Positions 1 to 36,293 of a stretch of 36,293 bases of DNA are shown one piece after another; the stretch's first letter is position 1, and the number at the start of each line of letters is the position of its first letter. Origin of the DNA: Candidatus Jacksonbacteria bacterium RIFCSPLOWO2_02_FULL_44_20. GTDB taxonomy: Bacteria > Patescibacteriota > Patescibacteriia > UBA9629. Below the pieces are notes generated by a model. The model did no database searches, was not told the origin of the DNA, and saw only the letters and a program-made list of their open reading frames with translations. A program made the position numbers and the translations under genes. The stretch spans positions 1 to 36,293 of the forward strand of contig MHJU01000003.1 in NCBI GenBank assembly GCA_001818155.1, written 5' to 3'.

Positions 1-2
1 AA

Positions 3-155
3 TTCTTTGGTTTGCAGATTAAAAAGTTAAGAGGGACGTCTTATTATAGAGTGCGGCATGGGCGATTTAGGATTATTTTTTGGTATAACAAGAACAATGA
101 TTTTGAGGTTGAAAAGATAGAGTATCGCAAGGAAAGCACATATAAAGATTTATAA
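3..155 (+). CDS. C-terminal part of a RelE/ParE-family toxin (truncated by window edge)
   Basis: An open frame enters from the left edge and ends at a TAA at 153-155, giving 50 residues. It reads [11 protein letters not shown], then [15 protein letters not shown], then [17 protein letters not shown]. The KLRG...YRVR.G..RIIF pattern followed by a basic C-terminal strand is typical of RelE/ParE-fold toxins (ribosome-dependent mRNA interferases or gyrase inhibitors). The start and any antitoxin gene lie outside the window, or the antitoxin may be missing, since leuC follows at once. The family call rests on the C-terminal half only. Confidence 0.65.
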
Positions 156-166
156 AGGGAATCACC

Positions 167-1555
167 ATGGCTTACCATACGCTCTACAATAAAATTTTTG
201 ATCTCCACAAAGTCCGTAAACTTCCAGACGGACAGTGGCAAATTGCGATCGGACTTCACTTAATTCATGAAGTTACGAGCCCGCAGGCGTTTGCGATGCT
301 CCGCGAGCGGGGATTAAAAGTTCGCCATCCGGAATTAACGTACGCTACAGTTGACCATATCGTGCCAACCGATGACACGAGTCGTCCGCTTAAAGACCCG
401 CTTGCCGAAGAGATGCTCGCCTTACTTGAACGCAATTGCAGAGAGTACGGCATCACACTTTTTGGGCTTGGCGATCCACGGCAAGGCATTGTGCATATCA
501 TAGGCCCTCAATTAGGATTAACACAGCCCGGAAAAATTATAGTTTGCGGCGATTCGCACACATCAACGCACGGCGCATTTGGCGCGATTGCTTTTGGCAT
601 CGGCACAACGCAAGTTGCCCATGTGCTTGCGACTCAAACCATTGCGTTAAACGAACTTAAGGTGCGACGGATAGAAATAAGCGGAACCCTCAATAAGCGC
701 GTGTACGCGAAAGATATTATTTTGAAAATAATTTCTACACTTGGCGTTTCAGGAGGTATGGGGTACGCGTACGAGTATGGAGGAGACGCGATTCGCGCGC
801 TTTCTATGGAGGAGCGAATGACGATATGCAATATGTCTATAGAAGGCGGCGCGATGTGCGGTTATGTAAATCCCGATGAAAAGACCGTTAGTTATCTGCG
901 CGGGCGAGAATTTTCTCCGCAAGACGAGGAATTTGAAAAACGAGCCTCATGGTGGCTTTCTCTTACGTCAGAAAGAGATGTAGAGTACGATGACGTTGTT
1001 AAACTAAATGCAAACGACCTTGAGCCGATGGTTACGTGGGGAACAAACCCAGGGCAAGCAATTGGAATAAGTGAAAAAATTCCAGAGCCAGCATCACAGA
1101 GCGATAAAGACGCTCTGCACTATATGAAATTTAAATCTGGCGAGACTATTAAAGGTAAGAAGATAGATGTGGCGTTTATCGGTTCATGCACGAATAGCAG
1201 ATTAAGCGATTTGCAAGAAGCGGCGGAAATTATACAAGGGCAACAAGTAAACCATTCTGTGAAAGCATTAGTCGTTCCAGGTTCCGTAGCTATAAAAACG
1301 CAAGCGGAATATGAAGGACTGGACCAGGTGTTTAAAAAAGCAGGTTTTGAGTGGCGGGGCGCTGGATGTTCAATGTGCTTGGCTATGAATCCGGACAGGC
1401 TTACAGGCGATCAGATATGCGCTTCCACTTCCAACCGCAACTACCGCGGGAGACAAGGAAGCCAGACCGGAAGAACTATTTTGATGAGCCCGGCCATGTC
1501 GGCGGCCGCGGCGATTGCGGGAGAGGTGGTGGATGTGAGAAAATTTAAAAGTTAA
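167..1555 (+). CDS. leuC: 3-isopropylmalate dehydratase large subunit (LeuC)
   Basis: This is the large subunit of the [4Fe-4S] isopropylmalate isomerase, which converts 2-isopropylmalate to 3-isopropylmalate in leucine synthesis. The 462 residues match the usual bacterial LeuC length. Visible family motifs are the N-terminal [31 protein letters not shown], the first cluster cysteine in IGSCTNSR, the cysteine pair in GCSMCLAMN, and the C-terminal STSNRN...GRQG...[13 protein letters not shown]. The ATG at 167 is preceded by a weak Shine-Dalgarno (AAAGGGA, 154-160). leuD follows 1 base after the stop, so the two subunits are co-translated. No other leucine genes are in the window. Related hydro-lyases such as homoaconitase cannot be fully excluded, but the sequence is closest to the standard bacterial LeuC type. 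Confidence 0.92.
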
Positions 1556-1556
1556 A

Positions 1557-2165
1557 ATGCAAAATGCAAAATTACAATCCAAAATAACCGGTCGCGCGAT
1601 CATTTTACCCGATGATAACATAGACACAGACCGCATCATTCCGGCGCGATTTTTAAAGTGCGTTACGTTTAATGAGTTGGGCGCGCATGTTTTTGAAGAC
1701 GATCGCGCCGCGCTAAAAATAGCGGGGAAAATCCATCCATTTGATGATCCAAAATATCATGGATCTTCTGTTCTGTTTACCGGGGAAAATTTTGGTTCCG
1801 GCTCGTCTCGCGAGCACGCGGTGCATGCGCTTATAAAATGGGGCATCCGCGCGATCATCTCTTACAGAATGTATTCGGAGATTTTTTTTAGTAATGCAAC
1901 CGCAAACGGCTTGCCGTGCGTTATTGTGAATCCAGAGAATTGGAAAATTTTGTCGCGCGCAATTACTAGTGATAAAGGATGCAAGGTTTCACTGGATATT
2001 GAAGCGATGACTGTTGCTTCTGGCACGCGCATAATTTCCTGTTCGTTTCAACATAAATCGACGCGCGAGGTGTTTTTGAGCGGAGACTGGGACAATCTTG
2101 GGGTTTTACTTGACGCAAAAGACGAGACAAATAAAATTATAGAAAAATTGCAGTATTATAAATAA
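1557..2165 (+). CDS. leuD: 3-isopropylmalate dehydratase small subunit (LeuD)
   Basis: This is the swivel-domain subunit that pairs with LeuC and provides substrate-binding residues. At 202 residues it is the long bacterial type. Signature stretches are DDNIDTDRIIPARFLK near the N-terminus, the GENFGSGSSREHA loop around residues 77-89, and the conserved GIRAIIS..Y.EIF.SNA..NGLP segment. The gene starts 1 base after the leuC stop, with no separate promoter visible. The first residues (MQNAKLQSK) are low-complexity and less conserved than the body. A GC-rich hairpin follows the stop codon. Confidence 0.92.
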   Translation: MQNAKLQSKITGRAIILPDDNIDTDRIIPARFLKCVTFNELGAHVFEDDRAALKIAGKIHPFDDPKYHGSSVLFTGENFGSGSSREHAVHALIKWGIRAIISYRMYSEIFFSNATANGLPCVIVNPENWKILSRAITSDKGCKVSLDIEAMTVASGTRIISCSFQHKSTREVFLSGDWDNLGVLLDAKDETNKIIEKLQYYK

Positions 2166-2168
2166 AAA

Positions 2169-2201
2169 CCCCGCCTTCCCGATTTGCTCGGAAACGCGGG
2201 G
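2169..2201 (+). terminator. GC-rich hairpin after leuD
   Basis: The arms CCCCGC (2169-2174) and GCGGGG (2196-2201) pair perfectly, with an inner imperfect stem TTCC.GA / TC.GGAA. On the plus strand no T-run follows, so it would be an atypical terminator for leuCD. On the minus strand the hairpin is followed by a T-rich tract (complement of 2161-2168), but no minus-strand gene is near. It may act as an mRNA 3' end stabiliser. Confidence 0.35.
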
Positions 2202-2265
2202 TCGCGCCCTGTTGCCCCATTGCGGGACAAAAAACCGTATCACAAACCATGGTGCTAGTCAAGAC

Positions 2266-2294
2266 TTGTTCTGTTCTGGAATTACTGCTAATAT
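2266..2294 (+). promoter_or_regulatory. Predicted extended -10 promoter for the DHH-tsaD gene run
   Basis: A -35 like TTGTTC (2266-2271) is separated by 17 bases from TAATAT (2289-2294), which is preceded by TGC, an extended -10 (TGnTAATAT). Transcription would begin near 2301, about 19 bases before the ATG at 2320. This supports that ATG over the longer in-frame reading that begins at 2212. Confidence 0.5.
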
Positions 2295-2319
2295 GCTCTG
2301 TTCATTATATTTTTCTCAT

Positions 2320-3444
2320 ATGGCGCTAACTGTCTACGAACAGATAATGGAATATATTAAACAGTCAAGAAGGGTAGTTGTTGCGCTTGATAAAAAGATT
2401 TCCGCAGATACACTTGGCGCGGCATACTCAATCACACGCATTCTTGAACGATACGAGAAACAGTTTCAAGTTACAATTGAACAAAGTTCTGATATCTATG
2501 GATTTTTAACCGAAAACATGGCGGTTACATCCGGACTCAAACAAGCGCGCCGTCTTGTTGTTACGCTTGATATACGCGAGCAGGGGCTTGATAAATTTTA
2601 CTACACAGTTGATGAACAAAAGAGTAAGTTAGACATTTATATTGTTCCAAAAAATGGATTTTTCAATCCTGACGACGTGCGCGTCGGGCAAGGAGGCTTT
2701 GAATACGATTTAATTATCACTCTCGGCGCCACGGACTTAAATTCGCTTGGAAGCGTGTACGAAGGGAACGCGGCGTTTTTTCACGAAACGCCGATTATAA
2801 ACATTGACCATAGAGCCGCAAACGAACTATTTGGCGAAATCAATCTTGTTGAACCGACAAAAAGCTCAACGTCGGAAATTGTGTTTGATTTTATGGAAGC
2901 CTGCGCGCGCGAGAATATCACGCAAACTGTCGCAACATCGCTTCTTGCAGGGATTCTTGAACGCACTGAAAGTTTCCGAGCGCCGACGCTTGCTCCGCAG
3001 ACTCTTGAAAAAGCAGGCCGGCTCATGGCGCTTAAAGCTGACCGTGAGCGGATCGTGCGCGAGCTTTTTTACAATAAATCTTTACCGCTTATGAAACTGT
3101 GGGGACGAGTGCTCGCGCGTCTAAAAGAAGACACTTTGAAACGTCTTTACTGGTCAATCATTGCAACAGATGATTATGCGCGCGCCGGTGCTGAACCTGT
3201 CTTGGTTGATAAAGTGTTTGAGGACGTTCTGCGATATCTGCCGCGCGAAGCGACAATTCTCCTTTTTTCAGAATTCAACGGCGCAGTGATGATACTTGCG
3301 TATTCAGGGAATTCTAACATTCTTCTTCCAGAACTTTTTGCCGCATATAAACCGATTACCTTTGAACACGGGGTTAAATGCCGAATTTTCGGGAGAGATC
3401 TTCTGGAGCTGGAGAAAGAGGCGATAGATTTATTTGTTATTTAG
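2320..3444 (+). CDS. DHH-family phosphoesterase-like protein with degenerate catalytic motifs
   Basis: The 374-residue protein has the layout of NrnA-like DHH/DHHA1 phosphoesterases (oligoribonuclease or pAp phosphatase): an N-terminal Rossmann-like DHH domain and a C-terminal substrate domain. The family landmarks are altered. The usual D-x-D-x-x-G motif near the N-terminus reads SADTLGAA, and the namesake DHH motif reads NIDHRAAN, with Arg in place of the second His. The SSTSEI segment that usually follows is retained. ATG 2320 is preferred because a promoter at 2266-2294 would start transcription only about 19 bases upstream; an in-frame ATG at 2293 falls inside the -10. The protein may be a binding or regulatory relative rather than an active metal-dependent nuclease. 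It sits just upstream of tsaD. Confidence 0.75.
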   Translation: MALTVYEQIMEYIKQSRRVVVALDKKISADTLGAAYSITRILERYEKQFQVTIEQSSDIYGFLTENMAVTSGLKQARRLVVTLDIREQGLDKFYYTVDEQKSKLDIYIVPKNGFFNPDDVRVGQGGFEYDLIITLGATDLNSLGSVYEGNAAFFHETPIINIDHRAANELFGEINLVEPTKSSTSEIVFDFMEACARENITQTVATSLLAGILERTESFRAPTLAPQTLEKAGRLMALKADRERIVRELFYNKSLPLMKLWGRVLARLKEDTLKRLYWSIIATDDYARAGAEPVLVDKVFEDVLRYLPREATILLFSEFNGAVMILAYSGNSNILLPELFAAYKPITFEHGVKCRIFGRDLLELEKEAIDLFVI

Positions 3445-3448
3445 CATC

Positions 3449-4519
3449 ATGCGCATTCTAGCGATAGAAACCTCCTGCGATGAAACCTCCGCCGCTGTTT
3501 GCGAGGGAGATGGTGATTCGGTCCGCATTCTTTCAAACGTCGTAGGTTCGCAGGTCGCCACACATGAGCGTTATGGAGGTGTTGTGCCTGAACTTGCCGC
3601 GCGCCGGCACGCGGAAATGATAATACCGGCTATTAAAGAGGCGCTCGCGCGCGCTCAAGAAGGATATGCTCGTGTAGACGCGATCGCCGTTACTTACGGA
3701 CCCGGGCTCATGGTTTCGCTTACTGTGGGCGTTGAAACTGCAAAAGCGTTTTCATATGCTAGCGGGTTGCCGATTATCGGCGTCAATCATATTGAAGGGC
3801 ATATTTATTCGGTTCTTGCCGGTGGAGTTGTTTCATACGGAAAAAATGCTGAAAGCGAGCTAACGGCTCGTTTTTTTTCTGCCCCGGCGCTCGCTCTTAT
3901 TGTTTCCGGCGGACATACGGAACTCGTGAAAATTGAGCGATACGGCTCGTATGAATATATCGGAAGAACGAGAGACGACGCGGCCGGCGAGGCGTTTGAT
4001 AAGGTAGCAAAAATGCTCGGGCTTCAGTATCCGGGCGGTCCAGCGATCTCAAAACTAGCGGTAAACGGACGGCGCGACGCGTACGACATTCCTCGCCCGA
4101 TGATGGACTCGGACGATTTTCAGTTTAGTTTTGCCGGGTTGAAGACTCATGTTCTGTACAGCGTAGAGAAACTTAAAAAAGAATATGGAGAGGACGGTTT
4201 TCGCGCATTGATACCGGATATCGCCGCTTCTTCAGAAGAGGCGATTTGCGAAGTGCTGATCGCAAAAACAGCGCGCGCGGCCCTTGCGAACGGTATTTCC
4301 TCCATTATCGTTACAGGCGGCGTTTCGGCAAATAGCCGTTTGCGCGAGTTGTTTAGAGAAGCGGCCTTTGCTTATGATTTTACTGTATATTTCCCCCAGC
4401 TTTCTTTAACCGGCGACAATGCCGGCATGATCGGGATTGCGGGGTATTTGAAGGCGCGGTATACTGGGAAATACGATGATGCTTTTACTCTGCGCGCTAA
4501 TCCAGATTTACGATTTTGA
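3449..4519 (+). CDS. tsaD: tRNA N6-adenosine threonylcarbamoyltransferase TsaD
   Basis: TsaD transfers the threonylcarbamoyl group to A37 of ANN-decoding tRNAs, working with TsaB, TsaC and TsaE (not in the window). The 356-residue protein begins MRILAIETSCDETSAA, the canonical Kae1/TsaD N-terminus. It carries YGGVVPELAARRH, GPGLMVSLTVG, the metal-binding HIEGH at residues 114-118, LIVSGGHTELV, GRTRDDAAGEAFDK, the GGVSAN loop and a C-terminal TGDNAGMI containing the metal-ligand Asp. An upstream in-frame ATG at 3434 would overlap the previous gene and add non-conserved residues, so 3449 is chosen. It is probably in the same transcript as the DHH gene, 4 bases upstream. Confidence 0.96.
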   Translation: MRILAIETSCDETSAAVCEGDGDSVRILSNVVGSQVATHERYGGVVPELAARRHAEMIIPAIKEALARAQEGYARVDAIAVTYGPGLMVSLTVGVETAKAFSYASGLPIIGVNHIEGHIYSVLAGGVVSYGKNAESELTARFFSAPALALIVSGGHTELVKIERYGSYEYIGRTRDDAAGEAFDKVAKMLGLQYPGGPAISKLAVNGRRDAYDIPRPMMDSDDFQFSFAGLKTHVLYSVEKLKKEYGEDGFRALIPDIAASSEEAICEVLIAKTARAALANGISSIIVTGGVSANSRLRELFREAAFAYDFTVYFPQLSLTGDNAGMIGIAGYLKARYTGKYDDAFTLRANPDLRF

Positions 4520-4531
4520 AATTTAGATTAT

Positions 4532-5086
4532 ATGTTTTCTTATTATCCTTCTTTACAAGGCGTCTACACGAGGCTTTTCTCACCGCTCGCGCGATTTTTT
4601 CATAATTACTGCCGGTTCAAGCCGCATCACGTGTCGATCCTTAGCGGAGTTTTTGGCATCGCGGCGGCGTTTTTGATTGGATTCCGTTATCTTGCGTTTG
4701 GAATTAGCCTGTTTCTAATATCTCTTCTGCTTGACGCGACAGACGGCGCGATTGCGAGGATTTACAATCAAGCGTCTAGAGGCGGAGTTTTAACTGATCG
4801 CATAATTGACTGGATTTTGGAATTGTCTATACTTATCGCGTTTGCATACGGAGGATTTGTGAGCATTACACTTGCGATTTTTGTTGCGGCGGCTGTTTGT
4901 TTAGCGAGGATCGGTATTTTTATCTCCGGCATTGATCTTGGCTTTCGGCGCACAGTGTTTTTGTTCTCTCCGCTTATCGGCTTTGAGACTAGTTCATATC
5001 TTTCAGGCGGCGCGCAGATTGCCGCTTTTGTCGTAAATGTGGGAAAATTTTTTATGCGGAAATATGACAGTCAAAAATTACGATAA
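4532..5086 (+). CDS. CDP-alcohol phosphatidyltransferase family membrane protein
   Basis: The complete CDP-alcohol phosphotransferase signature D-x2-DG-x2-AR-x8-G-x3-D-x3-D is present (DATDGAIAR...GVLTDRIID). These integral membrane enzymes swap CMP from a CDP-linked lipid for an alcohol such as glycerol phosphate or inositol phosphate. At 184 residues with about five or six hydrophobic segments it is in the normal size range (PgsA about 180-200). The N-terminal FKPHHVSILSG is a typical substrate-proximal motif. The alcohol acceptor cannot be told from sequence. The end overlaps the start of the Nudix gene by 23 bases, indicating a shared transcript. Confidence 0.88.
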   Translation: MFSYYPSLQGVYTRLFSPLARFFHNYCRFKPHHVSILSGVFGIAAAFLIGFRYLAFGISLFLISLLLDATDGAIARIYNQASRGGVLTDRIIDWILELSILIAFAYGGFVSITLAIFVAAAVCLARIGIFISGIDLGFRRTVFLFSPLIGFETSSYLSGGAQIAAFVVNVGKFFMRKYDSQKLR

Positions 5087-5507
5087 TACTATTGAAACTG
5101 TTGTAGGCGCGCTTGTCGTGAGTAGGGAAGGGCGGCTTTTGCTTGTTACTGGTCCAAAATGGAAAGGCCGCTACACAATCGTCGGCGGACACATAGAATA
5201 CGGCGAGCGCATTAAAGAGACTGTGCGGCGGGAACTGCAAGAGGAGATCGGCGTCGTGCCGGAGCGGATTGAGTTTTTGTGTGTGAATGATGAAGTGTTT
5301 CCGTCGTGGTTTCACCGCAAAGCGCATTTTATATTTTTGAATTTTGTCGCTTGGGTTGAAGACATTTCGCAGATTAAACTGTGTGAGCGTGAGTTTACAG
5401 ATCATAAGTGGTTTACTGCGAAAGACGCGCTCGCGCTTCCGGAAACAGCGCTCGTTTCCTCGGTGCGCCCGGTGATTGAGGCGTATAGAAAGAAATATGG
5501 ATCATAA
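5064..5507 (+). CDS. Nudix hydrolase
   Basis: The 147-residue single-domain protein has a perfect Nudix box G-x5-E-x7-REU-x-EE-x-GU at residues 42-64 (GHIEYGE...RELQEEIGV). It would hydrolyse a nucleoside diphosphate linked to another group, using Mg2+ bound by the box glutamates. Substrate cannot be assigned. The FLNFVAWV strand followed by E..DHKWFT..DAL is the common Nudix C-terminal pattern. ATG 5064 is preferred over 5037 because homologous Nudix domains begin just before the TVVGALVVS strand. It overlaps the phosphatidyltransferase gene by 23 bases. A partial second Nudix-like frame follows directly. Confidence 0.88.
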   Translation: MTVKNYDNTIETVVGALVVSREGRLLLVTGPKWKGRYTIVGGHIEYGERIKETVRRELQEEIGVVPERIEFLCVNDEVFPSWFHRKAHFIFLNFVAWVEDISQIKLCEREFTDHKWFTAKDALALPETALVSSVRPVIEAYRKKYGS

Positions 5508-5516
5508 GCTCTATGA

Positions 5517-5765
5517 ACGAAGACAAATCCATTCGCTGTATTCGTAATGCCAGTGCGTATTGTTACAGGAGATACTGATGTCGGTTTGATTTTTTCTGTG
5601 TATCTTGCAGAAGTTAATGAAATTTCTGAAGTTCGCTTGAGCAAAGAACACACAGAGGCGCGGTGGTTTGTGCCAAGCGAAGCCACGCGTTTGCTCGGCT
5701 CTCGGTATCCAAAAGAGTTTATAGAGAAATTGGCCCGCATTGACGAAACCGCGCAGATTTCATAA
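5517..5765 (+). pseudogene. Remnant of a second Nudix hydrolase (C-terminal part only)
   Basis: The open frame from 5517 (after a stop at 5514) to the TAA ending at 5765 reads FAVFVMPVRIVTGDTDVGLIFSV in pieces, then a stretch around SKEHTEARWFVPSEA. That is the usual last strand and helix of a Nudix domain. No Nudix box precedes it, because the previous gene ends only 9 bases upstream, so the N-terminal half is missing. An internal ATG at 5547 could still give a 72-residue product. I read it as a decayed partial duplication or recombination scar. A real small protein is the alternative. Confidence 0.5.
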
Positions 5766-5768
5766 GAT
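5740..5768 (+). promoter_or_regulatory. Predicted promoter of hicB-hicA, giving a leaderless transcript
   Basis: TTGACG (5740-5745) and TAAGAT (5763-5768) are 17 bases apart. Transcription would start about 7 bases after the -10, at or next to the hicB ATG at 5775. No Shine-Dalgarno precedes this ATG, which fits a leaderless mRNA. Confidence 0.5.
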
Positions 5769-5774
5769 ACACAC

Positions 5775-6062
5775 ATGTCCCAAGAAATTTTATTCACCAC
5801 ACAAATAAAACAAGATGGAAACATGTTTGTGGCTTATAGCCCTGAATTTGATGTTTCAAGTTGCGGGCGTTCGGTTTCCGAGGCGAGTAAGAACTTAAAA
5901 GACGCAATGATTGGTTTTCTTGAATCAGCAAGAGAACGAGGAGTATTGCGTGAAATTTTGGAAGAAGCTGGGTATAGTGTTGGCGAAACAGGTAATCATC
6001 AATTACATGCTCCAAAATTTTTCATGTTTGAAGATACTATGATTCCGCTTCAGTATGCCTAA
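5775..6062 (+). CDS. hicB: HicB-family antitoxin
   Basis: The 95-residue protein has the HicB partial RNase H-like fold pattern: an early strand pair ending FVAYSPEFDVSSCGRSVSEAS, then a helix DAMIGFLESARERG. HicB antitoxins bind and block HicA and usually repress their own operon. No clear C-terminal ribbon-helix-helix or HTH domain is visible; the tail (residues 72-95) instead runs into hicA. The gene overlaps hicA by 8 bases. The order hicB then hicA is the reverse of the classical hicAB arrangement, but it is common in minimal genomes. Confidence 0.8.
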   Translation: MSQEILFTTQIKQDGNMFVAYSPEFDVSSCGRSVSEASKNLKDAMIGFLESARERGVLREILEEAGYSVGETGNHQLHAPKFFMFEDTMIPLQYA

Positions 6063-6285
6063 AATTACTCCTGTTCCTTACGTGAAATTACAGAAAATTT
6101 TTGAGTTAGAAGGTTTCGTGTTTGACAGGCAAAGCGGGGATCATCTTATTTATGTAAAGCGCGGCATCTCTCGGGCGATCGTTATCCCGATATATAAAGA
6201 GGTGCCGGTTTTTATTATCAAGAATAATATGCGAACTGCCGGGATAACCAGAGAACGGTATTTTGAACTTTTAGCGCGTGTATGA
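6055..6285 (+). CDS. hicA: HicA-family mRNA interferase toxin
   Basis: The 76-residue protein has the double-stranded RNA-binding-like fold of HicA. It has an N-terminal VKLQKIFELEGFVFDRQSGDH with the catalytic-type His at residue 30, a basic strand YVKRG..RAIVIPIY, then the C-terminal helix IKNNMRTAGITRERYFELL that is highly typical of HicA. HicA cleaves mRNA when free of HicB. The start overlaps the hicB end by 8 bases, so translation is likely coupled. Confidence 0.85.
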   Translation: MPKITPVPYVKLQKIFELEGFVFDRQSGDHLIYVKRGISRAIVIPIYKEVPVFIIKNNMRTAGITRERYFELLARV

Positions 6286-6328
6286 AATACCACACCACCA
6301 AAGACAAATAACTTTTAACTTTCTATTT

Positions 6329-7213
6329 ATGTCCCTGCTTTTCCCCGGTACCTCGCATTCATCGCTTGCGGAATCAATCGCAAAGCGCTACAAATTTACT
6401 CTTGGAAAATGCGAGATCAAAAAATTTTCCTGCGGCGAGACGTATGTAAAAATACTTGAACACGTGCGAGGCACGGAGTGTTTTATTGTGCAGACGATTA
6501 CAAAGAGCGCAAACGATGATCTCATGGAGACATACCTTCTAGCAGATGCACTGCGCCGTCATGACGCGGAGCGCATTACCGCGATTATTCCGCATTTTGG
6601 ATATGCGCGCCAAGATCGCAGAGCGAGTTTAGGCGAGCCGATTTCAGCGCAACTTGTTGCAAAACTTCTTGTTGCCTCCGGCGTAACAAACATTATCACT
6701 TTTGATCTTCACTCTGATCAGATTGAGGGGTTTTTTACGACCCCGGTTGATAATCTCCACTGCTATCAGTTGTTTGCGGACTATTTTCAGAAAAAACAAT
6801 TACCTGATCCTGTAATCGTTGTTCCGGACACAGGAGCCGCGAAACTCGCTGACCGTTTGACTCGCGTTTTTGCCTCCCCAATGGCGATTCTCCACAAAAC
6901 CCGCCCGGCGCATCATAAAGTTTCACACACGCATCTTGTCGGAGACGTAAAAAATAAAACCGTTATTTTGTTTGACGATATGATTGATACCGGCGGCTCT
7001 ATTTGCTCTGCAAAAAATGAGGTTATTGCCCTCGGCGCGCGCAAAGATGTATACGTTGCCGCAACGCATGCGGTATTTTCAGGCCAAGCCTACGGACGAT
7101 TAGAATCAGCTGATTTTGCTGAAATCGTAGTGACGGACACGATCCCGCTTGCAGAGAAGTTGCCAAATATAACGGTGCTGTCAGTTGTTGAATTGCTCTA
7201 CAAAATACTTTGA
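6329..7213 (+). CDS. prs: Ribose-phosphate pyrophosphokinase (PRPP synthetase)
   Basis: The enzyme makes PRPP from ribose 5-phosphate and ATP for nucleotide and His/Trp synthesis. The 294-residue protein carries the family blocks: an N-terminal FPGTSHSSLAESIA, the flexible ATP-binding loop GYARQDRRASLGEPISAQLVAKLL, FDLHSDQIEGFFTTPVDNL, and the PRPP-binding loop VILFDDMIDTGGSICSA. The segment usually reading SPDxGG is VVPDTGAAKLADRL here, an atypical form. It is slightly shorter than the usual 310-320 residues. ATG 6329 fits the conserved N-terminus; an upstream ATG at 6278 overlaps hicA and adds unrelated residues. Confidence 0.88.
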   Translation: MSLLFPGTSHSSLAESIAKRYKFTLGKCEIKKFSCGETYVKILEHVRGTECFIVQTITKSANDDLMETYLLADALRRHDAERITAIIPHFGYARQDRRASLGEPISAQLVAKLLVASGVTNIITFDLHSDQIEGFFTTPVDNLHCYQLFADYFQKKQLPDPVIVVPDTGAAKLADRLTRVFASPMAILHKTRPAHHKVSHTHLVGDVKNKTVILFDDMIDTGGSICSAKNEVIALGARKDVYVAATHAVFSGQAYGRLESADFAEIVVTDTIPLAEKLPNITVLSVVELLYKIL

Positions 7214-7223
7214 CTAACTTTTT

Positions 7224-7616
7224 ATGCCACACGATCAGGAAAAGGAAATCTTGTTCGCTTTCAATCACGCCTCCGAAGTTCTCAAACTTAGAGACTTCAC
7301 ATTCCGCCCTATGCTCGGGAGAAAATCCGCTGTTGCAGACATAAAACGCGCATACAGGCTCGGGCACACTAATCTCAAAACAAAAATCGTTACAGTTGAC
7401 ATTTACACTGCCCGCCTTCGCAAACCAAAAAAAATGTCTGCGATTCTCGCGGTCATTGCGCACGAATTCGCCCATCACGAGAAAAAGCCCTATCGCCAAA
7501 AATATCGCGGCAGATGGATCAACCGAATCCATTATCCGTCGTTTTACAGACAAGTGAAGAAAAATATGGAAAAATTTAAGAAAGACGCTGTGTTGGGGCG
7601 ATATTTTAAATTTTGA
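7224..7616 (+). CDS. Small putative zinc metallopeptidase (SprT/YgjP-like HExxH protein)
   Basis: The 130-residue protein has a zincin motif HEFAHH at about residues 80-85, in a helix following ILAVIA. A further His lies about 18 residues on, in RIHYPSFYRQV, matching the HExxH...H..F layout of SprT- and YgjP/DUF45-type zincins. Substrate is unknown. No signal peptide is present, so the protein is probably cytoplasmic. It lies 10 bases after prs and 9 bases before the SMC-like gene, so all are likely co-transcribed. The subfamily assignment is tentative, but a zinc site is well supported. Confidence 0.6.
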   Translation: MPHDQEKEILFAFNHASEVLKLRDFTFRPMLGRKSAVADIKRAYRLGHTNLKTKIVTVDIYTARLRKPKKMSAILAVIAHEFAHHEKKPYRQKYRGRWINRIHYPSFYRQVKKNMEKFKKDAVLGRYFKF

Positions 7617-7625
7617 GCTGTATTC

Positions 7626-10076
7626 ATGCGCATATCATCTATACAACTTGATGGTTTCAAATCGTTTCGCGCTGAAACGACTCTTACATTTCCAAAGTCC
7701 ATAACCGCAATCGTCGGCCCAAACGGAAGCGGAAAATCCAATGTTGCTGACGCATTCCGGTGGGTTTTGGGCGAGCAGAGCCTGAAAGCCGTCAGGAGCG
7801 AAGACCAGACTGATGTTATCTTTGGCGGATCGGCAAAACAGCACAAACTTTCCCGCGCCGCTGTTACTATACGATTTTTGAGAGACGAAAACGATAATAA
7901 AGGAAACATTGACTCTCCGGAAATTGAAATTCGCCGTAAAATCTACATAAACGGCGAATCCTCGTACGAACTGCAAAAGCGCTCTGCGCGTCTTTTGGAT
8001 ATTCAACTGTTTCTTGCAGAGCGAAATGTCGGAGAGCGCAATTACGCTGTTATCGGTCAGGGGCAGATTGACGAGGTTCTGCGCCGTTCGCCTGCGGATA
8101 GAATGGATTTTTTTTATGAAGCGACCGGCGTTAAAAAATATCAGATTAAACTTCACAAAGCGCGGCTGAAACTATCCTCATCGCGCGAGAGAATTTCGCA
8201 AACAAACGCGCTTCTAAAAGAGCTGGGCCCGAGGAAATCCTATCTTGAAAAACAAGCCGGAGAGTATGCGAGGCGGAAAAATATTATGGACGATCTTTCA
8301 AAAAAATACAGAATCTATTATCGCGGACTCCTCTTTGAATTTGACGCGGAGCTAGCTCGAAAACATCACGATTTGCAACAATTAGAAAAAGAATTCAAAA
8401 AAGCGGAAACCTCTGCGCTGAATTTGGAATCAGAGATTGAGCGGGCAACAAGCGATTTTTCGCATGGAGAGAAAGACGCGCGCATTATGTCGGAAATATC
8501 GCGTCTGTCCTGCGAGCGCGACCTCGCGCGCGAGAGTTTGCGTGAAGTTCAGCATAGCGCGCGCGAGCGTCTTTTGGGCGAGGGAAAATTTGATATCGCA
8601 TTTCTTCGCAGACGCGCGCAAGAGCTTGAAGAACTACTTACAGCTATCCGCAAAGAGAGCTATGAACTTGAAGCGTCAATTACTCAAATAACCGCGCGTT
8701 TTGTCGCGGGCGAAAAGGAGATTTCAAAAATCGCGCAGACCATTTTGGGGTTGAAGAATCACCAGACGTTTTCCAAGTTAGTGGTGATTGAGAAACTTGA
8801 GGAAATCGTTGAATTCACAGACTCCGCGCGCGTCAAAAAAGAATTGCGCGAGTTTATAGAACAATTGCGCCGCGATGACATCGCAAGTTCAATTTCTGAA
8901 CGGGAAGAATTGTATCGCGAACAAAAAGCGGCTCATGACGAGGTGAGAATTGAACTCAAGGTTCTTGAGGAAAAACGCGGAATGATAACCGTCGGCGAGA
9001 GGAGAAGCCGCTCCGAATATGAGGATGTGAAATTGAAATTGCAGAAAAGCGAGTTTGGCGTTACAGAACAGTTATTAAAAGATGTTGAACTCGTTATTTC
9101 CGAGCGAAAAATAGAACTTGCGGAAATTGATGCGGGAATCAAAAAATATGAAGATGAACGCCGGGAGTTAACGCGCGAGATGGATTCCGGGCGTTTGAAG
9201 TTAGTGGAATTGCAGAAGTCGTATCGCGGCGCAGAGGAGCAGAAAAGCCATGTGTCCGATTTGCTCCAGGCAGTGAAAATTGACATCGTGCGCATTGAAA
9301 CAAAACGCGAGGAGGCCGTGCGCGAGATGGTTGAGAAAGTAGGCGAGGCACTGGCAGAGACGATTTCTAATACAAAAGATACTATTCAAAATCCAAACGA
9401 TCTCCGCGCGCTTAAGGCGGATCTGCGCCGATTGGAGCATGACGCGGCTTTAATTGGCGAGGTTCCGGAGGATGTGCTTGCGGAATACAAAGAGGTAAAG
9501 GAAAGATTTGATTTTTTAACCGCGCAATCGTCGGACTTGGATTCTGCCGTCGCTTCGCTTGAAAAAATCAGCCTTGAACTTGAGCGCGAAATTAAAACGC
9601 AGTTTGCAGAGAAATTTCATAATTTGAACCTCGCTTTCGGCGCGTATATTAATGAATTATTTTCAGGCGGCAACGGAGAACTTTCAGAAATTACGATACA
9701 AAAAGAGAACGATGAAGGAAATATCGTTGAACGCGACGGAGTTGAAATCACCGCTCATCCGCCGGGTAAAAAAATAAAACATACCGGAGCGCTTTCAGGA
9801 GGCGAGAGGTCGCTTGTTGCGGTTGCGCTTCTATGCGCTATTATATCTTCGAACCCGCCGCCGTTTGTGATCTTGGACGAGATAGACGCGGCGCTTGACG
9901 AGGCGAATTCAAAACGGCTCGCGGATATCATTCAAAAATTATCCGCCCGCACGCAATTTATTATCATCACTCACAACCGCACAACAATGGAGGTTGCCGA
10001 CTCTCTTTACGGCGTTACTATGGATGACGATGGCGTGTCGCGATTAGTGAGCGTTAGTTTAGAAGGGTATGAGTAA
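7626..10076 (+). CDS. Short SMC-family chromosome segregation ATPase lacking an obvious hinge
   Basis: The 816-residue protein has SMC head halves at both ends. The N-terminal half begins MRISSIQLDGFKSF, with Walker A GPNGSGKSN at residues 31-39. The C-terminal half has signature LSGGERS at about 723, Walker B FVILDEID at 747-754 and H-loop ITHNR. Between about 165 and 680 it is nearly all charged heptad-type coiled coil. Bacterial SMC proteins are usually 1150-1200 residues with a globular hinge of 150-200 residues. Here only a short non-coil stretch near residues 370-410 could act as a turn, and no zinc-hook CxxC is visible. It may act in chromosome organisation or DNA repair. It overlaps the TruB fusion gene by 8 bases. 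No scpA or scpB is nearby. Confidence 0.8.
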   Translation: MRISSIQLDGFKSFRAETTLTFPKSITAIVGPNGSGKSNVADAFRWVLGEQSLKAVRSEDQTDVIFGGSAKQHKLSRAAVTIRFLRDENDNKGNIDSPEIEIRRKIYINGESSYELQKRSARLLDIQLFLAERNVGERNYAVIGQGQIDEVLRRSPADRMDFFYEATGVKKYQIKLHKARLKLSSSRERISQTNALLKELGPRKSYLEKQAGEYARRKNIMDDLSKKYRIYYRGLLFEFDAELARKHHDLQQLEKEFKKAETSALNLESEIERATSDFSHGEKDARIMSEISRLSCERDLARESLREVQHSARERLLGEGKFDIAFLRRRAQELEELLTAIRKESYELEASITQITARFVAGEKEISKIAQTILGLKNHQTFSKLVVIEKLEEIVEFTDSARVKKELREFIEQLRRDDIASSISEREELYREQKAAHDEVRIELKVLEEKRGMITVGERRSRSEYEDVKLKLQKSEFGVTEQLLKDVELVISERKIELAEIDAGIKKYEDERRELTREMDSGRLKLVELQKSYRGAEEQKSHVSDLLQAVKIDIVRIETKREEAVREMVEKVGEALAETISNTKDTIQNPNDLRALKADLRRLEHDAALIGEVPEDVLAEYKEVKERFDFLTAQSSDLDSAVASLEKISLELEREIKTQFAEKFHNLNLAFGAYINELFSGGNGELSEITIQKENDEGNIVERDGVEITAHPPGKKIKHTGALSGGERSLVAVALLCAIISSNPPPFVILDEIDAALDEANSKRLADIIQKLSARTQFIIITHNRTTMEVADSLYGVTMDDDGVSRLVSVSLEGYE

Positions 10077-11181
10077 AGGTTATCTTTTAATCAACAAACC
10101 ACCGGGACCGACTTCGCACGATGTGATAGATAAATTGCGTGGCATCACAGGAGAACGTAGAATTGGACACGCGGGAACCATTGACCCTTTTGCGAGGGGT
10201 CTTTTATTAGTCGGAGTAGGGCGCGAAGCCACGCGAAATTTGGGAAAGTTTGTTGGGCTTGATAAGCGATACAGGGCGATTTTGAAGTTGGGAGCGGTGA
10301 GCAATACGTATGATAGAACCGGGGAAATCACTGATTACGGAGTACCAATTACTAATTATGAATCGCGAATTCATAGCGTGCTGAATTCATTTATTGGAAA
10401 AGAAAAGCAAATCCCGCCGCAGTATTCGGCAAAAAAAATTAAAGGCAAAAAGGCGTACGAGTTTGCTCGCGCTGGGACTGAAGTTTTGCTAAAACCGCAA
10501 GAGATTGAAATTTACGATATAAAATTACTCGCCACAGGCCACGAACTATTCGCTTTAGAAATTCACTGTTCATCAGGAACATATATCCGTTCTCTTGCCC
10601 ATGATATTGGTCAAAAACTAGGATGCGGAGCGTACATTGAAGAGTTAACGCGCGTTGCGATCGGGAATTTTACTCTGGAAGAATCAACTGCCTTGCAAGA
10701 TATTTCGCCAGAGAATTGGCAATCGCACTTGATTACATTCCGGACCGTCATGGCAACAGGAACATTTGAAATTTTACATAAAGGTCATGAACATTATCTT
10801 CGCGAAGCAAAAAAACTGGGTGAGAGGCTTTTAGTTGTTGTTGCGCGCCAAAATCGCGCTGAAGAATTGCGCGGACGGAAATTGCGGAAAACCGCAGAGG
10901 AACGCAGAACGCGCGTCGCGTCTTTCAAGTTTGTGGACGAGGCAATACTCGGAGACGAACGCGATCCGTACGAATCGGTAAAGAAAATCGCGCCGGACAT
11001 CATTGCGCTTGGCTACGACCAGGAGTTGTTTGTCCGCGAATTGCCGGTAAAAATTAAAGAGTTTGGGCTTTCAACAAAAATCGCCCGCATTCCGCCTTAT
11101 ATGGCAGAGCAGTATAAAAGTTCACTTATTGTTTCCGATTCACCGTATCGTGCACTGCTTACAAATCCCAAGGCTCTCTAG
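10069..11181 (+). CDS. truB: TruB tRNA pseudouridine-55 synthase fused to a RibL-type FAD synthetase-like nucleotidyltransferase
   Basis: Residues 1 to about 215 are TruB, which makes pseudouridine 55 in tRNA. KGYLLINKPPGPTSHDV and GHAGTIDPFARGLLLVGVG carry the catalytic Asp39, followed by PPQYSAKKIKGKKAYE and the S.GTYIRSLA.D.G motif. From about residue 225, MATGTFEILHKGHEHYL begins a complete cytidylyltransferase-fold domain with the GTF..LH.GH motif at 231-240. GRKLRKTAEERR, VDEAILGD and PDIIALGYDQ then match archaeal RibL FAD synthetases best. The reading frame is continuous across the junction. In many bacteria truB and ribF are neighbours, so the fusion joins two genes known to travel together. 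The 3' end overlaps the convergent GH15 gene by 42 bases. Confidence 0.88.
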   Translation: MSKGYLLINKPPGPTSHDVIDKLRGITGERRIGHAGTIDPFARGLLLVGVGREATRNLGKFVGLDKRYRAILKLGAVSNTYDRTGEITDYGVPITNYESRIHSVLNSFIGKEKQIPPQYSAKKIKGKKAYEFARAGTEVLLKPQEIEIYDIKLLATGHELFALEIHCSSGTYIRSLAHDIGQKLGCGAYIEELTRVAIGNFTLEESTALQDISPENWQSHLITFRTVMATGTFEILHKGHEHYLREAKKLGERLLVVVARQNRAEELRGRKLRKTAEERRTRVASFKFVDEAILGDERDPYESVKKIAPDIIALGYDQELFVRELPVKIKEFGLSTKIARIPPYMAEQYKSSLIVSDSPYRALLTNPKAL

Positions 11182-13125
11182 TTTCTCCAGATACTTGATC
11201 ACAGTAATAACAAATTCCGAATGGCTCCAAGTTAAAGGCGCGGCGGAAAGTTGTTTTCCTGAATAAGGATGAATCTGCTCGGAAAGAATGCCTGTTTGAA
11301 GCGCGTGTTTCGCGCACCAATTAAGCCACTGTTTTACGCGATCCAAATCCCGCTCATTTTCAGCGATGGTAGTGTAAATTTGCGCAAGCCATAGAGTTGT
11401 AATAAACCACGGATTTGGCGGAGAGGCAGGCGACGCTCTGTAATACTCGTCTCCTTCATAGCGCGGGAGCCCGCCTACATGTGTGTGACAGCAAAGTTTT
11501 TCCTCAAGAACGCCGATCGCTTCAGCAACAAGCGGATCATGCGGGGAAAGCACGCCGAAATTCACCACTCCGTACACGCCGGAAGCATCAATTGTTCCGT
11601 CTCGGCCTATGATCACTCCATTGTCATCAACAGAAATCGTCCGGTAGAAATACCGTCGTTCTTTGTTATAAAGATGCTCAATGATACCGGCGCGCATGCG
11701 GAGAGCCGCTGAATTATACACACGCGCATGCTCGTCTTTTCCTAAAATCCCGGCGAACTTTGCGGATGCGGAAAGCGCGCCATACACTGCAGAGGACGTA
11801 AATGTATGCACGCCGAATTTCTCTTCCCATAAATCATAGCTCGGGCGCGGAAGGCCGGTTGTTTCATCGCGATAGGAAACCATAAAATCCGCCGCCCGTT
11901 TGATAAGAGTATTATAAACACTTTCAATAAACTCTAAATCCCGAGAGAGTTCGTAATGCTGAAAAAGCGCAATGAGCACAAGTGCGGTTCCGTCTTCCTG
12001 GATAGGCAATTCCGGATGTTCTCCCCGCACCCACGGATGCCATGAACTCCCAAGCGACGCGTCTGGCCGATATTTATGCAGGAAGTATCCCTCCCTGGTA
12101 ATTATGCGGTTGCAAAATTCAAAAAACCGTTTTGCCACGTTGTAATCACCCGCTTTGTCCAGAGCCAGCGCTGAAATCGCGCCGTCCCGCGGCCACATAT
12201 AACTGTAAGTATCGCGTCCGTACTGCAACATCTCTGCATCTCCGGATGCGATAATCGCGCCATTGTTATCAACATGCGAACGGATAATCAAAAGTGACTT
12301 TCTAAAAAGCCTAACGACAGGCTCTTCAAGTCCCATAAACGTAAATTTCCACTTAGTAATCCACGCGCGCCAGAAATCTTCAGTTGTTTTAATGAGATGC
12401 GCGGGCGTTTTGGTTAAGACATACCGATTTAGCTCATATGCTTCTGCGATAGATTTTGCAACCGTAATCCAATAATCCGCTGTGGCGGTTTTCCCTCCAG
12501 GAACATCCGCTCTGATGCTGACGACCGAATCAACGCGCCCATGCTCTATCGCATTCTTTGAAAGTTCCCCATCCTCGGCGTCTTTGTATGTGCCTTCTCT
12601 GCCCTCAATGCCGAAAATTCCTATTGCATAATCGCTCATCTGACTATTTTCTGTTTTTGCGTTTATAAGAATAGCGCGGCGTCCTTTGTAGTGCACAATC
12701 ACCTGTTCGCGCGGATCATAAAATCCGGTGTCGCCGCGGTGGGATTCGTAAAGTTCAAATTGATGATAGAGAAAAAGCCGTATCTCCCGTTTTTTCATCG
12801 CGCGATTACTGATAGCGATGCGCCGCAGGAAGATGTTTTTTTCGTTATAGACAACGTCGTGAAATGAGAGTTCTAATTCCAGTTCTTTATGCGAAGCGCG
12901 AACGCTTCCTGAAAGCGAGTCTTCTTTTGTGTCAATCGCGATATTCCAGTTTCCGGAGTCAAGCCAGCTGAATTGTCCGTCAGCCCATACGCCAATTTTA
13001 TGCACGCCTTGGGCCGGAATTTGATTTTCAAGCCCGACATAGGGAAAATAAAAATCGCGCACTTGGCCAAAACGGTCAGCGCATACTAAAATTCCTCCGT
13101 TTCCTAAAACTAGAGAGCGGGACAT
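11140..13125 (-). CDS. Glycoside hydrolase family 15 (glucoamylase or glucodextranase-like)
   Basis: The 661-residue protein has an N-terminal beta-sandwich domain (residues about 1-240) followed by the (alpha/alpha)6 barrel of GH15. Catalytic-region motifs are YSYMWPRDG at 308-315, PIQEDGTAL with the general-acid type Glu at 377, and LSEQIHP with the general-base type Glu at 616, followed by PLTWSHSEF. Such enzymes remove glucose from alpha-glucans, or cleave trehalose in some archaeal and actinobacterial relatives. No signal peptide is visible, so it is probably intracellular. It is the last gene of the minus-strand glucan operon, and its 3' end overlaps the truB fusion gene tail to tail. 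Confidence 0.88.
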   Translation of the reverse strand: MSRSLVLGNGGILVCADRFGQVRDFYFPYVGLENQIPAQGVHKIGVWADGQFSWLDSGNWNIAIDTKEDSLSGSVRASHKELELELSFHDVVYNEKNIFLRRIAISNRAMKKREIRLFLYHQFELYESHRGDTGFYDPREQVIVHYKGRRAILINAKTENSQMSDYAIGIFGIEGREGTYKDAEDGELSKNAIEHGRVDSVVSIRADVPGGKTATADYWITVAKSIAEAYELNRYVLTKTPAHLIKTTEDFWRAWITKWKFTFMGLEEPVVRLFRKSLLIIRSHVDNNGAIIASGDAEMLQYGRDTYSYMWPRDGAISALALDKAGDYNVAKRFFEFCNRIITREGYFLHKYRPDASLGSSWHPWVRGEHPELPIQEDGTALVLIALFQHYELSRDLEFIESVYNTLIKRAADFMVSYRDETTGLPRPSYDLWEEKFGVHTFTSSAVYGALSASAKFAGILGKDEHARVYNSAALRMRAGIIEHLYNKERRYFYRTISVDDNGVIIGRDGTIDASGVYGVVNFGVLSPHDPLVAEAIGVLEEKLCCHTHVGGLPRYEGDEYYRASPASPPNPWFITTLWLAQIYTTIAENERDLDRVKQWLNWCAKHALQTGILSEQIHPYSGKQLSAAPLTWSHSEFVITVIKYLEKLESLGICKQCTIR

Positions 13126-13152
13126 GTGTTTAGCGAGTTACAACTTCAAAAA

Positions 13153-13458
13153 CTAAATGGCGTAATTTTTTTGCAGATGAGTCTCAATGGCGCGAACTGT
13201 TGAAAGTCGCGTTTTGCACTGGCGGAGTTTCACTGCGAGATTGCGATCGCGCAAAACCTCTTCAGTCCAACACGCGAAGTCGTTTTTTTCTGCGTTTACG
13301 TGATGCGCGAACTGATCATTTGACGCTTTTTTCAGCGCATCTTTTAACTCCTTCAAATCCTTAACAGCCTGCCCGTCGTACAGCCAGAAAAGCGAATCCG
13401 CTCCTGCGCTTGTAAGATTTTTTTTCGGACGAATGATTGCTATTGCTTGTTTCAGCAT
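13153..13458 (-). CDS. Small conserved protein, DUF5752-like
   Basis: The 101-residue soluble protein contains ADSLFWLYDGQAVKDLKELKDALKKAS followed by FAHHVNAEKNDFACWTEEVLRDRNLA. This H-V-N...K-NDFA-W...VL.D..LA pattern resembles a small domain (DUF5752, from memory) that I associate with genes for glucan or sugar metabolism. No catalytic residues are known to me. It lies between the GH57 and GH15 genes with spacings of 35 and 27 bases, suggesting a role in the same pathway, possibly as a regulator or scaffold. The function is unassigned. Confidence 0.6.
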   Translation of the reverse strand: MLKQAIAIIRPKKNLTSAGADSLFWLYDGQAVKDLKELKDALKKASNDQFAHHVNAEKNDFACWTEEVLRDRNLAVKLRQCKTRLSTVRAIETHLQKNYAI

Positions 13459-13493
13459 GGGTATAAATAATAAATTTATGCGGCCCCCGACCT

Positions 13494-14702
13494 TTATATT
13501 TTTTTATTCTTCAATCCTATCCGCAATTGTACATCATGGAGCGCATTCATGAAAGATATGAACGCGTCATAAGGCGATTCGTACGGGTTAAAATACTTGT
13601 GCACGTCGCCGTCAGCAAACCATTTTGTGCACATATAATAGAAATGATCGGACGTCTGGAGCCGCCGCCAATTTTCAATCAATAGCGCGTCTTTAGTATC
13701 CAAAACGCGTTCCCGCAGAGAATATAGTGTATGCGCCGCGTCGTGCTGAATAGAATTGGAAAGCCATGCTGAAAGGTCCCGCTCAACGTCCGCCCATGAA
13801 ACGAAATTCGGAATGTCAATAACATCGCGCGCATCGTATCGCGCAATCGCTTCGCTTGGAGTTACAAAATCGTTATCCGGATGTTTCAAAATTTCGCCCG
13901 GCAATGCGCGCAAAAAATTAAATATGCCCGTGTCTTCCCATTGATGTTCGCCGAATGTCTCGTAATCCATAAAGAGATTTATCAGCTCTCCGTTGCCGTT
14001 ATGAGATGAGATCCATTGCGCGAACTTGTCTGCGGTGAGAGGAAAATCCCTCCACGATCGTTCTGAAAAACGAAACGCGATGTCGTCTGAAAGCCGATAA
14101 TTTTTGAGAAGCAGTTTGATTTTGGAACAGCCCGCCGGTCTGTACATAAAATTCGGGCTTCGCCATCCTAAAATATGATCCGCGCCTTCAGCAAGAATTC
14201 CGACATAACCCATTTCTTCGGCCATTTTCGCAAGATCGTTGTTGTAGATAAGTTCTGTATTCCTAAACACGCGCGGGGTGAACGCAAATAATTTTTTAAC
14301 CTTCAAGCGATGCGCCGAGACCTGCTCTTCAAATTCATCGCGGGAATATAAAAATGCGAGCGAGTGATAGTACGTTTCGGACAGGAGTTCAACTCTTCCT
14401 GTTGAAATAAGTTTCTGAAATGACGCGATAACTTCCGGCGCGCATTGTTCAAACTGATCAAGCACGACGCCTGAAAGCGAAAAACTTACCTTGAACTCCG
14501 GATGCTCGCGCAGTAAGTCAAAAATCAGCGCGTTTGTCGGCAGGTAGCATTTCCGCGCCACTTTTTCAATAATGCGGCGGTTATTCAGGTTGCCGTTCCC
14601 GCAATCGTTAAAATACTCGTGGTCCTGTCCGATATCAAAAATGCGATAGCGTTTAACGCGAAATGGCTGATGAACTTGAAAGTAAAAACAAACAGAGGGC
14701 AT
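13494..14702 (-). CDS. Glycoside hydrolase family 57 alpha-amylase-like protein
   Basis: The 402-residue protein is a GH57 catalytic domain: an N-terminal HQPFR at residues 11-15, ELLSETYYHSLA at about 105-116, the nucleophile region FRNTELIY with Glu150, and the acid/base region MDYETFGEHQW with Asp246. GH57 members act as alpha-amylases, 4-alpha-glucanotransferases or branching enzymes. The short length and the FGEHQ form fit the single-domain alpha-amylase group. It starts 20 bases after the upstream glycosyltransferase stop. It probably trims or debranches a storage glucan made by that enzyme. Confidence 0.88.
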   Translation of the reverse strand: MPSVCFYFQVHQPFRVKRYRIFDIGQDHEYFNDCGNGNLNNRRIIEKVARKCYLPTNALIFDLLREHPEFKVSFSLSGVVLDQFEQCAPEVIASFQKLISTGRVELLSETYYHSLAFLYSRDEFEEQVSAHRLKVKKLFAFTPRVFRNTELIYNNDLAKMAEEMGYVGILAEGADHILGWRSPNFMYRPAGCSKIKLLLKNYRLSDDIAFRFSERSWRDFPLTADKFAQWISSHNGNGELINLFMDYETFGEHQWEDTGIFNFLRALPGEILKHPDNDFVTPSEAIARYDARDVIDIPNFVSWADVERDLSAWLSNSIQHDAAHTLYSLRERVLDTKDALLIENWRRLQTSDHFYYMCTKWFADGDVHKYFNPYESPYDAFISFMNALHDVQLRIGLKNKKI

Positions 14703-14722
14703 AGATTAGCGAGTAGTTAACA

Positions 14723-15946
14723 TTAGTAAAAAAGGCGATGGCGGCCCAGCAGTCGTTCATAAATCCCGATTATTTTTGCCGCCGCGTCGCGCCAAGTGTA
14801 TTTCGCGGCTTCGCGTCTGCCGTGTTCCTCAAGAGTGTCCTGCAAGGATTTGTGCCGAAGAACGCTTATAATTTTATTCGCTGTCTCTTCAACATCCCAA
14901 AAATCAACCTTAAGAGCATGGTTCAAAACTTCAGAAACTCCTGATTGTTTTGATATAATGACCGGAGTTCCGTGAGAAAGCGATTCAAGGGTTGTGATGC
15001 CAAACGGTTCAGACACCGATGGCATGACAAAAACGTCTGCCGCCCTATAGAGCGAGCACAGCTCTTCACCGCGCACAAACCCGGAGAAAAATAGGCTTCC
15101 TGAAATACCCAATTCCGCGGCAAGCCGTATGATCTGCGGCTCCATGTCGCCTGAACCAGCCATAACAAAAAACACATTTTTATCGTGCTTGAGGACAAGA
15201 TCCGCCGCGCGCAAAAAATAATCAGGCCCTTTTTGTAAAGTAAATCGCCCGACAAACAGCACCATCTTTTTGCCTGTCGCATTCTTAAATTGCAATACTG
15301 GATCTGGAGTCTCATGACGATCGGCGTGCGTATCAGCGGCATTATAAACGACATCAACTGCGTCTTCAGCTATTCCATAGCGATCAACTATCATGCGTTT
15401 TGTAAGCGAACTCACAGCAACAACCCGATCCGCTGACTCCATGCCTTTTTTTTCGCGCATATACACCTCTTCGTTAATGTTGGATCCGCCTGTTCTGTCA
15501 AATTCAGTCGCGTGCATGTGAGCAACCAGAGGGCGTTTTGATACGCGCTTTGCGGTGATTCCAGCTCCAAACGACAGCCAATCGTGAGCGTGAACGACAT
15601 CGCATCTCTCCAGTTTTGCGATACTTTTCGCGCGGATCGCATAACGCATCACTTCGTCAAAGAGCGTTATCCCGTATTGCGCGTCACGCAAAAGCGCGCG
15701 GCGTTCTTTATACTGCTCTGAACTTACATATCCGGAGGACAATGCTTGCGCTTCATAAAATGTAACAGGCGTTTCATCTGCAAAAAGAATTTTGAACGGC
15801 CCTTTTTCAATCCCGATTCTGCGCGGCAAAACAAACACAACTTCTATTCCCTCTGCTGTGAGAGCATAAGCGAGCTTGGCAGATGCAACTCCAAGTCCTC
15901 CACTGTTGTGCGGAGGAAATTCCCAGCCAAACATAAGCACTTTCAT
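14723..15946 (-). CDS. Glycosyltransferase family 4, glycogen or alpha-glucan synthase-like
   Basis: The 407-residue GT-B protein begins MKVLMFGWEFPPHNSGGLG, the nucleotide-sugar enzyme N-terminus with the GGLG loop at 16-19. HAHDW lies at 119-123, VGRFTLQKG at about 232-240, and the C-terminal EPFG nucleotide-binding motif with Glu313 and Glu321. WEFPP.NSGGLG is characteristic of glycogen-synthase-like GT4 enzymes of archaea and candidate phyla. Its place as first gene of an operon with GH57 and GH15 supports a role in alpha-glucan synthesis. A different acceptor cannot be excluded. The ATG lies about 18 bases after the predicted transcription start, with no Shine-Dalgarno. Confidence 0.85.
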   Translation of the reverse strand: MKVLMFGWEFPPHNSGGLGVASAKLAYALTAEGIEVVFVLPRRIGIEKGPFKILFADETPVTFYEAQALSSGYVSSEQYKERRALLRDAQYGITLFDEVMRYAIRAKSIAKLERCDVVHAHDWLSFGAGITAKRVSKRPLVAHMHATEFDRTGGSNINEEVYMREKKGMESADRVVAVSSLTKRMIVDRYGIAEDAVDVVYNAADTHADRHETPDPVLQFKNATGKKMVLFVGRFTLQKGPDYFLRAADLVLKHDKNVFFVMAGSGDMEPQIIRLAAELGISGSLFFSGFVRGEELCSLYRAADVFVMPSVSEPFGITTLESLSHGTPVIISKQSGVSEVLNHALKVDFWDVEETANKIISVLRHKSLQDTLEEHGRREAAKYTWRDAAAKIIGIYERLLGRHRLFY

Positions 15947-15970
15947 GTGGAAAAGATTTTAACTTTTTTA

Positions 15971-15999
15971 ATTATACCACTCTCAAAAAAACGCAACAA
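15971..15999 (-). promoter_or_regulatory. Promoter of the glucan operon (extended -10)
   Basis: On the minus strand, TTGTTG (15999-15994) is 17 bases from a perfect TATAAT (15976-15971) that is preceded by TGG, an extended -10. Transcription would start near 15964, giving a leader of about 18 bases before the ATG at 15946. It is divergent from the tRNA-Gly promoter. Confidence 0.65.
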
Positions 16000-16018
16000 T
16001 ACTTTACCCGCACAACTC

Positions 16019-16047
16019 TTGCAAATGCCGTACTCTTTTGTTACAAT
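16019..16047 (+). promoter_or_regulatory. Promoter of tRNA-Gly
   Basis: TTGCAA (16019-16024) and TACAAT (16042-16047) are separated by 17 bases. Transcription would start about 6 bases before the tRNA 5' end at 16060. Confidence 0.6.
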
Positions 16048-16059
16048 GCCAGCACTTTT

Positions 16060-16134
16060 GCGGGTGTCGTATAACGGTTATTATACTACCTTGCCAAGGT
16101 AGTGACGGCGGTTCGATTCCGCTCACCCGCTCCA
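16060..16134 (+). tRNA. tRNA-Gly (anticodon GCC)
   Basis: A full cloverleaf is visible. The acceptor GCGGGTG (16060-16066) pairs with CACCCGC (16124-16130). The anticodon stem CTACC/GGTAG holds loop TTGCCAA with anticodon GCC, and the T-loop is TTCGATT. The discriminator T and an encoded CCA complete the 3' end. It decodes GGC and GGU. Confidence 0.95.
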
Positions 16135-16160
16135 GAATTTTTTTAACTCATCTCAAATTA

Positions 16161-16188
16161 AAATTCCCTCATAAATGGGGGAATTTTT
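16161..16188 (+). terminator. Rho-independent terminator after tRNA-Gly
   Basis: A 10-base-pair stem with one G-T wobble (16161-16170 with 16177-16186) and a six-base loop ends in a run of five T (16184-16188). The A-rich 5' side may also let it serve minus-strand transcripts from the downstream gene. The stretch from here to 16321 holds no recognisable gene. Confidence 0.6.
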
Positions 16189-16321
16189 GATGTTGCAAAC
16201 TATTCGCGTATACAATTCTACTCCAATCTGCTTGCAACTCTTTCGGTGGTTGGCAGAAATCCGAGCGGCTCCGCCGCGAACATTAAGAATTTCAAGTTTT
16301 TCTTTGGCGGAAAATTCAGAA

Positions 16322-17056
16322 CTAAAACGATGCTCGCTTTAATTCATTGCCCAATTTGTATTCTGCTTGATTGTCAGAAATCCACCTTACAAATTCATAG
16401 TTTCCTCTCATGTCAACTTCCGGAGGAATAAAATTTATCTTATCTGCCAATGTTTCAGAATTTTTAATGTAGAAGGCACAAATTGTTTCCCAGCAACCGT
16501 CCCGATAAGCAAAATTTGTCCCATTCGGGGAAAAGCTAATAAATTCATTTCCCAAATAGTAACTGGTCAAAATTTGAACTTTATTAGTCGAGCGTAAAAA
16601 AATGCCAGCAACTTTATCAGGAGACAACGTATCACTTTCTATGGTAAAACCAATTTTCATTTTATCGGGAGAAACAACGATAGAAGCAAATCTCGTTTGG
16701 TTCTTGAAAGATGTTTTGTTTTCGCAAAACATCTTGCGGTCAGAAGTGCTAGTTAGATTGTATCCATCACATAACTGGCTTTCGATTTTGAACCAATTAA
16801 AAATTGTGTCGTTATCAATGGATAGCCAAATCTTGCTATCCACGACAACACTTTTCTTATCTGCCGAGAGAGATGGAGTTTCCGATACAGAAGTAGCTGG
16901 TGGTTCTGTATTTTGGGAAGTGCTGGGGATCGGAGTATTTGTAACTGTAGGCGGAATCTCTTGTTTTTGGAAAAATATAAAATATCCAACAACGCCAGCG
17001 ATTATGACAAGAGCTAAAATGATGACTAGTGTATTTGAAAATCTTTTTTGGTTCAT
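16322..17056 (-). CDS. Membrane-anchored protein of unknown function
   Basis: The 244-residue protein has one N-terminal transmembrane helix (NTLVIILALVIIAGVVGYFIF, residues about 8-28), a Pro/Thr/Ser-rich linker (about 33-65) and a soluble outer domain. That domain contains IVVSPDKMKIGF and FISFSPNGTNFAY, beta-propeller-like (TolB/PD40-type) repeat motifs. Four cysteines (in SQLCDGY, KMFCEN, DGCWE and TICAFY) could form disulfides outside the cell. The ATG at 17056 directly precedes the hydrophobic helix. The gene lies downstream of tRNA-Ser on the same strand and may be read from it. No function can be assigned. Confidence 0.65.
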   Translation of the reverse strand: MNQKRFSNTLVIILALVIIAGVVGYFIFFQKQEIPPTVTNTPIPSTSQNTEPPATSVSETPSLSADKKSVVVDSKIWLSIDNDTIFNWFKIESQLCDGYNLTSTSDRKMFCENKTSFKNQTRFASIVVSPDKMKIGFTIESDTLSPDKVAGIFLRSTNKVQILTSYYLGNEFISFSPNGTNFAYRDGCWETICAFYIKNSETLADKINFIPPEVDMRGNYEFVRWISDNQAEYKLGNELKRASF

Positions 17057-17092
17057 AAAATTAATGAAAAAATTTCTTTTGTCCTTAACACA

Positions 17093-17134
17093 CCGCCAGT
17101 TGAGCTTTCTTTCTTGCAAAATTCCAACTGGCGG
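17093..17134 (-). repeat. Perfect 10-bp inverted repeat overlapping the tRNA-Ser 3' end
   Basis: CCGCCAGTTG (17093-17102) and CAACTGGCGG (17125-17134) are exact inverted repeats with a 22-base spacer. In the minus-strand transcript the first arm contains the tRNA 3' CCGCCA, so the trailer could pair with the tRNA 3' end before processing. Confidence 0.55.
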
Positions 17135-17218
17135 AGAGGCAGGGATTCGAACCCTGGAAGGAGTTGCCCCCTTAACGCATTAGCAGTGCGTTGCTTTCGA
17201 CCGCTCAGCCACCTCTCC
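17129..17218 (-). tRNA. tRNA-Ser (anticodon GCT)
   Basis: On the minus strand the acceptor GGAGAGG (17218-17212) pairs with CCTCTCC (17139-17133), followed by discriminator G and CCA (17131-17129). The anticodon stem AACGCA/TGCGTT surrounds loop CTGCTAA, giving anticodon GCT for AGC/AGU codons. The long variable arm (AAGGGGGCAACTCCTT) confirms a class II serine tRNA. Confidence 0.95.
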
Positions 17219-17279
17219 GATAGGTGTAATTACGAGTGTTATCTTCACAAAAGATACAAAAATTACCGGAATAACGCAA

Positions 17280-18515
17280 CTATTCATACCGGAGCGCCTC
17301 AATCGGGCTTTTTTTCGCGGCGCGGCTTGCCGGGTAAAGGCCAAAAATAACTCCGATGACTGTTGATACTATAATTCCTACAAGCGCGGCGGAAAGCGGG
17401 AGTGAAAATTGCCACTCTATTTTCAGAACCTTTGTAATCCCGACCGCGACGGTTACGGAAAATAGCGCGCCGAATATAATTCCGACAATGCCGCCCAAAA
17501 GCGTGAGCCCTATTGCCTCAATCAAAAATTGTCGTCTGATATCGCGGTTTGTTGCGCCGAGCGCCTTTCGGAGGCCGATCTCGCGCGTGCGTTCTGTTAC
17601 TGAAACAAGCATAATATTCATAATTCCGATTCCGCCTACGATAAGCGAAATCGCGGCAACTGAAAGCAGAAGAGCCGTCATCACGTCTGTTATTATAGAT
17701 ACGCGTTCCGCAATATCTGCTTGCGTATGAATATGAAAATCGTCTTTGTCCTCGTCTCTAATCTCGTGAAGTTCGCGAAGTGTGAGTGCAATATCGCGTT
17801 TTGTCCGCAGAACTGTGTTTTCGCTTACTGCGCGGGCAAAAATTTGGTCATAATATTTTTTCCCCACAAGATATTTTTGCGCTGTCGTATACGGAATTAG
17901 CGCAAGATCATCCACATTCAAAAGCCCAACGCGCCCTTTTTCCGGAAAAACTCCGATGACCCGAAATGATTTTCCATGAATGATAATTTTTTGATTTATC
18001 GCCGATGATGCGCCAAATAATGTTGCTTCAACATTATGTCCGATCAGCGCGACATTCGTTTTTTGGCGGATATCGTAATCAGAAAATGGCGCCCCGCTTG
18101 CAGGATAAATATCAAGAATTTCAAGCAGTAAGGGAGAGGCGCCCATTGTCGCGGCTTGAAATGTGTCGCCGCGGTATGAAATCACTCCCGGGACGCTCAC
18201 AATCGGCGTCGCGTCAAGAAGAGTCGGGACATTTGTTTTACTCATAATTGCTGAAAGTTCGCGTTCTTTCAGTGAATCAACAAAAAGAGCGGACATGCCT
18301 GGCCCCTGCGAGTCTTTGCCCGGAACAATAAAAATAGTGCGAGATCCAAGCCCCTGCACTTGCGAAAGAATGAGTTTGTTTGCGCCACGCCCGATTGACA
18401 TTATAAGGATAATAGCTGTTATACCGATCACAATTCCCAAAATTGTGAGCAGAGAACGGAGGCGGTTTGTGCGGAGCGCCGTGAACGCGGTCTGGAATGA
18501 GTGTTTTATTGTCAT
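17280..18515 (-). CDS. MacB-like ABC transporter permease
   Basis: The 411-residue protein has the MacB/FtsX topology. One helix follows the N-terminal LRTNRLRSLLTILGIVIGI, then comes a large extracytoplasmic domain (residues about 50-280). Three C-terminal helices follow with the conserved GGIGIMNIMLVSVTERTREIGLRKALGA (positions about 292-320) and the ending PASRAAKKSPIEALRYE. Such permeases use mechanotransmission to drive export of peptides, macrolides or lipoproteins. It overlaps the ATPase gene by 4 bases (ATGA). No outer membrane is expected in this organism, so it would act at a single membrane with the HlyD-like adaptor. Confidence 0.92.
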   Translation of the reverse strand: MTIKHSFQTAFTALRTNRLRSLLTILGIVIGITAIILIMSIGRGANKLILSQVQGLGSRTIFIVPGKDSQGPGMSALFVDSLKERELSAIMSKTNVPTLLDATPIVSVPGVISYRGDTFQAATMGASPLLLEILDIYPASGAPFSDYDIRQKTNVALIGHNVEATLFGASSAINQKIIIHGKSFRVIGVFPEKGRVGLLNVDDLALIPYTTAQKYLVGKKYYDQIFARAVSENTVLRTKRDIALTLRELHEIRDEDKDDFHIHTQADIAERVSIITDVMTALLLSVAAISLIVGGIGIMNIMLVSVTERTREIGLRKALGATNRDIRRQFLIEAIGLTLLGGIVGIIFGALFSVTVAVGITKVLKIEWQFSLPLSAALVGIIVSTVIGVIFGLYPASRAAKKSPIEALRYE

Positions 18516-19204
18516 GACAAATTATCTGATTTAATGAATCCGTCTTTCATTGTGATAATGCGCCTTGCGTATGAGGCAATATCCTTTTCATGCGTGATGA
18601 GAATTATTGTGTGCCCCTGCTCTTTATTGAGCCGAGAGAGAATGTCCATAATAACCTCGCCTGATTTTGTATCCAGGTTGCCGGTCGGTTCGTCTGCAAA
18701 AATTACCTCCGGGTTATTGATGAGAGCTCTTGCGATCGCGGCGCGTTGTTTTTCGCCGCCGGATAATTGAGACGGTTCGTGATCGGACCGATGTAGAAGT
18801 CCGACTGCTAAAATCGCAGATTTTGCGCGATTTTCCCACTCTCGTTCCGGAGATTGCGAGTAAAAAAGCGGGAGCATTACATTATTAAGAACACTTGTTT
18901 TTGGGAGAAGATTAAACGCTTGAAACACAAATCCCATTTTACTGTTTCTCATCCGCGCCGCTTCGTCTTCGCTGTATGAGCCGATAGACCGCCCGTCAAA
19001 CTTATACTCGCCGCTTGTCTCGCGATCCAGAAATCCGAGAATATGTAGCAGTGTTGATTTTCCGCTTCCGGACGGCCCCATAATCGCAACAAATTCTCCT
19101 TTTTCAATCAAAAATGAAACACCTTTTAATACTGGTGTTTCAATAGAATCAGTGTGATAGATTTTGGTGATATTTGAGCAGGAGATGAGCATAGTTTTAC
19201 TCAT
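18512..19204 (-). CDS. MacB/LolD-type ABC transporter ATPase
   Basis: The 230-residue ATPase has Walker A GPSGSGKST, Q-loop FVFQAFNLLPKTSV, signature LSGGEKQRAAIARAL, Walker B VIFADEPTGNLD and H-loop ITHE. The NLLPKTSVLNNVMLPL stretch after the Q-loop is typical of the LolD/MacB class. Its start overlaps the end of the adaptor gene by 8 bases and its stop overlaps the permease start by 4 bases, so the three are one operon. A second ATG at 19192 is a possible start. Confidence 0.94.
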   Translation of the reverse strand: MSKTMLISCSNITKIYHTDSIETPVLKGVSFLIEKGEFVAIMGPSGSGKSTLLHILGFLDRETSGEYKFDGRSIGSYSEDEAARMRNSKMGFVFQAFNLLPKTSVLNNVMLPLFYSQSPEREWENRAKSAILAVGLLHRSDHEPSQLSGGEKQRAAIARALINNPEVIFADEPTGNLDTKSGEVIMDILSRLNKEQGHTIILITHEKDIASYARRIITMKDGFIKSDNLS

Positions 19205-21083
19205 TCATAATCACCACTTGTTCATCCTCTTGCAGTCCTTCTTTAATCTCCACATATCCGTCTGATCCCAGGAGTCCTATAACAACATCGCGTTTTAGAA
19301 CTGCGCCGCTTTGATCCGCGATTTTAACGTATCTATCTGTATTTTCATTGACGACAAGCCGCGCCGGAATTGCAATGACGTTCTCGCGTTTGTCTGTAAT
19401 TATTTCAATGTTTGCGGTCATCCCGGGCTTAACGCGCTCGTCTGAATTTTCAAAAGCAAGTTTTATTTTGTATGTTGCAACGCCTTCAATCAGTGTTTCC
19501 GCAGGTTCAATCATAATAATTTTAGCGATGAGTTTAAGATCATCTCCGTATGCGTCAAGCGTGATTTCTGACGCGTCTCCGAGCTCAAGTTTTACGATGT
19601 CAATTTCCGGAATGAACACTTCAATTTGGTATGGAGTATTGCCGATAATTGTTATAATCGTCGTATTTGGAGCGGCGATTTCCCCGATTTCAATCGCGTC
19701 AGATGTGATAATGCCGTCAATCGGCGAAACAAGAGTCATTTTTTGAAGTTCTGCCTTAGCGCCTGCGGTAGAGGCGTCTTCGGATAGTGTTCGCGCGCGA
19801 GCCGAGGAAACCGCGGCCTCCTGCTCCTTTACCCGCGCCATCTGCGATTGTATTTCTTCAGCAGTTGCGCCCGCTTGTTTTAACCGCAGTTCTTCACTCG
19901 CGATTTCAACTTTGATTTTTGCGCTCTGCAAAGCTCCTTCTCCAGTAGAGATTTTGGAATCATACCCGGCAGAAGTGGTTTTTTGCGAGGCAATAGCGCT
20001 ATTAAGACGAGTTTGCGCTGTTGTAATCGCTTGAGAGTTCACAGCTTTTTGAACAGAGATTGACTGGGCATGATTGTTATTATTTGCAATTGCTGTATTG
20101 ATGTTTGTCGTTGCGGTATTCACGCTTGTTTGATACGAAAGAATCGTCGCATCCGAGATACTTGCCGCTTCATCTGTGGCGCGATATAGATCCCGCAAGA
20201 ATGAGAGTATCTCTGAAAGATGCGTTTTCATTTTTTCAATCAGCTCTTTTGATGTTTCTTCAGAGTTAGCGTTTATTAAAAGATCTAGCTTCATCTCATT
20301 AAGAGTTATTTCAGCTTTCGCGCGTTCGTTTTCAACAGAAGCTCTCAACTGTGTATCTGACGTCCCGAATGTTAGATGCGGATTCCCAGAGGCGTCGTCG
20401 CTAAACAAAGCATCTATTTGGTTCCGAATCGCGTCGTTTGCGAGAGTGTATGCGTTTGCGGAAATGTCATTTGTGTCATCATAAAAATTTTGAAGATCAA
20501 TGTTTGCTTTTTCTTCCACTGTTTTTAAGTTTATTCGCGCGTCTTTTTTTTCCTCCTCCGCCTTAGCCTCATCGTTTAAGCGCTGATTTTGCAGTGCGCT
20601 TAAAGAGAGTTCCGCGTTGTCAAGATCTTCCTTGGCTCCGCGCAATTTTATCTGCGCGAGTTCTAGTTCCTCCTTGCGAGCTCCGCGCAGTATTTCGGAA
20701 AGCCGCGTTTTTTCCCGCGCGAGCGCGGCAAGAGCCTGCTCTTCTGCTCCGAGCGCAGAGAGACGGCTTGCCTCTTGTTCTTTGACTTTTTGGGATAACT
20801 CCTGCTCATCCAGCTTGGCCAGAATATCGCCGTGTTTTATTTTGTCGCCTACTTTCAATTGATGTTCTACCACTTTTCCTCCGCGTTCAAATGCTAAAGA
20901 TACATAATTTTCTGCGACTACTTTTCCGGTTGCAGACACAATTTCCGACACATTCCGCCTCTCGGCTTGAATGAATTCTGGAAGGCGTTTTTTTTGCTGG
21001 CGCAGAGCGCCGTACACTATGAGCCCTAGAGTAAAAATAGCGAGAAATGCAAGAGTGATTTTTCGCGCGGGAGAAATTTTCAT
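19197..21083 (-). CDS. HlyD/MacA-family membrane fusion (adaptor) protein
   Basis: The 628-residue protein starts with a short cytoplasmic segment and a transmembrane helix (ITLAFLAIFTLGLIVYGAL, about residues 9-27). A beta-barrel/lipoyl half-domain (FERGGKVVEHQLKVGDKIKHGDILAKLD) is followed by a very long alpha-helical hairpin, residues about 115-445. The returning lipoyl half (VSPIDGIITSDAIEIGE) and beta-barrel and membrane-proximal domains with VKPGMTANIEI and VIAIPARLV complete it. The hairpin is longer than in usual MacA proteins (about 370-400 residues total) and is rich in Ala, Ser and Asn. ATG 21083 is chosen because it directly precedes the membrane helix and lies after a promoter; longer readings run into the divergent gene. 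Confidence 0.88.
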   Translation of the reverse strand: MKISPARKITLAFLAIFTLGLIVYGALRQQKKRLPEFIQAERRNVSEIVSATGKVVAENYVSLAFERGGKVVEHQLKVGDKIKHGDILAKLDEQELSQKVKEQEASRLSALGAEEQALAALAREKTRLSEILRGARKEELELAQIKLRGAKEDLDNAELSLSALQNQRLNDEAKAEEEKKDARINLKTVEEKANIDLQNFYDDTNDISANAYTLANDAIRNQIDALFSDDASGNPHLTFGTSDTQLRASVENERAKAEITLNEMKLDLLINANSEETSKELIEKMKTHLSEILSFLRDLYRATDEAASISDATILSYQTSVNTATTNINTAIANNNNHAQSISVQKAVNSQAITTAQTRLNSAIASQKTTSAGYDSKISTGEGALQSAKIKVEIASEELRLKQAGATAEEIQSQMARVKEQEAAVSSARARTLSEDASTAGAKAELQKMTLVSPIDGIITSDAIEIGEIAAPNTTIITIIGNTPYQIEVFIPEIDIVKLELGDASEITLDAYGDDLKLIAKIIMIEPAETLIEGVATYKIKLAFENSDERVKPGMTANIEIITDKRENVIAIPARLVVNENTDRYVKIADQSGAVLKRDVVIGLLGSDGYVEIKEGLQEDEQVVIMNE

Positions 21084-21095
21084 AATGAACAATAA

Positions 21096-21127
21096 ATTAT
21101 CAAACCATACAGAATGCAATATGTCAA
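21096..21127 (-). promoter_or_regulatory. Predicted promoter of the MacAB-like operon
   Basis: On the minus strand a perfect TTGACA (21127-21122) is followed after 17 bases by TTTGAT (21104-21099), overlapping GATAAT (21101-21096). The exact -10 is ambiguous. The transcript would begin just before the ATG at 21083, so the leader is very short. Confidence 0.5.
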
Positions 21128-21215
21128 ACGTTTTTTGTTTTTTTACGCCTAGCTTTACATGTTTTCCGTATTTTGATAAAGTGCATGCGAGACTTAAATA
21201 GCTTGATTTACGCTT

Positions 21216-21698
21216 ATGCCGCAAAAATTTGGTAAAATTCTCGCTTCATGGAGCGTTTCAGAATATGAAAAACATGAACGAAGCCTTGCATGGTATATCG
21301 CGGCAGGAGTTCTCGGATTCGCGCTTTTCGTATGGGCGATTTTCACGTTTAATTATCTTTTTGCCTTGATCATAGTTCTTTTTTCCGCGATTGTGTATCT
21401 CCGGGCAACATCAGATCCGAACATCGTGAAATTTTTGATCACCACAAAAGGCGTTCGGATCGGGAGGAGAGAGTATCAATACAAAGACATAGATCGTTTT
21501 TGGATTATTTATGATCCGCCGGATGTCAAAAAATTATACCTTGCTTTTAAGCGATCGCTCGCGCCGCGTGTCATGGTTCCGCTTAAAAATCAAAATCCGG
21601 TTAAAATTCGCGAAATACTGCTTGATTTTCTTTTTGAAGACCTTGAAAAAGAGGACGAGCCAATGAGCGAAGTTATCGGACGATTTGCAAAATTGTAA
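21216..21698 (+). CDS. Two-helix membrane protein with a soluble C-terminal domain, unknown function
   Basis: The 160-residue protein has two adjoining hydrophobic helices (residues about 25-45 and 46-63: WYIAAGVLGFALFVWAIF and YLFALIIVLFSAIVYL). The cytoplasmic tail has FLITTKGVRIGRREYQYKDIDRFWIIYDPP and a strand-rich region ending in a helix (REILLDFLFEDLEKEDE), resembling a bacterial PH-like domain. I do not recognise a named family. It is divergent from the MacAB-like operon. tRNA-Arg starts 6 bases after its stop, so the tRNA may be transcribed with it. Confidence 0.7.
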   Translation: MPQKFGKILASWSVSEYEKHERSLAWYIAAGVLGFALFVWAIFTFNYLFALIIVLFSAIVYLRATSDPNIVKFLITTKGVRIGRREYQYKDIDRFWIIYDPPDVKKLYLAFKRSLAPRVMVPLKNQNPVKIREILLDFLFEDLEKEDEPMSEVIGRFAKL

Positions 21699-21704
21699 GC
21701 GTCT

Positions 21705-21779
21705 GTCCTCATAGTTTAATGGATAAAACTCGAGATTGCGGATCTCGTGATGCAGGTTCGATTCCTGCTGAGGGCACCA
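21705..21779 (+). tRNA. tRNA-Arg (anticodon GCG)
   Basis: The acceptor GTCCTCA (21705-21711) pairs with TGAGGGC (one T-G wobble), with discriminator A and an encoded CCA (21777-21779). The D-stem is GTTT/AAAC. The anticodon stem CGAGA/TCTCG encloses loop TTGCGGA, giving anticodon GCG, which reads CGC and CGU. The T-stem is GCAGG/CCTGC with loop TTCGATT. Most bacteria use ACG (edited to ICG) for these codons, so GCG is unusual. Confidence 0.92.
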
Positions 21780-21816
21780 AATGTATTACGTAGTCGCACC
21801 GCTCAAAACCGCAAAA

Positions 21817-21837
21817 CCTGCCTGTCGGCAGACAGGG
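21817..21837. repeat. Short GC-rich palindromic element downstream of tRNA-Arg
   Basis: The 21-base stretch can fold two ways: CCTGTC/GACAGG (21821-21826 with 21831-21836) or CTGCC/GGCAG (21818-21822 with 21827-21831). It lies between tRNA-Arg and the DsrE-like gene and is followed by a short A-run, not a T-run. It may be one copy of a dispersed intergenic palindrome. Confidence 0.35.
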
Positions 21838-21860
21838 AAAAACTTGAAATTGTCATTTTT

Positions 21861-22187
21861 ATGAAACTCGGCATTATTTTACAATCAAATAAACCCGAAC
21901 ATGCGTGGAATACATTCCGCCTCGGAATCACAGCGCTCAAAGCTGGTTATCAGGTAGAAATTTTTTTGATGAACGAAGGGTCGGAGCTTGATACTATTTC
22001 CGACACAAAGGATTTTGACATAGCGGCGAAAGTAGCGGAGTTCAAAGAGCTGAAGGGCGAAATTTACGCTTGCGGCACCTGTCTCAAGGTGCGGGGCAAA
22101 AAAGAAAACAAAGCATGCCCCGTTTCTACAATGTCTGATCTGCTCAAAATGGTTGAGACTTCAGATAAAATTTTGGTTTTTGGCTAA
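21861..22187 (+). CDS. DsrE/DsrF-like sulfur-relay family protein
   Basis: The 108-residue protein MKLGIILQSNKPEHAWNTFRLGITAL has the Rossmann-like DsrE fold. Its second half carries EIYACGTCLKVRGKKENKACPVSTMSDLLKMVETSDKILVFG, with the CGTC pair and a later Cys in positions typical of DsrE/TusD-like sulfur-handling proteins. ATG 21861 is used because the longer reading runs backwards into tRNA-Arg. It lies 10 bases before pilT and upstream of the Suf genes; a link to sulfur transfer is possible but only inferred. Confidence 0.75.
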   Translation: MKLGIILQSNKPEHAWNTFRLGITALKAGYQVEIFLMNEGSELDTISDTKDFDIAAKVAEFKELKGEIYACGTCLKVRGKKENKACPVSTMSDLLKMVETSDKILVFG

Positions 22188-22197
22188 CTTAATAAAT

Positions 22198-23244
22198 ATG
22201 GACAACTTTTTTCATCATATTATTGAAGAAGCGCGGAAAAATAATTGTTCCGACATTCATATCGGCGTCGGTTACGCGCCTGTTATACGCGTTGATGGGC
22301 GGATTACATATCTTTCCAAACTCCAGATCGCTACGAAAGAGATAATGGAGAAGAACATTCGCGAATTTTTTGGGGAATCAGCGTTTACGAGCGCGATTGG
22401 AGGGCGTGAGGTAGACATCGCCTTTTCTCATGCAAAAACTAGATTTCGCGTGAATATATATCGCGAACGGCGCGGATTGAACGTTGCGATGCGCGTGATC
22501 CCGGAAGAGATTCCGACTATTGAATCACTTGGACTTCTTCCGCCGTACGGAGAAACCTTAAAACAACTAGTTGAAGCGCCTTATGGATTGATTTTAATAA
22601 CTGGTCCTACAGGATGCGGAAAATCAACAACACTTGCGGCGATGATCGGATATATCAATTCAAAAAGAACAGAGCATATTATTACGCTTGAAGATCCGAT
22701 TGAGTATCTTCATGAGAACAATCAGTGCCTTGTTAAACAGCGGGAAGTGGGGGATGGAGAGGATTCCGCCTCATTCTCGCAGGCGCTCCGATCCGCTCTT
22801 CGCGAGGATCCTGATGTCATTTTGGTCGGCGAGATGCGTGATCAGGATACTATGTCTCTTGCTGTTTCGGCCGCAGAAACAGGGCATCTTGTTCTTTCAA
22901 CAGTTCACACGAACAATACGTATCAGGCCGTAAACAGAATTATTGATGTTTTTCCTGGAGACCGTCAGGATCAGATTCGCGGTCAACTCGCGCAAAATTT
23001 AGTCGGCGTTATCTCACAGCGTCTGATCCCAAAACGCGATGGCGGGCGGGTTGTGGTGGCGGAATTTTTAATCAACACAAGCGCTGTAAAAACGCAGATT
23101 CGCGACAATAAACTCCAGATGATTCCCAATACCATAAAAACAGGCCGCGAGGAAGGGATGATTCTGCTTTCTGATTATGTAAAAATGCTTATTGAAAACG
23201 AAGTCATTGAGAGAAAAGAGGGGGAGAAGCATCTCGTGGAGTAG
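22198..23244 (+). CDS. pilT: PilT-family type IV pilus retraction ATPase
   Basis: The 348-residue secretion ATPase has an N-terminal PAS-like N2 domain (CSDIHIGVGYAPVIRVDGR). It carries Walker A GPTGCGKST at 136-144, the Asp box IITLEDPIEYLH, Walker B LREDPDVILVGEMRD at about 201-215, and the His box TGHLVLSTVHTN. QREVG...F..ALRSALR and the AQNLVGVISQRL element are PilT hallmarks. It would power pilus retraction for motility or DNA uptake. No other pilus genes are in the window. The ATG at 22198 fits the conserved N-terminus. sufC follows 12 bases after the stop. Confidence 0.93.
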   Translation: MDNFFHHIIEEARKNNCSDIHIGVGYAPVIRVDGRITYLSKLQIATKEIMEKNIREFFGESAFTSAIGGREVDIAFSHAKTRFRVNIYRERRGLNVAMRVIPEEIPTIESLGLLPPYGETLKQLVEAPYGLILITGPTGCGKSTTLAAMIGYINSKRTEHIITLEDPIEYLHENNQCLVKQREVGDGEDSASFSQALRSALREDPDVILVGEMRDQDTMSLAVSAAETGHLVLSTVHTNNTYQAVNRIIDVFPGDRQDQIRGQLAQNLVGVISQRLIPKRDGGRVVVAEFLINTSAVKTQIRDNKLQMIPNTIKTGREEGMILLSDYVKMLIENEVIERKEGEKHLVE

Positions 23245-23256
23245 ATTACATAAAGT

Positions 23257-24066
23257 ATGCAATCACATTTTTTTGTAAAAAATTTGTATGCGCGAAGCCA
23301 GGCGCAGAAAATTTTGCTCGGGGTGTCTTTAGAAATGCGAAGTGGAGAAATTCACGCCATAATGGGGCCAAACGGAAGCGGAAAGTCAACTTTGGCAAAG
23401 GTGATTATGGGGCATCCCGGGTACACGGTAACCCGCGGAACAATGCGGTTTAATAAAAAGAGTATTGGTGGTTTAGCTACGGAAGAACGCGCTCGCGCCG
23501 GCATTTTTTTGGCATTTCAATATCCAATTGAAGTGCCGGGCGTAAATATGTTCAGCTATTTGCGCGCGATTTATTCCGCGAGATTCGGGAAAAAGAAGAT
23601 TGTTAAAAAATTATCTCCCGGAGCGGTAAAAAAGAGAGGCGAGGATGAGGGCGGCGTTTCTGTTGAAGAGTTTCAAAATATCATCGCGCCGATCTTGAAA
23701 AAATTGCAGGTAAAGACAAGTTTTTTGGAGCGGAGCGTAAACGAGGATTTTTCCGGCGGGGAAAAGAAAAAAGCTGAAATTATCCAGATGGCGGTGTTGC
23801 AACCTCGTCTAATAATTCTTGATGAAACTGATTCCGGACTTGATATTGACGCGTTAAAAATTGTCGCGCGCGGCGTTTCCTCGTTTCGTCCTAAAGAGTC
23901 TATTGTTTTAATAATCACCCATTATCAACGCATTTTGCGCTACATAAAGCCGGATTTTGTCCATGTGATGAAAGAGGGTAGGATTATTGAGAGCGGTGGA
24001 GGTGAGCTTGCAAAAAGATTGGAAAGAAAGGGCTATGCGGGTTTAATTTCTAAAGATCAAAAATAA
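23257..24066 (+). CDS. sufC: Fe-S cluster assembly ATPase SufC
   Basis: SufC is the ABC-type ATPase that drives conformational change in the SufB-SufD scaffold. The 269-residue protein has the SufC-specific Walker A GPNGSGKST, TEERARAGIFLAFQYPIEVPGV around the Q-loop, signature FSGGEKKKAEI, Walker B LIILDETDSGLDIDA and H-loop ITHYQR followed by the KPDFVHVMKEGRI stretch. There is an extra basic insertion of about 20 residues (FGKKKIVKKLSPGAVKKRGEDEGG, in pieces) between the Q-loop and the signature. First gene of the Suf cluster. Confidence 0.96.
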   Translation: MQSHFFVKNLYARSQAQKILLGVSLEMRSGEIHAIMGPNGSGKSTLAKVIMGHPGYTVTRGTMRFNKKSIGGLATEERARAGIFLAFQYPIEVPGVNMFSYLRAIYSARFGKKKIVKKLSPGAVKKRGEDEGGVSVEEFQNIIAPILKKLQVKTSFLERSVNEDFSGGEKKKAEIIQMAVLQPRLIILDETDSGLDIDALKIVARGVSSFRPKESIVLIITHYQRILRYIKPDFVHVMKEGRIIESGGGELAKRLERKGYAGLISKDQK

Positions 24067-24068
24067 AA

Positions 24069-24611
24069 ATGCAGAGTAATACTGAAAGAGCCAATGATTT
24101 GCCAAGCATACACAAGTGCCGCGATCTTTGGGACAAATACAAAATGCCAGAGAATATCCGCGCTCATACGCTTTCAGTTGCGCGCTTTGCGGACGCGGTT
24201 GCGGCACATCTTGTAGCGCAGGGGATTGCGGTTGATAAGGAATTAGTAAACCGCGGCGCGCTTTTGCATGACATTGCGAAATTGCGCGGCATTCAAGGAG
24301 GAAAAGACGTGCATCACACAGACGAAGGCGCGGCGATTCTTGGGGAAGAGGGATGGGGTGGTAGGCTTGCGAATGTGGTGCGTTATCATGGGACTGAAGA
24401 TTTTTCGTTTGCTCTCCCGATTGAAGACCAGATTGTAAATTATGCTGATCGGCGCGTGGTGCACGACAGAATAGTTTCTCTAGAGGAGCGATTGGCAGAT
24501 TTGTCAAAGCGCTATCCGGGCGCGCTGAAAATTATAGATGAGAAAAGGCCGTTATATGTGGAGTTTGAGGAGCGGTATCATTTACAACAACTAATTTTTG
24601 ACGATGAATAA
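24069..24611 (+). CDS. HD-domain phosphohydrolase inside the suf cluster
   Basis: The 180-residue protein has the HD superfamily ligands: RAHTLSVA (first His, about residue 32), LLHDIAK (HD pair, about 66-67), VHHTDEGA and VRYHGTE (later His residues), and an Asp in NYADRRV. Such domains hydrolyse nucleotides or other phosphomonoesters using divalent metal. The substrate is unknown; relatives include YqeK-like and HDIG proteins. The gene sits 2 bases after sufC and overlaps sufB by 8 bases, so it is firmly in the operon. An HD gene is not a standard Suf component. Confidence 0.85.
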   Translation: MQSNTERANDLPSIHKCRDLWDKYKMPENIRAHTLSVARFADAVAAHLVAQGIAVDKELVNRGALLHDIAKLRGIQGGKDVHHTDEGAAILGEEGWGGRLANVVRYHGTEDFSFALPIEDQIVNYADRRVVHDRIVSLEERLADLSKRYPGALKIIDEKRPLYVEFEERYHLQQLIFDDE

Positions 24612-27126
24612 ACAAAAAATCGCGTCAACAACTTATAAATGGGGATTTCACGATAAAGAAGCCCCGGTTTACAAATCCCCAAAAGGGCTTTCGCAAAAAG
24701 TTGTTGAAAGCATATCGCACTACAAAAGCGAGCCCGCGTGGATGCGGGATTTTCGTTTGCGCGCGTTAAAAATTTTTTTTGCAAAGCCTCTGCCGTCATG
24801 GGGCGCTGATTTAAGCGCGATTGACTTTAATAATATCTATTACTACATTAAGCCAACCGAGGCCACTATGCACTCGTGGAATGAAGTTCCAGACAGAATC
24901 AAAGCCACTTTTGACAAGCTCGGCATCCCTGCGGCTGAACAAAAGTATTTAGCAGGAGTGGGCACGCAGTATGATTCCGAGAATGTGTATCATAATTTGC
25001 GCGAGTCGCTCGCGAAACAAGGAGTGATTTTTAGCGATGTAGAAACCGCTCTAAAAGAGCATCCGGAATTAGTGCGCAAGTATTTTGCAACTGTTATCCC
25101 GCCCGGCGACAACAAATTCGCGGCGTTAAATTCCGCCGTGTGGTCGGGCGGTTCATTTATTTATGTGCCGCCCGGGGTTCATGTTGAACAACCTTTGCAG
25201 ACATATTTTCGCATCAACGCAAAAAATATGGGGCAGTTTGAGAGGACGCTTATTATTGTGGATGAAGGCGCTTTTGTTCATTATATTGAAGGTTGCAGCG
25301 CGCCGATTTACGCGACATCATCTTTGCATACAGCGGTTGTTGAAATTATCGCGCTTCGCGGTTCGCGCGTCCGGTATACCACGGTGCAGAACTGGTCAAA
25401 CGACGTGTATAATTTAGTAACCAAACGCGCGTTTGCCCACGAGGACGCGGTAGTTGAATGGGTGGATTTTAATATGGGGTGTCTTGCCGGGAGTAGCAAA
25501 ATTTATGTTTATGGAAAAGGCGTGGTTGATATGAAAGATGTGAAAATAGGTGATGAAGTTTATTCTGTTAACACTGATACACTTATACCTATGAAGAAGA
25601 AAGTTGCCGGTGTTCAAGATAACGGCACGAGAGAGACATATCGCCTGGTAACTATAGATCATCGAGAGATTGTTGCAACTGACAACCATCCATTTTTAAC
25701 ATTGGAGAGCGGAGGTGTTGGAAGAAGTAACCGCTATCTAAAGTGGCGACCATTGAAGGATTTACAGGAGGGAGATTATATTGCAGTCGCTGATAGTTTA
25801 CCGGACGACGGATCGCCATATCGGATTCAGTTTCAATACAAACCACTAAAGCAAGCCAAATATCACATTCAAATTCCCACGGAAACTAATAAAGAGCTTA
25901 TGTGGATTCTCGGCGCATACTTAGGTGATGGGTATTTTGAGTACGATAAAGTGAAAAGCATTCCACGTCGGCTTCGAAGAGTATATTTTGCGGTTCCTCC
26001 ACACGATAATGCGCGTCAAAAGTTAGAGATATACTTACAAAAAGTGTTCGGTATAGATTTCTGGCGTAATAAGGGGATTTGTCTAACTATCGGATCTAGT
26101 ATATTAGCCCAATTTATCCACGATTTGGGGTTTGGAGGCGGTGCCCGTACTAAGCGGGTTCCACAGTGGGTATACACTCTCCCTCATAAGCAACAGTTAG
26201 CATTTATAGAAGGATACTTAGATACAGATGGCAGTGAACGGCATAAAATGGTTAAAGATGGAATTCAATATGGGCAATTGACATTTACCAGTTGCAATAA
26301 AGAGCTTCTTCAAGATATGAAGTATGTGATGATATCGTGCGGTTTGAAGCCGTTAAAGATCAGCACGTATATTGCGAGTAGAAAGTTAACAGAAGGGAAA
26401 GAGGTAAAAGAGTATATAACTCATTTTTTGACACTCAATATCAGAGAGGATCTAGAGATAATAAGAAACAAATGCTCAAAGCGAGAGAACCAAATAGAAT
26501 TTGTTAAGATTAGAGAAGTTGTGCCTGATAAAAAGCAAAAGGTATATGATTTGGAGGTAGAAGGAACTCATAATTTTATAGCAAACGGAATTGTAGTTCA
26601 TAACAGCAAGATTACAATGAAATACCCGGCTGTGTATATGGTCGGGCGCGGGGCGCGTGCGGATATTCTTTCTATGGCATACGCAGGCGCGGGACAGCAT
26701 TTAGACGCCGGCGGAAAAGCAGTGCACTTGGCAAGCGATACTTCATCGCGCGTGATTTCAAAGTCCGTCTCCCACGGCGGCGGGCGCACTTCTTACCGCG
26801 GGCTTTTGAGGGTTGGCAAAGGCGCGCGCGGCGTTAAATCAAAAGTGCAGTGTGATGCCTTAATTTTAGACCAGGCTTCGCGCTCGGACACCTATCCGGT
26901 GATGAAAATAGAAGAAGATGACGCGACCATTGAGCACGAAGCAACGGTTTCAAAAATCGGCGAGGAGCAGTTGTTTTACTTAATGTCCCGAGGGCTTACT
27001 GCCGACGAAGCCGCGCTTATGATCGTAAACGGCTTTATAGAACCCCTCGTTAAGGAGTTGCCATTAGAGTACGCGGTTGAAATGAACCGTATGATAGCCC
27101 TTGAGATGGAGGGGAGCGTGGGGTAA
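24604..27126 (+). CDS. sufB: Fe-S scaffold protein SufB interrupted by an intein
   Basis: The 840-residue precursor has an N-extein of 292 residues, an intein of 375 (25480-26604) and a C-extein of 173. Splicing gives a 465-residue SufB, the normal length. The N-extein carries the SufB hallmarks YVPPGVHVEQPLQTYFRIN, FVHYIEGCSAP and QNWSNDVYNL. The C-extein holds SKITMKYP, SVSHGGGRTSYRG, CDALILD, TIEHEATVSKI, LMSRGL and EAALMIVNGF. SufB is the scaffold subunit of the SufBCD complex. ATG 24604 is chosen; the frame also has a TTG at 24598. Overlap with the HD gene is 8 bases. The extein junctions GCACAG-free sequence keeps the reading frame throughout, so only protein splicing is needed. Confidence 0.95.
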   Translation: MNKQKIASTTYKWGFHDKEAPVYKSPKGLSQKVVESISHYKSEPAWMRDFRLRALKIFFAKPLPSWGADLSAIDFNNIYYYIKPTEATMHSWNEVPDRIKATFDKLGIPAAEQKYLAGVGTQYDSENVYHNLRESLAKQGVIFSDVETALKEHPELVRKYFATVIPPGDNKFAALNSAVWSGGSFIYVPPGVHVEQPLQTYFRINAKNMGQFERTLIIVDEGAFVHYIEGCSAPIYATSSLHTAVVEIIALRGSRVRYTTVQNWSNDVYNLVTKRAFAHEDAVVEWVDFNMGCLAGSSKIYVYGKGVVDMKDVKIGDEVYSVNTDTLIPMKKKVAGVQDNGTRETYRLVTIDHREIVATDNHPFLTLESGGVGRSNRYLKWRPLKDLQEGDYIAVADSLPDDGSPYRIQFQYKPLKQAKYHIQIPTETNKELMWILGAYLGDGYFEYDKVKSIPRRLRRVYFAVPPHDNARQKLEIYLQKVFGIDFWRNKGICLTIGSSILAQFIHDLGFGGGARTKRVPQWVYTLPHKQQLAFIEGYLDTDGSERHKMVKDGIQYGQLTFTSCNKELLQDMKYVMISCGLKPLKISTYIASRKLTEGKEVKEYITHFLTLNIREDLEIIRNKCSKRENQIEFVKIREVVPDKKQKVYDLEVEGTHNFIANGIVVHNSKITMKYPAVYMVGRGARADILSMAYAGAGQHLDAGGKAVHLASDTSSRVISKSVSHGGGRTSYRGLLRVGKGARGVKSKVQCDALILDQASRSDTYPVMKIEEDDATIEHEATVSKIGEEQLFYLMSRGLTADEAALMIVNGFIEPLVKELPLEYAVEMNRMIALEMEGSVG
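25480..26604 (+). other. LAGLIDADG intein in SufB
   Basis: The 375-residue intein begins at Cys1 (CLAGSSKIYV) and ends IVVHN, with penultimate His374 and terminal Asn375, followed by extein Ser. Block B is VATDNHPF (T67, H70). The homing endonuclease has two LAGLIDADG helices, ILGAYLGDG (143-151) and FIEGYLDTDG (242-251), both with the acidic catalytic residue. Block F is VYDLEVEGTHNF. All splicing residues are present, so it should be active. It lies between Gly and Ser in the conserved SufB stretch DFNMG-SKITMKYP. Its base composition is poorer in the GCG/CGC codons that dominate the exteins, suggesting lateral arrival. Confidence 0.95.
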
Positions 27127-27133
27127 AAAAAAG

Positions 27134-27217
27134 AAAAAACACCTCTTACATACGCGCGGTTGAAAATTTATTTGATGATTTCAACGGCGCGCAGGCGTGA
27201 TGCAAGAGATGTTTTTT
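27134..27217. terminator. Large nested hairpin after sufB, terminator-like on both strands
   Basis: A 14-pair stem with one mismatch (27134-27147 with 27204-27217) has A-runs on the left and T-runs on the right. Inside it is a second hairpin: GTTGAAA (27159-27165) with TTTCAAC (27179-27185), extended by GCGCG/CGCGC (27154-27158 with 27188-27192). T tracts follow on both strands (27212-27218 plus; complement of 27125-27139 minus). It could partly terminate sufB transcripts before sufD. Confidence 0.6.
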
Positions 27218-27223
27218 TACATG

Positions 27224-27244
27224 TTCTCACCTCCTTTGTGAGAA
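27224..27244. promoter_or_regulatory. Perfect 7-bp hairpin displaying an anti-Shine-Dalgarno sequence
   Basis: TTCTCAC (27224-27230) and GTGAGAA (27238-27244) enclose the loop CTCCTTT. TCACCTCCTTT (27227-27237) equals the 3' end of bacterial 16S rRNA; on the minus strand it reads AAAGGAGGTGA, 7 bases before an ATG at 27222-27220 that is followed directly by a TAA. Downstream, a weaker stem (CCTTC.GCT/AGC.GAAGG, 27253-27261 with 27280-27288) is also possible. The rest of 27245-27363 holds no recognisable gene. Confidence 0.45.
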
Positions 27245-27363
27245 AAAGTGCGCCTTCCGCTTTTTTGGAAATTTCCTCCAGCCGAAGGAAAACCTTTCAA
27301 GCAGAAAGCGCGTTTAGTGGTTTAAAACCAAAAGTAGTTTATCACTTCTTCTTCTTGTCAAGT

Positions 27364-28035
27364 ATGCTATCCAAAAAATTCCACAAAAATAATAATTCAA
27401 TCATCATTCCAGCAAACGAAACCCGCGAGGTCGTGGACATTATTACAGATGATTCAGGTAAGCACACTCCCATTCTTGCTATACGCGCGGAAAAAGGTGC
27501 GCGGGTAACATACATTTTTGCTGTGTTTGGCGATGGGGAGATTACAAAAGAGGTAATACTTGAGCTTGAAGAAGGCGCGGAAGGGAGAATTGTCGGCGTG
27601 GTTGTTGGGAGCGGCAAAGCGCATTTCACGCTTAAAACAACACTACTCCACAGCGCGCCCCACACAAAAGGCGACATCAAAATTAAAATGGTCTTGAAAG
27701 ATACGGCTTATGTGTCGTATGACGGGCTTATTAAAATTGACAAATCCGCGCAACAGACAAACTCGTACCTTGACGCGCGCGTCCTTATTTTAGATCGCGG
27801 AGCTAAATGCGACGGCAAGCCGGAATTAGAAATTGAGGCAGACGACGTAAAGGCGTCGCACGCGTTTAGTTCAGGTAAGATTGACAGCGAACAGCTTTTT
27901 TACCTTTGTTCGCGAGGGCTTACAGAAGCAGAGGCAAAACAAATGATTGTGAAAGGGTTTTTGATGGAGGCGGCAGAAGGGTTGTCGCATGAAGCGCAGG
28001 AGTGCATAAAACGAGAAATTGTTATTGCTCTATGA
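27364..28035 (+). CDS. sufD: Short SufD-like Fe-S assembly protein
   Basis: The 223-residue protein has the SufB/SufD right-handed beta-helix core (NETREVVDI, GARVTYIFAVFGDG, EEGAEGRIVGVVVGSGKAHFTL) and the typical C-terminal block ASHAFSSGKIDSEQLFYLCSRGLTEAEAKQMIVKGFLMEA. Usual SufD proteins are about 400 residues with an alpha-helical N-terminal domain, which is absent here. A longer in-frame reading from 27160 is rejected because it runs through a structured intergenic region and is not SufD-like. The stop overlaps the sufS start (ATGA). Confidence 0.88.
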   Translation: MLSKKFHKNNNSIIIPANETREVVDIITDDSGKHTPILAIRAEKGARVTYIFAVFGDGEITKEVILELEEGAEGRIVGVVVGSGKAHFTLKTTLLHSAPHTKGDIKIKMVLKDTAYVSYDGLIKIDKSAQQTNSYLDARVLILDRGAKCDGKPELEIEADDVKASHAFSSGKIDSEQLFYLCSRGLTEAEAKQMIVKGFLMEAAEGLSHEAQECIKREIVIAL

Positions 28036-29258
28036 ATTTTACCGAGATTAAAAAACAATTTCCCATTTTTGTCCATCATCCCGAATTGGTGTATTTGGAC
28101 TCTGCCGCAACAACGCAAAAACCGAGAGTGGTGATTGAGCGGATTAGCCGTTATTACAAGGAGGAGAACGCCAATGTGCGCAGGGGCATTTATCGTTTGG
28201 CGGAGCATGCGACAAAAGAGTACGAGGCGGCGCGTGAAAAAGTCGCGCGGTTTATTGGCGCGCGAGATGCGCAAGAAATAGTGTTTACCAAAGGCGCGAC
28301 CGAAAGCGTAAATATCGTTGCGCATGGGTTTTCGCTTGGATCAGATGATGAGATTGTCATTACGGAAATGGAGCATCATTCTAATTTAGTGCCGTGGCAG
28401 AGGAGAATTACTAATTACGAATCAAAAATCAACGAGAGGTTAAAATTTATTCCGATCACTGATGAAGGATTATTAGATGTGTCAACACTGCCGCAACTTA
28501 TTACCTTAAAGACAAAAATCGTCGCGCTTACATACATTTCCAATGTTTTAGGCACGATCAATCCGATCAAAAAAATTGTTCAAGAGGTAAAGCGGTTGAA
28601 TCCGAACACGCTTGTGCTTGTTGACGGGGCGCAGGCGGTCGGACATCTGCCGGTTGATGTGCAGGAATTAGGGTGCGATTTTCTCGTGTTTTCCAGCCAC
28701 AAAATGTGCGGGCCAACCGGCGTTGGGGTTTTATGGGGGCGTAGAGAGGCGCTTGAAGCGCTTGAGCCATTGCAATACGGCGGCTCTATGATTTCGCGCG
28801 TGGAAAAGTATCAGAGCGAGTGGGCAGATATACCCTATAAATTTGAAGCAGGCACCCCGAATATCGCAGGCGTCATCGGGTTTGGCGCGGCGATTGAATT
28901 TTTGGAGCAGATTGGCATTGAAGAGATACACCGCTACACAAGCGAGCTCACGAGTTACGCGTATGAAAAATTGCGCGTCCTGCCCTATACCAACGTGTTA
29001 GGTCCGCAAGCGCCGCGGCTTGGGTGTGTGAGTTTTACGCTTGAAGGAGTGCACGCGCACGACGCGGCGCAAGTGTTAGACGAGTCCAATATCGCGATTC
29101 GCGCCGGGCATCATTGCGCCATGCCATTGCACGAGCGTTTGGGCGTTCCGGCAACAGCGCGGGCGTCGGTGTATGTGTATAATAGTGAGGAGGATATTGA
29201 TAAGTTGATTAAAGGACTCTCTGATGTGAAGCAACTTTTCAGCCATAACAAAAGATAA
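28032..29258 (+). CDS. sufS: Cysteine desulfurase SufS
   Basis: SufS is the PLP enzyme that takes sulfur from cysteine for cluster assembly. The 408-residue class V aminotransferase fold protein has YLDSAATTQKP, the NVRRGIYRLAEHAT substrate segment, FTKGATESVN, ITEMEHHSN, DGAQAVGH, the PLP-binding SSHKMCGPTG with Lys224, FEAGTPN, and the active-site Cys362 in RAGHHCAMP. The short active-site loop with RxGHHC marks group II (SufS) rather than IscS. It starts inside the sufD stop by a 4-base overlap. Confidence 0.96.
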   Translation: MNFTEIKKQFPIFVHHPELVYLDSAATTQKPRVVIERISRYYKEENANVRRGIYRLAEHATKEYEAAREKVARFIGARDAQEIVFTKGATESVNIVAHGFSLGSDDEIVITEMEHHSNLVPWQRRITNYESKINERLKFIPITDEGLLDVSTLPQLITLKTKIVALTYISNVLGTINPIKKIVQEVKRLNPNTLVLVDGAQAVGHLPVDVQELGCDFLVFSSHKMCGPTGVGVLWGRREALEALEPLQYGGSMISRVEKYQSEWADIPYKFEAGTPNIAGVIGFGAAIEFLEQIGIEEIHRYTSELTSYAYEKLRVLPYTNVLGPQAPRLGCVSFTLEGVHAHDAAQVLDESNIAIRAGHHCAMPLHERLGVPATARASVYVYNSEEDIDKLIKGLSDVKQLFSHNKR

Positions 29259-29263
29259 AAAAT

Positions 29264-29623
29264 ATGGAACGGATGGCAGAAACTACCACATCAGAAGAAA
29301 CAGAAGCGCGCCAAGAAATTTACCGTACTCGTGTTGGGAGATATGAGTATAGTTTTAGAAGAGATAATCGGTATGAAAATATTGTAGATATTTTTGCATC
29401 GGACGGACACATATTGCAGATGAAGCATTGCGTGATTTCTAGCAATACGGATAACGAGAACATGAAAAATTTTTCTGTAAAAAATTGGGGGTATAGTGAG
29501 GAACAAATTGGAAGGTCTTACTTTGTCAGCAAACAATTAGATCCTTCATCGTTGCCTTTAGAGCGAGAGGCGGTGCTGAAACGAGCGGTAAGAGCGGAGG
29601 AGTTGATGGCGAAAAGATTTTAG
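29264..29623 (+). CDS. Hypothetical protein between sufS and the toxin-antitoxin pair
   Basis: The 119-residue soluble, charged protein has no motif I recognise. Its middle (RVGRYEYSFRRDNRYENIVDIFASDGHILQ, residues about 22-52) suggests a small beta-sheet domain. The C-terminal part (LPLEREAVLKRAVRAEELMAKRF) is helical. It starts 5 bases after sufS with no Shine-Dalgarno, so it is probably co-transcribed. A second possible start is the Met codon at 29273. Confidence 0.55.
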   Translation: MERMAETTTSEETEARQEIYRTRVGRYEYSFRRDNRYENIVDIFASDGHILQMKHCVISSNTDNENMKNFSVKNWGYSEEQIGRSYFVSKQLDPSSLPLEREAVLKRAVRAEELMAKRF

Positions 29624-29655
29624 ACCGCGGACGGATAACATGCGATCAATGCGGT

Positions 29656-29695
29656 TTGACAAAACAATGTATGTCATCTAAAGTACAAAATGTAC
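29656..29695 (+). promoter_or_regulatory. Promoter and probable operator of the Phd/MazF pair
   Basis: A perfect TTGACA (29656-29661) and TAAAGT (29679-29684) are 17 bases apart; transcription would start near 29691, about 8 bases before the ATG. GTACA-AAA-TGTAC (29683-29695) is a perfect inverted repeat overlapping the -10 end and the start site. That is a likely binding site for the Phd-like antitoxin in autorepression. Confidence 0.6.
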
Positions 29696-29698
29696 ATT

Positions 29699-29947
29699 AT
29701 GAAAGTAGTAACAACAACAAAAGCGCGGGCTCAATTATCCAGTCTTATCAACGAAGTACGGTATGGCAATACTCAAATCGGCATTGGAAGAAGAAATAAA
29801 ATTGAAGCGGTAATTATTAAATATCCGGACAGTATAAACGATCGCGCGAACGAACTCACCGCGCTTAATGAGTATGGCGGTTCCTTTGACTTTTTAAATG
29901 ATGAGCCGGACATATATTCAGAAGATGACATCAAAAAAGATACTTAA
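29699..29947 (+). CDS. Phd/YefM-type antitoxin
   Basis: The 82-residue protein MKVVTTTKARAQLSSLINEVRYGNTQIGIGRRNKIEAVII has the Phd/YefM N-terminal DNA-binding fold (LSSLINEV...GRR.K..AV.I). The acidic C-terminal tail (DFLNDEPDIYSEDDIKKD) is probably the disordered toxin-binding part. ATG 29699 gives the standard family N-terminus; an upstream ATG at 29690 would sit at the predicted transcription start. The gene overlaps the toxin gene by 23 bases. Confidence 0.8.
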   Translation: MKVVTTTKARAQLSSLINEVRYGNTQIGIGRRNKIEAVIIKYPDSINDRANELTALNEYGGSFDFLNDEPDIYSEDDIKKDT

Positions 29948-30275
29948 ACGTAGCGCCATAGTATTAGTGCCGTTTCCGTTTACCGACTTAACGGCTATAA
30001 AACTGCGCCCGGTATTGGTCATATCCTTCTATAGGCAGGATATAATTGTTGTTGCCATTTCTTCAGTAGTCGTCAATTACGACAAAAAGACCGATATTAT
30101 TATACAAAGCGGGAATGCAGGTTTTAGCCGCACCGGCTTGAAGCAATCTTCCGTTATTAAATGCGCGAAGATAGCAACTTTAGATACTGGGATTGTGATC
30201 GGCGCGCTTGGCGCAGTGCCATTAGATATTCAGGAGCAAGTTGACCAAAAATTACGCGCGGTTTTAGAGGTGTAG
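29925..30275 (+). CDS. MazF/PemK-family endoribonuclease toxin
   Basis: The 116-residue protein has the PemK/MazF SH3-like barrel signature SAIVLVPFPFTDLTAIKLRPVLVIS near the N-terminus, then VVAISSVVVNYDKKTDIII and LKQSSVIKCAKIATLD with the conserved S.I.....T.D pattern. MazF toxins cut mRNA at short sequences. It overlaps the Phd-like gene, so toxin and antitoxin are coupled. Pairing a Phd-type antitoxin with a MazF-type toxin is a mixed combination. The pair interrupts the Suf cluster between sufS and sufU. Confidence 0.82.
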   Translation: MTSKKILKRSAIVLVPFPFTDLTAIKLRPVLVISFYRQDIIVVAISSVVVNYDKKTDIIIQSGNAGFSRTGLKQSSVIKCAKIATLDTGIVIGALGAVPLDIQEQVDQKLRAVLEV

Positions 30276-30278
30276 CGT

Positions 30279-30674
30279 ATGAGCTTCTACCGCGAAAAAA
30301 TTTTAGACCATTACAGTAACCCGCGCAACGCTGGCGTTTTACAAGATGCCGATTGCGCGCATCATTTAGACAATCCCTTGTGCGGGGACGCGATTGATGT
30401 TTTTGTAAAATTGCGCGATAATAAAATAGTTGATATTGCTTTTCAGGCAGGAGGGTGCGCGATTTCTATTGCGGCAATGTCAATGCTTTCGGAAAAGGTA
30501 AAAGGGATGTCGCGCGATGCAGTATTAAAATTATCAGAAGATGACATCATCGCGCTTCTTGGCATACCGCTTACGATGTCTCGCATCAAATGCGGGACGC
30601 TGGGTTTAAACGCGCTTCAATCAGCGATTCAAAAATATGACAAACAGCGAACAACAAAAAATAGCCGAAGTTAA
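30279..30674 (+). CDS. sufU: SufU/IscU-like Fe-S assembly protein
   Basis: The 131-residue U-type protein has the three cysteines and Asp of the family: NPLCGD (C35, D37), GGCAISIA (C60) and SRIKCGTLGLNAL (C105). HYSNPRNAG is the classical N-terminal motif. Lys before the third cysteine is SufU-like (IscU has His), but the C60-C105 spacing lacks the roughly 20-residue insertion of typical SufU. SufU accepts sulfur from SufS. It begins 3 bases after the toxin gene and overlaps the transporter gene if the first ATG is used there. Confidence 0.88.
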   Translation: MSFYREKILDHYSNPRNAGVLQDADCAHHLDNPLCGDAIDVFVKLRDNKIVDIAFQAGGCAISIAAMSMLSEKVKGMSRDAVLKLSEDDIIALLGIPLTMSRIKCGTLGLNALQSAIQKYDKQRTTKNSRS

Positions 30675-31395
30675 AGCAATGCACAAGCGAGGGCTTTCAG
30701 AAAAGTTGCATCAGAGTTTTGGCGGCAGATATATTAAAGATATTGTTTATGGCGCAAACGACGGGATTATTACCACATTTGCCGTTGTCTCCGGCGTTGT
30801 GGGCGCCGCGCTTTCAATTAAAACCGTGCTCATTTTGGGCTTTGCCAATTTAATTGCGGACGGCATTTCAATGGGCGCAAGCAATTATTTGGGATCAAAG
30901 TCCAAAGAGCATTATTACAGACGCGAGAAAGAGATGGAGCGTTGGGAGGTAGAGAATTTGCCTGAAGAAGAGCGCGAGGAAATCCGCCGCATCTATGCAA
31001 AAAAGGGTTTTGCCGGCGAGGACTTGGATCGGGCTGTTGCGATTATCACAAGCGATAAAAACCGTTGGGTTGACGTGATGATGAAAGAGGAGCTTGGGCT
31101 TATACAAGAGCCATTCGGCCAAGCGTGGAAAAGCGGAGCTGCAACGTTTATCGCGTTTGTCGTTGCGGGATTTATGCCGCTTGTGTCGTACTTGTTTATT
31201 GGGCGGCTTCAAGGAATTAGTCCATTTGCGCTATCAATCATAATTACAGGGTTAAGTTTATTTACCGTTGGCGCGGCGCGCAGTTTCGTAACTAAGCACG
31301 CATGGTGGCGCGCAGGAGCCGAGATGTTTCTTGTCGGAATGTTTGCCTCGGCGGCGGCGTATGTGGTCGGCGCGATTTTGAAGGGGGTGTTGTAA
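30637..31395 (+). CDS. VIT1/CCC1-family iron or manganese transporter
   Basis: The 252-residue protein starts its conserved region with GGRYIKDIVYGANDGIITTFAVVSGVVGA, the VIT1/CCC1 signature. It has five hydrophobic segments, a charged helical cytoplasmic domain with EREEIRRIYAKKGF between segments 2 and 3 (the metal-binding domain of VIT1), and PFALSIIITGLSLFTVGAARS near the end. These proteins move Fe2+ or Mn2+ against proton gradient. The start is ambiguous: 30637 overlaps sufU by 38 bases, while ATG 30679 lies just after the sufU stop. Its place at the end of the Suf cluster links iron level to cluster synthesis. Confidence 0.88.
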   Translation: MTNSEQQKIAEVKAMHKRGLSEKLHQSFGGRYIKDIVYGANDGIITTFAVVSGVVGAALSIKTVLILGFANLIADGISMGASNYLGSKSKEHYYRREKEMERWEVENLPEEEREEIRRIYAKKGFAGEDLDRAVAIITSDKNRWVDVMMKEELGLIQEPFGQAWKSGAATFIAFVVAGFMPLVSYLFIGRLQGISPFALSIIITGLSLFTVGAARSFVTKHAWWRAGAEMFLVGMFASAAAYVVGAILKGVL

Positions 31396-31412
31396 GAAGG
31401 TCAAGAGGAAAT

Positions 31413-31480
31413 CAGCCGTAACAGTGGGAAGAGCGGATATCGCGCGTTCTCGGCAGGACAAAGAGCCAAACGGACGGCTG
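31413..31480 (+). repeat. Inverted repeat in the GC-rich stretch after the transporter gene
   Basis: CAGCCGT (31413-31419) and ACGGCTG (31474-31480) are perfect complements about 54 bases apart. The 176 bases from 31396 to 31571 hold no recognised gene. The frame of the transporter continues open for about 48 codons past its stop without similarity I can name. It may be a decayed gene end or untranslated sequence. Confidence 0.3.
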
Positions 31481-31571
31481 CGGCGCGGCGTGTAGGCAAC
31501 GACTCCTTCCAGATGAAGTATTTAACAAACTCGGTGCATTAGAAGTTTGAAACCACCAAGGGTGAAGCGAT

Positions 31572-31634
31572 TTGACAGTGCAAGTGATGCGATGTAAAAT
31601 AGATGTTGCAACAGTAAAAAAATTTCATGGAGGT
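31572..31634 (+). promoter_or_regulatory. Strong promoter and Shine-Dalgarno of the CBS-domain gene
   Basis: A perfect TTGACA (31572-31577) and TAAAAT (31595-31600) are exactly 17 bases apart. A leader of about 35 bases follows, with Shine-Dalgarno GGAGGT (31629-31634) six bases before the ATG at 31641. This is the best match to the sigma-70 consensus in the window and proves the start codon. The longer reading from 31572 would begin inside the promoter. Confidence 0.8.
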
Positions 31635-31640
31635 TCATTT

Positions 31641-32099
31641 ATGATCGCACAGGATATCATGACAACTGACTTGGTTACCGTTACAGAGGACACACCCATT
31701 ACTGAAGCGGCAACAGTATTAGAGCAACATGCGCTTACGGGGATGCCTGTTGTGCAAGGCACCAAGGTCGTAGGCATTATCACTGAAGGAGATTTTATTT
31801 TAAAGAATACTCACCTTCATCTTCCATCTTTGGTTCGTATTTTAGGCAGTTTGAATTTTGACCGTCGCGCAAAAAAGTTGATTAACACAGAATATCAGAC
31901 ATTAAGCAGAGGTATCGTAAAGGACATCATGACAAGAAATGTTGTTACGGTAAAGCCGTCAATGGATGTTACGAAAGTTGTTGAACTGTTCCGATCTAAA
32001 AATGTAAACCCTGTGCCGGTTGTAGATGATACTAATAATTTAATTGGTATTATCAGCAAGGCGGATTTAGTCAAATTAGTAAGCGGATTATTAAAATAA
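31641..32099 (+). CDS. CBS-domain pair protein
   Basis: The 152-residue protein is a Bateman module of two CBS domains. The first is AQDIMTTDLVTVTEDTPITEAATVLEQHALTGMPVVQGTKVVGIITEGDFI (residues about 3-53) and the second VKDIMTRNVVTVKPSMDVTKVVELFRSKNVNPVPVVDDTNNLIGIISKADLV (about 96-147). Such stand-alone pairs bind adenosine nucleotides or SAM and regulate partner proteins; no partner is obvious here. The central stretch (LPSLVRILGSLNFDRRAKK) is the usual linker. It has its own strong promoter and Shine-Dalgarno, unlike neighbours. Confidence 0.9.
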   Translation: MIAQDIMTTDLVTVTEDTPITEAATVLEQHALTGMPVVQGTKVVGIITEGDFILKNTHLHLPSLVRILGSLNFDRRAKKLINTEYQTLSRGIVKDIMTRNVVTVKPSMDVTKVVELFRSKNVNPVPVVDDTNNLIGIISKADLVKLVSGLLK

Positions 32100-32125
32100 A
32101 ATGGTGATTTCTTCGCCCACGAAGC

Positions 32126-33646
32126 ATGTCAACCAAATCGAACCAAACAATTGAAACAACAACAGAAGATGTTTTGCGTACATTAAAGAACAGATACATT
32201 CTGATGATGCGCCAGCAGGTGCGGTCATGGAAAGCGTTTTTAATACTTGGTTTTTTCGCCGGCTTTACAGCGGCTTTTTTGTTTACCGCATCCGCTGATT
32301 TGACAGAAGGATTGTTTGCTAAGCAACCAGTTCCCCAGACGATACAAAACACCGCTTCTGTAGATTATCAAGACACCCAAGGCGCGCAAATGCAACAAGT
32401 GGTAAGTAATGCGGTTTCAATTAGTGTCTCACCCCAGAATGGACCGCCGGATCAGCCGCCGCAAGATACCACAGCTCCCGGCCAAGTTACTGATTTAACC
32501 GCGCTACAAAAGAACCAATCTGTGGTTGAATTAGTGTGGAGCGCCCCTGGAGACGATGGCATTATAGGCACGGCAGATCGGTACGACGTTCGTTTTTCGG
32601 GAGCGCAAATTACCGATCAAAATTGGCAACAACAACAAGGGATCAATGGAGTGTCCAAACCAACTGTAGCTGGTTCTATTGAGAAAGTTACTGTTTCTAA
32701 CCTCACAGCGAATACGACCTATTATTTTGCGCTGAAAACCTATGATGAGAGCAATAATGAAAGTTTGCTTTCTAATCAGGCAATTATCAGTATAGGCGAT
32801 GATAAAAAACCGGAAGATGCTATTGACACTACGCCTCCTGGGAGAATCACCACGCTCTTTCCAGATAAGGAGGTTACGGAAACTAGTATTCCATTACGCT
32901 GGATTGCGGTAGGAGATGATAATCATACAGGAGTCGCTTTTGAATATGATATTCGTTATTCTATCACAGAGATTAAAGATGAATCATCGTTTGCCTCTGC
33001 GCTCCAAATTTCTGATGAACCAAAACCAAAGAGCGTCGGAGCGCAAGAGAGCTATACAATAACCAATTTACAAAACAATACGGCATATTGGATTTCTATC
33101 AAGGCACGCGATGAGGTCGGGAATGCGTCCGAACTGGCAAATGTAGTGCGCGTACAGACCGGACAAGGGTTAGTGCCAGTTCCAAACCCCGGTTATGTAA
33201 GTAGAATTAAAATTATCATAGCGCCGGAAAAAAATTACAGAAAGGATATAGCTCAAGTGCGGTTGCGTATTCGCGATTCTTTAACCAAAGCAATTAAAGT
33301 TGAATTGAAACAGGACGCGGATGCGCAAGGAGCGATTGAGTACACACCTAACAATGTACTGAAAGAAATAGTTGATATAGTGATTCAGGCGCCGTATACG
33401 CTTACGAGAATTGTGAAGAATGTGGATCTTAACGAGACAGAGACAATCCCTCTCGCGGTTTCCGACATTAAAGTTGGTAATCTACAAGACGCCGATGACG
33501 TGATTAACAGTTTAGATTGGGCAGTTTTGAGCAGTAAGTGGGGCACGGGAGACAAGGATGCCGATTTCAATCAAGACGGTCTCATTAATAGTTTGGACTG
33601 GGGAATTATGAATAAGAATTGGAATGCTAAAGGAGAAGAAAATTAA
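32126..33646 (+). CDS. Membrane-anchored FN3-FN3-dockerin protein
   Basis: The 506-residue protein has a cytoplasmic N-terminus and one transmembrane helix (AFLILGFFAGFTAAFLFTA, about 37-55). A linker is followed by two fibronectin type III domains (about 115-225 and 235-345), each opening with D-TTxPGxxTxL and ending N-T-YYFALKTYDESNNES or N-AYWISIKARDEVGNAS. A further beta domain lies at about 350-450. The C-terminus (454-499) is dockerin-like with two F-hand-like repeats sharing INSLDW. The second loop (480-491) has canonical D.N.DG.IN..D, while the first is degenerate. The protein is predicted to sit at the cell surface. A cohesin protein is encoded right downstream. Confidence 0.82.
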   Translation: MSTKSNQTIETTTEDVLRTLKNRYILMMRQQVRSWKAFLILGFFAGFTAAFLFTASADLTEGLFAKQPVPQTIQNTASVDYQDTQGAQMQQVVSNAVSISVSPQNGPPDQPPQDTTAPGQVTDLTALQKNQSVVELVWSAPGDDGIIGTADRYDVRFSGAQITDQNWQQQQGINGVSKPTVAGSIEKVTVSNLTANTTYYFALKTYDESNNESLLSNQAIISIGDDKKPEDAIDTTPPGRITTLFPDKEVTETSIPLRWIAVGDDNHTGVAFEYDIRYSITEIKDESSFASALQISDEPKPKSVGAQESYTITNLQNNTAYWISIKARDEVGNASELANVVRVQTGQGLVPVPNPGYVSRIKIIIAPEKNYRKDIAQVRLRIRDSLTKAIKVELKQDADAQGAIEYTPNNVLKEIVDIVIQAPYTLTRIVKNVDLNETETIPLAVSDIKVGNLQDADDVINSLDWAVLSSKWGTGDKDADFNQDGLINSLDWGIMNKNWNAKGEEN

Positions 33647-33651
33647 AATAT

Positions 33652-34284
33652 ATGAAATTAACACATCCAATCAAATATACCATTATTATCTGCATTGCAG
33701 TTGCGGCGGCGGCGAGCTTCTTTTATTTTCAATCCGGGTTTTTGGTGGAGGTAGAACAAAATTTTGCGTCAATCTCTCAAACCGCGCAATCGTCTCTTAT
33801 AAGCAGAGCAAAAATTTTTCGGAAAAAACCAAAAGAATCTCGCGTCATACAGAACGCGTCTTTGCAATTGACGCCTAATCAAACCGTTGTCGGTAGCGAG
33901 GCACGAGATGTGCAGACCACTATCATGCTTGAGGCAAAGAATCGCAAAATTGCCGGGGTTGATATAGTTATCACATACGAGCCTCTTTTTGTCGCCATAG
34001 ATGATATAGCAGTCGCCGATACCATGGAGACGGTCGCATTGAAAAAGATTGATGCAGAAAATGGACGCATATACCTTTCTCTCATGGCGCAGGCGGGTGG
34101 CTATATTGAAGGGAATCATGCGCTTGCGACAATTCTATGGCATCCATTAACCGAGGGGGATACTTCGTTTGCGTTTGACTATACTCCAGGACTCGCTGAA
34201 GACACAAATGTCGCGGAATTTGCAACCGGAAACGATGTCTTAACCTCTGTGGTCAATGCGCGTTATGCTATTAGAGGTCAATAA
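33652..34284 (+). CDS. Membrane-anchored cohesin-domain protein
   Basis: The 210-residue protein has a transmembrane helix at about 9-27 (YTIIICIAVAAAASFFYF) and a basic linker. A beta-sandwich at about 68-207 matches cohesin: LQLTPNQTVVGSEARDVQTTIMLEAK, then KIAGVDIVITYEPLFVAIDDI. Later come GRIYLSLMAQAGGYIEGNHALATILWHPLTEGDTSFAFDYT and the closing strand VLTSVVNARYAI. Cohesins bind dockerins tightly. The dockerin protein ends 5 bases upstream, so the two are one operon and may interact. Cohesin subtype cannot be judged from sequence alone. Confidence 0.72.
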   Translation: MKLTHPIKYTIIICIAVAAAASFFYFQSGFLVEVEQNFASISQTAQSSLISRAKIFRKKPKESRVIQNASLQLTPNQTVVGSEARDVQTTIMLEAKNRKIAGVDIVITYEPLFVAIDDIAVADTMETVALKKIDAENGRIYLSLMAQAGGYIEGNHALATILWHPLTEGDTSFAFDYTPGLAEDTNVAEFATGNDVLTSVVNARYAIRGQ

Positions 34285-34329
34285 GTGGTTTTTCGCGATA
34301 CCTCTCTTTCGCCGACACTGTTACCCATG

Positions 34330-34362
34330 AAAATACTTTTCTCAAAGGAGGAGAGTATTTTT
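34330..34362 (+). terminator. Hairpin with T-run and embedded Shine-Dalgarno between cohesin and lyase genes
   Basis: AAAATACT (34330-34337) and AGTATTTT (34354-34361) pair perfectly and end in five T (34358-34362); an inner CTC/GAG adds pairs. This is terminator-like after the cohesin gene. The loop side holds AAAGGAGGAG (34344-34353), a strong Shine-Dalgarno-like sequence with no ATG at normal distance. Confidence 0.5.
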
Positions 34363-34398
34363 ATAGGTGAGTCCGATCAATAAGCCGGAAAAAACTCT

Positions 34399-36293
34399 AT
34401 GACACACAATATATCACCGCAACTGACGCGATTACTCGGATTCCTTACGCTCTTTTTTGTTTCAGCGCTTGTCGGAGTTGCAAGCGGAATAGGCGTTACG
34501 CATGTCGTCAAGCGTTTCGCGCTCGTCGCTCCTCAAAATGCAGAAACGATTGCGCAGGCGAGCGAGGGGAAAGTGCTCGGAGAGACAGATTTCAAAATTG
34601 CCCAAACCACGTCTTTTTTTGACTGCGCTAAATCCCCCTACAATACTTCCCCCGCCTGCCTTGGCGAGCATCCGCGGATCCATATCACGCAAGACACACT
34701 GCCGTATTTTCGCAACAAGATCGCTACGTATTACAAAAGCGAGTACCAGCAATTCGTCAATTGGGTAGATACGAATTTTACTGTGGAAGATGACCCCGAT
34801 ACGTCAGGATTGATGGCAGACTACCATGCGCTGATTTATCTCCTAGGACCGATTAATGGTATTACATACGGTCACAGTATGACCGAATATCGTGATCGCG
34901 CAATCGGTAATATGTTGTGGGCGGTGGCAAACTGGACAGATATAGGAAAAGCACGCGCTTATCGTTACAATGGTTACGCTATTGTCGCTCGGGCGTACGA
35001 TTGGGTATGGGCTGATATTGTACCGGCCGATAGAACAAAGATTGTGAACTGGTTGGCAGAAATAGGAACATCTGCACTGAATAGTATGAAGTCAGATCCG
35101 CCATGGCTATTTAGTTCATCTTACTTTGAAGGTTTCCATCCCTGGTATTGGGGCCTTGCATTTTATGGAGACGGAATTCGCGACGCAGATGCTCAAACGC
35201 TCGTAAATGGCTTTGATACTTTGATGTTAAACGGCAAATGGCTTGACGCGCAAAATTGGGTTGCCAGAAATAATGGCGGAGTAAGTGAATATGGCAACTA
35301 TATTCTTGGGCATCCGGTGAGTCATATTATCAACATTGATGGATGGCGGACGGCAACCGGTGAGGACTACTTTGCTCAAGGAACCAGCGTAGCAAATTCT
35401 GATTTCATGAAAAATCATCCCAAGCTTGTGCTCTACACCATAAAACCGTTTGGGAAGACCAATTCCCAGGCAGCGGGAGGGGCTGACTGGAAAATGATTA
35501 AAGTCGGTCAAGCCGGTGCAGGAACGGGAATCGGTGGTCCCCAGGTTATAGTCTCGTTAGGGGAGACCTTGAAAGTGATAGATCCCGATATGGCGGCACT
35601 GAACCGTTGGATTATAGATAACCGTGTTGGCGAGAGGTTGGATCAGTGGAACTCAGAGTGGCATCATATTCTCTACTTCCTGTTTGGCGACCGATCCGTT
35701 GCCCCCAGGTCGCCCGCGGATCTAGGACTGTCTACGGATCAATTTTTTGAAGGGTTAGGCATGGCTGTGATGCGCACTGGATTTGATAGTTTGAATGACA
35801 CGACCATAGCTGTCCTTGCGCCGCCATACTTTTTGCAAGGACATAGTTGGGACCAATGGACAGCTATTCCCACAGGCTTTACGGTTGATAAATATGGGCC
35901 CCTGGCAATTAAACAGTTAGGCTACATCCGCGGCAACATCGGCTATTCATTTCGCAACAATTTTATACGTTTCACCGATCCCTTAAAGACCCCCAGTGCC
36001 GGCTTTCCCATGGTGGGTATGCCCCAAGTTCCCAAAGATGTTCGGCAGTACACCCCTGGAAGTCCATGGGACCTTGGCGGGATGAAACGACGAATTTTTG
36101 ATTCCAATTATGACTATTTGTATATGGATTACACGAAATATTACGATTCCGCTCGGGTGTCGCTTTACACGAGACAATTCGCCTATTTCAAGCCAGATTC
36201 CAACCAGGAAAGTGATTACATCGTCATCCTTGATCGCACCCAAACCACCCGCCCTGACATTATCAAGCGCTGGGCGCTTAATATGGCGTACAA
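34399..36293 (+). CDS. Heparinase II/III-like polysaccharide lyase, secreted or surface-anchored (3' end outside window)
   Basis: The frame is open from ATG 34399 to the window edge (631 residues). An N-terminal hydrophobic segment (LLGFLTLFFVSALVGVASGIGV, about 12-33) is a signal or anchor. The mature part opens with LGEHPRIHITQDTLPYFRNKI, typical of the (alpha/alpha)6 toroid of heparinase II/III and alginate lyases. Toroid-like helices (YNGYAIVARAYDWVW, WYWGLAFYGDGIRDAD) follow. Next comes a region with GLGMAVMRTGFDSLNDTTIAVLAPPYFLQGHSWDQW, like the C-terminal beta-sandwich segment (G...R.GWD...GHS..D). The substrate is a presumed acidic polysaccharide. The missing C-terminus could carry a dockerin or other surface module. 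Confidence 0.65.
   Translation, partial: MTHNISPQLTRLLGFLTLFFVSALVGVASGIGVTHVVKRFALVAPQNAETIAQASEGKVLGETDFKIAQTTSFFDCAKSPYNTSPACLGEHPRIHITQDTLPYFRNKIATYYKSEYQQFVNWVDTNFTVEDDPDTSGLMADYHALIYLLGPINGITYGHSMTEYRDRAIGNMLWAVANWTDIGKARAYRYNGYAIVARAYDWVWADIVPADRTKIVNWLAEIGTSALNSMKSDPPWLFSSSYFEGFHPWYWGLAFYGDGIRDADAQTLVNGFDTLMLNGKWLDAQNWVARNNGGVSEYGNYILGHPVSHIINIDGWRTATGEDYFAQGTSVANSDFMKNHPKLVLYTIKPFGKTNSQAAGGADWKMIKVGQAGAGTGIGGPQVIVSLGETLKVIDPDMAALNRWIIDNRVGERLDQWNSEWHHILYFLFGDRSVAPRSPADLGLSTDQFFEGLGMAVMRTGFDSLNDTTIAVLAPPYFLQGHSWDQWTAIPTGFTVDKYGPLAIKQLGYIRGNIGYSFRNNFIRFTDPLKTPSAGFPMVGMPQVPKDVRQYTPGSPWDLGGMKRRIFDSNYDYLYMDYTKYYDSARVSLYTRQFAYFKPDSNQESDYIVILDRTQTTRPDIIKRWALNMAY

Follow-up and report, generated by a model that had tools for sequence, protein, structure and literature searches.

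Why should an otherwise compact suf operon contain a structured gap of 237 bases? The window, the whole stretch of DNA analysed here, comprises 36,293 nt of contig MHJU01000003.1 (GCA_001818155.1) from Candidatus Jacksonbacteria bacterium RIFCSPLOWO2_02_FULL_44_20, a genome labelled G000 below. In the list of open reading frames (ORFs) the suf genes around the gap are nearly contiguous, so the description of the operon as tightly packed in the initial annotation is sound. The gap extends from the sufB stop codon (27124–27126) to the sufD ATG (27364). By Pfam, the operon comprises an ABC ATPase at the sufC position, an HD-domain protein, SufB with an intein, SufD and a class-V aminotransferase at the sufS position. 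The intein-interrupted sufB gene (24604–27126, plus strand) matches SUFBD_core at 1.4e-76 and Intein_splicing at 9.3e-21; its start at 24604 is putative, the ORF list opening at TTG 24598. A LAGLIDADG-like region is present in the intein. The sufD gene (27364–28035, plus strand) encodes 223 residues from ATG 27364 and matches SUFBD_core; SufD proteins from Patescibacteria, WWE3 and Peregrinibacteria loci are 191–275 residues long. No Shine-Dalgarno sequence precedes the sufD ATG. The gene for the HD-domain protein (24069–24611) separates the sufC-like ATPase gene from sufB, and a gene for a PemK/MazF-like toxin (29898–30275) is found by Pfam slightly 3' of the suf genes.

Three hairpins had been described in the gap, and structure prediction places them at 27134–27217, 27224–27244 and 27250–27311. 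The first had been called terminator-like on both strands, and it is indeed followed by a T-run at 27212–27218 on the plus strand and by T6CT8 at 27139–27125 on the minus strand. It is absent from the list of a consensus terminator scanner, which has a loop limit of 8. The earlier statement that no known riboswitch is present agrees with an Rfam search, in which only three tRNAs, elsewhere in the window, reached the gathering score; below that score the gap gave four chance-like matches, the best (E 0.02) to a miRNA family.

The two strands of the gap differ in predicted stability. The plus strand folds at -62.6 kcal/mol (z -2.5), which 4 of 200 dinucleotide shuffles equalled, and the minus strand at -88.8 kcal/mol (z -8.2), equalled by none of 200. 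Eight of the 73 pairs in the minus-strand structure are G-U pairs that turn into non-pairs on the plus strand. Each large hairpin is about 10 kcal/mol better on the minus strand, and the small hairpin at 27224–27244 is about equal on both (-7.7 and -7.4 kcal/mol). In a coarse scan of the window, 656 stretches of 220 nt over the two strands were each compared with 25 shuffles; only one had a z value below that of the minus-strand stretch at 27061 (-4.9). The lowest (about -6) belongs to 16061–16280 on the minus strand, a structured intergenic stretch adjoining a plus-strand tRNA (16060–16131).

This strand bias bears on the regulatory proposal of the initial annotation, according to which the hairpin after sufB could end a share of the sufC-sufB transcripts and so lower sufD-sufS expression. 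The part that stands is that the plus-strand hairpin (-28.6 kcal/mol), followed by U7 (27212–27218) in a tightly packed operon, could partly terminate transcription. However, the minus-strand fold is clearly better, the promoter-like and Shine-Dalgarno features described below face the minus strand, sibling units occur elsewhere in the genome, and the structure is absent from the other genomes of the order. Since the structure is better on the minus strand and the gap reads there as a unit with siblings, a sense-strand attenuator setting the ratio of sufB to sufD is not the best reading, and we regard it as unlikely. The initial annotation probably judged the strand wrongly: it is the minus strand that carries the promoter-like site, the Shine-Dalgarno sequence, the better fold and the longer of the two T-tracts (T6CT8, as against T7).

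Read along the minus strand, the gap begins with a promoter-like site at 27336–27361, which consists of TTGACA (27361–27356), an AGA-repeat spacer ending in TGA, AGAAGAAGAAGTGA, and TAAACT (27341–27336). The TGA and TAAACT resemble an extended -10 site, and the spacing of 14 nt is short. The transcript is predicted to start near 27329, and a small hairpin, GGUUU-UAA-ACC (27318–27330), is predicted near its 5' end. Next comes a leader hairpin (27250–27311) with an uninterrupted 13-bp outer helix, followed by AC-UUUUU; it is predicted at -32.0 kcal/mol on the minus strand versus -21.1 on the plus strand and could be an attenuator. The small hairpin at 27224–27244 (UUCUCAC / AAAGGAG / GUGAGAA) contains an 11-nt Shine-Dalgarno sequence, AAAGGAGGTGA, at 27237–27227. 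An ATG directly followed by TAA (27217–27222) is seen in the sequence and in the ORF listing. The unit closes at 27125–27217 with the terminator-like hairpin (27217–27134) and its U-tract UUUUUUCUUUUUUUU (27139–27125); at -37.9 kcal/mol, this hairpin and U-tract form on prediction the intrinsic terminator by which an sRNA gene is recognized. Other minus-strand frames are at most 27 residues (from TTG) and 20 residues (from a GTG inside the Shine-Dalgarno sequence) long, and the ORF listing of the window copy holds no credible minus-strand ORF.

We give an even chance to the interpretation that a transcription unit of the minus strand was inserted between sufB and sufD and fills the gap, its product being a structured RNA of about 205 nt that is essentially non-coding. 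Starting from the TTGACA/AGA-repeat promoter, which lies just outside the sufD start, RNA polymerase would proceed leftwards. The transcript would pass the strong leader hairpin, the small hairpin with its perfect Shine-Dalgarno sequence and an AUG closed at once by UAA, and transcription would end at the long hairpin and U-tract adjoining the sufB stop codon. The sequence elements, the predicted folds, the promoter and Shine-Dalgarno string in common with other units and the absence from the genomes searched are observations; promoter activity, transcript ends, non-coding nature, insertion and an effect on suf are inferences. The antisense RNA is probably non-coding, because its start and stop codons adjoin; the window copy would be a non-coding derivative, or a unit that lost its small ORF. 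With a spacing of only 14 nt and a mediocre TAAACT, the promoter in the window may be weak or off. As the terminator is bidirectional and the promoter abuts a sufD start lacking a Shine-Dalgarno sequence, expression of sufD-sufS may depend on read-through. A polar effect lowering sufD-sufS expression is thus possible, and the idea of the initial annotation may partly survive as a consequence of the antisense unit.

Is the promoter-like site a chance occurrence? Its 14-mer, TTGACAAGAAGAAG, has five exact copies in the 1.07-Mb genome and no copies with one mismatch; the reversed-pattern control has none. Allowing two mismatches adds eight scattered matches, as compared with 30 for the reversed control at up to two mismatches; these eight looked ordinary by eye over about 190 nt and were rejected as family members. 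A 14-nt Shine-Dalgarno string, AAAGGAGGTGAGAA, occurs at four places genome-wide, every one 3' of one of the five promoter copies. Both results argue for the antisense unit. The exact TTGACAAGAAGAAG followed by AAAGGAGGTGAGAA and ATG, our definition of the unit family, is found at four of the five promoter copies, including that in the window.

Three siblings have this arrangement: C12:23630, between hsp20 and a Fic gene, with dnaK (named by eye) following; C12:27855, before dnaJ; and C26:3979, after a Y1 transposase gene. The remaining promoter copy, C14:28448, lies opposite an rmlD-like gene and is without hairpin or clear ORF, which counts against the antisense unit. In the siblings the 14-mer is followed by TATAGT, TATACT, TAAAAT or TATAGG. 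The distance from TTGACA to the -10-like site is 14 nt in the window and 17, 17–18, 23 and 29 nt in the other units, differences that come mostly from the number of AGA repeats. The two C12 siblings (G000:C12:20500-32500) are antisense among hsp20, the Fic gene, dnaK (by eye), a PIN-domain gene and dnaJ. A boundary sequence shared near a divergent gene was also considered and rejected: among the matches listed, only the promoter and Shine-Dalgarno region align beyond about 12 nt.

Where the window copy has ATG-TAA, the three siblings have ATG-AAA or ATG-AAG, which open frames for putative small proteins (50, 68 and 86 residues), none of which has a Pfam match. These frames raise the question of whether the window copy is a decayed gene, that is, the remains of a sibling unit, functionless in promoter, leader and terminator after its short ORF was lost or put out of frame. 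The ATG-TAA and the lack of a credible minus-strand ORF fit such decay. However, a neutral remnant is not expected to retain an uninterrupted 13-bp helix and a near-perfect terminator, and the terminator hairpin begins at the ATG-TAA itself, leaving no space for a gene. We consider decay somewhat unlikely.

The Shine-Dalgarno sequence sets the units apart from the long ORFs examined. Among 44 ORFs of at least 150 residues in 65 kb of G000, the first ATG being taken as the start, only one had a Shine-Dalgarno match of at least 6 nt, which is about the rate for shuffled upstream sequences; four units have 11 nt, and this supports the antisense unit. The one long ORF with a match over 5 nt is the PIN-domain gene near the C12 siblings. 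The usual pattern of the 16S rRNA 3' end had no match in the G000 assembly, perhaps through a missing rRNA contig or a changed end, so pairing with the Shine-Dalgarno sequence is assumed.

The small hairpin around this sequence was assessed with a covariance model built from four units, three from G000 and one from genome G091, the window copy being left out. The window copy scores 27.8 bits. In the class set of 239 genomes, the matches below E 1e-3 are the training sequences of the model, and the window copy (E 0.054) is not set apart from the weak matches given by 20 other genomes. We then applied one rule to all 26 matches against shuffles, superseding a test with six hand-picked non-unit matches. 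The helix is beyond shuffles in the three G000 units (0.0005–0.002); the values for the window copy (0.089) and G091 (0.106) are marginal, and the 21 non-unit matches span 0.06–1.0. The earlier test had given 0.079 for the window helix, and the wider one weakened its case. The marginal helix, inside the non-unit range, and the weak E-value speak against the antisense unit. It is thus the shared promoter and Shine-Dalgarno string, rather than the small hairpin, that place the window copy in the family.

Two further readings concern this hairpin. CsrA is a GGA-binding regulator, and GGA in a hairpin loop is its motif. The RNA might be a sponge for a GGA-binding regulator of this kind, as the loop AAAGGAG, closed by a 7-bp stem, displays GGA; only one such loop is seen, and we take a sponge to be extremely improbable. 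The other reading treats the family as a switch. A perfect, hairpin-framed Shine-Dalgarno sequence behind a promoter with a changeable spacer might give switchable expression, the start-stop of the suf copy linking translation-initiation capacity to expression of the iron–sulphur operon. With a ribosome initiating on the AUG-UAA, the 5' arm of the terminator would be covered in its lower part, and this would determine whether the antisense transcript ends where sufB ends or continues into that gene. We regard this scheme as speculative and its probability as very low.

Conservation of the stems in relatives was the test set by the initial annotation. We compared the four genomes of the order (G000–G003), a class set of 239 genomes and a phylum set of 379. 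Conservation of the stems between sufB and sufD does not hold: the gap is 36 bases in G002 and 40 in G003 (39 and 88 when aligned to the window SufD), and in the stretch read of G001 no sufD lies beside sufB. At 14 other loci with a short SufD, SufD-aligned gaps are at most 88 nt in 12, the exceptions being 168 (L065) and 631 nt (L078), as against 237 in the window. The shorter gaps in G002 and G003 and at these 12 loci favour an insertion. The SufD-aligned values replace an initial count of raw gaps, available for 70 of 83 loci (58 at up to 100 nt, four at 101–236 and eight at 237 or more), which are not comparable with 237 because the first-start rule puts the window gap at 33.

A leader model built from the single window sequence found no copy in G001–G003 and, in the 239 class genomes, apart from the window copy a single marginal match, in G137 (E 0.04). 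This match aside, the whole element was not found in the three other genomes of the order or in 235 further genomes of the class. That one copy of the whole RNA is known weighs against the antisense unit. The promoter 14-mer occurs in three of the 239 class genomes; beyond G000 its frequency does not exceed that of the reversed control (three hits versus four in 238 genomes), a further point against, and a longer promoter pattern occurs in two of the 379 phylum genomes (control, one). A DNA search of 57 genomes gave matches at E <=0.1 in 32, G000 included; among the matches listed, those outside the window were shorter than 40 nt and never covered the whole element. Phages gave no match to the element, and plasmids only two weak 32-nt matches, in Proteus. 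In viral contigs the Shine-Dalgarno-hairpin pattern had three hits, none with a TTGACA-AGA site by eye within 200 nt on either side, and the promoter plus -10 pattern had none. The hairpin-pattern search of the class misses the window copy because it required 2–16 bases between the arms and the window has one; the covariance model search covered that copy. The element is not reported in the literature searched, a limited selection.

Two occurrences in other genomes may be mentioned separately. In G091, a member of another family, the promoter recurs at locus L061 (G091:C2, about 34669-34749, minus strand), again with a spacer of 14 nt. Together with a Shine-Dalgarno hairpin resembling that of the units it stands before a small protein with two CxxC motifs, and is perhaps shared by transfer. 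In another class of the phylum, locus L188 (G463:C5:19721-19742, minus strand) carries the exact 22-mer promoter of the window copy, from TTGACA to TGATA, before an ORF of 203 residues; no Shine-Dalgarno hairpin was seen there.

Could the gap instead be partly coding? No stop codon interrupts the sufD frame in any of the 79 codons of the gap, a length reached by 30 of 5000 mononucleotide shuffles, and this counts against a non-coding unit. An upstream start at TTG 27160 or ATG 27175 is thereby formally possible, and the hairpins would then lie in an N-terminal extension of SufD. Against this, the stretch has a codon-usage score of 0.07; of 12 held-out true-frame stretches (0.05–0.38) 11 score higher, and 36 wrong-frame stretches span a range that includes this value (-0.44 to 0.19). 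Its translation is unlike other SufD N-termini in the loci compared (best E 0.69) and has no Pfam match below E 0.05. We judge a coding gap very unlikely and keep the sufD start at 27364, with the upstream start as an alternative. The plus-strand hairpins are stable, and stem-loops between cistrons might protect or process the suf mRNA, giving differential stability without any minus-strand transcript; the strand bias of the fold and the sibling units elsewhere in the genome speak against this and make it highly unlikely.

With the antisense unit as the preferred reading, a suspected sense-strand attenuator becomes a candidate antisense RNA gene. It would be one of a family of five promoter units in a minimal genome that, across the 65 kb examined, otherwise lacks a Shine-Dalgarno signal; four of the five have a full Shine-Dalgarno sequence. 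If transcribed, the family would show how a small number of strongly initiated RNAs and small genes are maintained in genomes as reduced as this one, and the AGA-repeat spacer suggests that some of the units could be switched.

Bacterial sRNA genes in general have their own promoter, stem-loops, an intrinsic terminator and an intergenic position. The window unit has a promoter-like site of its own, stem-loops, a terminator and an intergenic position as well, but differs from the general case by its full Shine-Dalgarno sequence and start-stop. An AUG directly followed by UAA is also found in the mRNA leader of Arabidopsis NIP5;1, where stalling depends on boron (PMC11915504). Unlike that plant mRNA leader, the RNA predicted here is bacterial, stands alone and has a Shine-Dalgarno sequence, its start-stop being read from sequence. 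Short tandem repeats at a promoter are known from Neisseria nadA, where operators flank the promoter repeat tract (PMC2791445), and from Mycoplasma gallisepticum vlhA, where GAA repeats are placed about 40 nt upstream of the start (PMC6258824). The repeat of our units is likewise short and tandem and, as in vlhA, GAA can be read in it; in contrast to both systems it lies between the -35- and -10-like sites, and the differences in length are those between units. In the isc-suf operon of Rhodobacter sphaeroides, antisense promoters are located within and just upstream of iscR and unexpectedly raised sense transcription (PMC6956336). The locus described here resembles that operon in having an opposite-strand promoter, here a predicted one, within an iron–sulphur assembly operon; it differs in that a complete short unit, from promoter to terminator, would lie between sufB and sufD, in an unrelated lineage.

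Follow-up and report, generated by a model that had tools for sequence, protein, structure and literature searches.

Dockerins and cohesins are the plug and socket with which other bacteria build cellulose-digesting machines, and to our knowledge such pairs have been studied almost solely as parts of cellulosomes. The question raised by the present locus is what purpose a dockerin protein and a cohesin protein serve when they are encoded side by side, each with its own N-terminal membrane helix, in a bacterium whose genome is only 1.07 Mb in size. The DNA analysed (the window, 36,293 nt) is contig C3 of a draft assembly of 41 contigs, and its end at position 36293 is exactly that of the contig. 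In the first-pass annotation the source was taken to be a likely streamlined bacterium, which is borne out by the genome size and by the named relatives carrying the cassette, which are Parcubacteria/Paceibacterota.

The three ORFs for the dockerin protein, the cohesin protein and a polysaccharide lyase were confirmed with their original boundaries (Table 1). Together with the CBS gene they are co-directional, and the gaps between the CBS and dockerin genes, the dockerin and cohesin genes, and the cohesin and lyase genes are 26, 5 and 114 nt, respectively. The CBS ORF reaches a TTG at 31572, and its homologues start near the ATG at 31641; a homologous CBS gene is found directly upstream of a TM-dockerin-type gene in genomes G157, G007, G032 and L171. 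An Rfam scan of the window detected three tRNAs and no other family.

Table 1. Features of the cohesin-dockerin cassette and adjoining DNA (positions in the window)
Feature	Coordinates	Strand	Evidence or remark
CBS-pair protein	31641..32099	+	PF00571, 109.6 bits; directly 5' of dockerin gene
Membrane-anchored FN3-FN3-X-dockerin protein, 506 aa	32126..33646	+	
TM helix of dockerin protein, residues 35-57	32228..32296	+	Hydropathy; family alignments
X-like beta-sandwich module, about residues 361-448	33206..33469	+	AF2 strands 23-110 of 168-residue model; dyad match to XDoc structures
Dockerin module, repeats GNLQDADDVINSLDW + ADFNQDGLINSLDW	33476..33634	+	PF00404; alignments; AF2 helices 124-132 and 151-159 of model
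Membrane-anchored cohesin, 210 aa, cohesin at about residues 69-208	33652..34284	+	Homology, class HMM, AF2, hydropathy
Terminator-like hairpin, central stem of 17 bp at 34327-34364	34321..34370	+	MFE versus shuffles
N-anchored heparinase II/III-superfamily polysaccharide lyase, 3'-truncated by contig end	34399..36293	+	Profile search, hydropathy, C31 paralogue

The dockerin protein is arranged in the order TM–FN3–FN3–X–dockerin. The anchored FN3-FN3-dockerin architecture proposed earlier agrees with two fn3 stretches (PF00041, E=1e-14), with a single hydrophobic helix in the hydropathy profile, and with PF00404, for which the C-terminal 56 aa scored 37.7 bits in isolation and the whole protein 21.9 bits (cut-off 22.9). 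The segment preceding the helix is of the cytoplasmic type and is conserved in alignments of the TM-dockerin family. The X module had been missed in the first-pass annotation. When the last 168 residues (339-506) were modelled by AF2 (pLDDT 82), the dockerin fold expected at the C-terminus was obtained as part of an X-dockerin dyad, i.e., with the X module N-terminal to the dockerin as in type II XDoc; the model matches solved dyads (5g5d_B, E=8.4e-10), and its best 10 PDB matches are all XDoc chains of cellulosome scaffoldins (TMt up to 0.72). The dockerin consists of two repeats of the F-hand calcium-binding type and two helices (alignments, AF2). The second repeat has a canonical calcium loop. 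The loop of the first is non-canonical, since it has one residue more than its counterpart in the common dockerins of the class and lacks Asp at the first position, and calcium binding by this repeat is therefore uncertain from its sequence. This dockerin is the only one detected in the genome, and the cohesins of the genome are therefore left with no other detectable partner.

The cohesin protein combines an N-terminal membrane helix with a true cohesin fold. Pfam found no PF00963 match at the cut-off in this protein, which is a divergent member that the family model misses; its identity as a cohesin rests on predicted fold and homology. A homology search links it to a second cohesin protein encoded in this genome (E=4e-15), and a cohesin HMM built from the class gives it 27 bits. 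Its AF2 model (pLDDT 89.7) has the jelly-roll fold and resembles solved cohesins (4dh2_C, E=9.6e-9, TMt 0.70), the 50 Foldseek matches listed being all cohesins or chains of cohesin-dockerin complexes. The earlier identification of a cohesin at this position thus stands, and absence of the fold is ruled out despite the silence of Pfam. N-terminal helices on both proteins, likewise claimed before, are seen in the hydropathy profiles, in which an uncleaved anchor can be told from a signal peptide only in part, least so for the cohesin protein (peak 1.6-1.9). The second cohesin protein, a secreted cohesin-FN3 protein with a PF00963 match of 37.6 bits, is encoded on contig C31 (C31:4319-6280) beside a second lyase gene. 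Since a secreted cohesin comes next in the gene order of the relatives, C31 is probably the continuation of C3, as judged from those relatives.

Cohesin was found in 82 of the 381 genomes of the class sample. Among the 65 cohesin-bearing genomes examined, 54 have a dockerin gene on the same strand at most 300 nt away (median gap 6.5 nt), against about 0.1 expected by chance, and chance adjacency can be ruled out; manual counting on the Pfam coordinates alone already gives at least 29 of the 54 adjacencies. Both gene orders occur with tiny gaps, and cohesin and dockerin are joined in a single polypeptide in G349, G329, L172, L188, L194 and L197. Two related genomes (L171 and G157) share the order CBS, TM-dockerin, TM-cohesin of about 210 aa and secreted cohesin, and TM-dockerin, TM-cohesin and a further cohesin are found in other classes (L185, L187, L192, L198, L199 and L202). 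Searches at the family and order levels, comprising only 2-4 genomes, yielded nothing beyond the genome itself. The pairing of the two proteins, for which the first-pass annotation had only their adjacency to go on, is thus far better supported, by conserved adjacency and natural fusions, than it would be by adjacency in one genome, although binding is only predicted, and the recurrence of similar gene sets across the group suggests an overlooked system of surface-protein assembly.

Among known systems, the clostridial type II cohesin-XDoc pair of CipA (PDB 2b59, 5g5d) is similar in having a C-terminal X-dockerin dyad on a long surface protein and a partner cohesin that is fixed to the cell surface, as the putative partner would be here. 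Unlike CipA, the XDoc protein of the window is itself membrane-anchored and has neither a cohesin array nor a CBM, a TM protein with a single cohesin is its putative partner, and no dockerin-bearing enzyme was detected in the genome. According to PMC9012536, the non-cellulosomal cohesin and dockerin proteins of Archaeoglobus fulgidus and ANME archaea are likewise surface proteins of few modules with no evident role in cellulose degradation, and the cassette differs from what is described there in its several genes (in the window type with a CBS gene among them), its conserved order, its TM-anchored partners and its occurrence in bacteria, in a phylum whose genomes are small. In the common operon of the class (for example in L118, L128 and L136) a dockerin gene is also followed directly by cohesin genes; there the dockerin protein is seemingly secreted (Ig-like + dockerin) and the cohesins have C-terminal TM anchors, whereas the window proteins have N-terminal anchors, the dockerin protein included.

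We propose, at about an even chance of being right, that the locus is a non-cellulosomal cohesin-XDoc cassette with which the cell assembles proteins on its own surface through a predicted cohesin-dockerin interaction. The N-terminal helix would hold the dockerin protein in the membrane, with the two FN3 modules projecting and the X-dockerin dyad, similar to the end by which a cellulosome scaffoldin is anchored, at the tip, and the dockerin would plug, probably with calcium, into a cohesin from the same cassette. If the partner is the adjoining short TM-cohesin, the FN3 stalk would become a loop with both its ends fixed in the membrane; alternatively, the TM-cohesin might hold the dockerin until partner exchange. 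A second partner may be the secreted cohesin-FN3 protein of C31, which would in this way be presented at the cell surface.

The lyase raises the possibility of a minimal cellulosome-like complex, in which cohesins and dockerins recruit glycan-degrading enzymes to the surface. Its presence in the cassette would suit such a complex, as would the order in G007, where a GH30-like enzyme (PF17189) carrying a dockerin-like repeat at its C-terminus lies between the TM-dockerin gene, itself preceded by CBS, and the lyase gene. Pfam gave no match to the lyase sequence alone. A profile of five lyase sequences matched heparinase II (2fuq, E=3.7e-11; PL21) and the alginate lyase Atu3025 (3a0o, E=6.9e-8; PL15) in the PDB, and Y301, invariant in five homologues, and H482 align to Tyr365 and His531 of Atu3025. 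These two residues we take to be catalytic. Profile similarity and the retained Tyr/His pair place the enzyme in the heparinase II/III superfamily. It had been described as a heparinase-like secreted enzyme; the first part of that description holds, and hydropathy indicates an N-terminal membrane anchor, which distinguishes it from the two known lyases, as do the PKD, Big2, LamG and DUF11 tails found beside HepII_C (PF18675) in its paralogue on C31. That paralogue is complete at the C-terminus and contains neither cohesin nor dockerin, so a dockerin on the lyase is unsupported, the C-terminus of the window lyase itself lying beyond the contig end. The lyase occurs in only three other genomes (4/381 of the class sample in total, against 82 with cohesin), and a scan of the named genomes found none. 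Given this rarity and the paralogue devoid of either module, the lyase is a rare rider and not a core part of the cassette.

Nor is the lyase securely part of the single gene run first described. The genes are indeed co-directional, but the 114-nt gap contains a terminator-like hairpin (MFE for the gap -34.5 kcal/mol, z=-3.5, with 0/200 shuffles as stable), and a transcript shared with the CBS, dockerin and cohesin genes is therefore uncertain. A consensus terminator scan did not call this hairpin, probably because its T run falls inside the stem. The arrangement had also been called unlike a cellulosome, rightly so in the 41-contig draft, where only single-cohesin proteins were found (one PF00963 match plus the window protein), with no multi-cohesin scaffoldin, and the sole detected dockerin is on the FN3 protein. 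A cellulosome-like complex is thus unlikely. The lyase would rather be an accessory surface enzyme added by this lineage, with no need to bind the scaffold, and might serve to trim glycans of a host or of the environment or to use them as food.

Alternatively, in an episymbiotic life, the FN3 and secreted cohesin modules could bind host glycans or proteins, the cohesin-dockerin pair merely anchoring the adhesin. In an epibiotic Saccharibacterium, a dockerin-domain protein (SEML1_0315) is reported to be essential, as is an FN3 protein, and the authors speculate on host glycans (PMC10633639). For the window organism both a host and an adhesin would be hypothetical, and as an explanation in its own right host attachment is improbable. 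It is compatible with same-cell assembly and does not exclude it.

A homotypic device for surface tethering or cell-cell attachment was suggested in the first-pass annotation. In its cell-cell form, an anchored dockerin on one cell would bind an anchored cohesin on a conspecific cell, leading to aggregation or biofilm. Both partners do have their own membrane helix, and XDoc-cohesin pairs are mechanically strong. Every cell, however, has the two genes only 5 nt from each other, so that pairing on the same cell would compete, and the ectodomain of the cohesin, with about 140 aa past the linker, is short and has little reach to another cell. Because dockerin and cohesins come from one cassette per genome, and a further secreted cohesin is present (L171, G157 and C31), same-cell assembly fits at least as well as cell contact, a shared operon being no proof of that geometry; the suggestion is unsupported as it was put, and we regard such adhesion as quite unlikely. 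That the two fold types have independent roles and do not interact, as the aberrant first dockerin loop and a binding predicted from sequence might allow, is the least probable reading in view of adjacency far above chance, tiny gaps in both orders and natural fusions.

In this compact, conserved cassette of small-genome bacteria, a plug of the XDoc type and its predicted cohesin sockets are placed on the cell's own membrane. Our literature search found no paper on cohesin partners or a cohesin-dockerin operon in this phylum. More tentatively, anchored XDoc or dockerin proteins and anchored or secreted cohesins might form an ancient, phylum-wide system of Patescibacteria, serving as exchangeable calcium-dependent latches unrelated to cellulose degradation and needed for the architecture of the surface or for attachment to a host. 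Should the two partners bind, the way in which these largely uncultured bacteria construct their surface would become testable at the molecular level, and protein engineers would gain new plug–socket pairs.

The three open reading frames reported by the first-pass annotation are present in the window sequence as described. The gene for a CBS-pair protein precedes the dockerin gene by 26 nt, the dockerin stop codon is 5 nt from the start of the cohesin gene, and the cohesin and lyase genes are separated by 114 nt. This last gap contains a 17-bp hairpin (folding z=-3.5), and for this reason the lyase gene may be transcribed separately or with attenuation.

Anchored cohesin and dockerin genes and the adjoining lyase gene
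Feature	Coordinates	Length	Description
Dockerin protein	32126-33646	506 aa	TM (transmembrane) helix, two FN3, C-terminal dockerin
Cohesin protein	33652-34284	210 aa	N-terminal helix and cohesin fold
Lyase gene	34399-36293		Continues beyond contig end

By hydropathy the dockerin protein contains a single N-terminal membrane helix (residues 35-57), followed by two FN3 modules (PF00041, E=1e-14). Its dockerin scores 21.9 bits on the whole protein, slightly below the Pfam cut-off, and 37.7 bits on the isolated C-terminal segment; in the genome search it is above the cut-off and is the sole dockerin detected. Modelled with AF2 (pLDDT 82.4, pTM 0.75), residues 339-506 show an additional module before the dockerin, unnamed in the first-pass annotation, and the best 10 PDB matches of the model are X–dockerin dyads from cellulosome complexes of type II (for 5g5d_B, E=8.4e-10, TM 0.67/0.71). 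The proposed C-terminal dockerin is upheld by the segment score and by a model resembling XDoc, the X module plus dockerin dyad of cellulosome scaffoldins. In alignments, dockerin repeat 1 exceeds the usual length by one residue and has no Asp at the first position, so that calcium might be bound through a single loop or in an altered mode.

The cohesin fold suggested for the second gene is also borne out, though Pfam gives no match. Its product matches the genome's other cohesin protein (E=4.2e-15), which is encoded on another contig (C31:4319-6280) and is above the PF00963 cut-off at 37.6 bits, and it scores 27 bits with a cohesin HMM made from class relatives. The AF2 model (pLDDT 89.7) consists of a long N-terminal helix and a beta-sandwich, and each of the 50 PDB matches listed for it is either a cohesin or a chain from a cohesin–dockerin complex (for 4dh2_C, E=9.6e-9). 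Because the input alignment included other cohesins, the model does not stand apart from that homology; its high confidence for the window sequence does.

In the class sample of 381 genomes, cohesin was found in 82 and dockerin in 138, and 80 regions around cohesins were retrieved. Among the 65 genomes with an HMM-called cohesin, window genome included, 54 carry a same-strand dockerin gene within 300 nt of the cohesin (median gap 6.5 nt), versus a rough chance expectation of 0.1 genome; the dockerin HMM was seeded partly from cohesin-adjacent dockerins, and by Pfam coordinates alone a hand count gives close pairing in at least 29 of the 54. The dockerin gene mostly comes first (56 pairs versus 10), both modules reside in one polypeptide in 2 class genomes, and in several of the 11 genomes without pairing the cohesin is at a contig end. 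The usual class form is a secreted-looking dockerin protein with cohesins carrying C-terminal TM anchors, whereas the window has the rarer N-terminally anchored dockerin protein, whose anchor profile matches only the sampled genomes G000, G007, G032 and G157. Proteins of ~1,100 aa with numerous dockerin-like repeats in tandem, possibly inverse scaffoldins, were seen on G096:C18, G067:C169, G026:C2, G029:C19 and G122:C28 (genome:contig; loci L043, L044, L046, L047 and L052), and these genomes also contain cohesins (Pfam; for G026 via locus L166).

This rarer form has a precise gene order all the same: CBS, TM-dockerin, ~210-aa TM-cohesin and secreted cohesin–FN3 protein recur in G157 and in L171, a locus of a named Parcubacteria genome; in locus L172 a cohesin is also present within the TM-dockerin protein itself. 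Outside the class, TM-dockerin, ~200-aa TM-cohesin and a further cohesin follow one another in L185, L187, L192, L198, L199 and L202, some with a weak dockerin, that of L185 being read by eye. The phylum sample, which takes in part of the class, comprises 380 genomes, and cohesin was found in 111 of them. Signal peptidase I-like and histidyl-tRNA synthetase-like genes were noticed by eye downstream of cohesins in two different cassette types (L171 8433-10398, L166 10023-11003).

The heparinase-like identity of the third gene was confirmed: against the PDB, a five-homologue profile matches heparinase II at E=3.7e-11 and the Atu3025 alginate lyase at E=6.9e-8. The enzyme has an N-terminal hydrophobic helix, and its Y301 and H482 align with the catalytic residues Tyr365 and His531 of Atu3025. 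The gene extends past the edge of its contig, C3, which is exactly 36,293 bases. C31 (6,290 bases) starts slightly upstream of a second lyase gene, whose product is 50% identical to the window lyase and carries the heparinase II C-terminal domain PF18675. Its main frame (1,259 aa) includes two PKD, Big2, LamG and DUF11 domains and neither cohesin nor dockerin; 27 nt further on is a 653-aa cohesin–FN3 protein with a signal peptide. Since this secreted cohesin shares its architecture with gene four of L171, C31 is most likely the continuation of C3, the lyases being inserted between the two cohesin genes. Compared with the window lyase, the second lyase gene shows a frame break and an in-frame TAG in its 5' part (C31 69-512, region L004), from either decay or faulty assembly close to where the contig begins.

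In the class sample the lyase was detected in just three further genomes. In G007 it occupies the corresponding site (CBS, TM-dockerin, GH30-like enzyme, lyase), and in G099 and G143 neither a dockerin nor a cohesin was called in its vicinity; the lyase is therefore an occasional glycan-active passenger of the cassette, outside its core. The GH30-like glycosidase (PF17189; L156 4242-6224, on G007:C15), near the anchored dockerin protein and lyase, has a C-terminal dockerin-like repeat. Some lyases and some cohesin proteins (L157 4981-8607, L158 4961-9094, and those with cohesin in L088 and L090) have short C-terminal motifs of similar sequence, DW..V.AIAYSGA, which may be a common signal for attachment to the surface. 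Elsewhere in the window, the SufB gene (24598-27126) is interrupted in frame by an intein that includes a LAGLIDADG endonuclease domain (PF14890, PF14528), and 10069-11181 encodes a fusion of TruB pseudouridine synthase and a cytidylyltransferase-like domain (PF01509 + PF01467).

Archaea are known to have non-cellulosomal cohesins and dockerins, and for other uncultured bacteria cohesin/dockerin proteins have been reported (PMC9012536, PMC8542988). The single relevant mention found in the Patescibacteria literature is an essential dockerin-domain protein of a Saccharibacterium (PMC10633639); neither paired cohesins nor the cassette was found for Patescibacteria in the open literature, mostly titles and abstracts, which is weak evidence of novelty.

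The observed folds, hydrophobic helices, gene order and conservation fit a plug-and-socket on one cell, for which we infer cohesin–dockerin binding, calcium, geometry and exchange. The dockerin stalk would be anchored via its N-terminal helix and its C-terminal XDoc would insert into a cohesin. If the partner is the 210-aa anchored cohesin, the stalk would be fixed to the membrane at both ends; if it is the secreted cohesin, that protein would be displayed.
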